A stretch of 64,000 nucleotides of DNA from an uncultured Prochlorococcus sp. Its GTDB lineage: Bacteria; Cyanobacteriota; Cyanobacteriia; PCC-6307; Cyanobiaceae. The DNA lies in the NCBI RefSeq assembly GCF_902626525.1, contig NZ_CACOFR010000003.1, positions 62,001 through 126,000 of the forward strand, read 5' to 3'. Position numbers and translations under genes: made by a program. The notes beneath the pieces are model-generated. The model saw only the letters and a program-made list of their open reading frames with translations. It made no database searches and was not told the origin of the DNA. Of the stretch, positions 1 to 64,000 are shown one piece after another (the first letter of the stretch is position 1; each line of letters begins with the position of its first letter).

Positions 1-335
1 TCTCTTTTATAACTTCTCCATCCAGTAATACCTCTTGAACATGGATCAAGTAATACTTTTTTTTCGTAGTTATTGTTAATGCCATTATTTTTCTGTTTTA
101 TTCTAAAAGCATAAATACAACCTTCATATATATTCCTTATTTCAGCATGCCAATAGGGTCCTGTATTATGATTCTGATCAAGTTTTAATATTGTTTTTGG
201 TAAAGTGGAATCCTCTTTCTCAAAAATTAAGATTTCTACGTATTCTGCATTTGTGGCTATTAGGGAAAAATTAACTCCTTGTGAAGTTAGAGAACTTCCT
301 AAAGGAAATGGTTTGCCTTTATTGATATGATTCAC
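1..335 (-). CDS. glgX: Glycogen debranching enzyme (isoamylase type), N-terminal part, cut by window edge
   Basis: A reading frame enters from the left edge and begins at a GTG at 335, preceded by a good ribosome site (AAGGAG, about 6 bases away). The 111 visible residues contain the pattern KPFPLGSSLTSQGVNFSLIA near the start and KKVLLDPCSRGI near the edge. This matches the N-terminal carbohydrate-binding (CBM48-like) module of GlgX/isoamylase enzymes, which hydrolyse alpha-1,6 branches of glycogen in the cytoplasm. The catalytic barrel lies outside the window. The family call rests only on the N-terminal module, so the exact subfamily is inferred. Confidence 0.75.
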   Translation of the reverse strand, partial: MNHINKGKPFPLGSSLTSQGVNFSLIATNAEYVEILIFEKEDSTLPKTILKLDQNHNTGPYWHAEIRNIYEGCIYAFRIKQKNNGINNNYEKKVLLDPCSRGITGWRSYKR

Positions 336-962
336 TGTCTCCTTATCATTAGTTATTTATATAATGAGATAATTTATTGAATTATTTATATTTGAATAAT
401 AGATGCAAAATTAAAAAAGAAAATCAAATTTAAGGTTTCACTAATTAACTTTATTAAATTTTGGAGACTATTAATTTTTTAGTTAATTGCAATTTATCTA
501 TGTATCTGCTCTGTAAATAAAGTTATTGAAATAGAAAGATTAATCAAAAAAAAATCTAGATTTTTCTTGATTTCAAAATACAAATTAGGCTGTTTCATGT
601 GATGAGAAGAAAATATATCTGAAAATTAATAAAATATAATAAAAAGTTCAAATTCTTTACTTCATTACCTTTGGAGATTTTTTTCACTGATATATGTAGT
701 CAGATTTTTTAAGACATAATCCAGTCCTACCAATCGATTTAGCAGTTTTTTAGATAAAGAGATTATTTCTTATAAAAGAGCAATGTGCGGCCATTCGATT
801 AAACATGATAGCTAAAAATGTCCCTATGATTTGTATAAAGCTATGCGCCGCCGGCATTTTCGGTTGCCGTATTCGTATTTGCTCCATATGATGTGCAAGT
901 TCGAGGTTTTAAGACTTGATTAAAAATCCTGTCTTTTGAATCTCTGCTTTATAAACAATTCA
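336..962. other. 627-bp intergenic region between glgX and hup
   Basis: No gene longer than about 30 codons is convincing here. The first 450 bases are extremely AT-rich with stops in all frames. From about 780 to 900 the composition changes: 841-900 is 50% G+C by direct count, far above its surroundings, and holds a short hairpin (CGGCA 852-856 with TGCCG 865-869). A TATAAA sequence lies near 773-778. The stretch could be a small RNA or a long structured 5' leader of hup. A 28-codon Cys-rich frame (805-891) also spans it. Confidence 0.5.
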
Positions 963-1238
963 ATGAACAAAGCTGATTTAGTAAATCTTGTTGCTGCTCG
1001 TACAGAGCTCACAAAAACGGATGTTTCTTTAGTTGTTGATGCAGCTATTGAAACCATCGTTGATTCAGTAGTGGAAGGCAAAAAAGTCTCCATACTAGGA
1101 TTTGGTTCTTTCGAACCAAGAGATCGTTCTGCAAGACAGGGCTTAAACCCTAAGACAGGCGAAAAAATAGCAATACCTGCGAAAAGGGTTCCTACATTTT
1201 CAGCAGGCAAACTTTTTAAGGATAGAGTTCAAGGGTAA
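963..1238 (+). CDS. hup: DNA-binding protein HU
   Basis: This small, basic histone-like protein binds and bends DNA as a dimer in the nucleoid. The 91 residues starting at ATG 963 (MNKADLVNLVAAR) match the usual HU length. They carry the family signature GFGSFEPRDRSARQGLNPKTG followed by IPAKRVPTFSAGK, the beta-arm and C-terminal helix. An in-frame TTG at 936 would add nine residues not expected in HU, so the ATG is preferred. The gene stands alone, with a strong terminator just downstream. The long leader upstream may matter for its expression. Confidence 0.95.
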   Translation: MNKADLVNLVAARTELTKTDVSLVVDAAIETIVDSVVEGKKVSILGFGSFEPRDRSARQGLNPKTGEKIAIPAKRVPTFSAGKLFKDRVQG

Positions 1239-1269
1239 TTTTTTTAATCTTATTCTTCCTTTAATATTT

Positions 1270-1299
1270 AAGATGCTCTTGATGGGCATCTTTTTTTTT
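1270..1299 (+). terminator. Intrinsic terminator of hup
   Basis: A 7-bp perfect stem (AAGATGC at 1270-1276, GCATCTT at 1286-1292) with a 9-base loop runs directly into a T-run. It sits about 30 bases after the hup stop codon, which is a classic Rho-independent terminator layout. Confidence 0.85.
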
Positions 1300-1376
1300 G
1301 AGTTGTAATAAATTATTATTGTCTATATTCCTGAAAATTTTAAAAAACTTACCCCAAAATTTAGCCTTAGCAAATA

Positions 1377-1688
1377 ATGAAATTTTTCTCTATTGTATTT
1401 TTGAAATTTTTGTTTTTATCTAATTTTCTTATGGCAGAGACAATGCCAACAATGTCAAAGATTTTAAAGCAATCAAGTGAATGTATTAAAGATTCTCAAA
1501 ATCAAGTATGTGGAGAATTAGTCTCTCAGATAGAAATACTGCAATTGGTAGCATTTGATCAAAATAAATTCAAATGTCAATCCAGTTTACTGGGGTTGCA
1601 GTCGGAACTTATTGAAACTTATTTTTTCAAAAATTCTTTTAATGAAAAAATTTCATTAATGGTTCCATATGTGATTAAAAATTGTTAA
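1377..1688 (+). CDS. Small secreted protein of unknown function
   Basis: The product is not recognised. It is 103 residues from an ATG. Residues 1-20 form a lysine-containing, hydrophobic signal peptide ending in FLMAE, so export to the periplasm or thylakoid lumen is likely. The remaining part has four cysteines (ECI, VCG, KCQ and the C-terminal Cys), enough for two disulfides, and is mostly predicted helical. It is followed by two more small membrane or secreted proteins on the same strand, suggesting a cluster of lineage-specific small genes. No function is proposed. Confidence 0.6.
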   Translation: MKFFSIVFLKFLFLSNFLMAETMPTMSKILKQSSECIKDSQNQVCGELVSQIEILQLVAFDQNKFKCQSSLLGLQSELIETYFFKNSFNEKISLMVPYVIKNC

Positions 1689-1742
1689 TTATTAAAATAA
1701 TTTCTTTTTTTGGCATATTATAAATTTGTTATTAAAGGTGTA

Positions 1743-1988
1743 ATGGTAAAAGGTTTCTCAGATGATGAAGTTAAGACTGATACTCAAATAAAAGATTCTA
1801 AAAAAGAAAGAAAAGGTTTAGCTTCATTTCTTAAAGGCAAAAAGTTTACTTACACTTTACCAGGTAAAAAACAAATAAATATTTTTGGAACAATAGTTCT
1901 AGGACTGAATATAATTTTAGTACTTTTGGTCATCTTGTATTTAAACAATCAAGATTTCCATGAATTTGTTTTTAATGTAGGACGTTAA
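1743..1988 (+). CDS. Small membrane protein of unknown function
   Basis: The product is not recognised. The ATG at 1743 follows AAAGGTG, a plausible ribosome site, and gives 81 residues. A TTG at 1710 would only add an unconvincing extension. The first 50 residues are charged and lysine-rich. One membrane helix follows (about INIFGTIVLGLNIILVLLVI), and the tail is short. The layout is that of a single-pass protein with a cytoplasmic basic domain. It lies between two other small unknown genes of the same orientation. Confidence 0.55.
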   Translation: MVKGFSDDEVKTDTQIKDSKKERKGLASFLKGKKFTYTLPGKKQINIFGTIVLGLNIILVLLVILYLNNQDFHEFVFNVGR

Positions 1989-2046
1989 CTTTTTTATCAG
2001 ATTGAAAAATTATTTAAGATGATATATTTAAATTTTATAAATTCTT

Positions 2047-2304
2047 ATGAAGATTGTTAATTTAGTTTCCCAAGTATTTTTTTTGTTAGTGCTTGTTCTA
2101 TTCTTGATATATTTTCTAACCGGTTATGACTCTGCTTTTGAGGCAGATCAGTATTGTCACTCAGATTTATTGAGTTACAATAATCAATCTGGTAATTATG
2201 GTTGTGATCATGACACTGAAACACATCAATGGATACTTTATAAAGCAAATGAAAACAATGAACCAGCTACAATAATTAAGAAATTTAGGTATAAGTTTTT
2301 ATAA
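2047..2304 (+). CDS. Small membrane-anchored or secreted protein of unknown function
   Basis: The product is not recognised. It has 85 residues with a strongly hydrophobic N-terminal helix (residues 8-26, VSQVFFLLVLVLFLIYFL) and a polar C-terminal domain. Two cysteines (YCHS, YGCDHD) could form a disulfide if the domain is exported. Its last six bases overlap the end of the convergent gene at 2299, typical of a compacted genome. Confidence 0.55.
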   Translation: MKIVNLVSQVFFLLVLVLFLIYFLTGYDSAFEADQYCHSDLLSYNNQSGNYGCDHDTETHQWILYKANENNEPATIIKKFRYKFL

Positions 2305-2511
2305 CTCAATTTTTTTATAAATAAATTTTGCACATATGATGGAAATTATCGCTGTACTTGCGAAAGTAAAAAATTGATATATGCTTCCTTCTAAATAAAT
2401 ATTATTTTTATATAGTGGATAGTCTATCAAAGAACCCAAAGTTCCCCAAATAATTACCCATACAGATATGTATAAGAAAACTTTTATTGGATTATTTTTT
2501 TTCTCTTCCAT
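2299..2511 (-). CDS. Small two-helix membrane protein, probable partner of the Hli gene
   Basis: The 70-residue product is not recognised at family level. It has two hydrophobic segments (about residues 9-28 and 45-62) and charged ends (MEEKK, KKIEL). It begins two bases after the stop of the high-light-inducible gene upstream on the same strand, so the two are very likely co-transcribed. That placement hints at a thylakoid-membrane role under light stress, but this is only inference. Confidence 0.55.
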   Translation of the reverse strand: MEEKKNNPIKVFLYISVWVIIWGTLGSLIDYPLYKNNIYLEGSIYQFFTFASTAIISIICAKFIYKKIEL

Positions 2512-2513
2512 TT

Positions 2514-2759
2514 TTAATTTATACCAAAAATTGAAGAAGTCACAGGCCTGCCGTTAAAAACCAGCTCAGTTATTATGAGCATTAAAAATCCAATCATTGC
2601 TGCTCTACCATTTACAAGCTCAGCACTGCTATTAAATCCGAAAACATTTTTCACTTCATTTCCCTCATTATTTACCCACTTTGAGTATTCATTATTAATT
2701 GATGATGTATTAGTAAAATCATCATTTTGATTTTCATTTGGAGAGTTTTTTCCTTCCAT
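2514..2759 (-). CDS. hli: High-light-inducible protein (Hli/Scp, CAB-like)
   Basis: This single-helix relative of the plant chlorophyll a/b-binding proteins sits in the thylakoid membrane, where such proteins bind pigment and protect photosystems during light stress. The diagnostic ELVNGRAAMIGF motif spans residues 47-58, inside the only membrane helix. The helix begins after FGFNSSA, and the protein ends shortly after the helix. The 81-residue length is longer than the shortest Prochlorococcus Hli because of a polar Asn/Asp-rich N-terminal region of about 38 residues. A small two-helix membrane gene follows immediately. Confidence 0.9.
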   Translation of the reverse strand: MEGKNSPNENQNDDFTNTSSINNEYSKWVNNEGNEVKNVFGFNSSAELVNGRAAMIGFLMLIITELVFNGRPVTSSIFGIN

Positions 2760-2801
2760 AGAATTTTTTACCTATGATAATAATTTTAAACTAATTTATT
2801 A

Positions 2802-3827
2802 TTAAATTAATCTGGATATTATAAAAAAGATTAAGATAAAAATTATTATCCATAATAATTGTAATCTTAAAATTAATTGACAAATTAAGTCAATTTTCTT
2901 TCCAGTGCATGAATCTCCATTTGGATTTATTATTGGCTTTTCAATAATTTCATCATTATATTTACTTTTTCCTCCTAACCTAATTCCAGAAATATATGCA
3001 AATATGGCTTCAGATATCCCTGAATTAGGCGAATCATATTTTTTGCCGTCAAGATAACTTTTTTTAATGATTAAAAAATAATCATTCGCTTTTGAACTAA
3101 CTAAAGGTAATGTGATTAAAACCAATCTTGATGGGATAAAAGTGAAATTATCTTCAATTTTTGCACTAAAAAAACCTATATATCTAAAAAAATCATATTT
3201 GTAACCAATCATTGAATCTAAAGTGCTGATAGCTTTATAAGAAAAACCAAGTGACAATGGCCCTGGTAGGAAAATTGAAAACTGTATTAAAATAATTCCA
3301 ACAAATATCCAAAATAATGGCCCAAATACTCCATCAACAGAATTTTCCGTAAGACTCTCGGTACTTGATCTCAAAAGGTGTTCTATGGAAGAGGAACTTA
3401 CATCCCTACTAACTATTCTTTGCACTTTCTCTTTGATTGCTTTTTCATTTTTGTAATTAATTTCTTTACTTTCTATTAGCTTTGCAATTTCTTTCACACT
3501 TGAAATAAGCCCTTTAGAAGCTAAACAACTTGAAAGTCCAAAAAAAATTAAAAATCCACTAAAAAAATTATTTTTTGATTGCATATAAATGAGTTCTATC
3601 AATTTTCCAAAACTAAAGCTAATTAAAATAGTTGATATAGCGAGAATGAAACCGCTCCAAAATAAAATCTTCTTATTTTCTCTATAATGATTTATGAAGT
3701 GATCGGATATTTTTTTTATATAAAAGCCAATTATTTGTACTGGATGAATAAAGAAACTTGGGTCGCCTATCAATAAATCAAAACCAATCGATCCAAGAAA
3801 TATTAAAAATAAATTTATTTTAGCCAA
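2802..3827 (-). CDS. cobD: Adenosylcobinamide-phosphate synthase (cobalamin biosynthesis)
   Basis: CobD/CbiB is a membrane enzyme that joins the aminopropanol side chain to adenosylcobyric acid in B12 synthesis. The 341-residue frame has the N-terminal signature [17 protein letters not shown], several membrane segments, and the family motif [13 protein letters not shown] in the middle. The start is a TTG at 3827 lying within the last codons of ilvC, giving a 13-base overlap. A later start would cut the conserved GDP motif region, so the overlap is probably real and implies translational coupling. cobL at 50 kb belongs to the same pathway. Confidence 0.88.
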
Positions 3828-4804
3828 CTGAACATAGAGCGCAGACCTTTACCCACTTTTTCAATTTCATGTTTTGAGTTTTCTTCTCTTAATTTTGTCA
3901 TTAAGGGTTTATTTTTATCGCATTCCTCTACAAAATTTTTAGCAAAAGTTCCATCTTGAATATCTTTTAGAATTTTCCGCATTTCTTTCTTCGTATCACT
4001 ATTGATAAGTCTTTTACCACTCACGTAATCTCCATATTCTGCAGTATTTGAAATGGAATCCCTCATTTGAGATAATCCCCCTTTAACCATTAGATCAACA
4101 ATTAGCTTAACTTCATGTAGGCATTCGAAGTAAGCAAGTTCTGGTTGATATCCTGCCTCTACAAGAGTTTCAAAGCCTGATTTGACAAGTTCCGATAAGC
4201 CTCCGCATAAAACCGCTTGTTCTCCAAATAAGTCAGTTTCTGTTTCCTCTTTAAAATTAGTTTCAAGTATCCCAGCTCTTGTTCCTCCAATCCCTTTAGC
4301 GTAAGCCATCGCTAATGATCTCGCACTTCCAGAAGAATCCTGCTCAACTGCAAACAATGCAGGAACTCCTTGACCATTTTGGTATTCCCAGCGGACAGTG
4401 TGTCCAGGTCCTTTTGGAGCAATCATTACAACATCAACAAAACTTGGAGGTTTAATGAGTCCAAATCTTATGTTAAACCCATGAGCAAAACTTAATATTT
4501 TTCCTTCTTTTAAGTTTGGTTCTATTTCTTTAAGGTAAACATCTTTCTGAAACTCATCTGGAAGGAGCACCATAATCCAGTCTGCTTTTTCGCAAGCTTC
4601 AGAAACACTAAAAACTTTTAGACCATCACTAATAGCTTTACTTTCAGACATACTTCCTTTATATAATCCAACAATTACATCTATTCCGCTATCTTTAAGA
4701 TTTAGAGCATGTGCGTGGCCTTGTGAACCATATCCTATTATCGCTATTGTTTTATTATTTAAAAGACTTAGATCGGCATCATTGTCGTAAAAGAGTTGGG
4801 TCAT
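3815..4804 (-). CDS. ilvC: Ketol-acid reductoisomerase
   Basis: IlvC converts acetolactate and acetohydroxybutyrate to dihydroxy acids with NADPH and Mg2+ in valine, leucine and isoleucine synthesis. From ATG 4804 ([15 protein letters not shown]) the protein has 329 residues, the normal class I length. A TTG at 4831 would add nine residues absent from typical family members. The NADPH loop [10 protein letters not shown] is at 24-33. The motifs [18 protein letters not shown] and ETDLFGEQ (metal-binding acidic residues) all follow in order. cobD is coupled downstream. Confidence 0.96.
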
Positions 4805-4919
4805 TAGTTGTAATTTCTTAGCATTTGACAATTAATATTCTAGACATTAATTGTGTAAATAAACCATTAAATTATCAATTTAAAAATTTAAATTAAAAAA
4901 TAATTTAGGAAGTTTAAGA

Positions 4920-5525
4920 CTAACTTGCCTCGCTTGGATGAGTTATTACCCTATCGATTAGACCATATTTTTTTGCTTCCTCTGCACTTAGAAAATAATC
5001 TCTATCGGTGTCCTTTTCGATTTTCTCAAATGATTGACCTGTCATATCTGCCATTGACATATTTAACATATCTTTGATTCTTAAAATTTCTTTAGCTTCG
5101 ATTTCAATATCGCTCGCTTGGCGTTGAGATGTGCCTCCCAGAGGTTGATGAATCATTATTCTACTGTGAGGTAAAGCAACTCTTTTGCCTTTTGTTCCCG
5201 CAGCCAAAAGGAATGCACCCATTGAGGCTGCTAGGCCAACGCATATGGTTACTACATCACTTTTAACGTATTTTATTGTATCGTATATAGCTAAGCCTGC
5301 TGTGACCGATCCTCCAGGGCTATTTATATATAAATAGATAGGTTTGGTGTTGTCATCAGAATCAAGGTAAAGCATTTGTGCAACAAGGTTATTAGCAATA
5401 CCATCGTTAACTTCTTGTCCAAGAAAAAGAATTCTTTCAACACCAAGTCTTGTGTATATGTCAACCCATCTTTCGTATTGACTTCCCGGAAGTCTGTAAG
5501 GCACGCTTGGAGTTCCTATTGGCAT
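4920..5525 (-). CDS. clpP3: ATP-dependent Clp protease proteolytic subunit, active (ClpP3 type)
   Basis: This serine peptidase forms the proteolytic core that works with Clp ATPases. The catalytic triad is intact: Ser101 in GLAASMG, His126 in RIMIHQP and Asp176 in DTDRDYFLS. The length of 201 residues is normal and there is no obvious propeptide. It lies 26 bases after the inactive paralog clpR on the same strand. In cyanobacteria ClpP3 and ClpR form a mixed complex, which explains the pairing. The P3 assignment comes from this neighbourhood rather than from a phylogeny. Confidence 0.93.
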
Positions 5526-5551
5526 AATTTTAAAATAATTGTTTGTGAGAG

Positions 5552-6214
5552 TTAAATTTTATTTGGTAAATCTTTTTGACTTATGAGTATTCTATCGATA
5601 ACTCCATAGTCTAAGGCTTCTTTAGGATTAAGATAACTCATCCTGTCTGAATCTTTAGAGAGTTCTTCAATGGTCTTCCCCGTATTACGAGATAAGATCT
5701 CCAGCATTGATTTTTTATTTTTTAAAACTTCCTCGGCTCTTATCTGGATATCAGTTGCTTGTCCTCTTGCTCCACTAATGGGTTGATGTAAAACAATGGA
5801 GGCGTGAGGGAGAGCAGCTCTTTGTCCTTTTGTCCCAGATGAAAGGATAACAGCTGCAGTTCCCATTGCTTGTCCAATACAAATTGTATGAACAGGAGGC
5901 TTAATGTAACTTATTGTATCGCAGATAGCGAAAGCCTCTGTTTCGAAACCAACAGCGTCACCAGTGTACCAACTTGTTCCTGTTGAATTAATATAAAAAT
6001 AGATAGGTTTCTCAGGATCTTCAAACTCTAGATAAAGCAGTTGAGCAATGATAAGCTCAGTTACATCCATGCCTAGTTGTCTTTTAGCATCATCGTCTGA
6101 AAATAATGGCAAACCCAGATAAACAATCCTCTCTTTCAGCAAGAGAGAGGGTAGATCAGGGGGAGGAGTCCTCATGACGGTGTTTTCTCCGTAATAAGGA
6201 GCAGATACAGTCAT
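5552..6214 (-). CDS. clpR: Catalytically inactive Clp protease subunit ClpR
   Basis: This ClpP-fold subunit lacks the nucleophile: where ClpP has Ser-Met in GLAASMG, this protein has GQAMGTAA, with Gly at about residue 118. The His of IVLHQP is kept. It also has the usual insertion [16 protein letters not shown] after YFYINS. ATG 6214 ([13 protein letters not shown]) is chosen over an upstream GTG at 6223 that adds only three residues. It precedes clpP3 by 26 bases, so the two are expected to be made together and to assemble into the mixed ClpP3/R ring. Confidence 0.92.
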
Positions 6215-6254
6215 ATGTATCACAAAAATAAGATTGTTTTGATTCTAGCTAGAA

Positions 6255-7364
6255 TTAGCCCTGTGTCGCTGGTGATTTAAAAGATTTGTTTGACTCAGGA
6301 TTATTTATTAGTTTCCCAAAGACCATTCTTCCGGTAGGAGTTTGTAGTGCTCCTGTTATAACAATATCTAATCTGCTTCCTACAAAATTCTTTGCTTCAT
6401 CAATAACAACCATTGTTCCATCATCTAAATATCCAATACCTTGCATTTTTTCTTTGCCCTCTCTTACAATTTTTATGTTAAGTGATTCTCCTGGCTGTAC
6501 TTCTGGTCTTAAAGCAATCACTAAATCACTTAAATTCATAACTTTTAATTCTTTAACTTCCGCAATCTGAGAGAGATTATAATCTGCTGTAATTAAGGTC
6601 CCTGTCATATCCTCAGTAATTTTCAAGAGCTTTTCATCAACTCCATTACCTTCGTATTTTGTTGGGTTTATTACAAGTCTTCTTCCGTATAGATCCCTTA
6701 ACTCTTTTAACAATTTTAGACCTCTTCTACCCTTTGACCTTTTTTCATTACTACTTGAGTCTGCTAAAGTTTGTAATTCGTCAATTACACTTTGAGCAAC
6801 TATTAATTGCCCTTCCAACAAGCCGCAACTTAACAAGCCATTTATTCTTCCGTCAATAATTACGCTGGTGTCTAATATTTTTGGACTTGCAGCAGGAAGT
6901 ATTCCTTCATTAACAAGGTATGCATCTGTATTATTAGGGTTAAATAATCTCAACAGTGTCCTTCCGTGAGTATCTGCCAACTTATAACCCAGTGCACCAA
7001 AGAATATATTGCTTAATATCGCTGCTAAGGGTTTTGCAAAAAAGACTTCTCTAGGGAAAGGAATTAAGAGTATTGGAGCAAGAAGGAGATTCGCGACTAG
7101 TAATCCTAATATTAACCCAACTGACCTACTGATCAATAGATCTGTAGGCATAGTTTTTATTTGATCAAGAAAAGTCTTTCTAAGTTGTAAGAATACAAAA
7201 CCAGCGGCTAAACCTATAAAAAACCCTATTATTGCTAAAACGACTCTAAACCCTTCTACATTAGATACCTGTTTAAGTATGTCTACAGGTAATAAATCTA
7301 CCCCAAGCCATCCTGAAGCAGCACCAGACAATACAAATAAAATTAATACTAAGATATCTGTCAT
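6255..7364 (-). CDS. Membrane-anchored PIN/TRAM domain protein (YacL family)
   Basis: The first 130 residues contain about four membrane helices. A PIN nuclease domain follows from about residue 162, starting KILDTSVIIDGRI with conserved acidic residues Asp165 and Asp171, and later TLITADYNL. A TRAM RNA-binding domain (about 285-355, PGESLNIKIVREGKEKMQGIGYL) ends the protein. The 369-residue length and domain order match Bacillus YacL and its widespread cyanobacterial homologs. A membrane-tethered RNase role is inferred. The true substrate is unknown. Confidence 0.88.
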   Translation of the reverse strand: MTDILVLILFVLSGAASGWLGVDLLPVDILKQVSNVEGFRVVLAIIGFFIGLAAGFVFLQLRKTFLDQIKTMPTDLLISRSVGLILGLLVANLLLAPILLIPFPREVFFAKPLAAILSNIFFGALGYKLADTHGRTLLRLFNPNNTDAYLVNEGILPAASPKILDTSVIIDGRINGLLSCGLLEGQLIVAQSVIDELQTLADSSSNEKRSKGRRGLKLLKELRDLYGRRLVINPTKYEGNGVDEKLLKITEDMTGTLITADYNLSQIAEVKELKVMNLSDLVIALRPEVQPGESLNIKIVREGKEKMQGIGYLDDGTMVVIDEAKNFVGSRLDIVITGALQTPTGRMVFGKLINNPESNKSFKSPATQG

Positions 7365-7460
7365 ATCTCTAATTTACTAGGATTTACTAATTGAGTAAAT
7401 AAGGATTTTATTTTTTCCTCTCTTTAATATGTTTTTGGAGCTTAAAAATGTACTTAGATT

Positions 7461-8684
7461 ATGAATGAGTATCCAAGAAGTGCTTATGTACACGTCCCTT
7501 TTTGCCATAGAAGGTGCTTTTATTGTGATTTTGTAGTTATTCCTTTAGGAAACAAAGTTGAAACTTTGCAAGGTTATGGAAGTAAAACTGTTAAGGAATA
7601 TTTGCACTTACTATATAAAGAAATATTGTCAATTAAGCATAAATCGCCTCTTTCGACAATTTATATAGGCGGTGGTACACCCTCCCTACTAGATCCTAAA
7701 CAAATTAAAGAGTTAATCGATCTTTTTAAAGAAAATTATGGAGTTGATTATGGTGCTGAAATCACTATGGAGGTTGACCCTGCAAGTTTTAATCAAGATG
7801 ATCTTTTTGGATTCATAAATGCTGGTATAAATAGATTTAGTTTAGGAGTGCAAAGTTTTAATGATGAGATACTTCAAAAGTCGGGAAGGAGACACTTGAG
7901 AGAAGATGCAGAAAAATCTTGTTTATGGTTGAAGAAAGTTCATGATTGTGGATTAATAAAGAGCTGGAGCTTAGATTTAATTCAAAACTTGCCACTTAGT
8001 AAACTTCAAGAGTGGGAAGAGGATTTAAAAAAAGCAATAAAATTTTCGCCACCGCATATATCTATTTATGATTTAAACATAGAGGATGGGACTGTTTTTA
8101 AAAAATTAATTAATTTAGGAAAATTACAACTACCAAGTGATGAAGAAGCTTTTAGAAATAGCGAATCAACAAATTTAATTTTAAAGAGTTCAGGCTATTC
8201 AAGATATGAAATATCAAATTATTGCCTCCCTATGCATCAATCAAGACACAATAGAGTTTATTGGAGTGGTCTAGGTTGGTGGAGTTTTGGTCAAGGTTCA
8301 ACTAGTTCACCTTGGGGGGAAAAACTAACTAGACCAAGAGGTAGTAAAGAATATAAAAAATGGGTAATTGAACAATACGAACATAATCTAGATTCATCAC
8401 TAACTAATAAGGATTATGTTTATAAAGAACTTGATGAAAAAATAATGTTGGGATTAAGACTTAAAGAGGGTATAGACCTCTATGAGTTGTTTAAGGAACA
8501 AAATTGGGAAAACAAAAAGTTCGAGAGAAACTTAAGTAAATTAATTGAAGAATGGCAAAGATTTCTTGAAAGTGGCCTATTACTAAGAAAGGGCAATAGA
8601 TTTTTTTTAAGTGATCCAAAAGGAATGGAGCTAAGTAATCAAATTCTTATTTCCATGTTTAAGTGGTGGGATGAGATTAATTAA
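7461..8684 (+). CDS. hemW: Radical SAM heme chaperone HemW (HemN-like)
   Basis: The radical SAM Fe-S motif is CHRRCFYC (Cys15, Cys19, Cys22), preceded by YVHVPF, the usual HemW form. GGGTPSLL follows, as does the barrel motif MEVDPASF. The protein has 407 residues and a C-terminal HemN-type domain (from about KIMLGLRLKEGIDL). HemW proteins bind heme and are thought to deliver it to respiratory proteins; they are often mis-annotated as coproporphyrinogen oxidase. The start ATG at 7461 is the only sensible one. Confidence 0.9.
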   Translation: MNEYPRSAYVHVPFCHRRCFYCDFVVIPLGNKVETLQGYGSKTVKEYLHLLYKEILSIKHKSPLSTIYIGGGTPSLLDPKQIKELIDLFKENYGVDYGAEITMEVDPASFNQDDLFGFINAGINRFSLGVQSFNDEILQKSGRRHLREDAEKSCLWLKKVHDCGLIKSWSLDLIQNLPLSKLQEWEEDLKKAIKFSPPHISIYDLNIEDGTVFKKLINLGKLQLPSDEEAFRNSESTNLILKSSGYSRYEISNYCLPMHQSRHNRVYWSGLGWWSFGQGSTSSPWGEKLTRPRGSKEYKKWVIEQYEHNLDSSLTNKDYVYKELDEKIMLGLRLKEGIDLYELFKEQNWENKKFERNLSKLIEEWQRFLESGLLLRKGNRFFLSDPKGMELSNQILISMFKWWDEIN

Positions 8685-9032
8685 GACTTATCATATTCAT
8701 ATTGTCAGAGCCAAACGCCTAGTATCGAATATCATTTGTTGATTTTGAACAATTTTATAGTCTGATTAAAAACTTTTTTAACAAAGATTAAAGAAAATTC
8801 TTAAGTCTATTAATTTTTTACAGTCGATCTAAATTAAAGGTTATAATCAAATTTTTTTAATGTCTATTAATACATTCCTTTTACTTTTATTAGTAATTGC
8901 AAACTACACAAATTTATTTTTAAATATCAAAAATAGGAAAAAATGAAAATCTAACAAGATACTTCAAATCTAAATAAAAATTGGTAGACACTAATTTATT
9001 AGAGATTAAACTTTATGAGAAAATGTATTTTG
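8685..9032. other. 348-bp convergent intergenic region between hemW and panB
   Basis: This is an AT-rich gap between two convergent genes. No tRNA, terminator-grade hairpin or long ORF is visible. The only coding candidate is a 28-codon hydrophobic frame at 8860-8946, listed separately. Confidence 0.5.
8860..8946 (+). CDS. Candidate 28-residue hydrophobic microprotein
   Basis: An ATG-to-TGA frame encodes 28 residues with a hydrophobic core (TFLLLLLVIANYTNLFL, residues 5-21) and a basic tail NIKNRKK. This is the size and layout of the tiny single-helix subunits found in cyanobacterial photosynthetic and respiratory complexes. No ribosome site of quality is seen; AAAGG lies more than 20 bases upstream. 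It matches no photosystem or cytochrome b6f subunit that I recognise. It may be a chance frame. Confidence 0.3.
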   Translation: MSINTFLLLLLVIANYTNLFLNIKNRKK

Positions 9033-9806
9033 CTACTTAAGTCTTTCATATTCTACCCATTCTTTTAATTTATCCTTAAATAAATTCTTCCCTTGAATAA
9101 TCGGTTGGCAAAATGGTGGTTGATGATCATTAAGGCCTAATAAATCTGCAGTAACTCTTACTTGCCCATCGCAATAATTACCGGCACCAATGCCAATTGT
9201 GGGAATTTTTAAGTTATTTTGGATTTCTTTAGCAAGCGACTCAGGTATATGTTCAAGAACTATTGAAAAACATCCTAATTGTTCAAGTATAGATGCCTCT
9301 TTCTTGATTTTTTGTTGGCTTTCTATGCAATCTCCTTGTTTCTTCAATCCTAGATTTAAATAGCTTTGTGGTGTAAGTCCAATATGACCCATAACAGGAA
9401 TTCCCATTCTAATTAATCTAGAAATAACTTTTTGTATTTCTGGTTCAGCTCCTTCTAATTTTACAGCTTTTGCATAAGTGCTTTGAATGATTTTCCCTGC
9501 ATACTCCACAGCTTTATCCTCTCCACATTGGTAAGTAAGAAAAGGCATGTCGGAAACAATAAAAGGTTGTTCTTCAATTCTCTTTTTAAACCCTCTCGAA
9601 ACAGCATTAGTATGATAAATTATATTTTCTAAAGTTAATGGAAGCGTGGATTTGTATCCTAAACATACCATTGCTAAGGAATCTCCAACTAAGACAAGAT
9701 CAACATTAGCTTGTTCTGCAATAGATCCTGATATGGAGTCCCATGCCGTTAGTGCAATAATTTTTTGAGATTTTTCTTTATAATGAATTAGATCTGCAGG
9801 TATCAT
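9033..9806 (-). CDS. panB: 3-methyl-2-oxobutanoate hydroxymethyltransferase (pantothenate synthesis)
   Basis: PanB adds a hydroxymethyl group from 5,10-methylene-THF to ketoisovalerate, the first step towards pantothenate and CoA. Its substrate is produced by the valine pathway that includes ilvC, also in this window. Visible motifs are ALTAWDSISGSIAEQA, LVLVGDSLAMV with the Mg-binding Asp, VKLEGAE, MGHIGLTPQS and GIGAGNYCDGQV. The protein has 257 residues, within the family range. It stands alone, convergent with hemW, with the SRP RNA gene on the other side. Confidence 0.95.
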   Translation of the reverse strand: MIPADLIHYKEKSQKIIALTAWDSISGSIAEQANVDLVLVGDSLAMVCLGYKSTLPLTLENIIYHTNAVSRGFKKRIEEQPFIVSDMPFLTYQCGEDKAVEYAGKIIQSTYAKAVKLEGAEPEIQKVISRLIRMGIPVMGHIGLTPQSYLNLGLKKQGDCIESQQKIKKEASILEQLGCFSIVLEHIPESLAKEIQNNLKIPTIGIGAGNYCDGQVRVTADLLGLNDHQPPFCQPIIQGKNLFKDKLKEWVEYERLK

Positions 9807-9852
9807 AATTATTTATGTATCTTTTTTAATCAAGAATTGCTAATATAACGTT

Positions 9853-9946
9853 GACTCGGCCTTTCGCGGTTTTAACGCCTAAATCTGGTCAGGACCGGAA
9901 GGTAGCAGCCACAAGGGATGCTTGAGGCAGGCGAGATAACCGAGTC
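9853..9946 (+). ncRNA. ffs: Signal recognition particle RNA (4.5S type)
   Basis: The conserved SRP apical loop GGTCAGGACCGGAAGGTAGCAGCC is present in the middle; it is the site bound by Ffh. The ends pair (GACTCGG at 9853 with CCGAGTC ending at 9946), giving a long hairpin of about 94 nt, the size of the small bacterial SRP RNA. Its protein partner ffh is also in this window at 36.5 kb. The exact 5' and 3' ends are inferred from pairing. Confidence 0.95.
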
Positions 9947-9961
9947 ACTTTATTTTACCAA

Positions 9962-11077
9962 TTAATCTATATTTTTTTTATTTTGCCTTAATCTTAAAAA
10001 CTCTGGAATACTTGCTCCAGTTTCTTTGTTATCAGAACCATTATAAAAAGATTGATTAGATAATCTGTTTTTAATTCTTTGTTGTTTCAATGGTTGATCT
10101 GTATCAAAACCTGTTGCAATGACAGTAACTTGTATCTCTCCTTCCATATCTTCATTAACCGCTTGACCAAGGATTATATTTGCATCATCATCTACGACAT
10201 CACTAATAACATCTCCAACTAAGTTCACATCGTCAAGAGTTAAATCACTCCCTCCAGTGATATTTACTAGGCAACCTTTAGCTCCATCAATTCTTCCTGC
10301 TTCCAATAGTGGGCTATTGATTGCTGCTTGAGCAGCTTCTATGGCTCTGGATCGACCAGATCCAGTTCCTACACCAAGAAGCGCCGTGCCAGCTTCAGTC
10401 ATAACTGACCTCACATCAGCAAAGTCAAGATTAACTTCACCAGGGCGGGTAATTACTTCACTTATACCTTGAACTCCCATCCTTAAAACATCATCCGCAT
10501 TCTTGAACGCTTCTTGAATAGAGGCACCCGCAGAAACTTCTTTTAATCGGTCATTTGGTATGACAATAAGAGTATCAACATTTTCTGCCAATCTTGCGAT
10601 TCCTTCTTCTGCTTGACGCATTCTTCTTTTGCCTTCGAAAGAAAAGGGTTTAGTTACTATGCCTATTGTTAATGCGCCGCTTTGCTTTGCCACTTCAGCA
10701 ACAACTGGTGCTGCACCCGTGCCAGTACCTCCTCCCATTCCTGCTGCTATAAAAACCAAGTCGGAACCCTCTAATGATTGTTGAAGTTCATCTCTAGATT
10801 CTTCTGCAGCCTTTTGTCCAATACTTGGATTACCTCCCGCGCCAAGGCCTCTCGTTAAGTTCTGGCCTAATTGAATTCTTCTCTCGGCTGATGACTGAAG
10901 TAAAGCTTGTGCATCAGTATTAAGAACTCTGAATGAGACGCCTTCAAGATCACTATTAATCATCCTGTTTACAGCATTACTTCCACCACCACCAACGCCG
11001 ATTACTTCAATTTTGGCATTCTGACTTGGGAGGATGTCTTTTGATTGATCAAAGTTTGGATTGTTACCGAAGCTCAT
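9962..11077 (-). CDS. ftsZ: Cell division protein FtsZ
   Basis: FtsZ is the tubulin-like GTPase that forms the division ring at mid-cell. The N-terminal [13 protein letters not shown] (28-40) and the tubulin signature [14 protein letters not shown] are intact, as are the T7-loop residues around [11 protein letters not shown]. The C-terminal tail IPEFLRLRQ is the conserved peptide for membrane-anchor partners. In cyanobacteria this peptide binds Ftn2/ZipN, whose gene is at 34.4 kb. The length is 371 residues. It follows ftsQ by 178 bases on the same strand and probably has its own promoter there. Confidence 0.97.
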
Positions 11078-11255
11078 CTCTTAATAGGGATCTATTACTA
11101 GTATTGGGTGCATTATGAACTTACTAAGCTCATATGTATGAAATTGTTGAGTAAAATCCGTAAATATTCATTTAATAAATATTTTGATTTAAATGCTAAA
11201 CCCTAACCAACACTACAATAATTAAAAAAAATTATTTAAAACATGATATCAAATA

Positions 11256-11981
11256 TTAGGGTTTGAACACTTTTATTTTTGGTTTGTTTGGATCAGTAAG
11301 ATCAATAGTATTAATTTTTTCCGAAAAATCATTTTTTTTAAAATCATTTTTTAATTTATTGATTATTTGTAATTGGTAGTTAATTAAATTAGGATTGAAT
11401 CCTAAAAATATTGTTTTTAGATTTCTTTCCTCAAGAGTGAGAAAACCATTTGGTGAAAAAGTTATTTTTACTATTTCAAATTCATAAGTCTCCTGGGCAA
11501 GAAATATTTCAGATAATATTTTTTTAAATTTTTCTTTCCAACCAAAAACTTTTATTGTTAAATTGCTAGGATCAATTTTTTCTACATTTTGTTTATTGAT
11601 AAAAAATCCTTCTTTATCAATAAAGCCTAATATTTTTTTATCATTATATATTCTTTCACCGTAAGCTATTGGAATTCTTGTATTAACTTCAACTTTCAAA
11701 CCAAAAGGAAAAATTTGTCTACTAACTGAAATATTCTTAAGCGATAAATTTTGTTTCAATTCTCTTTCCAAAAAATTTGTTTTAATAAAAATTAAACGGA
11801 TTGGAAACTTTAAAGATGAATTATTTACCACGTCATTCTGCGAGAATAAATCACTTCCTGAAATAATAATATCTTGGATATTTACCTTTTTTAGAGTTTT
11901 TAGGCTTAAAAAACTTGTTGAAAATAAAATTAGTAATAAAAAGCTTGTATATTTTATTTTGGTCTGGTTTTCACAAATCAC
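11256..11981 (-). CDS. ftsQ: Cell division protein FtsQ-like (POTRA domain)
   Basis: The 241-residue protein has one N-terminal membrane helix (about residues 12-30), a POTRA-like segment (VNIQDIIISGSDLFSQNDVV), and an FtsQ-type beta domain with ISVSRQIFPFGLKVEVNTRIPIAYGE. FtsQ links the cytoplasmic ring to periplasmic septum synthesis. The call is supported by its place between ddl and ftsZ, the usual division-cluster order. Sequence conservation is low, as normal for FtsQ. The GTG start at 11981 overlaps the end of the upstream gene by 11 bases. Confidence 0.82.
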   Translation of the reverse strand: MICENQTKIKYTSFLLLILFSTSFLSLKTLKKVNIQDIIISGSDLFSQNDVVNNSSLKFPIRLIFIKTNFLERELKQNLSLKNISVSRQIFPFGLKVEVNTRIPIAYGERIYNDKKILGFIDKEGFFINKQNVEKIDPSNLTIKVFGWKEKFKKILSEIFLAQETYEFEIVKITFSPNGFLTLEERNLKTIFLGFNPNLINYQLQIINKLKNDFKKNDFSEKINTIDLTDPNKPKIKVFKP

Positions 11982-12381
11982 ATCTAGCTTTTTCCATTAA
12001 TTGGTCCATCCATTTTCTCGCTTGGTCTGCATCTGAAAATGGTACATCCATTTCTTTCCCATTACCTACTAATCTCAACCTACACTTTCCTTGAGATTCA
12101 TTAGTTAGAGGAGCTTCTCCTGAAGTTAATGCCATCAATTCAACTAATTCTAGTTTCTTGATTGTAAAACTATCTTTTTCTTCAAAAGTTCCTGCTTCAA
12201 ATGCGCTCCACCTTAATTTCCCATCTTTTAAGGAAGCAGCACCTGAACTATCTAATTTACAAAGCTCAGAACCATTAGCCCAGCTCCTAAAAAGATTTTG
12301 CCTTCTTCTTTCTAACCATCCTAGAGCAGTTAATAAAATGAAAATTAAAAGCAGAGGTAACCAAAGTAGTCCATGCAACAT
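11971..12381 (-). CDS. Conserved membrane-anchored protein between ddl and ftsQ
   Basis: The family is not recognised. The 136 residues start with one membrane helix (LLWLPLLLIFILLTALGWL, about 5-23). A basic stretch follows (ERRRQNLFRSWA), then a soluble domain rich in beta patterns (KCRLRLVGNGKEMDVPFSDADQARKWMDQLME) that resembles a small PH-like fold. It starts 10 bases after ddl and overlaps ftsQ by 11 bases, so it is coupled to both. Location suggests a role in cell-wall or division membrane biology, which is inference only. Confidence 0.6.
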   Translation of the reverse strand: MLHGLLWLPLLLIFILLTALGWLERRRQNLFRSWANGSELCKLDSSGAASLKDGKLRWSAFEAGTFEEKDSFTIKKLELVELMALTSGEAPLTNESQGKCRLRLVGNGKEMDVPFSDADQARKWMDQLMEKARCDL

Positions 12382-12391
12382 TTTATTTGAA

Positions 12392-13456
12392 TTATAAATC
12401 CAGGGTTATATCTACTAGTTTAGCCACAAGTTGTTCAATATTTAAACCTGAAGCTCTCCAGAGCATAGGGAACATACTATTTTTTGTAAATCCTGGGATT
12501 GTATTTATTTCATTTAGCAAGATTTTATTTGAAGATTTTTCTAAAAAGAAATCGACTCTTGCAAAACCGTAAATATTTAATGCTTTACAACTTTGAATGG
12601 CAATTTTTTTGATTTGTTTGGTGGTTCTAGAATCTATTTTAGCTGGGATAGTTATCTGATTATTTAGGTTGTATTTTGTTTCGTAATCATACCAATCATT
12701 TTCGTGACTTACCTCGCCAATCTCAGAGGTTAAGAGTTCTAAATTTCCAATTATTCCGCATTCAATCTCTCTTACCTCTAAACCTTCCTCCACTACAATT
12801 CTTGAATCTATTTCCCATGCTTTTTCTAGGGCTTGTAATAATTCTGACTGATTTCTTACTTTTGAGATACCAAGGGAAGAACCAGAGTTGGAGGGTTTAA
12901 CAAAAACGGGAAAATTTAATTTTTTTATTATTTCACTAGTTAACTTATTTTTTACTTCTTTTTCATGATGGTCTTGATTTTGAAAAAATAGATAATTAAC
13001 CTGTGGAATTTTAAGGTTTGAGAAAATTGTTTTCATCAAAATTTTATCCATGCCAAGAGCAGAACCTAGAATTCCACATCCGACTAAAGGTTTCTTTGTG
13101 AATTTCAGTAATCCATGAATTGAGCCATCTTCACCATTGAATCCATGCAGTAGAGGAAACCAAATATCAACATCTTGAAATTCAACTCCCTCTAGAAAGT
13201 TAATTTTTTGATTTAAAGTTCCGTATTTTTTTGTTTTGTTGTTTTCAGATTCGCCAATTAGGATTTTTTCCGAGAGATCACTATCAAGCCAATCCCCGCT
13301 TTTATTGATATAAAAGGCTTTAACCCAATAGCGTAGGTTATTTATTTCTGAATTAAAGGCTTTAAAAACTGTCTTTGCAGAAGATATTGATACATCATGT
13401 TCATTGGAATTTCCACCAAAAATTAGTCCAATACATTTTTTCTCCCCTCTAATCAT
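12392..13456 (-). CDS. ddl: D-alanine--D-alanine ligase
   Basis: Ddl is an ATP-grasp enzyme that makes D-Ala-D-Ala for peptidoglycan. Visible motifs are LIFGGNSNEHDVSISSA at the N-terminus, PLLHGFNGEDGSIHGLL, the ATP-grasp loop KPSNSGSSLGISKV, ARVDFFLE (metal ligands) and LNEINTIPGFTKNSMFP near the end. The length of 354 residues is typical. It is part of the miaB-ddl-(136 aa)-ftsQ series, separated from miaB by eight bases. Confidence 0.95.
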   Translation of the reverse strand: MIRGEKKCIGLIFGGNSNEHDVSISSAKTVFKAFNSEINNLRYWVKAFYINKSGDWLDSDLSEKILIGESENNKTKKYGTLNQKINFLEGVEFQDVDIWFPLLHGFNGEDGSIHGLLKFTKKPLVGCGILGSALGMDKILMKTIFSNLKIPQVNYLFFQNQDHHEKEVKNKLTSEIIKKLNFPVFVKPSNSGSSLGISKVRNQSELLQALEKAWEIDSRIVVEEGLEVREIECGIIGNLELLTSEIGEVSHENDWYDYETKYNLNNQITIPAKIDSRTTKQIKKIAIQSCKALNIYGFARVDFFLEKSSNKILLNEINTIPGFTKNSMFPMLWRASGLNIEQLVAKLVDITLDL

Positions 13457-13464
13457 TTTAAAAT

Positions 13465-14859
13465 CTATTTATAAAGTTCACCTGTTAAAGAAAAAGATCT
13501 TATTTCCTTTATTTTGACGTTTATTTCGTCTCCTAACTGAAACTTAAATTCACTATTATTTGGGATTTCTACAAAGGTCAATCTATTAGTTCTTGTTCTT
13601 CCCATAATTTGCGATGCATTTTTGGGATTCAATCCCTCAATTAAAATACTTTCTATATTATCTAGGTATCTTTTATTTCTTTTTTTAGAAGTAGTTTCCA
13701 CCAATTCATTTATTTCTTTTAATCTTTCTTTTTTAACTTTCTCAGATAATTGATTTTGCCAAATCGCTGCAGGAGTATTTGGTCTTGGAGAATAGGCAGC
13801 TGTCATAACTTGATCAAAGCCAATATCAGATATTAATTTCAATGTATCCCTAAATTGTTTTTCTGATTCTCCGGGAAAAGCAACAATTGCATCTGCAGTT
13901 ATAGAGGCATTTGGCATTAATAATCTTATATTTTCAATGATTCTTTTGTATTTTTCAATAGTGTATCCTCTGGCCATTAACTTGAGAATTTCATTATTCC
14001 CACTTTGAAATGGAATATGAAAATGCTCACAGACTTTGTCTAATTCATAACAAGCTTGTATCAATCTTTTAGAAAAATATCTTGGATGGCTAGTAGCAAA
14101 TCGTATTCTACGAATTCCCTCCACATCATGAATGTAGTAAAGGAGATCAGTTAATGTATTCTCTTTTCTACCCTCTTTTGTCGTACCAGGGAGATCTCTT
14201 CCGTAAGCATCAATATTCTGACCCAAAAGAGTAATTTCCTTAAAATTATCATGTGCTAATTTTTGGATCTCACTTTTGATAGCATTAGGATATCTTGATT
14301 GCTCTTTACCTCTAACAGAGGGGACTACACAATAAGAGCATCTTTCATTACATCCGTAAATGATATTGATCCACCCACAAATAGAGCTTTCTCTTCTTGC
14401 ACTTGTTATGTCTTCTGAAATGAAAGTTTCCTCAGTGGCAGCGACTTGATTGCCTAAATCAACTTTCCCTAGTAGGTTCTCAAGGTTATTTACGTGTTGT
14501 GGCCCCATTACTAGATCAAGTTCAGGAACTCTTCTGAGTAAAGACTCTCCTTCTTGCTGAGCAAGGCAACCTGCGACAATAAGTTTTAAGTTTGGTGTCT
14601 TATGCTTTCTTTTTGCTTGCCTTCCTAAAAAGCTATAAACTTTTTGTTCAGCGTTATCTCTGATCGTGCATGTATTGTATAAGACTAAATCGGCATTTAA
14701 TTCATCATTTGCTCTGATATATCCCATTTTCTCTAAAGTTCCAGCCATTCTCTCAGAATCAGCTTTGTTCATTTGGCATCCAAATGTGGTTATCCAATAA
14801 CGACCAGTAGTTGAATCCTCTTGAAAAGTTTTTTCGTCTTTTTTTGTTTTTGTTAGCAC
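13465..14859 (-). CDS. miaB: tRNA-2-methylthio-N6-isopentenyladenosine synthase MiaB
   Basis: MiaB is a radical SAM methylthiotransferase that modifies A37 of tRNAs reading UNN codons. The N-terminal cluster cysteines lie in [15 protein letters not shown] (Cys28), [14 protein letters not shown] and [11 protein letters not shown]. The radical SAM cysteines are in [22 protein letters not shown] domain closes the protein ([20 protein letters not shown]). Its 464 residues start at a GTG at 14859. It heads the leftward block with ddl eight bases downstream, and the tRNA-His gene lies upstream on the same strand. Confidence 0.96.
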
Positions 14860-14929
14860 TTCGTTAGGGATTTTTATGATTCTTTAATTCAAAATTACAA
14901 GTTAAATAATTTTGCTGCAATTTTTTGAG

Positions 14930-15003
14930 GGCGAGCGAGGGGATTCGAACCCCCGAATAGCGGCGCCACAAGCCGCTGCCTTAACCACTTGGCGACGCCC
15001 GCC
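14930..15003 (-). tRNA. trnH: tRNA-His (GTG)
   Basis: The reverse strand folds into a full cloverleaf. The acceptor stem includes the extra G at position -1 paired with C73, a hallmark of tRNA-His. The anticodon stem GCGGC/GCCGC encloses the loop TTGTGGC with anticodon GTG, and the T-loop is TTCGAAT. CCA is not encoded. Confidence 0.96.
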
Positions 15004-15130
15004 TTACATTTATAAATTTAACAACTCAAGGGTAATTTTCATAGTAATTTTATCTTTTTGCGAAATTTGAATTATTTTTTTATTCTTTAAAGTTTTCTAA
15101 TGTTTTAAAATAAAAGAAAATTTTAAAAAT

Positions 15131-16363
15131 TTGAGTAATTCCGGCACAGCTGAGGTTCTTATTCCCAGAAGCCTTTTTTTAATAGAAGATTTTAACAATC
15201 TCAATATTGACATAGAGGATTTATGTTCAGTTTCAGTTACTTGGGAGGATGGAATTGTTTCTGAGTTGCAACCTTTAACAAGTAGAGATACAAAACCAAA
15301 AAATATTTTATTCCCAAGATTTGTTGAAGCTCACTCTCATATTGATAAATCTTTTACTTGGGAGGAATTTCCAAATTTAAGATCAAACTATGATGGAGCA
15401 TTATCAGTAAATCTCAAGGAACATAAGACTAGAACTACCAAAAAAGTGCTTCAAAGAGCAGAGAAGTCATTAAACTTGGCTATTAAAAATGGGTATAGAG
15501 CTATTAGAAGTCATATTGATACCTATCAAGATCAAGGAGATGATGTTTGGAAAGAACTCTTTACGTTACAAAAAAAATATTCTTCTAAGTTGCAACTTCA
15601 ATTTGTTGCTCTTTCACCTTTAGAATTTTGGCAAACTGAAAATGGAATAAATTTAGCAAAAAACTTTTCTATTAATAAAGGCATTCTTGGAGGGGTTGTA
15701 GTTCCTCCTTTTGAAAAAAAGAAGGTAAGTAAATTACTCTCAACAATGCTTTTGCTTGCTGAAAAATATAAATTAGAAATTGATCTACATATAGATGAAT
15801 CGATTACTGCTCCAGGAGCAGGAGTAAAAGTTCTTTTAGAAGTTATTGATAAATTAAAGAGTCAAGTTCCAATAACATGTAGTCATTTGAGTAGTATTTT
15901 ATATCTCGAAGAAAATAAAATATTAGACTTAGGAAAAAAGATAGCAGATAAAAATATTAAAGTTGTTGCTCTGCCTCTTACAAATTTTTGGTTACTTAAT
16001 AATGAAAGTAAAATTACATCTTTAAAAAGACCAGTCGCTCCTATTAAACAATTACATAAATCATTAGTTGATGTTTCAATAGGTAGTGATAATGTTCAAG
16101 ATCCTTGGTACCCATTTGGTGATTTTGATCCGTTTTACATGATGTCTTGCTCTATACCTATGCTTCAATTAAATCCTTGGGAAAGAATAACGCTCTCCTC
16201 AATTTTTTTAGCGCCAAGTAGATTATTAAATTTAAGTTGGGACGGTATAATAAAAAAAGGTTGCCCTGCTGATTTTGTTATTTTGAATGGAGAGAGGTGG
16301 GCAGATGTTTTTTCCAGCAATTTAAAAAGAAAAGTATATATAAAAGGGGATTTATATTGCTAA
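15131..16363 (+). CDS. Cytosine-deaminase-like amidohydrolase
   Basis: This metal-dependent hydrolase of the amidohydrolase superfamily has 410 residues and begins at a TTG. The metal-binding HxH is in RFVEAHSHIDKSF (His68, His70). Further ligands appear in DLHIDES, TCSHLSS and IGSDNVQDPWYPFGD, the order seen in CodA-type cytosine deaminases and related isocytosine or creatinine deaminases. The protein probably deaminates a nitrogen heterocycle. The true substrate cannot be told from sequence. A GlcD-like flavoprotein follows 35 bases downstream and may be co-transcribed. Confidence 0.75.
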   Translation: MSNSGTAEVLIPRSLFLIEDFNNLNIDIEDLCSVSVTWEDGIVSELQPLTSRDTKPKNILFPRFVEAHSHIDKSFTWEEFPNLRSNYDGALSVNLKEHKTRTTKKVLQRAEKSLNLAIKNGYRAIRSHIDTYQDQGDDVWKELFTLQKKYSSKLQLQFVALSPLEFWQTENGINLAKNFSINKGILGGVVVPPFEKKKVSKLLSTMLLLAEKYKLEIDLHIDESITAPGAGVKVLLEVIDKLKSQVPITCSHLSSILYLEENKILDLGKKIADKNIKVVALPLTNFWLLNNESKITSLKRPVAPIKQLHKSLVDVSIGSDNVQDPWYPFGDFDPFYMMSCSIPMLQLNPWERITLSSIFLAPSRLLNLSWDGIIKKGCPADFVILNGERWADVFSSNLKRKVYIKGDLYC

Positions 16364-16398
16364 TCTACTATTTACATAAAAAATAAAGAATTTAATTT

Positions 16399-17754
16399 AT
16401 GTCATTAAATAATCAAGAACTTATAGAAAAATTTAGGAAAGTAAATAACTTAGAAATTATTGAAAGCCAATCTGACATAAAAAGACTTTCAAAAGATTTT
16501 TATAACTATTCTCCTGTCCTTACTAAAAAATTAGAGGGATGCATTGCTGATCTGGTCGTAAGACCTGGTGATCATAATGCAGTGATGAAAGTAGCAGAAA
16601 TTTGTTGGAAATTTAATATCCCAATTACTTTAAGGGGTTCAGGTACAGGTAATTATGGACAAGCAGTCCCTTTACGTAAAGGAATCGTAATGCAGATGAG
16701 TCTTTTTAATAAACTTGAAGACTTTGATCCTGAAACAGGTTTTGTGAAAGTACAGTCTGGCTGTCTCATGGGAGATTTGAATAAACAATTAGAAAAATAT
16801 GGGAGAGAATTGAGGTTGCTTCCTAGTACTTGGAAAACCGCTACAATTGGAGGGTTTATTGCAGGAGGATCAGGGGGTATAGGATCAATTAGGTGGGGAT
16901 TTTTAAGGGATCCTGGCAATTTATTAGGTTTAGAAGCAGTGACGATGAATGAAAAACCTAAATTGTTGAAATTTGATGCTGAAGAATCCGAAGCTTTAAA
17001 TCATGCTTATGGGACAAATGGAATCATTACTTCTTTATTACTATCTACTGATTTAAAACGTAGGTGGTATTCAATAGTAATTGAATGTACTGAATTTAAA
17101 AAAACAATAGAAATATTAAAAACCCTCACTAGCGCAGCAATTAATCTGAAACTTGGAGCGATTCTTGAGGAAGAGATTGTAGATCAAATGCCAACATGGT
17201 TTAAAAGCAAATCTTCTGGTCACAAAATCTTAATTCAAGCTACTCTTGGAGGAATAAGAACTGTAGAGCTGATTTGCAAAAAATTCAAAGTAGAATCTTC
17301 TCTCCTAGGAGAAGAAGAAAAACTAGGAAATGGAATTTCTGAAGTCGTTTGGAATCATACAACTCTTCATATGAGGTCTAGAGATAAAAATTGGACATAT
17401 TTACAAATGCTTTTGCCTTTAAATGATGAACTGAATTTAATTAATTTTTTAAGAAAAAAATGGGGTAAAAAGGTTCTTTGGCATATAGAGTCAGTTTCTC
17501 AGCAAGGAACTCCTCGCTTAGCTGCTTTGCCTGTTTTAAAATGGAATGGGGAAAAAGAATTAAATGAAATAATGGATGATTGTAAAAAGCTTGGTGCTTT
17601 TATTTTTAATCCTCATGTTTTAACTGTCGAAGGCGGAGGCCTTGGAGTGGTGGATGCTGATCAAGTGAAAGCAAAACTAAAATTTGATCCTAAAGGTTTA
17701 TTAAATCCTGGAAAATTGGAGGGTTGGGCTATAAAGGAACAATTTAAAAATTAA
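16399..17754 (+). CDS. FAD-binding oxidoreductase, GlcD/lactate dehydrogenase-like
   Basis: The protein has 451 residues with an N-terminal FAD-binding PCMH-type domain. Visible are PITLRGSGTGNYGQAVPLRKG (pyrophosphate-binding) and GGFIAGGSGGIGSIRWG, followed by a C-terminal FAD-linked oxidase domain that ends in KAKLKFDPKGLLNPGKLEG, the family's usual finish. Such enzymes oxidise 2-hydroxy acids, such as glycolate from photorespiration. The exact substrate is not certain, and no GlcE/GlcF partner is adjacent. Its final four bases overlap the stop of convergent folC. Confidence 0.8.
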   Translation: MSLNNQELIEKFRKVNNLEIIESQSDIKRLSKDFYNYSPVLTKKLEGCIADLVVRPGDHNAVMKVAEICWKFNIPITLRGSGTGNYGQAVPLRKGIVMQMSLFNKLEDFDPETGFVKVQSGCLMGDLNKQLEKYGRELRLLPSTWKTATIGGFIAGGSGGIGSIRWGFLRDPGNLLGLEAVTMNEKPKLLKFDAEESEALNHAYGTNGIITSLLLSTDLKRRWYSIVIECTEFKKTIEILKTLTSAAINLKLGAILEEEIVDQMPTWFKSKSSGHKILIQATLGGIRTVELICKKFKVESSLLGEEEKLGNGISEVVWNHTTLHMRSRDKNWTYLQMLLPLNDELNLINFLRKKWGKKVLWHIESVSQQGTPRLAALPVLKWNGEKELNEIMDDCKKLGAFIFNPHVLTVEGGGLGVVDADQVKAKLKFDPKGLLNPGKLEGWAIKEQFKN

Positions 17755-18983
17755 TATTTATTTTTATTTGCAAATTTAATGAATTCAGCGACTAAAAAAA
17801 TAGAACCTGTTAAAACAGGATTACTAATTGGCCATTTTTTGAGGTCAAATAAATACTGAATGGCAAATTCAAATTTTTCGAATTCAATTATTTTTAGAAA
17901 ATCAATTCCTCTAATCTCTGAGAGATCCTTTAATTGCCAACTAGGTTGATCAGGAACTGGTACAAGTAATAAGTGATCATTTTTCTTGATGAGTGTTTTT
18001 AATATTGCGTATATATCTTTCTGTTTTTGCACGCCCACAATCCAATAAATTCCTTTTTCTTCATTACTCCAATTACTCCTCTCATTTGAAAGTGCTTTTG
18101 CCGCAGGATAATTATGAGCACAATCCACGAGTATTTTTTTGTTTAAATAATTAATTATCTCTAGCCTTCCAGGCCAAGTTGTTTTTTTAAGACCTCTATA
18201 AATGCAGTCTTCTTGAATCTTAAATCCAAACTTGTTAAGTGCTTCAATTGCTCCAACTGCAACTGAAGCATTTTGCCTTTGGAAAATTCCTTTTAATCCA
18301 AGCTCATAATTAGGTGAAATCGAATCTTTCCAAATAATTTCTGCTCCAACCTCTTTGATTTTTTTTGTGATTAAATTTCCAACTCGACTATTTTGATTGC
18401 AAGATATAACAATTGAATTCTTTTTAATCACTGCTAATTTTTCGTTTGCAATTTTTTCAATCGTACTTCCAAGAAATTCTTTATGATCAAGTCCAATGTT
18501 CCCAATTGCAATTATTGGTCTTAATTTATGGGCAGTTGTTGCGTCAAGTCTGCCGCCTAGGCCAGCTTCTAGAATAATTAATTCAACCTGCTTATCATCA
18601 AAAAAATTTAGTGCGCAACAAATAATTTTTTCAAAAGGAGTTAGCTCAAAGTTAAAAGAATTATTATCTATTAATCTATAAATTTTTTCAAAATCGGCTT
18701 TGCTAATATTTTTTTTATTAATTCTAATCCTTTCAGTAATATCAAAAAGGTGAGGAGATGTAGTTACACCAAATTTTTTGTTGGCTTCAAAAAGTATACT
18801 TTCTAAAAATGCCGTAATTGAACCTTTTCCGTTAGTTCCAATAACTTGAATGGCAGGAATATTCCTACAAGGATTGCCCAACTCTTGAAGAACTTTTTTA
18901 ATTCTAGATAAACCTAAATTTATCTTCTCCCTTTCATGTTGAGGTAATATAAATTCAAAATTTTTTAGATCAGACTTTTTCAA
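17751..18983 (-). CDS. folC: Folylpolyglutamate synthase / dihydrofolate synthase
   Basis: FolC adds glutamate residues to folates (and to dihydropteroate) with ATP. The P-loop VIGTNGKGSITAFLE spans about 48-62. Further Mur-ligase-family motifs are LEAGLGGRLDATTA, NIGLDHKEFLG, PGRLEI and LVDCAHNYPAA. The length is 410 residues from a TTG start. It follows argD by 12 bases on the same strand, so the two are likely co-transcribed from upstream of tRNA-Leu or argD. Confidence 0.93.
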   Translation of the reverse strand: MKKSDLKNFEFILPQHEREKINLGLSRIKKVLQELGNPCRNIPAIQVIGTNGKGSITAFLESILFEANKKFGVTTSPHLFDITERIRINKKNISKADFEKIYRLIDNNSFNFELTPFEKIICCALNFFDDKQVELIILEAGLGGRLDATTAHKLRPIIAIGNIGLDHKEFLGSTIEKIANEKLAVIKKNSIVISCNQNSRVGNLITKKIKEVGAEIIWKDSISPNYELGLKGIFQRQNASVAVGAIEALNKFGFKIQEDCIYRGLKKTTWPGRLEIINYLNKKILVDCAHNYPAAKALSNERSNWSNEEKGIYWIVGVQKQKDIYAILKTLIKKNDHLLLVPVPDQPSWQLKDLSEIRGIDFLKIIEFEKFEFAIQYLFDLKKWPISNPVLTGSIFLVAEFIKFANKNKY

Positions 18984-18995
18984 AATTTAAAAGAG

Positions 18996-20171
18996 CTATA
19001 TCTCTTCAAAAATTGAATTTAATTTATCTAAAAGTATATTAACTTCACGTCGAGAAATAATTAACGGTGGGACAATTCTAACCACGTTCCCACCTGCAGG
19101 AACTACAAGTAAACCTTTTTCAAAAGCTTTTAAGGTAATTTTTTTTGCATCTGCATAATTATCATTAATAACAAGACCTTGTATTAGCCCTAAACCTCTT
19201 TTATCACATATGATATTAGGAAATTTTTTTGATAATTTTTCAAAACCAGTACTTAATTGTTCTCCTCTTAAAAAAACATTATTGAGAAGATTTCTTCTTG
19301 TAATTTCTTCTAAGACAGTTAAGGCTGCCTTGCAGGCAAATGGGTTCCCTCCAAAAGTGCTTGCATGATCACCGGGAGAAAAAATATTAGCTTTTTCTTT
19401 TACCAATAATGCACCAATTGGGTGCCCCCCGCCTAATCCTTTGGCAAGAGTGAATCCATCAGGTTCAATTCCTAAATTTTCATAACCCCACATTCGCCCA
19501 GTTCGACCAACCCCACTTTGGACCTCATCAAAAATCAGAAGAGAATTATATTGATCACATATTTCTCGTAGGCTTTTGAAAAATATTTTACTTCCAGGAA
19601 TTACGCCACCCTCTCCCTGAATTGGTTCAACTAAAACGCCAGAAATTTTTTGATCATTATTGTCACATTCTTCAAATAATTTTTTTACAGAATCAAAATT
19701 GTTATATTTGAAAAACTTGAATCCTTTCACCATTGGTTCAAAACCTTTTTGGTACTTGGGCTGACCTGTAGCACTCAAGGCTGCCAATGTTCTGCCATGA
19801 AAACTAGATTCAGCAGCGAGAATAATTGATTCTTTTTCTTTTTTTAATGTATTACCATATTTTTTAATTAATTTAATTGCTGATTCATTTGCTTCCGCAC
19901 CACTGTTGCAGAAAAAGACGCTTTCAGCACAACTCATTTTTGTTAAAGTTCTGCTTAATTCTTCTTGTTCTTCAATGTTGTACAGATTAGAAATGTGTTG
20001 AATCTTTTTTAGTTGAGTTGATAACTTTTTTCTTAAAACTCTATCGCTATGTCCAAGACTGCAAGTTGCTATCCCAGCGACTGCATCAAGATACCTTTTA
20101 CCTTCTTTGTCCCAAAGCCAACAACCTTTTCCTTTTTTGAACGATATATTGAAACGACCATAAGTATTCAT
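18996..20171 (-). CDS. argD: Acetylornithine aminotransferase
   Basis: ArgD is a PLP-dependent class III transaminase in arginine synthesis. Motifs are FCNSGAEANESAIK, FHGRTLAALSATGQ, LLIFDEVQSGVGRTG and the PLP lysine in FTLAKGLGGGHPIGA. ATG 20171 (MNTYGRFNISF) gives 391 residues, the normal length. The open frame continues upstream to 20252, but that extension is simply the tRNA-Leu gene read through and is rejected. argF, a later step of the pathway, is at 55.4 kb. Confidence 0.95.
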   Translation of the reverse strand: MNTYGRFNISFKKGKGCWLWDKEGKRYLDAVAGIATCSLGHSDRVLRKKLSTQLKKIQHISNLYNIEEQEELSRTLTKMSCAESVFFCNSGAEANESAIKLIKKYGNTLKKEKESIILAAESSFHGRTLAALSATGQPKYQKGFEPMVKGFKFFKYNNFDSVKKLFEECDNNDQKISGVLVEPIQGEGGVIPGSKIFFKSLREICDQYNSLLIFDEVQSGVGRTGRMWGYENLGIEPDGFTLAKGLGGGHPIGALLVKEKANIFSPGDHASTFGGNPFACKAALTVLEEITRRNLLNNVFLRGEQLSTGFEKLSKKFPNIICDKRGLGLIQGLVINDNYADAKKITLKAFEKGLLVVPAGGNVVRIVPPLIISRREVNILLDKLNSIFEEI

Positions 20172-20176
20172 CAAAG

Positions 20177-20258
20177 TGGGAGCGGTCGGACTTGAACCGA
20201 CATACCCGAAGGTGCCGCATTTTGAGTGCGGTGCGTCTACCAATTCCACCACGCTCCC
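20177..20258 (-). tRNA. trnL: tRNA-Leu (CAA)
   Basis: The reverse strand gives an 82-nt class II tRNA. The acceptor stem GGGAGCG pairs with CGCTCCC, and the discriminator is A73. The anticodon stem CCGCA/TGCGG encloses the loop CTCAAAA with anticodon CAA. A long variable arm (CACCTTCGGGTATG region) and T-loop TTCAAGT follow. It ends six bases before the argD start codon. Confidence 0.96.
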
Positions 20259-20543
20259 AAGGCTTTTGAATAATAAAGAACCTTTTTATTATAACAAAAA
20301 TTATTTTCTTGACTATGCGTTTTCCGGTAAAAGGAGAGCGTTTAATATTACGCTTGGTATAAAACAAATGCTTTTAAATAAACGTAGAAACATTTTATTG
20401 GATTTGCTGACAAGAAATTTGATATAGATACTATTTCTTCACGGCTATGGTACAATTATGTGCCATAAAAATCATTATGCCTCTTATTTATATGAGAAAG
20501 CTTCATGTTTAGTAATAATATGTTATATTGGGAAAAAAATTAA
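20259..20543. other. Intergenic region between tRNA-Leu and the small ORF pair, with a 22-bp palindrome
   Basis: This 285-bp gap between divergent units has no gene-length frame that looks real; an 83-residue frame crossing the tRNA is a shadow. The notable element is the interrupted palindrome at 20446-20467 (TATGG.ACA....TGT.CCATA), listed separately. It lies about 77 bases before the first small ORF. Confidence 0.45.
20446..20467. promoter_or_regulatory. 22-bp interrupted palindrome, possible operator or RNA hairpin
   Basis: The arms TATGGTACA and TGTGCCATA are complementary except for one T/G position, which would still pair as U-G in RNA, around a 4-base centre ATTA. It contains TACAAT, a possible -10 element, at 20451-20456. 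It could be an operator for a dimeric regulator or a transcript hairpin. It does not fit the NtcA pattern GTA-N8-TAC because the right half reads TGC. Confidence 0.4.
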
Positions 20544-20651
20544 ATGTCTAAATCTCAAGCAAAAAAATTACCACTAAAACTTGCTCCTTATCTTTTTATA
20601 GTATTAACTATTTTTACAGTATTTGAATCTAATAATGGAATTTGGGTATGA
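20544..20651 (+). CDS. Candidate 35-residue membrane microprotein
   Basis: An ATG-to-TGA frame encodes 35 residues: a basic N-terminus (MSKSQAKKLPLK) followed by one hydrophobic helix (LAPYLFIVLTIFTVF). Its stop codon overlaps the start of a second small membrane ORF as ATGA, the arrangement used for translational coupling of partner subunits. I do not recognise it as any known photosystem, b6f or NDH small subunit. Chance is possible, but two coupled membrane frames in a row make a real gene more likely. Confidence 0.5.
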   Translation: MSKSQAKKLPLKLAPYLFIVLTIFTVFESNNGIWV

Positions 20652-20758
20652 GTGAATTTCAATTTAATGGTCTAAATGGACCTTGGTCAAATCGCTTTTT
20701 AGTGATTTTTCTTCTTTTTTTAGGATGTATTTCTTTAGTAAATATTGCATATATCTGA
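20648..20758 (+). CDS. Candidate 36-residue membrane microprotein, coupled to the preceding ORF
   Basis: It starts at the ATG that overlaps the previous TGA (ATGA). The 36 residues have a polar N-terminal half with FNGLNGPWSNRF, then a single hydrophobic helix (LVIFLLFLGCISLVNIAYI) reaching the C-terminus. Size, membrane topology and coupling suggest a small subunit of a membrane complex. No family is recognised. It ends 17 bases before the convergent murA stop. Confidence 0.5.
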   Translation: MSEFQFNGLNGPWSNRFLVIFLLFLGCISLVNIAYI

Positions 20759-20775
20759 AGGCAGTAAATTAAATT

Positions 20776-22146
20776 TTAAGCCGCTCTAAATTTTGACATT
20801 TCTTCTGATTTAGTCTCTATTTTATAACTTTTCCCACCAAAGGTTTTGTGATTAAATTCTCTCGAAATCTTTATACCCAATTTCTCCAATTTTGATTCAA
20901 AATTTTCATAACCTCTATCCAAATGATCTAAACCATATATTTTGCTAATGCCTTCAGCTATAATTCCAGCGATTATTAATGCGGCAGATGACCTTAAATC
21001 TGAGCCAACTAAATCCATCCCCTTAATTGTTTGAACTCCTTTGATATAAGCTATATTTTTATTTAATTTTATACTGGCGCCCATTTTTTTTAGTAAATTA
21101 ATATGATTCATTCTGTTTTCGAAAATTGTTTCAGTTATTTTTGATTCGCCTTTGGCAATTGTCATAAGAGCAGTAAATGGTGCCTGCAAATCAGTAGGAA
21201 ATCCCGGGAAGGGCGCTGTATAAATATCTACTCCTTTAATCTCTTTACCAATTATTGTAATTGAATTTCCTTTAATATTAATTTTACTGCCACTCTCTTG
21301 AAGCTTATTTATAACAGCCTCTAAATGGTGAGGAATAACAGGAGAAATTGTGATTGAGGAGGAAGTCGCAGCCGCCGCTATTAAAAAAGTTCCAGCCTCT
21401 ATTCTGTCTGGAATTACTTTGTGGGTACATCCACCAAGTTTATTGACACCATCAATAATTATTTTTTCTTTACCAGCGTCGTAAATTCTTGCTCCCATTT
21501 TATTAAGCATTTGACATAAATCTTGAATTTCAGGTTCTCTTGCAGCATTTTCAATAATAGTTCTTCCTTCCGCTAATGATGCTGCCATTATTAGAGTTTC
21601 GGTTGCGCCTACACTTGGAAAGTTTAATTTGATATGTGTACCGTGCAGTTTATTTTTCTTTCTCTTTATTTTTGCCTTAACAATTCCCTCTTCAATAATA
21701 ATTTCCGCTCCTAGTGCTTCAAGTCCATTAATGTGCTCATCTATTGGTCTTGAGCCAATATCGCACCCTCCAGGTAATGGGACTTTAGCTTCTCCAAATT
21801 TGGTTAATATTGCACCTATACAAAAAAAACTAGCCCTTAGTCCATTCACTAATTCATATGGTAGTTCTTTAATGGAAATATTTTTTGAATCTATCTCTAA
21901 CTTATTATTTTTATCTATTAAATTAACTCCTAAATTTTCAAGGATATTCCTCATTTTTTCAATATCAGTAAGACGAGGAACATTCTCAAGAATTATTCTT
22001 TCATTTGTTAATAATGATGCCGTCAGTAATACCAATGCCGAATTCTTTGCACCACTTATCTGAACTATTCCATTTAATTTGCCTTGGCCAAAAATCTTTA
22101 AATTTTGGGATTTAAGATATGACTTTTTTTTGCTTCCGCAAACCAT
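20776..22146 (-). CDS. murA: UDP-N-acetylglucosamine 1-carboxyvinyltransferase
   Basis: MurA transfers enolpyruvate to UDP-GlcNAc, the first committed step of peptidoglycan synthesis. The substrate-binding Lys34-Asn35 are in ISGAKNSALVLL, and the catalytic cysteine (Cys128, the fosfomycin target) is in PLPGGCDIGSRPID. The C-terminal GYENFESKLEKLG is also typical. The length of 456 residues includes a short N-terminal lead (MVCGSKKKSYLKSQNL) before the domain. It stands alone on the minus strand, divergent from the SpoU methyltransferase gene. Confidence 0.95.
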   Translation of the reverse strand: MVCGSKKKSYLKSQNLKIFGQGKLNGIVQISGAKNSALVLLTASLLTNERIILENVPRLTDIEKMRNILENLGVNLIDKNNKLEIDSKNISIKELPYELVNGLRASFFCIGAILTKFGEAKVPLPGGCDIGSRPIDEHINGLEALGAEIIIEEGIVKAKIKRKKNKLHGTHIKLNFPSVGATETLIMAASLAEGRTIIENAAREPEIQDLCQMLNKMGARIYDAGKEKIIIDGVNKLGGCTHKVIPDRIEAGTFLIAAAATSSSITISPVIPHHLEAVINKLQESGSKINIKGNSITIIGKEIKGVDIYTAPFPGFPTDLQAPFTALMTIAKGESKITETIFENRMNHINLLKKMGASIKLNKNIAYIKGVQTIKGMDLVGSDLRSSAALIIAGIIAEGISKIYGLDHLDRGYENFESKLEKLGIKISREFNHKTFGGKSYKIETKSEEMSKFRAA

Positions 22147-22274
22147 TAAGACTTAATTTATTAGATTCATCATGACAAAATAACATTATTAAGTCCACCC
22201 AATGTAACGTGCTGAATATTAATTAAAAATGAAAAATAATTTATTCAATTTAAGAAATTAAATTTTAAAAATTA

Positions 22275-22302
22275 TTGATCAAAACTTTTATAGAATTACA
22301 AT
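22275..22302 (+). promoter_or_regulatory. Candidate sigma-70 promoter for the SpoU methyltransferase gene
   Basis: A TTGATC sequence (22275-22280) and TACAAT (22297-22302) are separated by 16 bases, a good match to a housekeeping promoter. Transcription would begin near 22309, at or just after the ATG at 22307. Confidence 0.45.
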
Positions 22303-22353
22303 AAAAATGACCATAAAATTTTAAAATTCGTCATAGAAAATTCTTTTTTAAAA

Positions 22354-23193
22354 ATAACTAGTAAAAACAATAATCTAGTTAAAAGATTTAGATCATTTAA
22401 AAGCGGATCTTCTCGAAAAAACAGAGATTTTTTCTGTATAGAGGGAACCCATCTTATTGAAGAATTGTTGAAGTCTGGAAATGCTCCCTCCAAAATTTTA
22501 GTTACTGATAAATGGCTCATAAAGAATCAAAACCTTAGTAAAAAGTTTAATAAATCATTAATAACTATTGTTTCAGAAGAAGTTTTAGCTTCTGCAATAT
22601 CAACAATTAATCCAGATGGTATCGCAGCATTAGTCGAGATTTCATCAATACCTAATTATCAATTTAATATTAAAGATGATTTTGTTCTTGTTCTTGATAG
22701 GATTCAAGATCCGGGAAATATGGGTAATCTTTTTAGAACTGCTCTAGCTGCTGGGGTTGATTCAATTTTTTTGGCTGGAGGCGCTTACCCGTTAAGCCAA
22801 AAGGTATTAAGAGCATCATGTGGTGCCGTTTTCCACCTCCCATTTCTAAGAATTGAGGGTACTGAAGAAGAAATAATAAATTCTTTATTAGAGTCTTTGT
22901 CTAAATTGTCAAATGTTGGGTTTGAGATATTTTCTACTAGTAGCCAAAATAATAAAAGCTCTAAAAAATCTCCAAAGCCCTATTGGGAAATTGATTGGAC
23001 TAAACGTACTGCATTAATTTTGGGTAATGAAGGTCAAGGCATTCATGAAAAAATTCAAGAAGCTTTTAATGAAACAATTTCAATTCCGCATAGTGAGCTT
23101 GTAGAATCATTGAATGTGGCTTGTGTTTCAGTTCCATTATTACTAGAACGAAAAAGAGTCGCATACACTTCTAAATACATAGATAAAAAGTGA
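22354..23193 (+). CDS. SpoU/TrmH-family RNA 2'-O-methyltransferase; start codon unclear
   Basis: This SAM-dependent methyltransferase of the SPOUT class acts on ribosomal or transfer RNA. All three SpoU motifs are present: RIQDPGNMGNLFRTALAAG, ALILGNEGQGI and SIPHSELVESLNVACVSVPLLLE. The N-terminal substrate-binding segment (RDFFCIEGTHLIEELLKSG) lies upstream of the first usual start, a TTG at 22465, so the real protein must begin earlier. The frame is open from 22294 but holds no ATG, GTG or TTG before 22465. Position 22354 marks an ATA codon before TSKNNNLVKRF, where homologs would be expected to begin. See findings. Confidence 0.8.
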   Translation: MTSKNNNLVKRFRSFKSGSSRKNRDFFCIEGTHLIEELLKSGNAPSKILVTDKWLIKNQNLSKKFNKSLITIVSEEVLASAISTINPDGIAALVEISSIPNYQFNIKDDFVLVLDRIQDPGNMGNLFRTALAAGVDSIFLAGGAYPLSQKVLRASCGAVFHLPFLRIEGTEEEIINSLLESLSKLSNVGFEIFSTSSQNNKSSKKSPKPYWEIDWTKRTALILGNEGQGIHEKIQEAFNETISIPHSELVESLNVACVSVPLLLERKRVAYTSKYIDKK

Positions 23194-24629
23194 CTGATTC
23201 AAGTTTTGATTTTGATTTAATCGTAATAGGCGCTGGGTATGGTGGCTTTGATGCCGCTAAACATGCTGCTAGTAAGGGACTGAAAGTCGCAATAGTAGAA
23301 TCTTCTGATATGGGAGGCACCTGTGTTAATAAGGGTTGCGTTCCATCTAAAGCTCTTTTGGCTGCAAGTGGAAAAGTCAGAGAAATAGGTGATTATGAAC
23401 ATTTAGCTAAATTTGGTATTCATGCTTCCCCAGTAAGATTTGAGAGATCAAAAATTGCAGATCATGCAAATAATCTAGTTTTAAATGTTAGAGAAAATTT
23501 AACAAAAACTCTCAAAAGGAGTGGAGTTGAAATAATTTTGGGTATTGGAAGACTTGAAGGAAATCAAAAAGTAGGTGTAAGAGATAAAAACGGAATTGAT
23601 AAAATCTTCACATGTAAGAATGTTGTTATTGCAACCGGTTCTTCTCCTTTTGTTCCCCGTGGAATAACTGTAGATAATAGGACTGTATTTACTAGTGACG
23701 ATGCGGTTAAGCTTGAGTGGCTCCCAAGATGGATAGCTATAATTGGAAGCGGATATATAGGATTGGAATTTGCTGATGTTTATACTGCGTTAGGCTGCGA
23801 AGTTACCATGATTGAGGCTTTGGAAAATATTATGCCAACTTTTGATCCAGATATTACAAAAATTGCTAGAAAGAACCTCATTCAATCAAGAGATATAGAT
23901 ACAAAATCAAACGTCTTTGCGACTAAAATAATCCCAGGATGTCCTGTAAAAATAGAGCTGACAGATGCAAAATCCAGAGAAATTGTTGAAACTTTAGAAG
24001 TTGACGCAGTACTAGTTGCAACTGGAAGAAGTCCTAACAGTAATAATTTAAATCTTGATTCTGTTGGGATCGAAACAATAAAAGGTTTCATTCCTATAGA
24101 TGATCAAATGAGGGTTAAAAATGGTGAGAAAATAATACCTAACATTTGGGCAGTTGGAGATGTGACTGGAAAATTAATGCTTGCCCATACAGCGGCAGCG
24201 CAAGGAACTATTGCTGTTGATAATATTTGTGGTGGTAATATCCAGATAAATTATAAAAGTATCCCTGCCGCAACCTTTACTCACCCTGAGATAAGTTCAG
24301 TTGGCCTCTCTGAAGCTGAAGCTAAAGAAATATCAGCAAAAGAACATTTTACTTTGGGAGTTGTTAAAAGTTTCTTTAAGGCTAATTCAAAAGCACTGGC
24401 TGAATTGGAAAGTGATGGGATGCTCAAGTTGATTTTCAATAAAGATAATGGAGAAGTACTGGGTGCCCATATTTTTGGGTTACATGCAGCTGATTTGATT
24501 CAAGAAATTTCGAACGCTATTTCAAGGAACCAAAATGTAATTGAATTATCAACTGAAGTACATACTCATCCCACTCTTAGTGAAGTAGTTGAGGTCGCAT
24601 ATAAACAAGCAGCTTCTCAAATAAAATAG
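23190..24629 (+). CDS. lpdA: Dihydrolipoamide dehydrogenase (E3)
   Basis: This FAD enzyme reoxidises lipoamide in the pyruvate dehydrogenase complex (pdhA is at 33 kb) and in the glycine cleavage system. The N-terminal FAD loop is GAGYGGFDAAKHA. The redox pair is GGTCVNKGCVPSK (Cys45, Cys50). The NAD loop is IGSGYIGLEFADV, and the C-terminal dimer-interface HTHPTLSE completes the active site. It has 479 residues. The GTG start overlaps the preceding stop (GTGA), so it is coupled to the SpoU methyltransferase gene. Confidence 0.95.
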   Translation: MTDSSFDFDLIVIGAGYGGFDAAKHAASKGLKVAIVESSDMGGTCVNKGCVPSKALLAASGKVREIGDYEHLAKFGIHASPVRFERSKIADHANNLVLNVRENLTKTLKRSGVEIILGIGRLEGNQKVGVRDKNGIDKIFTCKNVVIATGSSPFVPRGITVDNRTVFTSDDAVKLEWLPRWIAIIGSGYIGLEFADVYTALGCEVTMIEALENIMPTFDPDITKIARKNLIQSRDIDTKSNVFATKIIPGCPVKIELTDAKSREIVETLEVDAVLVATGRSPNSNNLNLDSVGIETIKGFIPIDDQMRVKNGEKIIPNIWAVGDVTGKLMLAHTAAAQGTIAVDNICGGNIQINYKSIPAATFTHPEISSVGLSEAEAKEISAKEHFTLGVVKSFFKANSKALAELESDGMLKLIFNKDNGEVLGAHIFGLHAADLIQEISNAISRNQNVIELSTEVHTHPTLSEVVEVAYKQAASQIK

Positions 24630-24641
24630 TATTTAAAATTA

Positions 24642-25523
24642 ATGGAAATAAGACGCAGGCCACCAAATCCAACAGTAAGGGTAGAAAATTTAGAATATGC
24701 TGTACCTCATAAAGAAGCACAAGCAAAAAATATTTTAGAAGAAATTGTATGGCATAAGGATATTGAAATTAAGAATTTTAAAAAAATAGTTTCTTTAGAA
24801 GATCTTATAAAAAAAACAGATAAAATTCCTGCTCCTAAAGATTTTTATAAAAGTATCTTGGAGTCAAAAATAAAACCAGGAGTCATTGCCGAGATTAAAA
24901 AAGCAAGTCCGAGTAAAGGAACTATTAGAAAAAATTTTAACCCTAAAGATATAGCAATTTATTATGAAGGATTAGGTGTATCCTGTATCTCAGTACTAAC
25001 CGATAAAAGGTTTTTTCAAGGTAGTTATGAAATACTTGAAACTGTAAGGAAATCTACTAATCTCCCTTTACTCTGCAAAGATTTTATTATTTCTGCTTAT
25101 CAGATATATAAAGCAAGAGTATTTGGTGCTGATGCAATATTATTAATTGCGGCAATTTTAAGCGATGATGATTTAATTTATTTAAAAAAAATTGCTGATA
25201 ATTTAAGAATGAGTGTACTTGTAGAAGTACATAATGAAAATGAACTAGAAAGAATATTTAAATTAAAATCTTTCAATTTGATTGGAATAAATAATAGAGA
25301 CTTGAAAACTTTTAAAACTGATTTGAAAACATCAATAGAATTGATGAATAGATATTCAGATATATTTTTAAATAACAATATTATTCCCATTAGTGAATCT
25401 GGAATTAATTGTGCTGCAGATTTAGAATCGCTTAGATCTATTGGTATAAAGGGAGTACTAATTGGTGAAACTTTTATGAGAGAAATTGATATTGAAAAAT
25501 CCTTCAAGAAATTATTTAACTAA
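24642..25523 (+). CDS. trpC: Indole-3-glycerol phosphate synthase
   Basis: TrpC closes the indole ring in tryptophan synthesis. The barrel motifs [14 protein letters not shown] (catalytic Lys), [57 protein letters not shown] and ISESGI are all visible in order. The length is 293 residues, including an N-terminal lead ([23 protein letters not shown]) typical of cyanobacterial homologs. It begins 12 bases after lpdA on the same strand and is probably the last gene of that transcript. Confidence 0.95.
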
Positions 25524-25530
25524 ATTTAAT

Positions 25531-25558
25531 TTGACATTCAATCGTGATATTTTATCTT
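25531..25558 (+). promoter_or_regulatory. Candidate sigma-70 promoter for the nickel transporter gene
   Basis: A perfect TTGACA (25531-25536) is followed after 16 bases by TATCTT (25553-25558). Full -35 boxes are rare in such an AT-rich cyanobacterium, so this may allow expression apart from trpC. Confidence 0.4.
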
Positions 25559-25609
25559 GACACAAATTAATACTATAAAATTAAATAAAACAAGTTGTAC
25601 TTAATATAG

Positions 25610-26281
25610 ATGCAAGCTGTAATACTTACTGGCATCATTGCTGGATTTGTTCATGTAATAAGTGGAGCAGATCACCTAATTGCAATGGCACCAGCCGCAA
25701 TTAATAGTCCCAAAAAAGCCCTTAAAAATAGCTACTCATGGGGATTGGGACACTCTTCTGGCGTGCTTTTATTGGCTTTCCTCGCGATTTTTATAAAGGA
25801 TATTACACCATTAAACAAATTCTCTAGTATTGCCGAATTTTTTGTTGGAATTTCTTTACTAATTGTTGGAGTAATTGCTATAAAAAATTCTTTTAGATTA
25901 AATATGCACTCTCACTCTCATAAACATGAAAATGGGTTTGCTCATCGACACTATCACTTTCATACTAAGGAACAAAAACATAATAAAAAGCACTCCCATG
26001 CGTTAACAGGTTTGGGATTACTCCATGGTATCGCTGGAGGTTCTCATTTTCTTGCAGTTCTTCCTGCATTAGCTCTCCCATTAACTAGTGCTTGCTTTTA
26101 TTTGATTTCATATTTAATCGGTTCACTAATAAGCATGAATCTTTTTACTTGTTTTATATCTTTTACTACCTTTAACTCAGGGCAAAAATTTATTAAAAGA
26201 CTAATTTCTTTTGCTGGAGGGCTATCTTTTTGCATGGGATTATTTTGGATTCAAAAAAGTTCTTCTATTTTTTTGACTTAA
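25610..26281 (+). CDS. Nickel/cobalt transporter, NicO/UreH-like, with His-rich loop
   Basis: This 223-residue membrane protein has about six helices. Metal-transport motifs are HVISGADHL near the start, SWGLGHSSGV, and GLLHGIAGGSHFL in the second half. A cytoplasmic or periplasmic loop at about residues 100-130 has 11 histidines (HSHSHKHENG, HRHYHFH, KHSH), as expected for metal capture. It is convergent with sodX-sodN, the nickel superoxide dismutase pair, so supplying Ni for that enzyme is the natural inference. Its stop overlaps that of sodX by four bases. Confidence 0.85.
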   Translation: MQAVILTGIIAGFVHVISGADHLIAMAPAAINSPKKALKNSYSWGLGHSSGVLLLAFLAIFIKDITPLNKFSSIAEFFVGISLLIVGVIAIKNSFRLNMHSHSHKHENGFAHRHYHFHTKEQKHNKKHSHALTGLGLLHGIAGGSHFLAVLPALALPLTSACFYLISYLIGSLISMNLFTCFISFTTFNSGQKFIKRLISFAGGLSFCMGLFWIQKSSSIFLT

Positions 26282-26634
26282 AAATTTTTTAATTTAGGGC
26301 TAGTTATTCTAGAAGTAACAATTCCAATTATTTTTTCATTACTTACTAACCCAAATTTATTACTATCTTCGCTAAATTCAATATTGTCACCAATAACCTC
26401 AATATTATTTTGATTAACTAACTTTATTCTTTTAATTAAAAATTTTTTTTTAATTGGATGTTTAAAAATAACTATTTGACCTCGTTTTGGGGAGGAATTC
26501 GTTGCTTCAAATTTTTTAAAAAATACAATATCTCCTTCTTTGAGGTAAGGAAACATAGAATTCCCACTAACAATAGCGGTTTTTCTTAAACCTAAGAAGA
26601 ATAAAATTAAGTCAGAGAAACTTTTGAGGATAAT
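26278..26634 (-). CDS. sodX: Nickel-type superoxide dismutase maturation protease SodX; non-standard start
   Basis: This small S26-family signal-peptidase-like enzyme is thought to remove the NiSOD leader. The catalytic serine is in AIVSGNSMFPYLKEGD, and the general-base lysine is near KKFLIKRIKLV. The first ATG (26556) is the Met of NSM, just after the catalytic Ser, so it cannot be the true start. The frame is open upstream to 26643 but contains no ATG, GTG or TTG. An ATT at 26634, six bases after the sodN stop, is the best candidate (about 118 residues, with a hydrophobic anchor DLILFFLGL). It is directly downstream of sodN. Confidence 0.8.
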   Translation of the reverse strand: MILKSFSDLILFFLGLRKTAIVSGNSMFPYLKEGDIVFFKKFEATNSSPKRGQIVIFKHPIKKKFLIKRIKLVNQNNIEVIGDNIEFSEDSNKFGLVSNEKIIGIVTSRITSPKLKNF

Positions 26635-26639
26635 TAAGA

Positions 26640-27113
26640 TTAACTAGCTTTTACAAAAGCATCAGTTCTTCCTTTTGAGGCCCAGAAAATGTTATGAATC
26701 TTTTCTACATAACTCATTAGTTCTTCAGCTTGGGCCAAATCAATGTTTACTTTGCAGGCACTACATAATTTAGCAGCCTTCCATATGGTTTCATGTAAAT
26801 CTTGATAAGTTTCTAAGTGGACTGGTTTAAAGTAATCTGTCCATAATATTAGAATCTCCTTTTTAGCCTCTTTTGCTTGTTCTTCTTTAACCGCAACATA
26901 CCTAGAAAATGTATTACTGTAAGCAGCCCATTCTTCTGAGTCAGTACTAGAAGGAGGATCTAGTGCAATAAGTTTTTTAGTCATGGATAAAACTGCTTCA
27001 GCTGCAACTCTCGTAGATGCTGGATCGTAAACACCGCAAGGACCGTCGCAGTGAGCATGAACTACAATTGGGGATTTTTTATTTAGAAAAGAATTGATGA
27101 ATTTACTTAACAT
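26640..27113 (-). CDS. sodN: Nickel-containing superoxide dismutase
   Basis: NiSOD removes superoxide using a Ni ion held by the first residues of the mature enzyme. The nickel hook HCDGPCGVYD is at 21-30 (His21, Cys22, Cys26, Tyr29). The 20 residues before it (ending IVVHA) are a leader that must be cleaved to free the His amino group. The 157-residue precursor gives a mature form of about 137. The helical-bundle region holds LILWTDYFKPVHLETYQDLHE. Using Ni instead of Fe fits an organism of iron-poor ocean water. Confidence 0.97.
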   Translation of the reverse strand: MLSKFINSFLNKKSPIVVHAHCDGPCGVYDPASTRVAAEAVLSMTKKLIALDPPSSTDSEEWAAYSNTFSRYVAVKEEQAKEAKKEILILWTDYFKPVHLETYQDLHETIWKAAKLCSACKVNIDLAQAEELMSYVEKIHNIFWASKGRTDAFVKAS

Positions 27114-27190
27114 TTCATTTATATAATTTGATTATATTCTACTTGGATATTAACTAAATTGAAAAGTCTTAGATATTTTTCTTACTTAAT

Positions 27191-27763
27191 TTAATTGACT
27201 TTTAATAATTCGACTTCGAATATTAATGTTGCATTCGCGGGAATCACATTTCCTGCACCTCTTGAGCCGTATCCAAGTTCTGGAGGTATTATTAATTTTC
27301 TTTTTCCTCCAACTTTCATTCCTGCAACACCTTCGTCCCAACCTTTTATTACTCGTCCATTACCCAAGGGGAAGCTGAATGGAGCTCTACCGATACTTGT
27401 ATCAAATTGCGTTCCATCTTCAAGAGTTCCTGTGTAATTCACAGTAACTGTTTGCCCAGCAATGGCTTCATCTCCCTCTCCTTTTACGATCTCTGTGATA
27501 ACTAGACCACTTTCTGTGGTTCTTGATTTACTGTCTGATTGTGTTTCTTCTGCCATAGCGAAAAGTATAGGATTTGGATCTGATGGGTCTAGTTCAAATA
27601 AATTATTGCTTGAAACATTTGATTGTTTCGTAATTGTTGTTTTTTGAAATGATTGAGTTTCTAATTCGGCAGCATTAACAATTTTAGGTGAATTAAATTG
27701 ACTGAAAAGAGTTAATGAAACGCAAAAAATAAAAACTGCAAAGCTAATAAAGACTTCTCTCAC
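27191..27763 (-). CDS. FKBP-type peptidyl-prolyl cis-trans isomerase, membrane-anchored or exported
   Basis: The C-terminal 110 residues are a full FKBP domain: [57 protein letters not shown] and [16 protein letters not shown]. The active-site pocket residues (Tyr, Phe, Asp, Trp) are retained. The N-terminal hydrophobic segment (about residues 3-18) is a signal peptide or anchor, followed by a linker of about 60 residues, so it should act in the periplasm or lumen as a folding helper. It has 190 residues and begins at a GTG. Confidence 0.92.
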
Positions 27764-27849
27764 TTAAATTTTGAAAGTTACTAAAAATAATACTACATAA
27801 TAAAGGTACAATAATTGGGTGATTTTAAATTTTATTTTGAAATTTTAGA

Positions 27850-29337
27850 TTGTTAATTCCAACTCAGATTAAAAGTTTAAGACAAAAATTTTATCCGTGT
27901 TTAGGTGGCATATTAGGAGGAATTTCTGTTTCAACTCACTTTTGGCTAATTTGCATGCCGTTATCTTTATTCATTTTATGGAAGGGAACTGAAAGAAGAA
28001 TAGCGAATTTTTGGTGGGGTTTTTTCTTTATCTTGATCAGTCATTCTTGGCTTTATGATCTTCATCCATTAACCTGGCTTGGTTTTTCATGGTCAGTAAG
28101 TTTATTAGTGACCATTTCAATATTAATATTTTGTTCTTTTTGGGGTGGATTGTTAGTTTATTTATGGGGACTTTTAGTTGAAATAATTCTCTTAAGAGAA
28201 GATGTTTTTAAAATAAAAATTTTACCTTTAATCGTAAAAGTATTTTTTTTATCTTTAACTTGGGGTATTGGTGAATTGATACTTTCTCAAACACCTTTTT
28301 TTTGGATAGGTTTAGGGGAAAGTCTTATCCCAGGTGATATTTATCTTGCTGGTTTGGCAAGATGGATCGGTGCAAGTGGTTTATGCGTAGTACAAATATT
28401 GATCGGATTTTGGATTTTTTTTATTCACGGTAGATGGGAAAGAAAACTTAACTTTAAACAAACTCTTATTTTCGGAATTTTGGTGATCATTTTTTTTCAC
28501 TTTATTGGAGGCTTAATAACTCCAATAAAAAGAAATCATGAATATCCAGTAGCTATATGGCAAACCAATATTTCAACAAGAGAAAAATTAAAAATAGATG
28601 ATAAATTTATTAAAGAAAAACTATTTATCGCTCAAAAATATGCTTTGGCTAATAAAGCAAAACTTCTTGTCGCTCCTGAAGGAACGCTATCTCAAAATTT
28701 TTATCTAGCTGAAAGTAGTAAGGTTAATTTTCTGGCAGGAGGTTTCAGGAATTTCAATAATGAGATGAGAAGTTCTTTACTTGGATATCAAGTTGGAGAT
28801 CAATCTTATACTTCTTTTATAGATAAAAATAGACTTGTTCCACTGGGCGAAAAAATTCCTACTTTTTTAAATAATTTTTCAAGAGGATTGTCTGCAGTGG
28901 GAGGAATTCAACCAGGCTCCAATTCAAGATTTTTTAATTCTAAATTTTCACCATCACTAGCAATAGCTATTTGTTACGAAATTAGTGATGGATTGAAAAT
29001 AAGAAAGGCTGTTAATAATGGTGGAAAATTAATAGTAACTATTGCAAACTTGGATCCCTATCCAATTAAGCTTTATAATCAATTTCTTTCTTTGGCTAGA
29101 TTAAGAAGCATTGAAAATAAGAAAGATAATTTACTTGTAACAAACACCGGTCCTTCAGGTTTAATTAGTGATGATGGAAAAATAATACAAATTTTGGATT
29201 TAAATAAAGAGCAAAATGAAATTGTATTTCCAAATTTTTCATCTGAAAAGAATTTTTATACAAAATTTGGGGATAAACCCATCATATTATTGTTGATAAT
29301 TTTTATGGGATTAAATTTTATTTTGAAAATTAATTAA
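27850..29337 (+). CDS. lnt: Apolipoprotein N-acyltransferase
   Basis: Lnt adds the third acyl chain to lipoproteins in the inner membrane. The first 230 residues hold about six membrane helices. The nitrilase-like domain follows with its Glu-Lys-Cys triad: Glu in [10 protein letters not shown], Lys in PLGEKIPTF or the nearby IDKNRL, and Cys in [10 protein letters not shown] last helix ([15 protein letters not shown]) ends the protein. The 495-residue length is normal. The start is a TTG at 27850. It converges on mnmA with an 8-base overlap. Confidence 0.9.
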
Positions 29338-30484
29338 TTAACCCACCACCTAATAAAATTTGATTCCTATAAAAGACTGCAGCTTGGCCAGGAGTTACCG
29401 CACTTTGGCTTTCTTCAAAAATTAACTTAAATGATTTAGTTGGGTCATCCGTATTTTTCAAGGGAACTAAAGTTCCTTTTACTGGACGACTTCTATATCT
29501 TATTTGAGCTTCAACTTCTATATCACTATTAGGCTCTTCGATTGAAACCCAGTTAACCTTATTTATTATTGCTTCTTTTTTTAAAAGATCACTTTTATCT
29601 GCCACGTATACTATATTTTTTTCTCTATCTAAACTTTTTACATATAGTGGTTCTGGCCAAGCAATACCCAAACCTTTCCTTTGTCCTACGGTAAAGTGTT
29701 GAATACCTAGATGCTTTCCAAGAACTTGGCCATTTACGTGAGAAATTACTCCTTCTTTGGGTTCTATGTGTTTATCGATAAATCTCTGCATTGATCCATA
29801 ATGCTCAACTAAGCATAAATCTTGACTTTCTGGTTTCTGAGCAGTCCTTAGGCCTAATCTTATTGCTTCCTTTCTCGTCTCTTCTTTTTTCATTTCACCA
29901 AGAGGGAATTCTAATCTGCTTAATACATCTTGTGTCAAGGAATAAAGAAAATAACTTTGATCTTTGTTCTCGTCAGCACCTCTTAAAAGTAGGAATTCCT
30001 TGAATTTATATTCTTTATAGTTATGTATTTTAGTAGAAGATGATTTTTTAATTCTTGCGTAATGTCCAGTAGCAATATAGGTAAACTCTTTTTTATTTAT
30101 TGCGTAGTTCAGCATCTCTTCAAACTTTACATTCTTATTGCACATCGAACATGGAAGGGGAGTAAATCCTTTTTTATAGCTTTCAGTAGTGTTTTTAATT
30201 ACTTCTCTTTCGAAAATTTCTCTTGAATCGATTATTTTATGGTTAATTCCTAAGTCTTCGCAAAGGCCAGCAGCATCAACTAATCCTTCAGAGCAACAAG
30301 AGCCCTGTCCCTTCATTAACCAAAGAGTTAGTCCTTCAACATTCCAGCCATTCTCGATAAGAAGAGCTGCTGAGAGGGAACTATCTACACCACCAGAAAG
30401 ACCTACAATAATATTTTTCTTCTTAGTTTTATTATTAGTAGAAAAGCAGCTCTCTAATTTTTTAACTTTTTGTGTTCTTAACAT
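29330..30484 (-). CDS. mnmA: tRNA-specific 2-thiouridylase MnmA
   Basis: MnmA makes 2-thiouridine at U34 of Glu, Gln and Lys tRNAs. The ATP-binding PP-loop is [16 protein letters not shown]. The catalytic cysteines are in [11 protein letters not shown] and [11 protein letters not shown]. Further motifs are [16 protein letters not shown] and [13 protein letters not shown], and the C-terminal beta-barrel is intact. It has 384 residues, including a short basic lead before the loop. Confidence 0.96.
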
Positions 30485-30529
30485 GGAAGTAAAATATTTG
30501 AATAGTACTTAAATTGCTTTGTACACATT

Positions 30530-32095
30530 ATGAATGAAATTAGATGGCCAACAATTGACTCAAAACATTTAATTGTTGATTCAAAGCAAATGTTGATATT
30601 AGAGAAAGAAATGTTTTCTAAAGGGATGCCCCAAGAAGCATTGATGGAAAAAGCTGGCATCAATATTAGTAAGTGGCTTTTGAAGAGGAAATCTCTTCTA
30701 AAGCATGGAATAACTGTTTTAATAGGCCCAGGACATAATGGTGGGGATGGAGCTGTAATAGCTAGAGAGCTTTTCTTGAAAGGGTATTTAGTCAAGGTAT
30801 GGTGTCCATTTCCTATAAAAAAAACATTAACGATCGACCACATTAATTATCTTACATCTATTGGTGTATCAAAATTAGTAGCTCCCCCCGATACAGGGGG
30901 TAAAGAGCTCTGGATTGATGCTGTTTTTGGTAATAATCAAACAAAAAATGTTGATAATGGTTTAATTAAATTGTTCAATAAAAAATTTCATAATAAGTAC
31001 GGTAAGGTAGTAAGCATAGATGTTCCTACGGGATTATGTCCTAATAAAGGAGAGCCTTTTTTAAATAATGCAGTTAAGGCAGATTATACTTTAGCTATTG
31101 GTCTTAATAAGATTGGTTTAACTCAAGATTCTGCTTTACCTTTTATTGGAGAACTGAACCATATCGATATTGGGGTGCCAATTAATAATTTAATCAATGT
31201 TGAAAAAAAAATTTTCAAGGTTACTTATGAGGATTTAAAAAATATTGATTTACCTTCTTTACCAAAAAATACCAACAAATATAAAAGAGGAAGAACATTA
31301 ATAATCGCCGGAAGTGAAAAATATCCAGGAGCTGCATACCTGGCATTAAAAGGGGCCATATCAAGTGGAGTTGGGTTCATTTCTGCTGTACTGCCTCAGT
31401 TAGTTGCTGAATCCATTTGGAAAGTTGCTCCAGAAATTGTTTTAAAAGGAACTATGCATTCAAATCAAAGTGGTAATTCATCTTTATTCAGTGCATTAAA
31501 GGATATTGATCTAAGTGCGTATGATTCATTAGTTGTAGGCCCAGGAATAGGTATTGATAATGATGATTGGCAAAAATCAAAAGATTTCATCATTAATTTT
31601 GAAGGATTATTGATCTTAGATGCAGATGCACTCAATAGAATTGCCGAATCTGAATTAGGACCAAAATTCTTTTTAGAGAGAAAATTTAAAACATGGATTA
31701 CACCTCATTACAAAGAATTTTCAAGGTTATTCCCAAATATAAAATCTGAGACAAATGTTGGACTCGCTCTTAATGCTGCAAAGGAATTTAATATAAGTGT
31801 TTTGTTAAAGGGATCTAACAGCATAGTTGCAGATAATAAAAATGCATGGCAACTTTTTGGGACTGATTCTCAGACAGCTAGAGCTGGATTGGGAGATCTT
31901 TTATCTGGATTTGTTGCTGGCAGTTCTGCGATTGATCTAACCTTTTGTAGAAATATAAAAACTGATTTTTTTGCTAAATACGTACTTTTACATTCCTTTG
32001 CTGCATCAAAGTGTAAAACGGGTTCAAACGCATCCGCTATTGGTGATGAATTATCAAAATTAATAAGAAATAAGAAAACGAGACAAATATCTTGA
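30530..32095 (+). CDS. nnr: Bifunctional NAD(P)H-hydrate epimerase / ADP- or ATP-dependent dehydratase
   Basis: This enzyme repairs hydrated NADH and NADPH. The N-terminal half is the epimerase (NnrE), with VLIGPGHNGGDGAVIARELFLKGY and VSIDVPTGLCPNKG. The C-terminal half (from about KRGRTLIIAGSEKYPGAAYLA) is the ribokinase-like dehydratase (NnrD), with LLKGSNSIVAD and the nucleotide-site motif ARAGLGDLLSGFVAG. The two-domain fusion of 521 residues is the common bacterial form. It is divergent from mnmA with 45 bases between starts. Confidence 0.93.
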   Translation: MNEIRWPTIDSKHLIVDSKQMLILEKEMFSKGMPQEALMEKAGINISKWLLKRKSLLKHGITVLIGPGHNGGDGAVIARELFLKGYLVKVWCPFPIKKTLTIDHINYLTSIGVSKLVAPPDTGGKELWIDAVFGNNQTKNVDNGLIKLFNKKFHNKYGKVVSIDVPTGLCPNKGEPFLNNAVKADYTLAIGLNKIGLTQDSALPFIGELNHIDIGVPINNLINVEKKIFKVTYEDLKNIDLPSLPKNTNKYKRGRTLIIAGSEKYPGAAYLALKGAISSGVGFISAVLPQLVAESIWKVAPEIVLKGTMHSNQSGNSSLFSALKDIDLSAYDSLVVGPGIGIDNDDWQKSKDFIINFEGLLILDADALNRIAESELGPKFFLERKFKTWITPHYKEFSRLFPNIKSETNVGLALNAAKEFNISVLLKGSNSIVADNKNAWQLFGTDSQTARAGLGDLLSGFVAGSSAIDLTFCRNIKTDFFAKYVLLHSFAASKCKTGSNASAIGDELSKLIRNKKTRQIS

Positions 32096-32233
32096 AAGAA
32101 ACAATTTTAAAGAGTTTTTTCTAGTTTTAAACACAAAAATATACAAATATTACGCGAAATCTGAAGCGCGCATTAAATATTTGGCTATTTCCAAAAAAGT
32201 GTAGGAAAGTCTTAGTACCTAAATGGGTCAAAA

Positions 32234-33175
32234 ATGGTTTCATCAATTCCAGCACAAGCAGAACCACAGAAGAGGAGAGGAAATGATCCTATAAGTTGGT
32301 ACTTGCAAAACATCGGCAGAGTTCCCTTACTAACGCCTGCTGAAGAAATTGAATTGGGTAATCAAGTTCAAAAAATGATGATTCTTACTGAAGATGGCCA
32401 ATTAAATGAAAAAAACAAAGAATTTACAACTCAGCAAAAAAGAACAATAAAAATTGGAAGAAGAGCCAAAGAGAGAATGATGAAAGCTAATTTAAGATTA
32501 GTTGTTAGTGTTGCAAAAAAATACCAAGGTAAAGGACTTGAACTTCTTGATTTGGTTCAAGAAGGTTCTCTTGGTTTAGAAAGAGCTGTTGAAAAATTTG
32601 ATCCTACTAGAGGATATAAGTTTTCTACATATGCTTTTTGGTGGATTCGTCAAAGTATGACAAGAGCAATTGCCTGTCAATCACGAACTATCCGTTTGCC
32701 AGTTCACCTAAGTGAAAGATTAGCATCTATAAGAAAAGTTAGTAGAGACCTAGCACATAAACTTGGTGCCATGCCGAGCAGAATTGAAATTGCAGAAGCC
32801 ATGGAAATTGATGTTGAAGAATTAGACTCTGTTTTAAGACAAGCTTTATCAACAAGTAGCTTAGATGCTCCAGTTAATGGTGATGACGGTAGAAGCTTTT
32901 TAGGTGATTTAATTGCAGATAGTAATAATGATGAGCCTTTAGATCAAGTTGAACAAAAAATGCATCAAGAGCAACTTGGTAAATGGTTAAGCCATCTAAG
33001 TGAGCAAGAGCAACATGTTCTTAAATTAAGATTTGGATTAGATGGGAATGAAAGACATACACTTGCGGAAATAGGAAGATTATTAGACGTTTCTAGAGAA
33101 AGAGTGAGACAAGTTGAACTTAAGGCGCTAAGAAAATTAAGAAACTTAACCAGAAAGTTACCTAGCGGTATTTAA
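32234..33175 (+). CDS. RNA polymerase sigma factor, group 2 (RpoD-like)
   Basis: This sigma-70 family factor has 313 residues and no long region 1.1. Region 1.2 is NDPISWYLQNIGRVPLLTPAEEIELG. Regions 2.1-2.4 run through LELLDLVQEGSLGLERAVEKFDPTRGYKFSTYAFWWIRQ. Region 3 includes GAMPSRIEIAEAM, and region 4 with its helix-turn-helix is HTLAEIGRLLDVSRERVRQVELKALRKLR. The size and conserved -10/-35 regions place it among the dispensable group 2 sigma factors of cyanobacteria, used in stress or diel control. Its exact paralog cannot be fixed from this window. Confidence 0.92.
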   Translation: MVSSIPAQAEPQKRRGNDPISWYLQNIGRVPLLTPAEEIELGNQVQKMMILTEDGQLNEKNKEFTTQQKRTIKIGRRAKERMMKANLRLVVSVAKKYQGKGLELLDLVQEGSLGLERAVEKFDPTRGYKFSTYAFWWIRQSMTRAIACQSRTIRLPVHLSERLASIRKVSRDLAHKLGAMPSRIEIAEAMEIDVEELDSVLRQALSTSSLDAPVNGDDGRSFLGDLIADSNNDEPLDQVEQKMHQEQLGKWLSHLSEQEQHVLKLRFGLDGNERHTLAEIGRLLDVSRERVRQVELKALRKLRNLTRKLPSGI

Positions 33176-33176
33176 T

Positions 33177-34214
33177 CTAATCTTCGGCCCAAATATATTT
33201 GGTTAATTCTTGTGAGGGTGGCTCAGGTGCTTCTAAAGCATTTTTAACAGACTCAGATATCTCCGTATCTATTTTCTTTTCAATATTTTTTAATTCTTCT
33301 TCCTTTGCAAATTTACCATCAATAATTTCTTTGGCTAATTTTTTGATGGGATCTCTTTTTCCCCAAAACTCCTTTTCTTTCTCTGACCTTAATTCATCTG
33401 GATCTGCAAGAGAATGACCTCTGTATCTGTAAGTTAAGCACTCTAAAAGAGTGGGTCCTTCTCCTGCTCTAGCCCGCTTAATTGCTCTTTGTGCGGCTCC
33501 TCTTACTGCTAATACATCCATTCCATCAACTTCCTCACCATGCATTCCAAAAGCAGAAGCTTTTCTCCAGATTTCAGGATTGCTTGTTGCTCTATCGTGA
33601 GCCATTCCAATAGCCCATTTATTATTCTCAACGACAAAAATTATGGGTAATTTCCATAATTGAGCCATATTTAAACATTCAAAAAACTGTCCATTATTGC
33701 ACGTTCCATCTCCGAAGAATGCTGCAGTCACTGCGTCACTATCATTATTACCTGCAACTTCTTTTTTATATTTACTTGAAAAGGCTGCTCCTAAAGCAAC
33801 TGGAATCCCTTCCCCAATAAATGCATAACCTCCCAATAAGTGATGCTCTCTTGAAAATAAGTGCATGGATCCTCCTCGGCCTTTACTACAACCTGTAGCT
33901 TTTCCAAAAAGCTCGCTCATTACTTCAAAGGAAGGGACACCTGCACTTAGTGCATGTACATGATCCCTGTAGGTACTGCAAAACCAATCATGTTTCTTCC
34001 TCATCGCTCCAATTACACCAGTGCTAATAGCTTCCTGACCGTTATACAGATGAACGAAACCAAACATTTTCCCTCTATAGTACATTTCTGCACACTTATC
34101 TTCGAATCTTCGACCAAGTGTCATATCTTCATAAAGAAATAATCCCGTTTCTCGATCTAATGCGGCTTTTTTTATATCTTGAAGATTTGAAATTCTCTCT
34201 ACGTGTGTTTCCAA
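33177..34214 (-). CDS. pdhA: Pyruvate dehydrogenase E1 component, alpha subunit
   Basis: PdhA is half of the thiamine-diphosphate enzyme that decarboxylates pyruvate. The TPP-binding motif runs from [14 protein letters not shown] to [10 protein letters not shown] (GDG...N). The phospho-loop-like [15 protein letters not shown] and the N-terminal [12 protein letters not shown] are family features. It has 345 residues. The beta subunit is not next to it. The E3 partner lpdA lies at 23 kb. It converges on the sigma factor gene with one base between the stops. Confidence 0.95.
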
Positions 34215-34362
34215 GAAAATACCTTAATGAAGTTTTGATTTGTTAACATTCTAAGGTGTGAAGGTCGATTTTCATGATTTTTTTTAAAAACTCTGTAAGA
34301 CCTTATGAAAAATTTTTTTAACTTGATAAAATTTGTCTAAGAAATTTTACTAGGATATTTGT

Positions 34363-36453
34363 TTGGAACTTCCTTTAGATCATTTTCGTTTAATAGGCGT
34401 AAGCCCCTCGGCAACATCTGAGGAAATATTAAGGGCGTTTCAATTGCGTTTGGATAAAACGCCTGATGAAGGATTTACATATGAAGTTTTAACCCAAAGA
34501 TCAGAATTACTGCGCCTTACCGCTGATTTGCTTACAGATCCAGAAAGCAGGAGAAAATACGAAAATTTACTACAAAATGGAGCATCTGGATTAGAGTTTT
34601 CATCAAATAGAGAAGTAGCAGGGTTAATACTTCTTTGGGAATCAGGATCCCCAAAAGAAGCTTTTAAAATCACAAAAAAAGCATTGCAGCCTCCACAAAC
34701 CCCAGCTTTAGGTAGTAGTAGAGAAGCAGATTTAACTTTATTGGCCGCTTTGACATCTAGAGATTCTGCAATTCAAGAACAACAACTTAGATCCTATTCA
34801 GACGCAGCAGACTTTTTGCAAGATGGTATACAACTTCTTCAAAGAATGGGAAAGCTTGGTGAATTGAGGAAAGAACTTGAAGAGGACTTGGCTTCTTTAC
34901 TTCCATATAGAATCCTAGATCTACTTAGTAGAGATTTAAATGATCAGGAATCTCATCAAAAAGGTTTAAGTATGTTGGAAAATTTTATAATTAAGAGAGG
35001 TGGTTTAGAGGGTAATAGTAAATCTGAATATGGAAATTATTTAAATCAACAAGAATTTGAAGCTTTTTTTCAACAGATAAAGCCATATTTAACAGTGCAA
35101 GAACAGATTGATTTATTTCTTGAATTACAAAAAAGAGGATCATTAGAAGCAGGATTTCTAGCTTTTCTATCTTTGTCAGCTATTGGGTTCTCAAGAAGAA
35201 AACCGGAAAAATTATTTGAAGCGAGGAAAATTTTAAAGAAACTAAATATATCTGGTTTAGATTCAATGCCTCTTATTGGTTGTTTAGATTTGCTTTTAGC
35301 AGATATTGATCAGGCTTCTGCCAGGTTTCATAGCAGTTCTGATGATAATTTAAGAGAATGGCTCAATAATTATTCAGGGAACAAGTTAGAGGCAATTTGT
35401 ATTTTCTGTAAAAATTGGTTAGAGAACGATGTTTTAGTTGGTTATAGAGATATTGACTTAAAAAAGGTGGATTTAGATTCTTGGTTTGATGATAGAGAAA
35501 TTCAAGAATTTATTGAAAGTCTAGAGAAGAAATCAATTAAAACATTAAGTAAATCAAATCTTCAGAACCAAAAAATTAAAAAGGAATCTTGGACTAATAC
35601 CAAAGAAGATTTAAACAATACATTAGGTAATTTTGACGAGAGGAGATTGCCCTGGCCTGGAGGCATAAAGCAAGAATATGAGAATCTTGATATTCAAGAG
35701 AACGAATTCGATGAGGAAATGGTAAAGAATAAACCAATTGAGTTTTATAAATATTTAATTGAAAAATTTGCGGAATTAAAATTTAGTTTTGGGGAATTTC
35801 TGGAGAAAAAATCATCTTATCTTTTTTATCTATATGCGTTTGTGATCTTATTTATATTTGGGATTGGTTTCGGATTCTTGAGAAATAACTCCAATAAATA
35901 CATCCAAAATGATCAATCGATTGAAAAACCTTCACAAATTGAAGATAAAAAGACAGAACTTAATGAAGAAAATAAAATTCTAGAAAATAAAAAAATATCC
36001 TCGAATCAGACTAATATTGTAAGTTCAGTACAAAACGAAAATATTTCCTCACAAGTTAAAGAAATCATAGAAGCCTCCCCTTCAATAGAACAAATAAAAT
36101 ATTTGATAGAAACTTGGCTCTTAAATAAAAGTAATTACATGGCAGGTAAAGGAGAATTAAATCTTTCTAAAATCGTTAAAGATGGCCTAATAAAAAGGAC
36201 AATAGAAAATAGGAAAAAAGATATTAAAAAAGGTGTTTATCAAGAAATTAGTTCAGAAATACAAGAAATTGTTTTGAAATCACAAACCTCATCAAGAATA
36301 GTTGCTGTAGCTCAATTGAGATATAGCGAGAGGATATTTAAAAACTCGGGAGAGTTAGTTAATGAAATCGCCATAAACCCTTTGAAAGTTAAATATATTT
36401 TGGGTTTTTCTAATAAATCATGGAAATTGGTTGATTTCGTAAGTGGTTTGTAA
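34363..36453 (+). CDS. ftn2: Cell division protein Ftn2/ZipN (ARC6 homolog)
   Basis: This cyanobacterial FtsZ-ring anchor is the ancestor of plastid ARC6. The N-terminus holds a J-like domain (LDHFRLIGVSPSATSEEILRAF and LLTDPESRRKYE) without the HPD motif. A long helical repeat region runs to about residue 380. A single membrane helix lies at about 485-505 (YLFYLYAFVILFIFGIGFGFL), and a C-terminal ARC6-like domain (IKYLIETWLLNKSNYMAGKG) follows. The 696 residues start at a TTG. It should bind the FtsZ tail made from the gene at 10 kb. Confidence 0.92.
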   Translation: MELPLDHFRLIGVSPSATSEEILRAFQLRLDKTPDEGFTYEVLTQRSELLRLTADLLTDPESRRKYENLLQNGASGLEFSSNREVAGLILLWESGSPKEAFKITKKALQPPQTPALGSSREADLTLLAALTSRDSAIQEQQLRSYSDAADFLQDGIQLLQRMGKLGELRKELEEDLASLLPYRILDLLSRDLNDQESHQKGLSMLENFIIKRGGLEGNSKSEYGNYLNQQEFEAFFQQIKPYLTVQEQIDLFLELQKRGSLEAGFLAFLSLSAIGFSRRKPEKLFEARKILKKLNISGLDSMPLIGCLDLLLADIDQASARFHSSSDDNLREWLNNYSGNKLEAICIFCKNWLENDVLVGYRDIDLKKVDLDSWFDDREIQEFIESLEKKSIKTLSKSNLQNQKIKKESWTNTKEDLNNTLGNFDERRLPWPGGIKQEYENLDIQENEFDEEMVKNKPIEFYKYLIEKFAELKFSFGEFLEKKSSYLFYLYAFVILFIFGIGFGFLRNNSNKYIQNDQSIEKPSQIEDKKTELNEENKILENKKISSNQTNIVSSVQNENISSQVKEIIEASPSIEQIKYLIETWLLNKSNYMAGKGELNLSKIVKDGLIKRTIENRKKDIKKGVYQEISSEIQEIVLKSQTSSRIVAVAQLRYSERIFKNSGELVNEIAINPLKVKYILGFSNKSWKLVDFVSGL

Positions 36454-36500
36454 GTATATATTTAAAGATCATCTATAATAGTTAAAAATACTTTTAGATA

Positions 36501-37961
36501 ATGTTTGATGAACTCTCATCACGCTTTGAAGACGCAGTAAAGGGTTTAAGAGGCGAAGCAAAAATTAGTGAAAATAATATAAACGACGCCCTTAATCAGG
36601 TAAAAAGAGCACTACTTGATGCCGATGTTAGTTTATCTGTAGTAAAAGAGTTTATTTCAGATGTCAAAGATAAAGCTATAGGAGAGGAAGTAGTTAGGGG
36701 TGTAAACCCAGGTCAAAAATTTATAGAAATAGTAAATAAAGAGTTGATTAACATTATGGGGAATGAAAATGCTCCATTAAACGAAAATCAAAATAGTCCT
36801 ACAGTTATTTTAATGGCTGGACTCCAGGGAGCTGGTAAAACAACTGCAACAGGAAAGTTAGGCCTTTTTCTTAAGGAAAAAGATAAAAAAGTTCTTTTAG
36901 TGGCTGCTGATATTTATCGACCAGCCGCAGTAGATCAACTTAAAACACTAGGAAGTCAATATGACTTAGAAGTTTTTTCAGCGAAAGAAAAAAACAGTAA
37001 ACCAGAAGAGATAACCAAGGATGCATTGAATTATGCGAGTGAAAATAATTTTAATTCGATAATTATTGATACTGCAGGAAGATTGCAAATTGATGATTCA
37101 ATGATGAGTGAAATGGTTCGAATAAAAGAAGTTTCTGACCCTGATGAAGTTTTGCTTGTTGTTGATTCTATGATTGGACAAGAAGCTGCAGACTTGACAA
37201 GGTCATTTCATGAAAAAGTAGGAATCACAGGGGCGATACTTACTAAGTTGGATGGAGATTCAAGAGGAGGAGCCGCTCTATCGATAAGAAAAATAAGTGG
37301 TAAACCAATCAAATTTATTGGTGTTGGCGAAAAAATAGAGGCACTGCAACCGTTCTATCCAGAAAGAATGGCTAGCAGAATTTTAGGAATGGGTGATGTC
37401 TTGACACTTGTTGAAAAAGCCCAAAAAGAAGTTGAACTTGCTGATGCAGAAGCGATGCAAAAGAAACTGCAGGAAGCAACCTTTGATTTCAATGATTTTG
37501 TCAAGCAAATGAGATTAATTAAAAGGATGGGATCACTTGGTGGATTAATAAAATTGATACCTGGAATGAATAAAATCGACGAAGGGATGATAAAAAATGG
37601 AGAAGATCAACTAAAAAAAATAGAATCTATGATCTCTTCAATGACTCTTGAAGAAAAACAAAAACCTGAGGTTCTTGCCGCCGAACCTTCAAGAAGACAA
37701 AGAATAGCTCAAGGAAGTGGTTATGAGGCAAAAGATGTAGATAAAGTTTTAGCTGATTTTCAAAGAATGAGAGGTTTTATGAAACAAATGTCTAATGGCG
37801 GAATGCCAGGAATGGGCGGAATGCCAGGAATGGGTGGAATGCCAGGAATGGGTGGAATGCCAGGAATGGGTGGAATGCCAGGAATCGGTGGAATGAGCGG
37901 TAATAAACCAATGAAAAAACAAAAAAATAATAAGAAGAAAAAAGGGTTTGCGGATTTATAG
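36501..37961 (+). CDS. ffh: Signal recognition particle protein Ffh (SRP54)
   Basis: Ffh targets nascent membrane proteins. An N-terminal helical domain leads into the GTPase: GLQGAGKTTATGKLG, AADIYRPAAVDQL, DTAGRLQID, TKLDGDSRGGAALS. The methionine-rich M domain follows with the RNA-binding RRQRIAQGSG. The tail holds five copies of Gly-Met-Pro-Gly-Met-Gly coded by an 18-bp tandem repeat, then a lysine-rich end. It has 486 residues. Its RNA partner ffs is at 9.85 kb. rpsP and phoH follow, as in many cyanobacteria. Confidence 0.97.
   Translation: MFDELSSRFEDAVKGLRGEAKISENNINDALNQVKRALLDADVSLSVVKEFISDVKDKAIGEEVVRGVNPGQKFIEIVNKELINIMGNENAPLNENQNSPTVILMAGLQGAGKTTATGKLGLFLKEKDKKVLLVAADIYRPAAVDQLKTLGSQYDLEVFSAKEKNSKPEEITKDALNYASENNFNSIIIDTAGRLQIDDSMMSEMVRIKEVSDPDEVLLVVDSMIGQEAADLTRSFHEKVGITGAILTKLDGDSRGGAALSIRKISGKPIKFIGVGEKIEALQPFYPERMASRILGMGDVLTLVEKAQKEVELADAEAMQKKLQEATFDFNDFVKQMRLIKRMGSLGGLIKLIPGMNKIDEGMIKNGEDQLKKIESMISSMTLEEKQKPEVLAAEPSRRQRIAQGSGYEAKDVDKVLADFQRMRGFMKQMSNGGMPGMGGMPGMGGMPGMGGMPGMGGMPGIGGMSGNKPMKKQKNNKKKKGFADL
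37800..37889 (+). repeat. Five-copy 18-bp tandem repeat in the 3' end of ffh
   Basis: Five direct copies of GGAATGCCAGGAATGGGY (the last one with a base change) lie in frame and encode a Gly-Met-Pro-rich tail. The copies are nearly identical at the DNA level, which points to recent expansion or ongoing slippage. The methionine-rich flexible tail fits the M-domain's role in binding hydrophobic signal sequences. Confidence 0.9.
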
Positions 37962-38015
37962 TTTCTAAATTTTTACCCTTAAATGATATTATTATTAAAA
38001 ACGCATTGATTTAAG

Positions 38016-38381
38016 ATGATTAAATTGCGCCTTAAGCGCTTTGGAAAGAAAAAAGAGGCAAGTTTCAGAATTGTTGCATGCAATAGTACTTCCAGAAGAG
38101 ATGGTAGGCCTTTAGAAGAATTAGGTTTTTATAACCCAAGAACTAAAGAAACTAGGCTTGATACCGAAGCTTTAAGAATAAGGCTTACTCAGGGTGCTCA
38201 GCCAACTGATGTTGTAAGGACTTTATTAGAAAAGGGAGGCTTATTAGAAAAAATAGAAAGACCTTCTATCGCTATCGGTAAGAAAAAGCTAGAAAAGGAA
38301 AAAGCAGCTAAGGCTAAAACCAAAGACGAAGAAAGTGATATTACTAAAGCTGAAAGTGAAAGTAATGAAGCCGAAAGCTAG
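38016..38381 (+). CDS. rpsP: 30S ribosomal protein S16
   Basis: The first 80 residues are a complete S16 ([54 protein letters not shown]). A charged tail of about 40 residues rich in Lys, Ala, Glu and Ser ([19 protein letters not shown]) extends it, as in many cyanobacterial S16 proteins. It has 121 residues and lies 54 bases after ffh on the same strand, followed by phoH. Confidence 0.96.
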
Positions 38382-38417
38382 TTATTTGATAAATTTTTAT
38401 TCTTATACAATAACTAA

Positions 38418-39374
38418 ATGAAAGAAGTTTCCAAAACTGGTCACTTCACTATTGATTTGCCAAATTCTGATGCGGCTACAGCATTATCCGGACCTGGAAA
38501 TTCTTTTTTAAAAAAGTTTGAGTCTCTTACGGGCGTTTCTTTAACTATAAGAGGTTTACAACTCGAGATGAACGGTATCATATCCAAGATTGAAAGGGCA
38601 TCAGCGTTGGTAGAGCTTACAAGGCCAATTTGGGAACAAGGCTTAGAAGTTCCAGAAGTAGATCTTAAAGCTGCTCTAAGTTCTTTAAATATGGGAGAGT
38701 CATCTTCCCATGCCGAACTTGGGAAAAAAGTTCTTGCTCGTTCCAAAGAAGGAAAATATTTAAGGCCAAGAACAATAAGGCAAAAAGAATATGTTGAATC
38801 AATTGAAAACTTTGATCTTACATTTGCAATTGGTCCTGCAGGCACTGGTAAAACATTCTTGGCAACTGTTTGCGCTGCAAGATTATTGAATGAGAAAAAA
38901 ATAGAAAAAATTGTTTTAACAAGGCCAGCCGTAGAAGCTGGCGAAAGTTTGGGATTCCTTCCTGGAGATTTGCAACAAAAAGTAGATCCATATTTAAGAC
39001 CCCTATTTGATTCTTTACATAGTATTTTTGGATTTGATAGAACAAATTCGTTAGTCGATAAAGGAATTATTGAAGTTGCTCCTCTAGCATTTATGAGAGG
39101 TAGAACCTTAGATAATTCTTTGATTATCTTGGATGAAGCACAAAATACAACTTGCTCTCAAATGAGAATGTTTTTGACAAGATTAGGTGAGAGATCAAAA
39201 ATGGTTGTAAACGGAGATATTACTCAAATTGATTTAAAAAAAGATGAGGAAAGTGGCCTCATAGAAGCATCAAGAATCTTCTCTGAAACTGAAGGCATAA
39301 AATTTTGTTATTTGAATGTTGAAGATGTGGTTCGCCATCCTTTAGTTCAGAAAATTATTGAGGCTTATCAATAA
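38418..39374 (+). CDS. phoH: PhoH-like ATPase
   Basis: This P-loop protein of the PhoH family has 318 residues. The Walker A motif is FAIGPAGTGKTFLAT, and the Walker B region is NSLIILDEAQNTTCSQMRMFLTRLG. PhoH signatures LTRPAVEAGESLGFLPGDLQQKVDPYLRPL and VVNGDITQIDL are clear. Its biochemical role is not settled; relatives are linked to RNA metabolism and ribosome-associated processes. Position right after ffh and rpsP fits a translation-linked role. Confidence 0.93.
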   Translation: MKEVSKTGHFTIDLPNSDAATALSGPGNSFLKKFESLTGVSLTIRGLQLEMNGIISKIERASALVELTRPIWEQGLEVPEVDLKAALSSLNMGESSSHAELGKKVLARSKEGKYLRPRTIRQKEYVESIENFDLTFAIGPAGTGKTFLATVCAARLLNEKKIEKIVLTRPAVEAGESLGFLPGDLQQKVDPYLRPLFDSLHSIFGFDRTNSLVDKGIIEVAPLAFMRGRTLDNSLIILDEAQNTTCSQMRMFLTRLGERSKMVVNGDITQIDLKKDEESGLIEASRIFSETEGIKFCYLNVEDVVRHPLVQKIIEAYQ

Positions 39375-39447
39375 ATTTATAACTCTGGAGATCCGTACCC
39401 TGAAATTTTAAAAATCAAGTAGAATAAAATCATATTTAATAAAAAAA

Positions 39448-40185
39448 ATGCCAGCAAGTAGTAATTTCAATCAAGCTATTCGTGAAGCACAAACTAGTTC
39501 AATTATTGGACCTAATGTTGTTCAAAAAGCTTTACCTTATGTAGGTGGAGGTATGGTTCTAACTTCTTTGGGTGTTCTAGCAGGTGTCTCACTAATTGCA
39601 ACAAATCCTGGTCTTTTCCAGTCTCTTTCAATAGTTGCATTAATTGCAGAATTGATTTTGTTTTTTATAGCTACAAGCGCTGCAAATAATGCAAATAATG
39701 CAAAGGCCTTGCCTTTACTTACAGGATTTAGTTTGTTAACTGGATTCACCTTAAGTGGAATAGTTGCTTTAGCAATAGGAACAATTGGTATTGGTTCGGT
39801 TGGAACAGCTGCCTTAGCTACTGGTATAACTTTCGTTATTGCCTCTTATACTGGCCAAAGAATGAGTGATAGTGTTGGTCAAGCACTAAGTGGTGTAGTT
39901 GGTCTTGGATTGATAGGACTGCTCATAGCAATGTTTGTCCAATTAATTGGCGGATTCTTTGCTCCAGGAGTTTTTGGTGGGTCAGGACTCGAATTGATAA
40001 TCGCAGGATTTGGAACTGTCTTATTTGTTGCAATGTCTTTCGTTGATTTCTATACAATGCCAAGAAGATATAATGATGATCAATACCTTGCGGGGGCTTT
40101 AGGTATGTATCTAACTTATATAAATCTTTTCGTTTTTATATTGAGATTAATGATTGCACTTCAAGGCGGAGGAAGAAGAGACTAA
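39448..40185 (+). CDS. Bax inhibitor-1/YccA family membrane protein
   Basis: This 245-residue integral membrane protein has about seven helices from residue 30 on. The family features are the TGFSLLTGFTLSGIVALAIG segment, SYTGQRMSDS, the helix with FVAMSFVDFYTMPRRY, and the DDQYLAGALGMYLTYINLFVFILRLM ending. Bacterial members are linked to calcium leak and membrane protein quality control; YccA modulates FtsH, whose gene is at 53.5 kb. The function here is inferred only from family. A strong terminator follows. Confidence 0.85.
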   Translation: MPASSNFNQAIREAQTSSIIGPNVVQKALPYVGGGMVLTSLGVLAGVSLIATNPGLFQSLSIVALIAELILFFIATSAANNANNAKALPLLTGFSLLTGFTLSGIVALAIGTIGIGSVGTAALATGITFVIASYTGQRMSDSVGQALSGVVGLGLIGLLIAMFVQLIGGFFAPGVFGGSGLELIIAGFGTVLFVAMSFVDFYTMPRRYNDDQYLAGALGMYLTYINLFVFILRLMIALQGGGRRD

Positions 40186-40209
40186 ATAAATTACATAAAA
40201 AACCAACCC

Positions 40210-40238
40210 AAAGCGTAGATTTATTTCTACGCTTTTTT
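40210..40238 (+). terminator. Intrinsic terminator of the BI-1/YccA gene
   Basis: A 9-bp perfect stem (AAAGCGTAG 40210-40218, CTACGCTTT 40227-40235) with an 8-base loop runs into a T-run. It fits between the two convergent genes. The reverse strand lacks a T-run after the stem, so it serves the plus-strand gene. Confidence 0.85.
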
Positions 40239-40764
40239 ATTGGGCGATATCAAGAATTTGTTTTTTTATGAATTCTTTTTGCTCGGAGTCATATTTGACT
40301 GAATTATCAAAACTATTACCCATATCATCTAAGTCTCTGAGGACTTGATTGACAGACTTTGTGACTGACTTAGTTTCTAGCAGTCTTAGAATAGCCTTAC
40401 ATCTATCTGAAATGTTTTCTGATGTTATCTCATATTCACGATTATTATCTCTTCGATGAATAATAATTTGAGCGGAACTCATTATTAAATTTTTTACTAA
40501 TATATTTGTTACAGCATCACCACCCTCGTTCAGTTTATAAATTAGTGAAAAAGGAAGTTTATCTAACAAAAAACAATCTTTATCTGATAAGGCGTATGCA
40601 AAAAATCCTCTGAGTCCATTTCTTGTTTTAGTTAGCTCTGCGATTCTATCTGCTAAAACCTCTTCGCTAAGTAAATCTTCACCCCACTCTTTGCACCATT
40701 GTGCGGATATGTTTATTGCTTGAGTGAACGAAGCTTCTTTTAAATTTATGGCTTTTTTTTTCAT
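40237..40764 (-). CDS. Conserved cyanobacterial protein of unknown function
   Basis: This soluble 175-residue protein is not recognised. It lacks a signal peptide or membrane helix and is predicted largely helical. Notable segments are FTQAINISAQWCKEWGEDLLSEEVLADRIAELTKTRNGLRGFFAYALSD in the N-terminal half and NLIMSSAQIIIHRR in the middle. The frame and composition look genuine, and it is divergent from era with about 38 bases between. The pattern suggests a small core protein of picocyanobacteria. No role can be assigned. Confidence 0.65.
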   Translation of the reverse strand: MKKKAINLKEASFTQAINISAQWCKEWGEDLLSEEVLADRIAELTKTRNGLRGFFAYALSDKDCFLLDKLPFSLIYKLNEGGDAVTNILVKNLIMSSAQIIIHRRDNNREYEITSENISDRCKAILRLLETKSVTKSVNQVLRDLDDMGNSFDNSVKYDSEQKEFIKKQILDIAQ

Positions 40765-40802
40765 TTTTGATCAGAATTTTATTATTGATGCATTAAAAGT
40801 CT

Positions 40803-41714
40803 TTGGCCAATTATAGATCTGGGTTTGTAACTTTACTAGGAAGGCCAAATGTCGGTAAATCTACTTTAATAAATAAATTGATTGGAGAAAAAATAACAAT
40901 TACTTCTCCAATAGCGCAAACTACTAGAAATAAATTAAAAGGAATACTTACTACAGACAATGGGCAAATAATTTTTGTTGATACGCCTGGTGTTCATAAA
41001 CCTCATCATCGACTTGGAGAGATATTAGTAAAAAACGCGAAAGCTGCAATTAATGGAGTTGATATGGTAATTTTTGTAATTGATTCAAGTAAAGAACCTG
41101 GTAGAGGTGATGAATATATTTTGAACTTTCTAATCGCAAATAAAACTGAGTTTATTGTGGCATTAAATAAGTGGGATTTGGTTAATAAAGAATTTAGAAA
41201 TTTGCGATTAGAACAATATAGAAGATTTTTTGGAATTAATAGGAACTTTCAAATTTTAAGTGCTTCTCAAGGAGAGGGATGTTCTGAACTAGTCGATATG
41301 GCACTTAATTTTCTTCCAGAGGGACCAAAACTTTATGGTGAAGAGACGATTTGCGACCAACCATTAGATAACTTATTATCTGATTTAGTAAGAGAGCAGG
41401 TATTAAAAAATACGAGAGAAGAGGTACCTCATAGTGTCGCAGTAAAGATAGAAAAGATAGAGGAAATGAAAAGAAAAAATGGCAAAGTTTTTACAGCTAT
41501 TTTGGCTACTATTATTGTTGAAAGATCAACTCAAAAAGGCATTCTTATTGGAAAGAAAGGTTCAATGTTAAAAATGATTGGTCAGTCAGCAAGATCAAAT
41601 ATGTCAAAATTAATTGATGGTCCAGTTCACCTAGAGTTGTTTGTGAAAGTTGTTCCAAATTGGAGAAAAAAAGAATCAAGGTTAATTGAGTTTGGTTATG
41701 AGGAGGATTTCTAG
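40803..41714 (+). CDS. era: GTPase Era
   Basis: Era binds 16S rRNA and aids 30S assembly. GTPase motifs are GRPNVGKSTLINKLIG (G1), TTRNK (G2), VDTPGVHKPHH (G3) and NKWD (G4). The C-terminal KH domain is visible as GILIGKKGSMLKMIGQSAR. It has 303 residues and starts at a TTG (40803). Its stop codon is followed with no gap by the ATG of the trmD-ispF frame, so the genes are surely co-translated or co-transcribed. Confidence 0.95.
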   Translation: MANYRSGFVTLLGRPNVGKSTLINKLIGEKITITSPIAQTTRNKLKGILTTDNGQIIFVDTPGVHKPHHRLGEILVKNAKAAINGVDMVIFVIDSSKEPGRGDEYILNFLIANKTEFIVALNKWDLVNKEFRNLRLEQYRRFFGINRNFQILSASQGEGCSELVDMALNFLPEGPKLYGEETICDQPLDNLLSDLVREQVLKNTREEVPHSVAVKIEKIEEMKRKNGKVFTAILATIIVERSTQKGILIGKKGSMLKMIGQSARSNMSKLIDGPVHLELFVKVVPNWRKKESRLIEFGYEEDF

Positions 41715-42935
41715 ATGAGTGGTTTTAATTTTGATGTAATTACATTGTTCCCTAAAGCTTTTGAATTAATAAATAATTTAGGGGTTATAACAAAAGCTCT
41801 AGATAAGAATTTGATCGATGTAAATTTACATGATTTGAGAGAATATGGAGAAGGTTCTTACAGACAAGTAGACGATAAACCTTATGGAGGAGGAGCAGGT
41901 ATGGTATTAAAACCTGAACCTATTTATAAGGCATATGAATCAATTAGAAAATTACCTAAAAGTAAAACTTTGCTGATGACCCCACAGGGTAAAGTCCTAA
42001 AGCAAAAAGATCTTGCGAGATGGATCTGTTTAGATCAAATAATAATTATTTGTGGTCAATATGAAGGTTTTGATGAAAGGATTAGATGTTTAGCTGATGA
42101 AGAGATATCGATAGGCGATTATGTACTTTCTGGAGGTGAAATACCCGCCATATCAATAATTAACGGTTTGACTAGATTATTACCAGGAACTCTTGGTGAT
42201 CCAGACTCCTTGGTCGATGAGAGTCATAATTCTTCTTTATTAGAATATCCTCAATACACGAGGCCATTAACTTTTAAAGATATGAAAGTGCCAAATATTC
42301 TAGTAAGCGGTAATCATGAAGAGATTAAATCGTGGAGAAGAAAAAAAAGTTTTGAAAGAACATTGGAGAGAAGAAGTGACTTAATTTCAAATGAAAACTA
42401 CAAAAAATCCCCACAAAGTAAGAGAATAATAAAAGAAAATAATCAATTCATGAAATTTAGAATAGGTAACGGATACGATATTCACAGATTAACGGAGGAT
42501 AGAGATCTAATAATTGGAGGTGTGAAATTGCATCATCCTGAAAATTTAGGATTGGATGGTCATAGTGATGCAGATGTATTAAGTCACTCAATAATGGATG
42601 CATTATTGGGAGCACTCTCACTGGGTGATATAGGGAAATATTTCCCACCTTCTGATGAAAAATGGAAAAATGCTGATAGCTTGTTTTTATTATCAAAAGT
42701 AATTGACTTGATAAGAAAAGATGGTTGGGAAATAAATAATATTGATAGTGTTCTTGTCGCTGAAAGGCCAAAAATTTTGCCACATATTAAATTAATGAAA
42801 AAAAATATTTCCGAGATCTTAAATATTGATGAAAATTTAATTGGGATTAAAGCAACTACGAATGAAAGATTGGGCCCAGAAGGAAGAGAGGAGGGTATAA
42901 GTTGCCATTCGGTTGTTTTACTTGAGAAAAAATGA
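41715..42935 (+). CDS. trmD-ispF: Fused tRNA (guanine37-N1)-methyltransferase TrmD and IspF (MECDP synthase)
   Basis: One uninterrupted 406-codon frame carries two enzymes. Residues 1 to about 230 are TrmD ([37 protein letters not shown]), which methylates G37 of tRNAs. Residues 246-406 are IspF ([48 protein letters not shown]), which makes the cyclic diphosphate of the MEP isoprenoid pathway. A linker of about 15 residues joins them with no stop codon. An ATG at 42450 could start a separate 161-residue IspF, but it has no clear ribosome site. Both families are full length. The next gene overlaps the stop by four bases. Confidence 0.92.
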
Positions 42936-43378
42936 AATTAAATTTAAATTTAAAAAGAAAATTCCAACGATTTTGTTTAATATTAATTTGCTTAATAACT
43001 TTAATATTTCAATCTGATATTCCAAATTTAAAAGCTCTTCCTATGAAAAATTATCATGATGAAATTGTTATAGAAGAATTAAGACTTAAAGTCCCTGCAG
43101 ATGGAAAAGCAGCATGGTTGAAGGCTGAAAAAGAGATATGGGATCCATGGTTATCTTCTCAAGATGGTTTTTTAGGGAGACAATTATTTTGGGATAAAGA
43201 AAAAGAAGAGGCTTTAATATTGGTAAATTGGAAAAGTAAGAAATTATGGAAAAGTATTCCAATGTCAGAAGTAAATATAGTCCAAGAAAAATTTGAGGAT
43301 AATGTTAAAAATGCTTTAAATGTTAGTAAAAATCCTTTTGAATTAATTTATGAGGGAGAGTTAGATAAGCAAGGATGA
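42932..43378 (+). CDS. TIGR03792-like secreted or membrane-anchored protein
   Basis: The 148 residues have a hydrophobic N-terminal signal or anchor (about 14-28, [15 protein letters not shown]). After it comes a domain that resembles the antibiotic-monooxygenase ferredoxin-like fold of the cyanobacterial TIGR03792 family: [42 protein letters not shown] and [16 protein letters not shown]. No catalytic residues are known for the family. It overlaps the gene before (ATGA) and the gene after by four bases, so it belongs to the era-trmD/ispF-larB chain. Confidence 0.7.
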
Positions 43379-44031
43379 ATTTAGATATCAGGTTTGATTT
43401 CCAAAGAAGAGAAAGGCTTGGACTTATTGAAGCGATTTGGGGACAAGATAAAAGTATCGATCAACTAAAAAGGGTAATTGAAAATGTTTTAGGTAAAAAT
43501 GAGGTCGTTTTCATTACAAGGATTAATAGTGAAAAAGCTAATAATATTTTAAATTTATATAATGATGCACGATTCTATGAAGAAGCAAAATGTCTAATAA
43601 TTGGTGAAAATTTGAATAAACTAAATACAAATAAAAAAGTTGCCATAATTTCTGGAGGTTCAAGTGATTTGGCTGTAACGCTTGAAGCTAAATTAGCTCT
43701 TGAAATTTATGGAGTAAAAAGTCAATCTTTTATAGATGTTGGAGTAGCAGGACTTCATAGATTAATTAGTCAGTTAGAGGAAATAAATAAATATGATGTA
43801 TTAATAGTTTGTGCTGGAATGGAAGGAGCTTTAGCAACCGTTGTGGGAGGATTATTGGCGCAACCGATAATTGCTGTGCCTGTCTCAATAGGCTACGGCG
43901 TTAGCAAGAATGGAAAAACTGCTTTAAATAGTATGTTGTCTAGTTGTTCTCCAGGTATTCCAGTTATGAATATTGATAATGGTTATGGAGCAGCAATGGC
44001 GGCTCTAAGAATTATTAAAAGTATTTCCTAA
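43375..44031 (+). CDS. larB: LarB/CpmA family protein (PurE-like, nickel-pincer cofactor carboxylase type)
   Basis: The 218 residues contain a PurE/AIR-carboxylase-like C-terminal domain: VAIISGGSSDLAVTLEAKLALEIYG, DVGVAGLHRL, VCAGMEGALATVVGGLLAQPIIAVPVSIGYG and NIDNGYGAAMAALRI. In lactobacilli LarB carboxylates nicotinic acid adenine dinucleotide to build a nickel cofactor. The Synechococcus homolog CpmA was first described as a circadian phase modifier. No larC or larE is adjacent. Its start overlaps the preceding gene by four bases. Confidence 0.8.
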   Translation: MNLDIRFDFQRRERLGLIEAIWGQDKSIDQLKRVIENVLGKNEVVFITRINSEKANNILNLYNDARFYEEAKCLIIGENLNKLNTNKKVAIISGGSSDLAVTLEAKLALEIYGVKSQSFIDVGVAGLHRLISQLEEINKYDVLIVCAGMEGALATVVGGLLAQPIIAVPVSIGYGVSKNGKTALNSMLSSCSPGIPVMNIDNGYGAAMAALRIIKSIS

Positions 44032-44035
44032 ATAC

Positions 44036-44167
44036 TTACTTTTTTTCTATTTCTAATAGGGTTTCTATCCATAAATTGAGTTGTTTTGAAAGCATTCCTT
44101 CTTCTCTCATTTTGATTGCTTTAATCACAACAGCAGTGTTTACCCACTCTGGAAATCTTTTCGGCAT
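44036..44167 (-). CDS. Small hypothetical protein, 43 residues
   Basis: An ATG-to-TAA frame encodes MPKRFPEWVNTAVVIKAIKM and continues through EEGMLSKQLNLWIETLLEIEKK. The peptide is amphipathic, basic at the start and ends in a lysine-rich helix. There is no membrane segment. The codon pattern resembles the neighbours, and a second small frame of the same orientation lies just upstream. No known family is recognised. It starts where larB has just ended on the opposite strand. Confidence 0.5.
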   Translation of the reverse strand: MPKRFPEWVNTAVVIKAIKMREEGMLSKQLNLWIETLLEIEKK

Positions 44168-44233
44168 TTATTTTTTATGCAGTAACTATAATTTGGTATA
44201 GATTTTTATAAAAACAAGATCTAATTAACAAAT

Positions 44234-44401
44234 TTAATCTTTTATGTTTAATTTTGTTTCTAATCTAGACAACTCAGAAGAGGTATGATCGCTTTCTACA
44301 TTTTTTAATCTCTCTAATAACTCAGATAAATCTTTATGGGCTAATTCACCATTTTCTTCCCATTTTAGGGATCTTGAGTTATTGTCAATTTTTTCTTTCA
44401 T
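44234..44401 (-). CDS. Small hypothetical protein, 55 residues
   Basis: The frame begins at ATG 44401 and encodes an acidic, helical peptide (SLKWEENGELAHKDLSELLERLKNVESD and ETKLNIKD) with heptad-like Leu spacing that could form a short coiled coil. The family is not recognised. It sits alone between thiS and the 43-residue ORF, both on the same strand. The protein-like composition supports it more than chance would, but there is no independent evidence. Confidence 0.5.
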   Translation of the reverse strand: MKEKIDNNSRSLKWEENGELAHKDLSELLERLKNVESDHTSSELSRLETKLNIKD

Positions 44402-44513
44402 TATTTTATTTTAGTAATAAGAATATATAACGAAAAAACAAAAATTTTGGTAAATGTTTCAAGCTTAAACTTAAAAAATTATGAAGATTTTTAATTTATC
44501 AATTATTTATCAA

Positions 44514-44723
44514 TTAACCTCCCCCAACTATTGAAACAATTTCTAGATTATCTCCATCTTTAAGTTTTACTTTTCCCCATTTTATTGAATTAATTATTGA
44601 ATTATTTAATTCGACAACAATGGAATTGGGTTTATATCCCATTGAGTTTAGCACTACTGATAGTAGCGCATTTTCTTGATCAAGTTCAATTTTTTTTTCC
44701 TCTCCATTTACCTTGATTTTCAT
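44514..44723 (-). CDS. thiS: Sulfur carrier protein ThiS
   Basis: This ubiquitin-like sulfur donor is used for building the thiazole of thiamine. The 69 residues end in the required Gly-Gly (VSIVGGG), where sulfur is carried as a thiocarboxylate. The beta-grasp pattern MKIKVNGEEKKIELDQENALLSVVL and VVELNNSII is typical. It overlaps the end of thiE by 38 bases in another frame, so thiE-thiS expression is tightly linked. Confidence 0.92.
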   Translation of the reverse strand: MKIKVNGEEKKIELDQENALLSVVLNSMGYKPNSIVVELNNSIINSIKWGKVKLKDGDNLEIVSIVGGG

Positions 44724-45768
44724 GAGATAACTCTTTTAGGATCATAATAGCGTCTCCTTTTGGATCTTCAGAATTCATTAATTGCGAAACTAAGGCAACT
44801 TTTTTAAAACCAGAGTTTTTTAAATATGAAATATTATTTGTCGTAACTCCACCAATAGCAAACCAAGGAATATGCAGATCTTTTGTCAATGTTTTGATTT
44901 TTTCAATACCTAAAGGTTTTTTGTCTTTTTTAGTTGCAGTTTCGAATATTGGTCCTATTCCTATATAGTCACAACCATCTTTAAGAGCATTTGAAATATC
45001 ATTTTTATTGTTTGCACTTATACCAATTATTTTTGAATAACCTAATAATTTCCTCGCACTTTTTAAGTCTAGATCATCTTGTCCGAGATGAATACCATCT
45101 GCATTTGATGCAAGAGCTATATCAACTCTATCGTTAATGATGAAAAGTGAATTATATCTTTTACACAGATTTTTAATATGAATTGCTTCTTGAAGATGAT
45201 CTTTATCGGTTCCAGTTTTAAACCTATGTTGAATGATTCTTACTCCCGCAATTAATATGTCTTCTATTATTGTTAATAAGTTTTTCTTTTGATCTGTGAT
45301 GACATATAAATCATTTACATTTAATATTTCCTCCGAATTCTTACGTTTGCTTAAACTTAATAAGTCAATCTCTAGAGTATAAATTTCATATCTAATTTCT
45401 GAAGCGATTTTTGAAAGCTCTTTATTATGTAGTCTTGAGAATTCTTCTATTACCCTTAAAGCTTCTTGAACTCTCCCTGCATTAGAGCTTATGATCTGTT
45501 CTGGAGTTTTTCTGTTGATTTGTTCTTGATGAGTCAATCCTTTGCATTTGTCTTCAATATAGTTTCTGGATTTTTTATAAACTTCTAAATGATTTTTTCC
45601 TAAAATTTGTCTAAAATTTTTTATCTTTTCTACAAATTCTTCTTTGCCTAAGCCAAATCTTGCCCAGTCCTCTATTACTCTTAATCCTTCTCTAGCTCTA
45701 TCTAGATTGGCGTCAATTATTTGAAATATTCGTAAATCTTCATTATCTGTGGAATTGGAATTCTGCAT
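44686..45768 (-). CDS. thiE: Thiamine-phosphate synthase with N-terminal ThiD2-type domain
   Basis: The C-terminal part (about 155-345) is ThiE, joining the pyrimidine and thiazole parts of thiamine: LYVITDQKKN, VRIIQHRFKTG, LFIINDRVDIALASNADGIHLGQDDL, IGISANNKND, DYIGIGPIFETATKKD and PWFAIGGV. The N-terminal 150 residues (ANLDRAREGLRVIEDWARFG and NAGRVQEALRVIEEFSRL) match the ThiD2 domain found fused in cyanobacteria. The length of 360 residues agrees with this two-domain form. ribF lies seven bases upstream and thiS overlaps downstream. Confidence 0.92.
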   Translation of the reverse strand: MQNSNSTDNEDLRIFQIIDANLDRAREGLRVIEDWARFGLGKEEFVEKIKNFRQILGKNHLEVYKKSRNYIEDKCKGLTHQEQINRKTPEQIISSNAGRVQEALRVIEEFSRLHNKELSKIASEIRYEIYTLEIDLLSLSKRKNSEEILNVNDLYVITDQKKNLLTIIEDILIAGVRIIQHRFKTGTDKDHLQEAIHIKNLCKRYNSLFIINDRVDIALASNADGIHLGQDDLDLKSARKLLGYSKIIGISANNKNDISNALKDGCDYIGIGPIFETATKKDKKPLGIEKIKTLTKDLHIPWFAIGGVTTNNISYLKNSGFKKVALVSQLMNSEDPKGDAIMILKELSHENQGKWRGKKN

Positions 45769-45775
45769 TGGAAAT

Positions 45776-46699
45776 TTATTTTTTGTGGTTTTTAAAGATT
45801 CTTAAGGCGTTAACTCTATCCTTTTCAATTTGATTAGAGAGTTGATCTACATTGTCGAATTGGATTTGAGATCTTAGCTTTTCAACTGGTTCTACTGATA
45901 AATTTAAACCATAAAGATTGAAATCTTTGTTTATAAGATGAACTTCAACTGCAGATGGTAAGAGAGGATTTATTGTTGGTTGAGAGCCAAGATTCATAAC
46001 AGATGCAATTTTTTGATTGGAATTTTCTATAGTTGTCCAAGCCGCATAGACTCCTTCTCCAGGTAAAAATTTTCTGCCATCAATTTCAAGGTTTGCGGTA
46101 GGCCATCCTATACTTTGCCCAATACCTTTACCTTTAACAACCTTTCCACTGAAGCTATAAGGCCTATTAAGAATTTTAAAAGCATTTTTTAGGTCACTAT
46201 TCTGTAATAAATCTCTTATTCGGCTACTGCTAATTCTACCTTCTTTGTCTTCTAAAATTGGAATGATTTTTAGTTTTATATCAGTATCTTTTATCATATT
46301 TTTTATTGTATTAATATCTCCACTTCTTCTAAACCCAAATTTAAAATTAGCACCTACAGATATATTTTTTGCTTGTAATTGATTTATCAAAATATCTCTT
46401 ACAAACCTTTCTGCACTTAAATTAGATAGTTTCTTATCAAAAGGAATCAGAACCAATTGTTCAATCCCAAGATTCTCAAGAATAGGAAGTTTTTCGTCAG
46501 GAAGATCAAGTCTGAGGCGCATCTCTTTGTATAGAACTTCTCTTGGATGAGGCCAGAAGCTGGCAATTGTTGGGGTGTATTGGTTCTCTTCAACAACACT
46601 TTCTATTAATTTTCTGTGGCCAGCATGTAGGCCATCAAAACTTCCAATAGCGATTGAAGTAGGATTCTTCACTTCAGATGGCGATATTATAGAGATCAA
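45776..46699 (-). CDS. ribF: Bifunctional riboflavin kinase / FAD synthetase
   Basis: RibF converts riboflavin to FMN and FAD. The N-terminal nucleotidyltransferase half has AIGSFDGLHAGHRKLI, VGANFKFGFRRSGD and SSSRIRDLL. The C-terminal kinase half has FSGKVVKGKGIGQSIGWPTANLE and GVYAAWTTI. The 307-residue length is normal. The start is a TTG at 46699. It precedes thiE by seven bases, forming a short cofactor operon ribF-thiE-thiS. ribD, an earlier riboflavin step, is at 52 kb. Confidence 0.95.
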   Translation of the reverse strand: MISIISPSEVKNPTSIAIGSFDGLHAGHRKLIESVVEENQYTPTIASFWPHPREVLYKEMRLRLDLPDEKLPILENLGIEQLVLIPFDKKLSNLSAERFVRDILINQLQAKNISVGANFKFGFRRSGDINTIKNMIKDTDIKLKIIPILEDKEGRISSSRIRDLLQNSDLKNAFKILNRPYSFSGKVVKGKGIGQSIGWPTANLEIDGRKFLPGEGVYAAWTTIENSNQKIASVMNLGSQPTINPLLPSAVEVHLINKDFNLYGLNLSVEPVEKLRSQIQFDNVDQLSNQIEKDRVNALRIFKNHKK

Positions 46700-46767
46700 A
46701 AGATTACGTGCAATTTTATGAATTTGATGGCAAATTTGAATAGATCATAGTTTATTCAATCAAATGA

Positions 46768-47301
46768 ATGTCTGACAAAATTGATTTTCAGTCGCTTTCA
46801 TTTGGAATGCGGCGGATTGGGTGGATACGCTTTTGGGTTCAATCCATTTTAAGTGTTGTTGTTGCAGCTGTTTTGCTTTTTTCAAATGTTGTAAATAATA
46901 GCGAAGGACAGCTTGGCTTGACTCCTGGTCTATCACTCACAACAATAGCCCTGATTTTACTACTTTTTAGTCTTTGGCAGGGTTGGTTAATAGTTAGAAC
47001 AGGTAGAGCAATCGCAAGTAACGCGAGACCTTCGAGAGGACAAACAAGTAAATTAATTAAAAGAGGTTTAGTAGTTGATTTGTTAGGAATCTTTTTTGGA
47101 TTAATTGGATATCAAGCACTTATGGGTGCTTTATTTATTCAAGCTTCCTCTCAAACAACTGGACAATTGATAACAGCTTCATCTGATATCCCAATTACTG
47201 GTCTTGAGATTTTATCAGTTTTAAGTAATACACAAGTTATTGCTGCTCACTTCTTTGGACTTTGCTTTTCTTTATGGCTATTGAGAAGGATTTATAAATG
47301 A
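46768..47301 (+). CDS. DUF3611 family membrane protein
   Basis: This 177-residue protein has four membrane segments. The characteristic opening is [29 protein letters not shown], followed by [22 protein letters not shown] and a long loop before [21 protein letters not shown]. The pattern is that of the DUF3611 family, restricted to cyanobacteria and plastids, of unknown role. It is divergent from ribF with 68 bases between, and its end overlaps convergent surE by 24 bases. Confidence 0.8.
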
Positions 47302-48090
47302 ATTTTTAATTTTAGGCAATAACTCCAAACCACCTCGCCAAAATAAATCTGGTTCAACGGGTGTAAGAGATATTTTATTTTCTTGTATTTGAGATACGTC
47401 ACTGGGCCAATTCTTAGGACCATAACCTTTTGATTTAAGATCTAAAACCACCTCACCTGCCAACCAATAATAATCATCACCTCTTGGGTCCTCACGCTTA
47501 GAAAATTGATTTTTATATTTTCTTATTGATAATCTTGTCCATGATAATTCTTTTATTTTCCCTCCCTCGCAGGGAGGGATATTTAGGTTTAATAGAAGTG
47601 AAGGTGGCCAATTATCGTTAATTGCTTGTTCTGCAATATTCATTGCAATTTCTCCAGCAAATTCAAAATTCTTCCATTTGAAACTTGCAACACTTATTGC
47701 CATAGAGGGGACATTTTCTAAAGTGCCTTCCATTGCGGCTGCTACAGTACCTGAACAAAAAATATCTGTACCTAAATTTGGTCCGTGATTTATTCCAGAT
47801 AAAACTAAATCAGGTTTGTTATCCAAGAGTTCAGATAGTGCTAATTTGATGCAGTCAGCAGGCGTGCCAGAACAACCCCAAGCTTTGATATCTCCTCCAA
47901 ATAATTCATCCGCTCTTTCTACTCTTAGCGGAGATTGTAAAGTAAGACCATGACCAGTAGCCGATCTTTCTTGGTCAGGACATATTACTGTTACCTTATG
48001 TCCTCTTGTATGTGCTGATTTTGCTAAGGTTCTTATTCCCTCTGCAAATACACCATCATCATTACTAATTAGTATATTTAATGGTTCCAT
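47278..48090 (-). CDS. surE: 5'/3'-nucleotidase SurE
   Basis: SurE is a metal-dependent nucleotidase and exopolyphosphatase linked to stationary-phase survival. The metal-binding [15 protein letters not shown] is at the N-terminus. Further motifs are [44 protein letters not shown] and [12 protein letters not shown]. The length of 270 residues is typical. The gene contains a striking GC-rich inverted repeat at 47559-47579. It is divergent from pheS. Confidence 0.95.
47559..47579. repeat. Perfect 9-bp inverted repeat inside surE
   Basis: TCCCTCCCT and AGGGAGGGA are exact reverse complements with a 3-base CGC centre. They lie within the coding region (Pro-Pro-Cys-Glu-Gly-Gly segment). In such an AT-rich genome a 21-base GC-rich perfect hairpin stands out. 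Neither strand has a terminator-like T-run directly after it. Confidence 0.75.
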
Positions 48091-48158
48091 TAATTAATAC
48101 ATTTTATTTATGGACGATATTTAAGTAAAATAAAGCAATACTTATTTTTACTATATCA

Positions 48159-49166
48159 GTGAGTCAAATTGAATCATTAAGTCAAATTGAGGAAAAGCTA
48201 AATAATCTTTCTCTAATAGCCAAAAATAATATAAATAATGCTAATACTCAAAAAGAACTTGATCAATTGAGAATTTCCCTATTAGGAAAAAAAGGCGATT
48301 TGTCAATTATTTTGAAAACAATGGGTCAATTAACTGCTGATGACAGACCAATTATTGGCCAAAAGGCAAATTTAATAAAGATAAATTTGCAAGATCTAAT
48401 AAATCAAAGAAAAAATCAACTAAATACTGAAGTCTTAGACCAACAGATTAAAAATGAAAAAATTGATGTAACTATTCCTTCAGTTGGAACACCACCAGGG
48501 AATAAACATCCTTTAATTTCAACACAAGATGAAATAATAGAAATTTTTTGTGGATTAGGATATTCAGTTGAAAGTGGTCCTGAAATAGAAACTGATTTTT
48601 ATAATTTTGAGTCTCTTAATATACCCAAAAATCATCCTGCAAGGGATATGCAGGATACTTTCTACTTAGATGAAAATCGACTCTTGAGAACTCATACTTC
48701 TCCTGTTCAGATAAGATATCTTGAGGAAAACCCTCCTCCAGTAAGAATTATTGCTCCTGGGAGAGTGTACAGGAGAGATGCTGTAGATGCTACTCACTCT
48801 CCTATCTTTAATCAGGTTGAGGTTTTATGTATCGATCAAGAGATTAATTTTAGTCACTTAAGAGGAACAGTCCTGACTTTTTTAAAAACATTTTTTGGAG
48901 ATATTCCCGTAAGATTTAGAGCTAGTTATTTTCCATTTACTGAACCTTCAGCAGAAGTAGATGTTCAATGGAAAGGTAAATGGTTAGAGGTAATGGGTTG
49001 CGGAATGGTTGATCCGAAGGTCTTAGAAAAATTAGGGATAGATTCTGAGAAATGGACTGGTTTTGCAGCTGGATTAGGAGTTGAAAGATTTTGTATGGTC
49101 AGACATCAGATTGATGATATTAGAAAATTTTATACAAATGATCTTAGATTTTTAGAACAGTTCTAA
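48159..49166 (+). CDS. pheS: Phenylalanine--tRNA ligase, alpha subunit
   Basis: PheS is the catalytic subunit of the class II synthetase. The N-terminal coiled coil (residues 1-90) binds tRNA. Class II motifs follow: [77 protein letters not shown] and [15 protein letters not shown]. It has 335 residues and starts at a GTG. The beta subunit pheT is elsewhere; nadK follows downstream. Confidence 0.96.
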
Positions 49167-49236
49167 TAAAATTGATTTATTAAATTAGGTTTGTCAATCA
49201 AATTAGTCTAATATAGTTAAAGCTTAAATTCTTTGA

Positions 49237-50145
49237 TTGGTACGTAAAGCAGGACTAATCGTTAATGATGGTAAAGAACTTGCTGTTCAAACTGCAAGTT
49301 CTGTTCAGGAAAAATTGAGAAAATCTAATTATGAGGTCGTTAGAGTTAGTAGCTCTGGGGGGATGGTTGGATTCGCCAATCCTGATCAACATGTTCGTCC
49401 ATTGGGATATACGAATTGTGTTCCCGAGGGGTTTGATTCATCAATGGAATTTGCAATAGTTCTTGGCGGAGATGGAACTGTGCTTTCTGCAGCAAGGCAA
49501 ACGGCACCTGCTAAAATTCCAATTCTTACAATAAATACTGGTCATTTAGGATTTCTTGCGGAAGCTTATTTGTCTAACCTTGATGAAGCTATAGATAAAA
49601 TTATTGCTGGAAATTGGGATATTGAAGAAAGAACTTGCTTTATAATTAGTGTTATGAGGAATGATCAGAGAAGATGGGAGTCTCTTTGCCTAAATGAAAT
49701 GGCTCTTCATAGAGAACCTTTGACAAGTATGTGTCATTTTGAAGTTTCTATAGGGCGTCATGCTCCTGTTGATATTTCAGCAGATGGAGTAATTTTATCT
49801 TCTCCAACTGGTTCTACTGCATATTCTCTGAGTGCTGGAGGACCAGTTATTACACCTGATTGCCCAGTCGTGCAATTAACGCCAATTGCTCCACATTCAT
49901 TGGCTTCAAGAGCATTAGTTTTTAATGATTCAGAGCCAGTAACTGTTTTCCCCGCAACGCCTGAAAGATTAGTAATGGTTGTTGATGGAAATGCTGGTTG
50001 TTATGTTTGGCCTGAAGATAGAGTTTTGATAAGAAAAAGTAAACACTCAGTAAAGTTTATAAGACTTGAAGACCATGAATTTTTCCAAGTTTTAAGAAAT
50101 AAATTAGGTTGGGGTTTACCCCATGTCGCCAAACCTAACAAATAG
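49237..50145 (+). CDS. nadK: NAD(+) kinase
   Basis: NadK phosphorylates NAD to NADP. The motifs are [39 protein letters not shown] and the long [23 protein letters not shown]. The 302 residues start at a TTG (49237). It contains the insertion around [12 protein letters not shown] common in cyanobacterial NadK. It converges on cobL. Confidence 0.95.
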
Positions 50146-50158
50146 TAATTACCTTAAG

Positions 50159-51433
50159 TTATTTTTTCCCTTTCAATAAAAAAACAGGATTATTTGGTTC
50201 TAATCTCATCCCCTCTGCGATGCTTAAACTTCTGTATGTCTGAATTAAATTTAAATTTGTTTTGAAGTTTTGATCTTCTAATGCTTCTTTCAATTCTTTT
50301 ATACTTTGGAAGTCTATTATTGGGATAACAATGACATCTCCAATACTCATATCTTTGGCAAGTTTATTAATAATTTGAAGTTTAGTCTTTTTATCACATC
50401 CTCCAATAATTAATCTATTGGGTTTTTCAAAAGAATTGAATTTTTTTGTTTTTATTGTTTTATTCATGTCTTCCTCAAAAATAAATTTTGGTTTAACTCC
50501 AAGCCTTTTTGAGTTTTCTAATATTAATGCTTTTGAACCAATCCTTTTATCGATACAAAATAGATTTAAATTTGGCCTTAATTTTAAGGCCTCTAAACCA
50601 ATTGACCCACAACCTGCTCCTATATCCCAAATGACGCCATTTTTTGGGAGTTCTAGATCAGCTAAGATTTGAATGCGCACCTCCCGTTTTGTTAATAAAT
50701 TTGGTCTATCTTCAAAAGTTTTAAAAATAATGTCATTGATCCCAAAAAGGGGAAGATCAGTATTCGAATGATTTTTCTTTGCTTTTGTAAGAACTGCAAT
50801 GTTCAAACTCGAAATATCAGGAGGTAATGACTCTTTAAGATTTATTTTCCTTATATTTTCATTGTAGAAACCCATTTCTTCACAAAGCCAAAAATCGTAA
50901 TATTCAATCAAATTTAATTCGGATAAGTTTTTCTGGATTATTTCTAAACTTTTATTAGTTGAATCCGTAATAATAGCCAAACTCGAAGGTTTACTTTTAA
51001 GAGCCTCAACTAGCTTCGTTGAATCTCTTCCATGAATACTTACGTTGATAATGTCTTGCCATGGAATCTTTAATTTACTAAATGCTAATTGAATGCACGT
51101 ATTTGATGGGTAGAATTTTAACTCATTTTTTGAGAAATTTTCTAGAAGTATCCTCCCAATACCAAACCAGAGTGGATCACCTCTAGAAATTAAAATAACA
51201 TCAGTTTTTTGAGATTTAATCCAGTTAATAAGATCTTTATTGCTTTTGCTTGAAAAAAATGATTTCTTTTCTTCTAAATTATTTTTACTCCATGTTTTAA
51301 TTTTTTCAAAATATGAATTTGGAACTGCAATATTTATAGTCTCTTTAAATAAATTTTGTAATTTGAGAGGTAAATCCTCGAATTTATAAGAATTAATCCC
51401 TATTACATTTATTTTTCTATTTATTTCTGTCAT
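50159..51433 (-). CDS. cobL: Precorrin-6Y C5,15-methyltransferase, decarboxylating (CobL / CbiE-CbiT fusion)
   Basis: This cobalamin-pathway enzyme has two methyltransferase domains. The N-terminal half (INVIGINSYKFEDLPLKLQ and LISRGDPLWFGIGRILLE) is CbiE-like with the tetrapyrrole-methylase fold. The C-terminal half (from GVIWDIGAGCGSIGLEALKLRP) is CbiT, a SAM-binding Rossmann domain with decarboxylase function. The length of 424 residues matches CobL. It fits the same B12 pathway as cobD at 3 kb. Prochlorococcus makes pseudocobalamin-type B12. Confidence 0.93.
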   Translation of the reverse strand: MTEINRKINVIGINSYKFEDLPLKLQNLFKETINIAVPNSYFEKIKTWSKNNLEEKKSFFSSKSNKDLINWIKSQKTDVILISRGDPLWFGIGRILLENFSKNELKFYPSNTCIQLAFSKLKIPWQDIINVSIHGRDSTKLVEALKSKPSSLAIITDSTNKSLEIIQKNLSELNLIEYYDFWLCEEMGFYNENIRKINLKESLPPDISSLNIAVLTKAKKNHSNTDLPLFGINDIIFKTFEDRPNLLTKREVRIQILADLELPKNGVIWDIGAGCGSIGLEALKLRPNLNLFCIDKRIGSKALILENSKRLGVKPKFIFEEDMNKTIKTKKFNSFEKPNRLIIGGCDKKTKLQIINKLAKDMSIGDVIVIPIIDFQSIKELKEALEDQNFKTNLNLIQTYRSLSIAEGMRLEPNNPVFLLKGKK

Positions 51434-51517
51434 GAATATTTAATGAAAAGAACCAAAATCTATTTGAATGTTTTTTAAAGTTATCCTATGATTGTTCGAG
51501 TTATCATAATAAATTAA

Positions 51518-51769
51518 TTGTCTGAAAGGAGAAAGAGATTACATGATTTATTGTTAACTCTAATTAATAAAGATAGTGAATTTGAGTTTATTGAAGAAGA
51601 CTCTGGCGATTTAACATCTAGTTATTCTGCAAAAGACACTTTGAATTTATCTCGAGTGATAGAAAAAAATCGTAAAATAATAAAGAGATATCAAGCTATT
51701 GTAAGAACAGCTGTAACTCTTGATGCCCTGATGGATTCTGAAAATGAAGAAAATTACAAAATCAAATAA
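51518..51769 (+). CDS. Small conserved protein of unknown function
   Basis: The 83 residues are soluble and helical, with charged segments SERRKRLHDLLLTLINKDSEF and NLSRVIEKNRKIIKRYQAIVRTAVTLDALMD. The start is a TTG at 51518. It overlaps the next gene by 26 bases, so the two are coupled, and ribD follows them. No domain is recognised. A role as a small cyanobacterial regulator or structural protein is possible but unproven. Confidence 0.6.
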   Translation: MSERRKRLHDLLLTLINKDSEFEFIEEDSGDLTSSYSAKDTLNLSRVIEKNRKIIKRYQAIVRTAVTLDALMDSENEENYKIK

Positions 51770-52244
51770 GAATATTTTTTTTAGAGGAATATTTCCATTA
51801 CTTTTACTTCTTTCCTTTATTTTTAACCCGTTAAAAGTTTATGCAGAAGTTGCAGAAACAGAAATAAATGGGGAAATAATAAATGCTAGCAGTGAATTTT
51901 TAAGAGATTTAGACTTTGAAACTTGGCAATTAGTTGCTTATAAATCTCCTCTTTTTCAAGACAAATTGATCTTAAGGGTTATAGGATATCCAGGAAATCT
52001 TAGGATTGATCATCCCACTGACTTAAGGGTTGAATCTGGAAGAAAAGAGTGGTTTTTGGATGATAAAACATTACTTAACGTAGAATTAGCAAACGATAGC
52101 AGGCAAGCGGCTGCAGAATTTGATCTTGATGAGTTGATTAAAAACTTAGAAAAGAATAGACCATTAAGACTATCATTGTCAGGAGTTTTTTCTGAGTTAC
52201 CTGTCCCTCCCTTTGTTGTTAAAGAGTGGAGATCAATAAACTGA
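51744..52244 (+). CDS. DUF3122 family exported protein
   Basis: The 166 residues begin with a signal peptide (about 1-34: basic start, hydrophobic core FRGIFPLLLLLSFIFNPLKVYA), so the protein is exported to periplasm or thylakoid lumen. The mature domain (RDLDFETWQLVAYKSPLFQDKLILRVIGYPG, RVESGRKEWFLDDKTLLNVEL and LPVPPFVVKEWRSIN) matches the cyanobacterial DUF3122 family of unknown role. It starts 26 bases before the previous gene ends and is followed by ribD after 14 bases. Confidence 0.75.
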   Translation: MKKITKSNKNIFFRGIFPLLLLLSFIFNPLKVYAEVAETEINGEIINASSEFLRDLDFETWQLVAYKSPLFQDKLILRVIGYPGNLRIDHPTDLRVESGRKEWFLDDKTLLNVELANDSRQAAAEFDLDELIKNLEKNRPLRLSLSGVFSELPVPPFVVKEWRSIN

Positions 52245-52258
52245 TTTGATTTTTAGAG

Positions 52259-53353
52259 ATGTCAGAAAACAAAATTGAAAATAAGAAATGGATGAAGAGA
52301 GCTATACTTTTAGCCTCATTAGGTAAAGGGAAAACAAGTCCAAATCCTATGGTTGGTGCAGTTATTCTAGATAAAAATAAAAATCTTATTTCTGAGGGGT
52401 TTCATCAGAAAGCGGGTGAACCTCATGCCGAGGCAATGGCTTTTAATAATTTAAAAAAAGATGCTAAAGGTGGTTCAATGTATGTAAATCTTGAACCATG
52501 TTGCCATTATGGTAAAACATCTCCATGTGTAGATAAGGTAATATCCTCAGGTATAAAAAAGATATATATATCAATTCAAGATCCTGATAATAGAGTTGCT
52601 GGTAAAGGTATTAAATTACTTGAAGAAGCTGGTATAAAAGTTTACTTAGGATTATGTAAAAAAGAATCTTTAGAATTAAATAAGGCTTTTATTCATAGGA
52701 ATACTACTAATAGGGCATTTGGTGTTCTTAAATGGGCAATGAGTATTGATGGTAGGGTAGGTTTAAAAAATGGAAAAAGTAAATGGATTACGAATGAAGA
52801 TTCAAGATCTCTAGTTCATTCTTGTAGAGCAGAATTTGACGCCATAATTATTGGTGGAAATACTTTAAGAAAAGATAATCCACTTTTGACTACTAGAGGT
52901 TTAAAAACACCTGAGCCTTTAAGAGTTGTTTTCACAAAGACTCTAAATTTACCAACAAAATCTCATCTCTGGGATTGTAAAGAGGCTAAAACTTTAGTAA
53001 TTTATGATTCTTCAAAAGCAAATGAAAGCTTTCTTAAAAGAATTCCCAAATGTGTAGAAATTGAGAAGGTTTCTTCAGATAATCCAGAGTTAATTTCAAA
53101 ATTATTAGCTAAAAGAGGATGCAACAAAGTTTTATGGGAATGTGGTCCGAATTTAGCGACTTCAGCAGTCAAAGCAGGATGTATTAACGAAATAATATCT
53201 TTTATTGCTCCAAAAATTTTAGGGGGAGAAAATAGTATGAACCCATTTGGAGATTTTGAATTTCAAGAAATGCATGAAATTATAAAATTAATTGATCCTC
53301 AGGTTAGTTTAAGTGGCAATGATATTTGCGTTAAGAGTTCTTTAAAAAATTAG
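52259..53353 (+). CDS. ribD: Bifunctional riboflavin biosynthesis deaminase/reductase RibD
   Basis: RibD performs two early steps of riboflavin synthesis. The N-terminal deaminase has the zinc-site motifs GEPHAEAMAFNNL and NLEPCCHYGKTSPC. The C-terminal NADPH-dependent reductase has GVLKWAMSIDGRVGL, FDAIIIGGNTLRKDNPLLT and the closing PKILGGENSMNPFG. The 364-residue length is normal for the fused enzyme. It lies at the end of the three-gene chain beginning at 51.5 kb. Confidence 0.95.
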   Translation: MSENKIENKKWMKRAILLASLGKGKTSPNPMVGAVILDKNKNLISEGFHQKAGEPHAEAMAFNNLKKDAKGGSMYVNLEPCCHYGKTSPCVDKVISSGIKKIYISIQDPDNRVAGKGIKLLEEAGIKVYLGLCKKESLELNKAFIHRNTTNRAFGVLKWAMSIDGRVGLKNGKSKWITNEDSRSLVHSCRAEFDAIIIGGNTLRKDNPLLTTRGLKTPEPLRVVFTKTLNLPTKSHLWDCKEAKTLVIYDSSKANESFLKRIPKCVEIEKVSSDNPELISKLLAKRGCNKVLWECGPNLATSAVKAGCINEIISFIAPKILGGENSMNPFGDFEFQEMHEIIKLIDPQVSLSGNDICVKSSLKN

Positions 53354-53439
53354 TTTCTTTAACTAATTAATTCGTTCAAATTACCGTACGGTTCTTACCC
53401 AAAAAAAACAATACAGATACAGAATCTCTTCGTTTAGTT

Positions 53440-53445
53440 TATAAT
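53440..53445 (+). promoter_or_regulatory. Candidate -10 element of ftsH
   Basis: A perfect TATAAT lies 22 bases before the ftsH ATG. No convincing -35 box is visible at the expected distance. Transcription would start only about 12-16 bases before the start codon, giving a very short leader. Confidence 0.45.
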
Positions 53446-53467
53446 AAGTTCAAATTTGACCATCACC

Positions 53468-55330
53468 ATGCCGATAAGACAAGACGATAATCAACCTAAT
53501 AGAAGATTCGGAATTGTTAATATCATTTTGATAGGAGTTGGAGCTTTACTTTTATTTAGTAGCCTCTTCCCTAATCAAAACATGCAAATACCTAGGGTTC
53601 CTTACTCCTTATTTATAGATCAAGTAAATGATGGGGAAGTTAAGCGTGCGTATATCACTCAAGAACAGATTAGATATGAGTTAAATGGAGCTGAAGAAGG
53701 TGCCCCTTCAGTTTTAGCTACCACCCCAATTTTTGATATGGATCTCCCACAAAGGTTAGAAAGTAAGGGTGTTGAATTCGCTGCTGCTCCACCAAAGAAA
53801 CCTAATTTCTTCTCAACCATCTTGAGTTGGGTTGTTCCTCCTTTAATTTTTATACTTGTTTTACAATTCTTTGCTAGAAGAAGTATGGGAGGCGGAGGTG
53901 CTCAAGGAGCTCTCAGTTTTACTAAAAGTAAAGCAAAAGTTTATGTGCCCGATGATGAATCAAAAGTAACATTTGCAGATGTGGCAGGCGTTGATGAAGC
54001 TAAAGATGAATTGACAGAAATAGTTGATTTCTTAAAAAAACCAGAAAGATATACAGATATAGGAGCACGAATACCTAAAGGTGTACTTCTTGTTGGACCT
54101 CCAGGGACGGGAAAAACTCTTCTCTCAAAAGCTGTGGCTGGTGAAGCAGAGGTTCCTTTCTTTATTATTTCAGGATCTGAATTTGTTGAACTATTTGTAG
54201 GTGCAGGTGCAGCAAGAGTTAGAGATTTATTTGAACAAGCAAAGAAAAAAGCTCCTTGCATTATTTTTATTGACGAATTAGACGCTATTGGCAAAAGTCG
54301 TTCTGGCTCGATGGGAGTTGTTGGCGGTAATGATGAGAGAGAACAAACTCTAAATCAGCTTCTTACCGAAATGGATGGTTTTGCTTCTGCAGATAAACCA
54401 GTAATAGTTCTTGCCGCCACAAACCAGCCTGAAGTTCTTGACGCTGCTTTATTAAGACCGGGTAGATTTGATAGACAGGTTTTGGTTGATAGGCCTGATT
54501 TATCTGGTAGAAAAACAATATTGGAAATCTATACTAAAAAAGTTAAACTTGCTGATTCAATAGACTTAGACTCCATCGCCCAAGCTACAAGCGGGTTCGC
54601 AGGTGCAGATCTAGCTAATATGGTAAATGAAGCTGCTTTACTAGCAGCTAGAGCAAAAAGAAAAAGTGTAGAACAACAAGACTTAAGTGAAGCTATTGAG
54701 AGAGTTGTAGCTGGTTTGGAAAAGAAGAGTCGTGTTTTGCAAGATGACGAAAAGAAAGTCGTTGCATATCATGAAGTAGGTCATGCAATAGTTGGTCATC
54801 TTATGCCTGGAGGCTCCAAAGTTGCAAAGATCTCAATTGTGCCTAGAGGTATGAGTGCACTTGGTTATACTCTTCAATTGCCAACTGAAGAAAGATTTTT
54901 GAATTCTAAAGAGGAATTAAAAGGACAAATAGCTACACTTCTTGGAGGAAGATCTGCAGAAGAGGTTGTTTTTGGCAAGATTACTACAGGAGCTTCCAAT
55001 GATTTACAAAGAGCAACTGATATAGCTGAACAAATGGTTGGTACATTTGGAATGAGTGAAATTCTTGGTCCTCTTGCTTACGATAAACAAGGTGGAGGTC
55101 AATTTTTAGGTAATGGCAATAATCCTAGAAGATCTGTTAGTGATGCTACTGCTCAAGCAATAGATAAAGAGGTAAGAGATTTAGTAGATGATGCGCATGA
55201 AACTGCACTTAATATTTTGAGGAATAATCTACCTCTTCTTGAATCAATTTCTCAAAAAATTCTACAAGAAGAAGTTATTGAAGGTGAAGATCTCAAAACA
55301 CTTTTAGCAGAAAGCAAAATGCCTGCATAG
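53468..55330 (+). CDS. ftsH: ATP-dependent zinc metalloprotease FtsH
   Basis: FtsH is a membrane AAA+ protease that removes damaged membrane proteins, including photosystem II D1. Two N-terminal membrane helices (about 15-32 and 115-135) flank a periplasmic or lumenal domain. The AAA core has Walker [19 protein letters not shown], Walker [12 protein letters not shown] and the second-region [13 protein letters not shown]. The zinc protease site is [13 protein letters not shown] 53468 ([11 protein letters not shown]) gives 620 residues; a TTG at 53456 adds only four. argF follows 28 bases downstream. Confidence 0.95.
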
Positions 55331-55358
55331 TAGAATTAAGGTTTTCATAAATAGTTAG

Positions 55359-56285
55359 ATGCTACAGCCAATCAAGCTTGCTAATAAAAATTTTTTATCA
55401 AGCTTGGATACCACAAGTGAAGAGATTTTTCATATTCTAGATATTGCTAAAAATTTTAAAAATAAAAATTTAAATATTGAACTTAAAGATAAAGTTTTAG
55501 GATTAATTTTTGATAAAGCATCTACTCGTACTAGGGTTAGTTTTCAGGTAGCAATGTCAAAACTTGGCTGCACTACAGTTGATTTAAATCCTACTACTTC
55601 CCAAATTGGAAGAGGTGAGCCAATCAGAGATACAGCAAGAGTATTAAGTAGATATTGCGATATTCTTGCTATAAGAACCTTTAAACAATCTGATTTGGAA
55701 GAGTATGCAAGATGGTCTTCTAAGCCAGTTATAAACGCCCTTACAGATTTAGAACATCCTTGCCAAGCTTTGGCTGATTACATGACTATTCAAGAGGAAT
55801 TTGTTGATTTTAAAAACGTTGTTTTAACGTTTATAGGTGATGGTAATAATGTGGCAAATTCTCTTATTTTATGTGGAGCATTATTAGGCGTAGAAGTTAG
55901 AATTGCATCTCCTAAAGGTTATGAACCAAACTCTTTGGTGATAAAAAAAGCATATGAAATATATAAAAATAAGGATTTATTGAAAATCACTAATGATCCT
56001 AATTCTGCTGTTTTAGGAGCAAACGTTCTTTATACAGATGTTTGGTCATCTATGGGGGAAGAAAATCAAAAAGAAAGGAAAGATAGGGATTTTGATGGTT
56101 TTACACTTGATAGTGATTTGCTAGATAAGGCCGCTGGAAATGCGATAGTCCTTCATTGTCTTCCAGCATATAGAGGTAAGGAGATTTCTAAAGAAGTATT
56201 CGAAAGTCACAGAAATAGAATTTTTGAACAGGCTGAAAATAGATTACATGTACAACAAGCTTTACTTACCTTATTGCTTTCTTAA
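55359..56285 (+). CDS. argF: Ornithine carbamoyltransferase
   Basis: ArgF makes citrulline from ornithine and carbamoyl phosphate in arginine synthesis. The carbamoyl-phosphate loop is KASTRTRVSFQVAM. Other motifs are LEHPCQALADYM, FIGDGNNVANSL and VLHCLPAYRGKEI with the catalytic Cys. It has 308 residues. It is convergent with manC, only three bases between stops. Confidence 0.95.
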   Translation: MLQPIKLANKNFLSSLDTTSEEIFHILDIAKNFKNKNLNIELKDKVLGLIFDKASTRTRVSFQVAMSKLGCTTVDLNPTTSQIGRGEPIRDTARVLSRYCDILAIRTFKQSDLEEYARWSSKPVINALTDLEHPCQALADYMTIQEEFVDFKNVVLTFIGDGNNVANSLILCGALLGVEVRIASPKGYEPNSLVIKKAYEIYKNKDLLKITNDPNSAVLGANVLYTDVWSSMGEENQKERKDRDFDGFTLDSDLLDKAAGNAIVLHCLPAYRGKEISKEVFESHRNRIFEQAENRLHVQQALLTLLLS

Positions 56286-56288
56286 AAT

Positions 56289-57734
56289 TTATTTTGTTTT
56301 TCTTCCATACCTATCTTCAAACCTAAAAATGTCATCTTCACCAAGATATTCTCCGCTTTGAACTTCAATTATTACTAATTTTTCTTTGTAAGGATTAGAT
56401 AATCTATGTTTTGCTCCAATTGGAACAAAGCAACTTTGGTTAGCTTTTAAATAAAACTCTTTTTCATTAATTTCAATTTTTGCATTTCCTTCAACCACAA
56501 CCCAGTGCTCTGCACGCATTTTATGTAATTGAAGAGATAGGGATGCTCCAGGATTTACTTCTATTTTTTTTATTTTCCAACGTGATGAGTAATCTACAGA
56601 AATGTAGTTTCCCCAAGGTCTAAAAACTTGAACATTTTCATCACTTTCTCTTCTTTTGGAGGATCTTAATTGTTCAACAATTGACTTTACTTTTTCGGAT
56701 TCACTTTTTTTTGAAACGAGTACTGCATCATTAGTCTCAATTACTACAAGATCCTCAATCCCTAGTCCCACGGTTAATCTGCTACTACTCTTTATAAGAC
56801 AATTTTTAGAAGACATTTCTATCGCATCTCCAATTAAGACATTTCCGTTTATATCTTTTGATGAATTTTCCCAGAATGATTGCCATCCTCCAATATCACT
56901 CCATTCGACATTTAATGGAAACACAACTCCGGATGATGTTTTTTCCATAAGAGCTTTGTCAATTGATAAATCAGGACATTTTTTAAAATGGTATTCATTC
57001 AGTCTTTTAAAATCTAAGTCATTTATATTATCTTTTATAGCTTGCTTGCACAAATTAATAATTTCTGGAGAAAACTTTCCCATCTCTCTAATTAATACGC
57101 TTGCTTTTGCAATGAAAATTCCACTATTCCAACTATAACTTTTATCTTTAATAAGATCCTCTGCAAGCTTATGATTTGGCTTTTCAATAAATTTTTTTAT
57201 TTTAAAAGGATTTATACTATCCTCTCGGAAATCTTTATCAGCTTTTATATATCCGTATCCAGTCGCTGGTTTATTTGGCTTAATTCCAAAAGTTACAATA
57301 TTACCTTCTTGAGCTGAAAGTTGTGCCTTGATTATTGATTCTAAAAAGACTTCAATATTTTTTATTCTGTGATCTGAAGGAAGGATTAATAATATTGGAT
57401 CCTCGCCATTTGAAGATGATTGCAGAGCAGCACAAGTAATCGCTGGAGCAGTATTTTTACTAAATGGTTCTAGTAGTATTGAGCTTGGTTTTATATTTAT
57501 TTTTCTAATTTGTTCAGCGGTAATAAATCTATGTTCTTCATTGCAAACGATTATTGGAGGCTGAATATCTTTCAAATTATTTATTCTTAGCAAAGTTATT
57601 TGAAGAAAAGAAAGACTGTTTTCATCATTAAGGGATAAGTATTGTTTTGGATAACTTCTTCTAGAAAGTGGCCAAAGTCTTGAACCCGATCCTCCACAAA
57701 GTATTACTGGAATTAATTTATTTTCAATTTGCAA
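56289..57734 (-). CDS. manC: Mannose-1-phosphate guanylyltransferase / mannose-6-phosphate isomerase
   Basis: This bifunctional enzyme supplies GDP-mannose for surface sugars. The N-terminal nucleotidyltransferase has PVILCGGSGSRLWPLSRRSYPKQYL and LLEPFSKNTAPAITCAAL with ILILPSDHRI-like motifs. The C-terminal cupin (type II PMI) has RPWGNYISVDYSSRWKIKKIEVNPG and LSLQLHKMRAEHWVVVEG. The length is 481 residues from a TTG start. gmd downstream uses its product, though lexA lies between them on the opposite strand. Confidence 0.93.
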   Translation of the reverse strand: MQIENKLIPVILCGGSGSRLWPLSRRSYPKQYLSLNDENSLSFLQITLLRINNLKDIQPPIIVCNEEHRFITAEQIRKINIKPSSILLEPFSKNTAPAITCAALQSSSNGEDPILLILPSDHRIKNIEVFLESIIKAQLSAQEGNIVTFGIKPNKPATGYGYIKADKDFREDSINPFKIKKFIEKPNHKLAEDLIKDKSYSWNSGIFIAKASVLIREMGKFSPEIINLCKQAIKDNINDLDFKRLNEYHFKKCPDLSIDKALMEKTSSGVVFPLNVEWSDIGGWQSFWENSSKDINGNVLIGDAIEMSSKNCLIKSSSRLTVGLGIEDLVVIETNDAVLVSKKSESEKVKSIVEQLRSSKRRESDENVQVFRPWGNYISVDYSSRWKIKKIEVNPGASLSLQLHKMRAEHWVVVEGNAKIEINEKEFYLKANQSCFVPIGAKHRLSNPYKEKLVIIEVQSGEYLGEDDIFRFEDRYGRKTK

Positions 57735-57875
57735 AATTAGTTTTTTAAAATTTGCTTTTTCAATATTATCTTACTTTTGGTATTGGTTAGTTTTTCTTTC
57801 TATCAAATAATTAATTAAAAATAGAATAATTGGAATTTTTATAATTAAAAAAATTTGCTTATCAGGCTTTTTATA

Positions 57876-57889
57876 GGTACAAATGTATT
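57876..57889 (+). promoter_or_regulatory. LexA (SOS) box 1 upstream of lexA
   Basis: GGTACAAATGTATT fits the cyanobacterial LexA consensus RGTAC-NNN-DGTWCB except for T in place of the late C. It lies 18 bases before the lexA ATG, so it points to autoregulation. Confidence 0.65.
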
Positions 57890-57891
57890 AG

Positions 57892-57905
57892 AGTACAAAT
57901 GTTTT
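57892..57905 (+). promoter_or_regulatory. LexA (SOS) box 2 abutting the lexA start
   Basis: AGTACAAATGTTTT is a second near-consensus copy (same RGTACAAATGTW core), 16 bases on from box 1 and ending one base before the start codon. Two boxes this close would allow cooperative binding and strong self-repression. Confidence 0.6.
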
Positions 57906-57906
57906 T

Positions 57907-58527
57907 ATGAATGAAGCGGTGAATAACAATCTAACTGATGCTCAGAACGAATTATTAGAGTGGATAAAAAACTACTTAAAAGATTTTCAACATAGTCCCT
58001 CTATTAGGCAAATGATGAATGCTATGGGTCTTAAATCTCCAGCTCCTATACAAAGTAGACTAAAACATTTGCAAGAGAAAGGTTATATTTCTTGGCAAGA
58101 AGGAAGAGCAAGGACTTTACAATTGGTTGATAGTTTTATTGGTAATGAAATTCCTGTTTTAGGATCAATTGCTGCAGGTGGTTTGATTGAATCATACTCA
58201 GATCTAAATGAGACACTTGATTTATCTGATGTATTAAGTAAAAAGGATATTTTTGCATTGACAGTCAATGGAGACTCAATGAAAGATGCTTTCATTACAG
58301 ATGGAGATATGGTTTTAATGGAACCTGTTTTTGAAAAAAATTACTTAAAAAATGGAACTATAGTAAGTGCGATGGTGCCAGGAACAGGAACCACTTTAAA
58401 ATATTTTTTTAAAAAAGATAATAAAATTGTTTTAGAAGCTGCTAACCCTAATTATGAGCCAATCATTCTTGATCCTAATGATGTATCTATTCAGGGAAGA
58501 TTACTAGCAGTATGGAGAAAATGTTAG
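57907..58527 (+). CDS. lexA: LexA repressor
   Basis: This 206-residue SOS repressor has an N-terminal winged helix (SPSIRQMMNAMGLKSPAPIQSRLKHL). Its C-terminal S24 peptidase has an intact self-cleavage system: cleavage bond Ala90-Gly91 in SIAAGGLIES, Ser124 in NGDSMKDAF and Lys165 in TTLKYFFKK. It should therefore be cleaved with RecA like classical LexA, unlike some cyanobacterial LexA proteins that have lost these residues. Two boxes upstream fit autoregulation. It is flanked by convergent polysaccharide genes. Confidence 0.95.
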   Translation: MNEAVNNNLTDAQNELLEWIKNYLKDFQHSPSIRQMMNAMGLKSPAPIQSRLKHLQEKGYISWQEGRARTLQLVDSFIGNEIPVLGSIAAGGLIESYSDLNETLDLSDVLSKKDIFALTVNGDSMKDAFITDGDMVLMEPVFEKNYLKNGTIVSAMVPGTGTTLKYFFKKDNKIVLEAANPNYEPIILDPNDVSIQGRLLAVWRKC

Positions 58528-58531
58528 AAAT

Positions 58532-59626
58532 TCAATCTTTACTAAAAGATATTTCATATCCCTTTTTTTTCAACAAGGATTCTTTCTTAGCCAACTCTAA
58601 ATCAGACTTAATCATATCTGATACTAATTCTTCTAATGTTGTCTTAGGTGACCATCCTAGTTTTTGATTTGCTTTATTAGCATCACCTAATAGTGAATTA
58701 ACCTCACAAGGTCTAAAATATTTTTCATCTATCTTTATTACTATTTCATTAGTATCTGCTCTTCTCCCGATTTCATTAATACCTTTACCTTCCCAAATAA
58801 TACCTCCCCATCCTAATTCCTTTGCAGATAGTTCGATGAATTTCCTTACACTTTCTTGTCTTCCTGTTGCTATGACGAAATCTTCAGGAGTTTCTTGTTG
58901 AAGCATTTCCCACTGTATCTCAACATAATCTTTTGCATGTCCCCAATCCCTAATGGAATCAATATTCCCCAAGTATAAATATTTGGTTAATTTTTGATCA
59001 ATTTGAGACAGTCCTCTAGTGATTTTTCTAGTAACAAATGTTTCTCCTCTCCTTGGACTTTCATGATTAAAAAGAATACCATTACATGCAAAAATTCCAT
59101 ATGACTCTCTATAGTTAACTGTTATCCAATAAGCATATAGTTTTGCCACTCCGTAAGGACTTCTTGGGTAAAAAGGTGTTTTTTCATTTTGAGGAGTTTC
59201 TTGTACAAGACCGTAAAGTTCAGAAGTACTTGCTTGATAAAATCTTGTTTTATCAACTAATTGAAGAATTCTTATCGCTTCAAGTATTCTTAGGCTGCCA
59301 AGTGCATCACTATTTGCTGTATATTCAGGAGTTTCAAAGCTAACTGCAACATGACTTTGAGCTCCAAGATTGTATATTTCATCAGGATTAATTTTTTGAA
59401 TAATATTCATTAAATTAATGCTGTCAGTAAGATCGCCATAGTGTAAGAGGAAGTTTGGATTTTTAATATGAGGATCTTGATATAGATGATCTATTCTTGC
59501 AGTATTAAATGAACTTGCCCGCCTTTTAATTCCATGAACTTCGTAATTTTTTTTTAATAGGAATTCGGCTAAATAACTTCCATCTTGGCCTGTTATCCCT
59601 GTAATTAAAGCAACCTTTTTTGCCAT
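58532..59626 (-). CDS. gmd: GDP-mannose 4,6-dehydratase
   Basis: Gmd begins conversion of GDP-mannose to GDP-fucose, GDP-rhamnose or related sugars. The NADP loop is [19 protein letters not shown] at the N-terminus. The catalytic Ser/Thr region is [11 protein letters not shown], and the YxxxK motif is in [15 protein letters not shown] 59626 ([10 protein letters not shown]) gives 364 residues; the upstream frame (to 59665) adds only an unlikely basic-hydrophobic lead. It lies four bases from lexA's stop, convergent. Confidence 0.95.
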
Positions 59627-59756
59627 ATTAATCTTTAGTAGAAGTAGTTTACGATCAAGTATCAATCAAAAATTAATCAAATCATTTTTTAATAGTTTTA
59701 ACAAAACCAAACGATAATGCTCAATAAATTACTTTAAAAATTTTGTTTGATATATT

Positions 59757-60326
59757 TTACCAATACTTTATCTTATCCCCAAGACCTCTTCCAAATAGAG
59801 TTAAAAATAAATATTTAAAGTAGTTTTTTTGGTTATATTTTGAAATCATATATGAATCAGTTAATGCTAGTTTCTTGGGATTAGACATATCAATACCTTT
59901 AACTTGTGCTAAGCCAGTAATACCAGGCTTTACTAGAAAAACATTTGATTCCTCCCTTAGTGAAATTAACTCTAATTGATTAAATAAGCATGGCCTCGGA
60001 CCAACTAAACTCATGTCTCCTTTAATAACATTTATAAGTTGTGGTAACTCATCTATTTTCAATGTTCTTATTACTCTTCCAAATCTAGTAATTGACTCTT
60101 TATGCACTAAATGTGAAGCCAATGAAGGGGTATTTACTTTCATTGTGCGGAATTTTATCAAGTCGAATGGAATTTGATCTTTACCAACTCTTTTTTGTAT
60201 AAAAATGGGTTGTTTAGATTCCATTAAACATAAAATAAATACAAAAATAAAAATTGGAGCCAAAATTATTAAAATAGTAAATGCTATAAAAATATCGTAG
60301 ATTCTAATTATTTTATAAATACTCAA
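59757..60326 (-). CDS. Undecaprenyl-phosphate sugar transferase (initiating glycosyltransferase)
   Basis: This 189-residue protein of the bacterial sugar transferase family (PF02397-like) attaches the first sugar phosphate to the lipid carrier for an O-antigen or exopolysaccharide. It has one N-terminal membrane segment (about 10-33) and the cytoplasmic motifs PIFIQKRVGKDQIPFDLIKFRTMK and KIDELPQLINVIKGDMSLVGPRP. The short form lacks the extra N-terminal helices of WcaJ-type enzymes, resembling PglC and WecP. The start is a TTG. It is followed by the CapD-type gene on the same strand. Confidence 0.88.
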   Translation of the reverse strand: MSIYKIIRIYDIFIAFTILIILAPIFIFVFILCLMESKQPIFIQKRVGKDQIPFDLIKFRTMKVNTPSLASHLVHKESITRFGRVIRTLKIDELPQLINVIKGDMSLVGPRPCLFNQLELISLREESNVFLVKPGITGLAQVKGIDMSNPKKLALTDSYMISKYNQKNYFKYLFLTLFGRGLGDKIKYW

Positions 60327-60359
60327 AATGGAAAAATTTATTTAATAATACTATATTTT

Positions 60360-62294
60360 TTAATCATTTTTCATAAATGTATGATCAACAATTTTGCTAT
60401 TAGGGTAATAATCTATTACAACTTTTTTTAGTTTTTTACGAATATTTTCTAAATCATTTTCCATAATTATTTCTTTAAGAGAATTAATTTCTTTTTCTAG
60501 TTTGGAATACTCTATGAATGGCTCTTCAGATCTGAAAATTTTTGGATGCTTTGTTTTACCGGGATTTGAAGATAATAACAACTCCTCATATAATTTTTCT
60601 CCAGGTCTTAGGCCAGTTATTTGGATTTCAATATCACCTTTTTTATTCAATTTATCTTTTATGGATAATCCAGATAATTCAACCATTCTTACTGCAAGAT
60701 CATATATTTTTATGGGCTGACCCATATCTAATATAAAAACATCACCACCTTTTGCTAAAGCACCAGCTTGGATCACTAATTGAGCAGCTTCAGTAATAGT
60801 CATAAAGTATCTTGTTATTTCTTGATGAGTAAGTGTCAAAGGGCCACCTTTTTTTATTTGATCTCTAAATTTTGGTATTACAGAGCCTGAAGAATCTAAA
60901 ACATTTCCAAAACGCACTATGGAAAATTTTGTTTTGTTATTTTCAATATTTGATTGATGGTATTTTCTATTTAAAGCTTGAAGACTAAGTTCTGCTAGTC
61001 TTTTTGTGGCTCCCATTATGTTAGTTGGTCTTACTGCTTTATCAGTAGATATAAATACGAAGTTAGATACTTTATTAATATATGCCAATTTTGCTAATTC
61101 AAAAGTTCCTAATGCGTTATTCTTTAATCCTTCTATGAGGTTATATTCAACAATTGGGACGTGTTTATATGCTGCTGCATGATAAATTGTTGCTGGTTTC
61201 CATATGGAGATTATTTCTTCCATTCTTCTTTTATCTTGCACAGAACCTATCAATGGAAGAATTTCTATTTCAGAAGACTTAATCTGTTCAAGTTCATAAT
61301 GAATTGTGTAGAGTGCATATTCACTTATTTCTACTAGGAGTAATTTTCGAGGTTTAAATCTTATGATTTGCCTACACAATTCACTTCCGATTGACCCCCC
61401 AGATCCTGTTACCAAGATTGTTTTATCGAATATGTTTTTTTTCATGAGTGATTGGAATGGTTCAACCTCAACTCTATCCAGTAAGTCATCTATATCTAAA
61501 TCAACAAATTCAGTTATCAATCTTTCCCCCTTTGCAATTTCAGATATCTCAGGGATGCTTCTAATAGCGATTTTATGTTTTGTTAGATTTCGTATAATTT
61601 TAGTTCTTTGTTTTTTTGGAATACTTGGCAAAGCAAGCAGTATTAATGAGATATCTTTTTTTAAAATTAATTTACTAATATCATTTGGAGAGTAAATTAA
61701 TTTCCCGTCTATTCTGCATCCTTGTTGACTTAAGTCATCATCAATAAAACCTTTTAATGAAATATCTGTATTTTCTTGCATTGCTCTTACTAACTGTCTA
61801 CCTGCTTTACCGGAACCATAAACTAAAGCATTTACGACATCATCTTTGGCGTAATGATCATTGTTTAATTTTCTTAAAATATATCTTGCTAGAAGTCTCC
61901 ATGCGCAAATTAAAACTAGCAATAATAAGGGTTGAATTATTCCAAGAGTTCTTGGGATCCCTTTTATGCCTATGAAACTTATTAATAAAGTGTAGAAGAG
62001 GCTATAAGAAAAAATAGCCCTTGAAACTGTTAATAATGAATTAATTCCTGAATACCTAAATATGGTTTTATAAAGACCAAAAAAATAAAAAATTGGATAA
62101 GAAATTGAAATAGATAATATGAGAGCAGTTAAACCTCTCTCTGAAAGCGAAATGAAATTTCCAAGTCTTAAATAATAAGCTACCCAAACTGAAAAAATTG
62201 AGCAAGCAAAATCAATAGAAATTCCAAAAAGTGTTTTTACTGATCTTGGTTGAGAAGGTATTGTATTTAATAATTTTTGAAGATCAAAAAACAT
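60360..62294 (-). CDS. Membrane-bound nucleotide-sugar 4,6-dehydratase (CapD/WbpM/PglF type)
   Basis: This enzyme makes the keto-sugar precursor of surface polysaccharides. About four membrane helices lead. Then come a CoA-binding-like Rossmann domain (NALVYGSGKAGRQLVRAM) and the catalytic SDR domain (ILVTGSGGSIGSELCRQI, FVFISTDKAVRPTNIMGATKR). In this family Met replaces the usual catalytic Tyr (NIMGATK). The C-terminal GLRPGEKLYEELL is conserved. Its 644 residues are normal for the long form. It lies just upstream of the sugar transferase gene. Confidence 0.93.
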   Translation of the reverse strand: MFFDLQKLLNTIPSQPRSVKTLFGISIDFACSIFSVWVAYYLRLGNFISLSERGLTALILSISISYPIFYFFGLYKTIFRYSGINSLLTVSRAIFSYSLFYTLLISFIGIKGIPRTLGIIQPLLLLVLICAWRLLARYILRKLNNDHYAKDDVVNALVYGSGKAGRQLVRAMQENTDISLKGFIDDDLSQQGCRIDGKLIYSPNDISKLILKKDISLILLALPSIPKKQRTKIIRNLTKHKIAIRSIPEISEIAKGERLITEFVDLDIDDLLDRVEVEPFQSLMKKNIFDKTILVTGSGGSIGSELCRQIIRFKPRKLLLVEISEYALYTIHYELEQIKSSEIEILPLIGSVQDKRRMEEIISIWKPATIYHAAAYKHVPIVEYNLIEGLKNNALGTFELAKLAYINKVSNFVFISTDKAVRPTNIMGATKRLAELSLQALNRKYHQSNIENNKTKFSIVRFGNVLDSSGSVIPKFRDQIKKGGPLTLTHQEITRYFMTITEAAQLVIQAGALAKGGDVFILDMGQPIKIYDLAVRMVELSGLSIKDKLNKKGDIEIQITGLRPGEKLYEELLLSSNPGKTKHPKIFRSEEPFIEYSKLEKEINSLKEIIMENDLENIRKKLKKVVIDYYPNSKIVDHTFMKND

Positions 62295-62486
62295 ATTATT
62301 TTAAAAAATTAAAATAACTCAGATTTTAATAAATTAAAGAAATTTTTAAAAAATCCAATCTTTATAAAGATTAAGCTAATAATAATTTCTCATTATAAAA
62401 CATGAAACAATAATTTAATTTAATTTGATTAATAATAAAGAAGATTTTATTTAATACATTCAATAACCAAAATATTTACAAGGTTT
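62295..62486. other. 192-bp AT-rich gap between CapD-type and EpsG-type genes
   Basis: No gene, tRNA or terminator is visible. The composition is extremely AT-rich. It may be a junction of an inserted surface-sugar cassette, but no repeat or recombination site was seen. Confidence 0.4.
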
Positions 62487-63587
62487 TTAAAAATTCAAAA
62501 TTATATTTTTGTATGGTAGCCAACAATAGGCGTGATAAGCATTTTGAAACCAAAAGGCTAAACTTATAAAACATAAGAAAACTAAAGAATAAGTAACATA
62601 TTTACTTTTAATTTTCACTATATCTGCATCCGGTAAGAAAGATAAAATATAAATGCTTATTGGAAAGCAATAAAGTAGAAATCTATATGCAAAAATAGTA
62701 TTAAAAATGATAAGAAAAAATAAGAAAATCTCAAAAATAAAAAAGAAAATTATTATTCTTTTTAAGAATTTATTAAATTTAAATTTTGAAATATTTTTAA
62801 GATAAATAGTAATTGGTAAAAAATTAATAATCCAAATAAATATTGCACTTTTTGCTTCGTTATAAGAGTTAGAATTTTTTATATATGCAAAAATTTTGTA
62901 AAAAACAGATTCATAATTAAAATAAGTCAAAACTAGTAAAATTGTTCCAAAGATTAATGTAAAAAATATTTTTGATCTTTTTTTTTCAAAAGAATCTACA
63001 AAAATTAATAAAAGACTGCTAAAAATTATTGCTGAAAAATGAAATAAGGAAGAAAAAATATTAAATAATAGGAATTTATTAAAACTTTTGTTAGAAATAA
63101 ATATTATACAAAGCATTAAAAACGAAATTGCTATCGATTGTCTTATTAGACCCATTCCAACTACAACAAAAAAATAAGGATACGAAATAGTTAATGCTAA
63201 ATAAGGTCTTTTTAATTGTCGGCAAAAAATAAATAAAGGAGCTGTAAAAAAAATTGAGAGAAAAAAAATTATTATGTGAAAGTTAAATTTATAAGAAAGT
63301 ATTTTAATAATTAATGTATAACCAATATCATAAATTTGATTGCCAAGATGTTTAATATTATTTTGTATGAATAAAGTATTCCAACTTTTTGTATTAATTG
63401 ATGTAAAATTTTCAAAATATCCATCCCAGTCACAACCTATCTCATTTCTAAATCCTATAAAAAAAGAAAGAAATAAAAAAGTTAAAAAATAAATATATTT
63501 ATTTTTTATGAGCGATATTCTATTTTCACTACTTTCTAAAAAAGTTAAGCATGATAAAAAGATTAAAGGTATAGAGTAAATGATCAT
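62487..63587 (-). CDS. EpsG-like polysaccharide polymerase (multi-pass membrane protein)
   Basis: The 366-residue protein has about nine to ten membrane helices with the opening IPLIFLSCLTFLESSENRISL and the loop FLSFFIGFRNEIGCDWDGYFE. This Arg-Gly/Asn-Cys-Asp-Trp pattern is typical of the EpsG family (Wzy-like polymerases). It is followed by LTISYPYFFVVVGMGLIRQSIAISFLML. Such proteins polymerise repeat units of exopolysaccharide or O-antigen. It overlaps the upstream glycosyltransferase by four bases (ATGA). The very AT-rich codon use suggests variable-island DNA. Confidence 0.8.
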   Translation of the reverse strand: MIIYSIPLIFLSCLTFLESSENRISLIKNKYIYFLTFLFLSFFIGFRNEIGCDWDGYFENFTSINTKSWNTLFIQNNIKHLGNQIYDIGYTLIIKILSYKFNFHIIIFFLSIFFTAPLFIFCRQLKRPYLALTISYPYFFVVVGMGLIRQSIAISFLMLCIIFISNKSFNKFLLFNIFSSLFHFSAIIFSSLLLIFVDSFEKKRSKIFFTLIFGTILLVLTYFNYESVFYKIFAYIKNSNSYNEAKSAIFIWIINFLPITIYLKNISKFKFNKFLKRIIIFFFIFEIFLFFLIIFNTIFAYRFLLYCFPISIYILSFLPDADIVKIKSKYVTYSLVFLCFISLAFWFQNAYHAYCWLPYKNIILNF

Positions 63588-64000
63588 ATATTGTAGAGAT
63601 TTAATATTTGATCATTAATAATATTTGTTTTGAATTTCTTTTTTACTACTTTTCTTGCGTTAATACCGTAGCTAATAGCAAGATCTTGATTTTCTAAAAA
63701 TTTTTTTATAGCGTTTTTTAGATTATTTTCATCTTTTACTGAGATTAACAACCCAGAGTAATTATTTATGATTATGTCATTACACCCAGGAACATTTGTT
63801 GTAATAATAGGTAAATTCATTGAGGAGGCCTCAAGAAGTGATTTCGATAATCCTTCTCTCCAAGAAGGAAGAACGACTATATCCATTTTTTTATAAACTT
63901 CTAGCATATTGTTTGATTTCCCTATGAAGTTAATATTTTTGTTCTTAATGATTTCATCAAAATTTCTCTTACTAAGATAGCTTTTATTTTGAAAATCAAT
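63584..64000 (-). CDS. Glycosyltransferase family 4, C-terminal part, cut by window edge
   Basis: The visible 138 residues are the C-terminal Rossmann domain of a GT-B enzyme. The key motif is VVLPSWREGLSKSLLEASSMNLPIITTNVPGCNDII, with the E-x7-E site that contacts the donor sugar nucleotide. LENQDLAISYGINARKVVKKKF follows, as usual for GT4. The frame is open across the right edge, so the protein starts outside the window. Its stop overlaps the EpsG-like gene, so the two are coupled. Confidence 0.9.
   Translation of the reverse strand: MDFQNKSYLSKRNFDEIIKNKNINFIGKSNNMLEVYKKMDIVVLPSWREGLSKSLLEASSMNLPIITTNVPGCNDIIINNYSGLLISVKDENNLKNAIKKFLENQDLAISYGINARKVVKKKFKTNIINDQILNLYNI

Follow-up and report, generated by a model that had tools for sequence, protein, structure and literature searches.

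Very small membrane proteins with a single helix are found among the low-mass subunits of the photosystems, the cytochrome b6f complex and NDH-1, namely PsaI/J/M, PsbI/K/L/M/N/T/X, PetG/L/M/N and NdhP/Q. A further group is formed by the HLIPs (or SCPs), one-helix members of the chlorophyll a/b-binding family whose chlorophyll-binding motif is of the ExxNGRxAM type, and many other bacterial one-helix peptides act on membrane proteases, transporters or kinases. In Synechocystis, HLIPs dimerise and bind the chlorophyll synthase ChlG and Ycf39, according to PMC12142464. Regarding Prochlorococcus, PMC2518516 reports 113 new ORFs of 33–130 aa in strain MED4, and the pair of genes described below may be among them (Table S2). 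No description of this pair was found in searches of open-licence papers.

Two overlapping genes between tRNA-Leu and murA

The window analysed here, that is, the whole stretch of 64,000 nucleotides, belongs to a Prochlorococcus genome whose 44 contigs total 1.53 Mb. Two frames on its plus strand, ORF1 (20544–20651, 35 aa, MSKSQAKKLPLKLAPYLF...NGIWV) and ORF2 (20648–20758, 36 aa, MSEFQFNGLNGPWSNRFLV...NIAYI), encode predicted one-helix membrane peptides and share four bases in an ATGA start/stop overlap (20648–20651, plus strand), exactly with the lengths, positions and overlap given in the initial annotation. As also stated there, the pair is located between tRNA-Leu and murA. The left flank is a gene for tRNA-Leu(caa) on the minus strand (20176–20258), and murA is a convergent minus-strand gene (20776–22146) that has a match in 99 of 101 family genomes and lies 17 bp from the ORF2 stop codon. 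The pair had further been placed behind a palindrome. An A/T palindrome does exist near the tRNA-Leu gene (20283–20300) and is probably the one that was meant, but it is weak (overlapping 12-nt A/T arms, 92% complementary) and 244 nt upstream of ORF1, and the element directly preceding the pair is a conserved promoter block (20500–20529). Minus-strand promoter-like matches surround the palindrome, the region containing five on both strands compared with 4.2 expected by chance, and neither a link to the gene pair nor any part played by this element is evident.

Matches to either ORF yielded 171 loci, in 166 of which the pair could be parsed (those missed being L182, L188, L190, L209, and L217). 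In every one of the 166 parsed loci, the last base of the ORF1 stop codon is base 4 of ORF2 (position 1 being the ORF2 start). These loci represent 114 distinct pairs, and the ORF2 start is ATG in 113 of them. The exception, L027, carries ATA, and the next in-frame ATG would give a 10-nt overlap there; in a few other loci, an additional in-frame ATG lies two codons upstream and would result in a 10-nt overlap as well. Moreover, pN/pS reaches only 0.22 for ORF1 (109 sequences of equal length) and 0.21 for ORF2 (114 sequences), each calculated from 1500 random pairs, and third codon positions are the most variable in both ORFs. The two alternative frames are interrupted by stop codons in 106 and 109 of the 109 ORF1 sequences, and in all 114 ORF2 sequences in both cases. 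ORF1 and ORF2 are real genes under purifying selection. The conservation in related genomes on which the initial annotation depended is present, and its suggested check for selection gives pN/pS of about 0.2 on each frame. The opposite reading, in which the frames occur by chance within a region that is non-coding or specifies an RNA, finds some ground in the A/T-rich intergenic DNA and the lack of an annotation family, but it is refuted as far as sequence allows, with a negligible chance of being correct, by the low pN/pS, the frame-specific conservation, the preserved overlap, and an Rfam scan of positions 19900–21000 in which the tRNA was the sole match above the gathering score and none fell at the pair. 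The start/stop overlap kept in evolution is a trait expected of a translationally coupled pair, and translation of ORF2 may be coupled to that of ORF1 through ATGA.

Both peptides contain one hydrophobic stretch, with 19-residue Kyte–Doolittle maxima of 1.94 (ORF1) and 2.59 (ORF2), and AlphaFold2 models each as a single helix, comprising residues 11–29 in ORF1 (mean pLDDT 79) and 13–35 in ORF2 (mean pLDDT 77), as the initial annotation had proposed. In alignments of 16 rows, the invariant residues include Y16, F18, G32, and W34 in ORF1, although G32 varies once in a second set of 22 rows, and G8, L9, W13, S14, RFLV, and N32 in ORF2, whose head reads GL/WS.RFLV. The N-terminus of ORF1 is rich in Lys. 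Membrane helices are oriented according to the positive-inside rule and, because of their positively charged heads, both peptides are probably N-in, C-out.

The judgement that neither frame is a known small subunit of the photosystems, cytochrome b6f or NDH-1 was borne out by sequence and profile searches. Neither peptide had a match in the PDB at E ≤ 10, by sequence or by profile, or any match in Pfam and NCBIfam, including the chlorophyll a/b-binding family PF00504. Likewise, the 16 alignment rows of ORF1 had no Pfam match, and those of ORF2 retrieved only Sarcoglycan_1 in two rows (best E 0.32).

Distribution and probable origin of the pair

The gene pair is found in one genus only and is nearly universal within it. 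In profile searches covering 250 genomes per ORF, 33 of the 34 same-genus genomes yielded both ORFs with E ≤ 2e-16; in the 216 genomes from 36 other genera, neither profile gave a match below E 2e-3. A sequence search with ORF1 in 200 genomes of the genus, many of which are incomplete, gave E ≤ 2e-6 in 156; a tally of 195 is reached when chance matches up to E = 1 are included. Among the 66 that are at least 90% complete, the match is strong in 62 and weak in four (G023, G103, G139, and G181). The murA match is also absent in G023, G139, and G181, so that the region is probably missing from these assemblies. In G103, murA and tRNA-Leu are both present, 89 nt apart and without the pair; this is a clean loss, and the pair is dispensable there.

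The ORF2 profile found 172 relatives in the collection of named genomes, and the 80 listed of them are all titled Prochlorococcus or uncultured Synechococcaceae, including P. marinus MIT 9314 and MIT 9201, which we take to be high-light strains. By these named members, the genus bearing the pair is taken as high-light Prochlorococcus.

Outside the genus, murA was matched in 93 genomes, and 24 of these loci were compared. The gene next in line is argD in 22 of the 24, and tRNA-Leu(caa) is present in 23. The junction between murA and tRNA-Leu measures 11–40 nt in 20 of these 23 loci, leaving no room for the pair, and 221–284 nt in the other three, where the pair is absent as well. Given its presence within the genus and the junctions without it in other genera, the pair probably dates from the genus ancestor, in which it arose at, or moved into, the murA/tRNA-Leu junction. 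Peptides as short as these diverge fast and, thus, a distant homologue may exist elsewhere. A relative from genus g56 (26–39 aa, KLVPYIF.AV...) was considered in this regard and set aside as a weak lead, with E 0.002–0.016 per genome for the listed matches of that type and a neighbourhood that differs from the one around the 33-aa peptide of genus g1 (see below). In the family search, murA-like matches occurred twice in each of four genomes from other genera (G202, G209, G237, and G290).

Relatives of the peptides and the promoter

Weak second matches of ORF1 pointed to a conserved 33-aa peptide (MSKNNLYIPLKVVPYIF...), whose profile retrieved two further branches (MDFISKSQGYIPLKAVPYIFF... and MDFISKKQGYVPLKLVPYIFF...). 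These peptides of 33–36 aa from high-light Prochlorococcus correspond to no Pfam family and are named PLKxxPYxF here. The MDFISKSQGYIPLKAVPYIFF... branch is present in the window's own genome (G000:C18:15001–15108). Peptides of the MDFISKKQGYVPLKLVPYIFF... branch (35–36 aa, MDFISK..P(L/F)KxVPYIFF) begin immediately behind an hli gene, with its TAA stop adjoining their ATG, in all eight loci found in seven genomes (L266, L269, L270, L271, L272, L273, L275, and L309). The preceding hli frames carry NGRFAMIGF and TGQIIPGF, presumably HLIP marks; one of them, scanned against PF00504, scored 18.6 bits (E 0.0028), below the cut-off of 22.3. No hli motif occurs in four scanned loci of the single-copy branch (L263, L264, L267, and L276).

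Using a PLKxxPYxF profile aligned without ORF1, hhalign matched it to the ORF1 profile with a probability of 95.8 (E 7e-9, 42% identity, 26 columns), compared with 0.1 for ORF2 against the same profile and 0.4 for ORF1 against ORF2 as controls, this pairwise E being flattered because the partner had been chosen by search. Of 16 same-genus genomes searched throughout with this PLKxxPYxF profile, 12 show ORF1 (E from 5e-4 to 0.05; 0.002 in the window's genome) and the other four do not reach 0.05; ORF1 accounts for 12 of the 15 further matches of the profile in these genomes, and 145 genomes of other genera gave three chance-level matches (E 0.03–0.05). This similarity to the PLKxxPYxF core, based on about 26 residues around one helix and on modest genome-wide E-values, supports the view that ORF1 is probably a diverged paralogue of the PLKxxPYxF peptides. 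Both share their length, an SK head, the PLKxxPYxF core, one hydrophobic stretch, and the same genus. However, the PLKxxPYxF peptides are located behind hli genes or alone, with no ATGA pair, and their tails differ from the FGSNxGxW tail of ORF1. ORF1 itself adjoins no hli gene, and the sole HLIP-like frame found in the window is one of 85 aa with ELVNGRAAMIGF near position 2621 on the minus strand.

Two further small features were noted. The 33-aa peptide at L228 (2516–2617, minus strand, MSKNNLYIPLKVVPYIFISITAIAITAATYVIT) has one and the same sequence in 12 of 16 loci read from the genus, and the Rfam RNAs Yfr10 and Cyano-1 are located 2 kb from it (L228, 275–491). A 37-aa ORF in L276 (1500–1613, MQTVSKNYLIPIKFLPWIFWVIISIASIYLCKTAWIS), located some 3 kb away from a PLKxxPYxF peptide, has an ORF1-like core and a KTAW tail.

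ORF2 resembles the tail anchor (WSNKFVVIALLVISAIALSKQAWI) of a protein of 137 aa that is encoded in the same genus (G000:C30; L100, 334–747). The hhalign probability is 92.8 (E 4e-7, 25 columns without a gap; genome-wide E 0.004) and, by eye, the last 24 residues of this protein (WSNKFVV...SKQAWI) match ORF2 from W13 to its end. Unlike ORF2, the protein has about 110 residues before the anchor, with no Pfam family above the cut-off. The kinship of ORF2 with this anchor is suggestive only, and ORF2 has no hli link and no photosynthetic link of its own.

The promoter block preceding the pair (GCTTCATGTTTAGTAATAATATGTTATATT, plus strand) follows the consensus GCTTCATnaTtAGTAATATTgTGTTATATT in 49 distinct loci and contains a −10-like TATATT (20524–20529) located 14 nt before ORF1. 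This distance to the ATG is 13–17 nt in 44 of the 49 distinct regions and, therefore, the leader would be very short and the mRNA nearly leaderless. The core of the block, AGTAATATT(N)TGTTATATT, also written AGTAATATT(N)nTGTTATATT, recurs before some hli genes with a one-base difference in spacing. When 12 genomes were searched with a pattern containing an additional spacer base, 59 matches were obtained, compared with 27 for the reversed pattern used as a chance control. Ten of the 59 are found 24–28 nt before an hli ATG, and these ten include one of the two matches with a single mismatch and both of those with none, the latter two being promoters of hli-peptide operons. Two further matches have an hli start 131 nt downstream, and 47 have none within 150 nt; the window's own genome contains three matches, none with hli. 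Since the ten hli promoters come from five of the 12 genomes and from two hli gene types, eight of them from one type, they represent few independent events. Moreover, six of the eight hli-peptide operons have a different type of hli gene, and the box is missing from the 450 nt before the peptide (4–7 mismatches at best). Taken together, the occurrence of this core before the start codon of the pair supports a promoter element shared between the pair and some hli genes.

The promoters of hli genes in L317, L318, L329, L311, L315, L337, L339, L344, L348, and L362 display spaced half-sites (TTTACA, TTAATATT, TGTTATATT, or TTTACAT-like), an arrangement that we take to resemble an RpaB/HLR1 array; compared with these arrays, the pair's promoter is more degenerate. 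Its box agrees with the HLR1/RpaB consensus at 13 of 16 positions, a score that is not informative by itself, as 79 sites within the window reach at least 13. Two identical copies of a box in G015 (L359 and L363) precede an hli start by 131 nt, and the same box in L315 leads to an hli start at 24 nt.

Proposed role and comparison with known systems

The hli-linked relatives of ORF1 and the promoter core lead us to propose, tentatively and with somewhat less than even confidence, that the pair is a light-stress-linked operon of two co-translated one-helix thylakoid micro-subunits that pair with each other and work beside HLIPs. The two-gene operon would have occupied the murA/tRNA-Leu junction from the genus ancestor onwards, and its transcription from the conserved promoter with the hli-shared core would generate a short, nearly leaderless mRNA. 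Translation would start with ORF1, with that of ORF2 coupled to it through ATGA, so that both peptides, made together in one membrane, could associate through their helices into a small hetero-complex. This complex may serve as a light-stress accessory of thylakoid pigment–protein complexes in assembly, repair or photoprotection, beside HLIPs and not as an HLIP. A bolder extension, which is possible but doubtful, is that PLKxxPYxF constitutes a dedicated family of one-helix proteins that do not bind chlorophyll and partner HLIPs, with the murA–tRNA-Leu operon as its stable core member, forming 1:1 with ORF2 an hli-co-regulated hetero-complex that protects or rebuilds pigment-proteins under surface-ocean light.

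Part of the evidence would also fit small, genus-specific structural subunits of a known large complex (photosystem, b6f, NDH-1 or ATP synthase) unrelated to light stress, considering the size of the peptides, their one helix, the K-rich head of ORF1, the preserved ATGA overlap, and the near-universal presence in the genus. This reading is nonetheless unlikely, since no credible match exists in PDB, Pfam or NCBIfam, other genera possessing these complexes yielded no such pair, probable paralogues of ORF1 are located behind hli genes, and G103 has cleanly lost the pair. Also unlikely is a pair of regulatory or stress micropeptides acting on a plasma-membrane protease, transporter or kinase, in which case the likeness of the promoter to those of hli genes would reflect only a common light or stress regulator. 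Many bacterial one-helix peptides do act in this way, and ORF2 resembles the tail anchor of the 137-aa protein and not a photosynthetic subunit, but the relatives of ORF1 in hli operons are at odds with such a role.

The short, hydrophobic nature of the peptides and the occurrence of several related ones in one genome might also suggest a locus of type I toxin-like peptides, a possibility that PMC2518516 raised for other short ORFs of Prochlorococcus. The overlap of two genes at a single site, the strong purifying selection on both, and the lack of any Rfam match except the tRNA above the gathering score make it very improbable in this case. Searches of phages and viral contigs, which returned no relative of either peptide, also argue against it: among phages, ORF1 had no match at E ≤ 10, its hli-linked relative none at E ≤ 1, and ORF2 only seven records, all with E of 0.7 or worse and none with 80% coverage, and viral contigs contained no relative of ORF1, ORF2 or the PLKxxPYxF profile.

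Few phototrophs of the surface ocean are as abundant as high-light Prochlorococcus. If the light-stress operon proposed above is correct, near-universal overlapping micro-genes that have escaped annotation would be a missing part of how these cells cope with high light using a minimal genome. The pair, found only in this lineage, is tied to hli genes through the paralogy of ORF1 and the promoter, and the exact peptides are now named so that they can be searched for in existing membrane proteomes and transcriptomes.

Several known systems resemble the pair in part. The Yfr6 33-aa peptide and the 'downstream-peptide' ORFs, as presented in PMC1242208, PMC2864571 and PMC2518516, are likewise short Prochlorococcus ORFs from transcript or comparative work, and they were considered because of a 33-aa peptide; they were ruled out by location and leader, as Yfr6 lies between PMM0659 and PMM0660 in MED4 and has a structured leader, whereas the pair has an apparently very short one and no Rfam match. 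The low-mass subunits of the photosystems, cytochrome b6f, and NDH-1 are similar in size and in their single helix, but the pair has no sequence or profile match to them and is found in one genus only. HLIPs are comparably tiny one-helix proteins that function in a thylakoid stress context. Unlike them, ORF1 and ORF2 lack an ExxNGRxAM-type motif, the only match to which in the window lies near position 2621 on the minus strand, and NGRFAM is seen instead in the hli frames preceding the ORF1 relatives. Relatives of ORF1 directly follow hli genes, and some hli genes share the promoter core of the pair.
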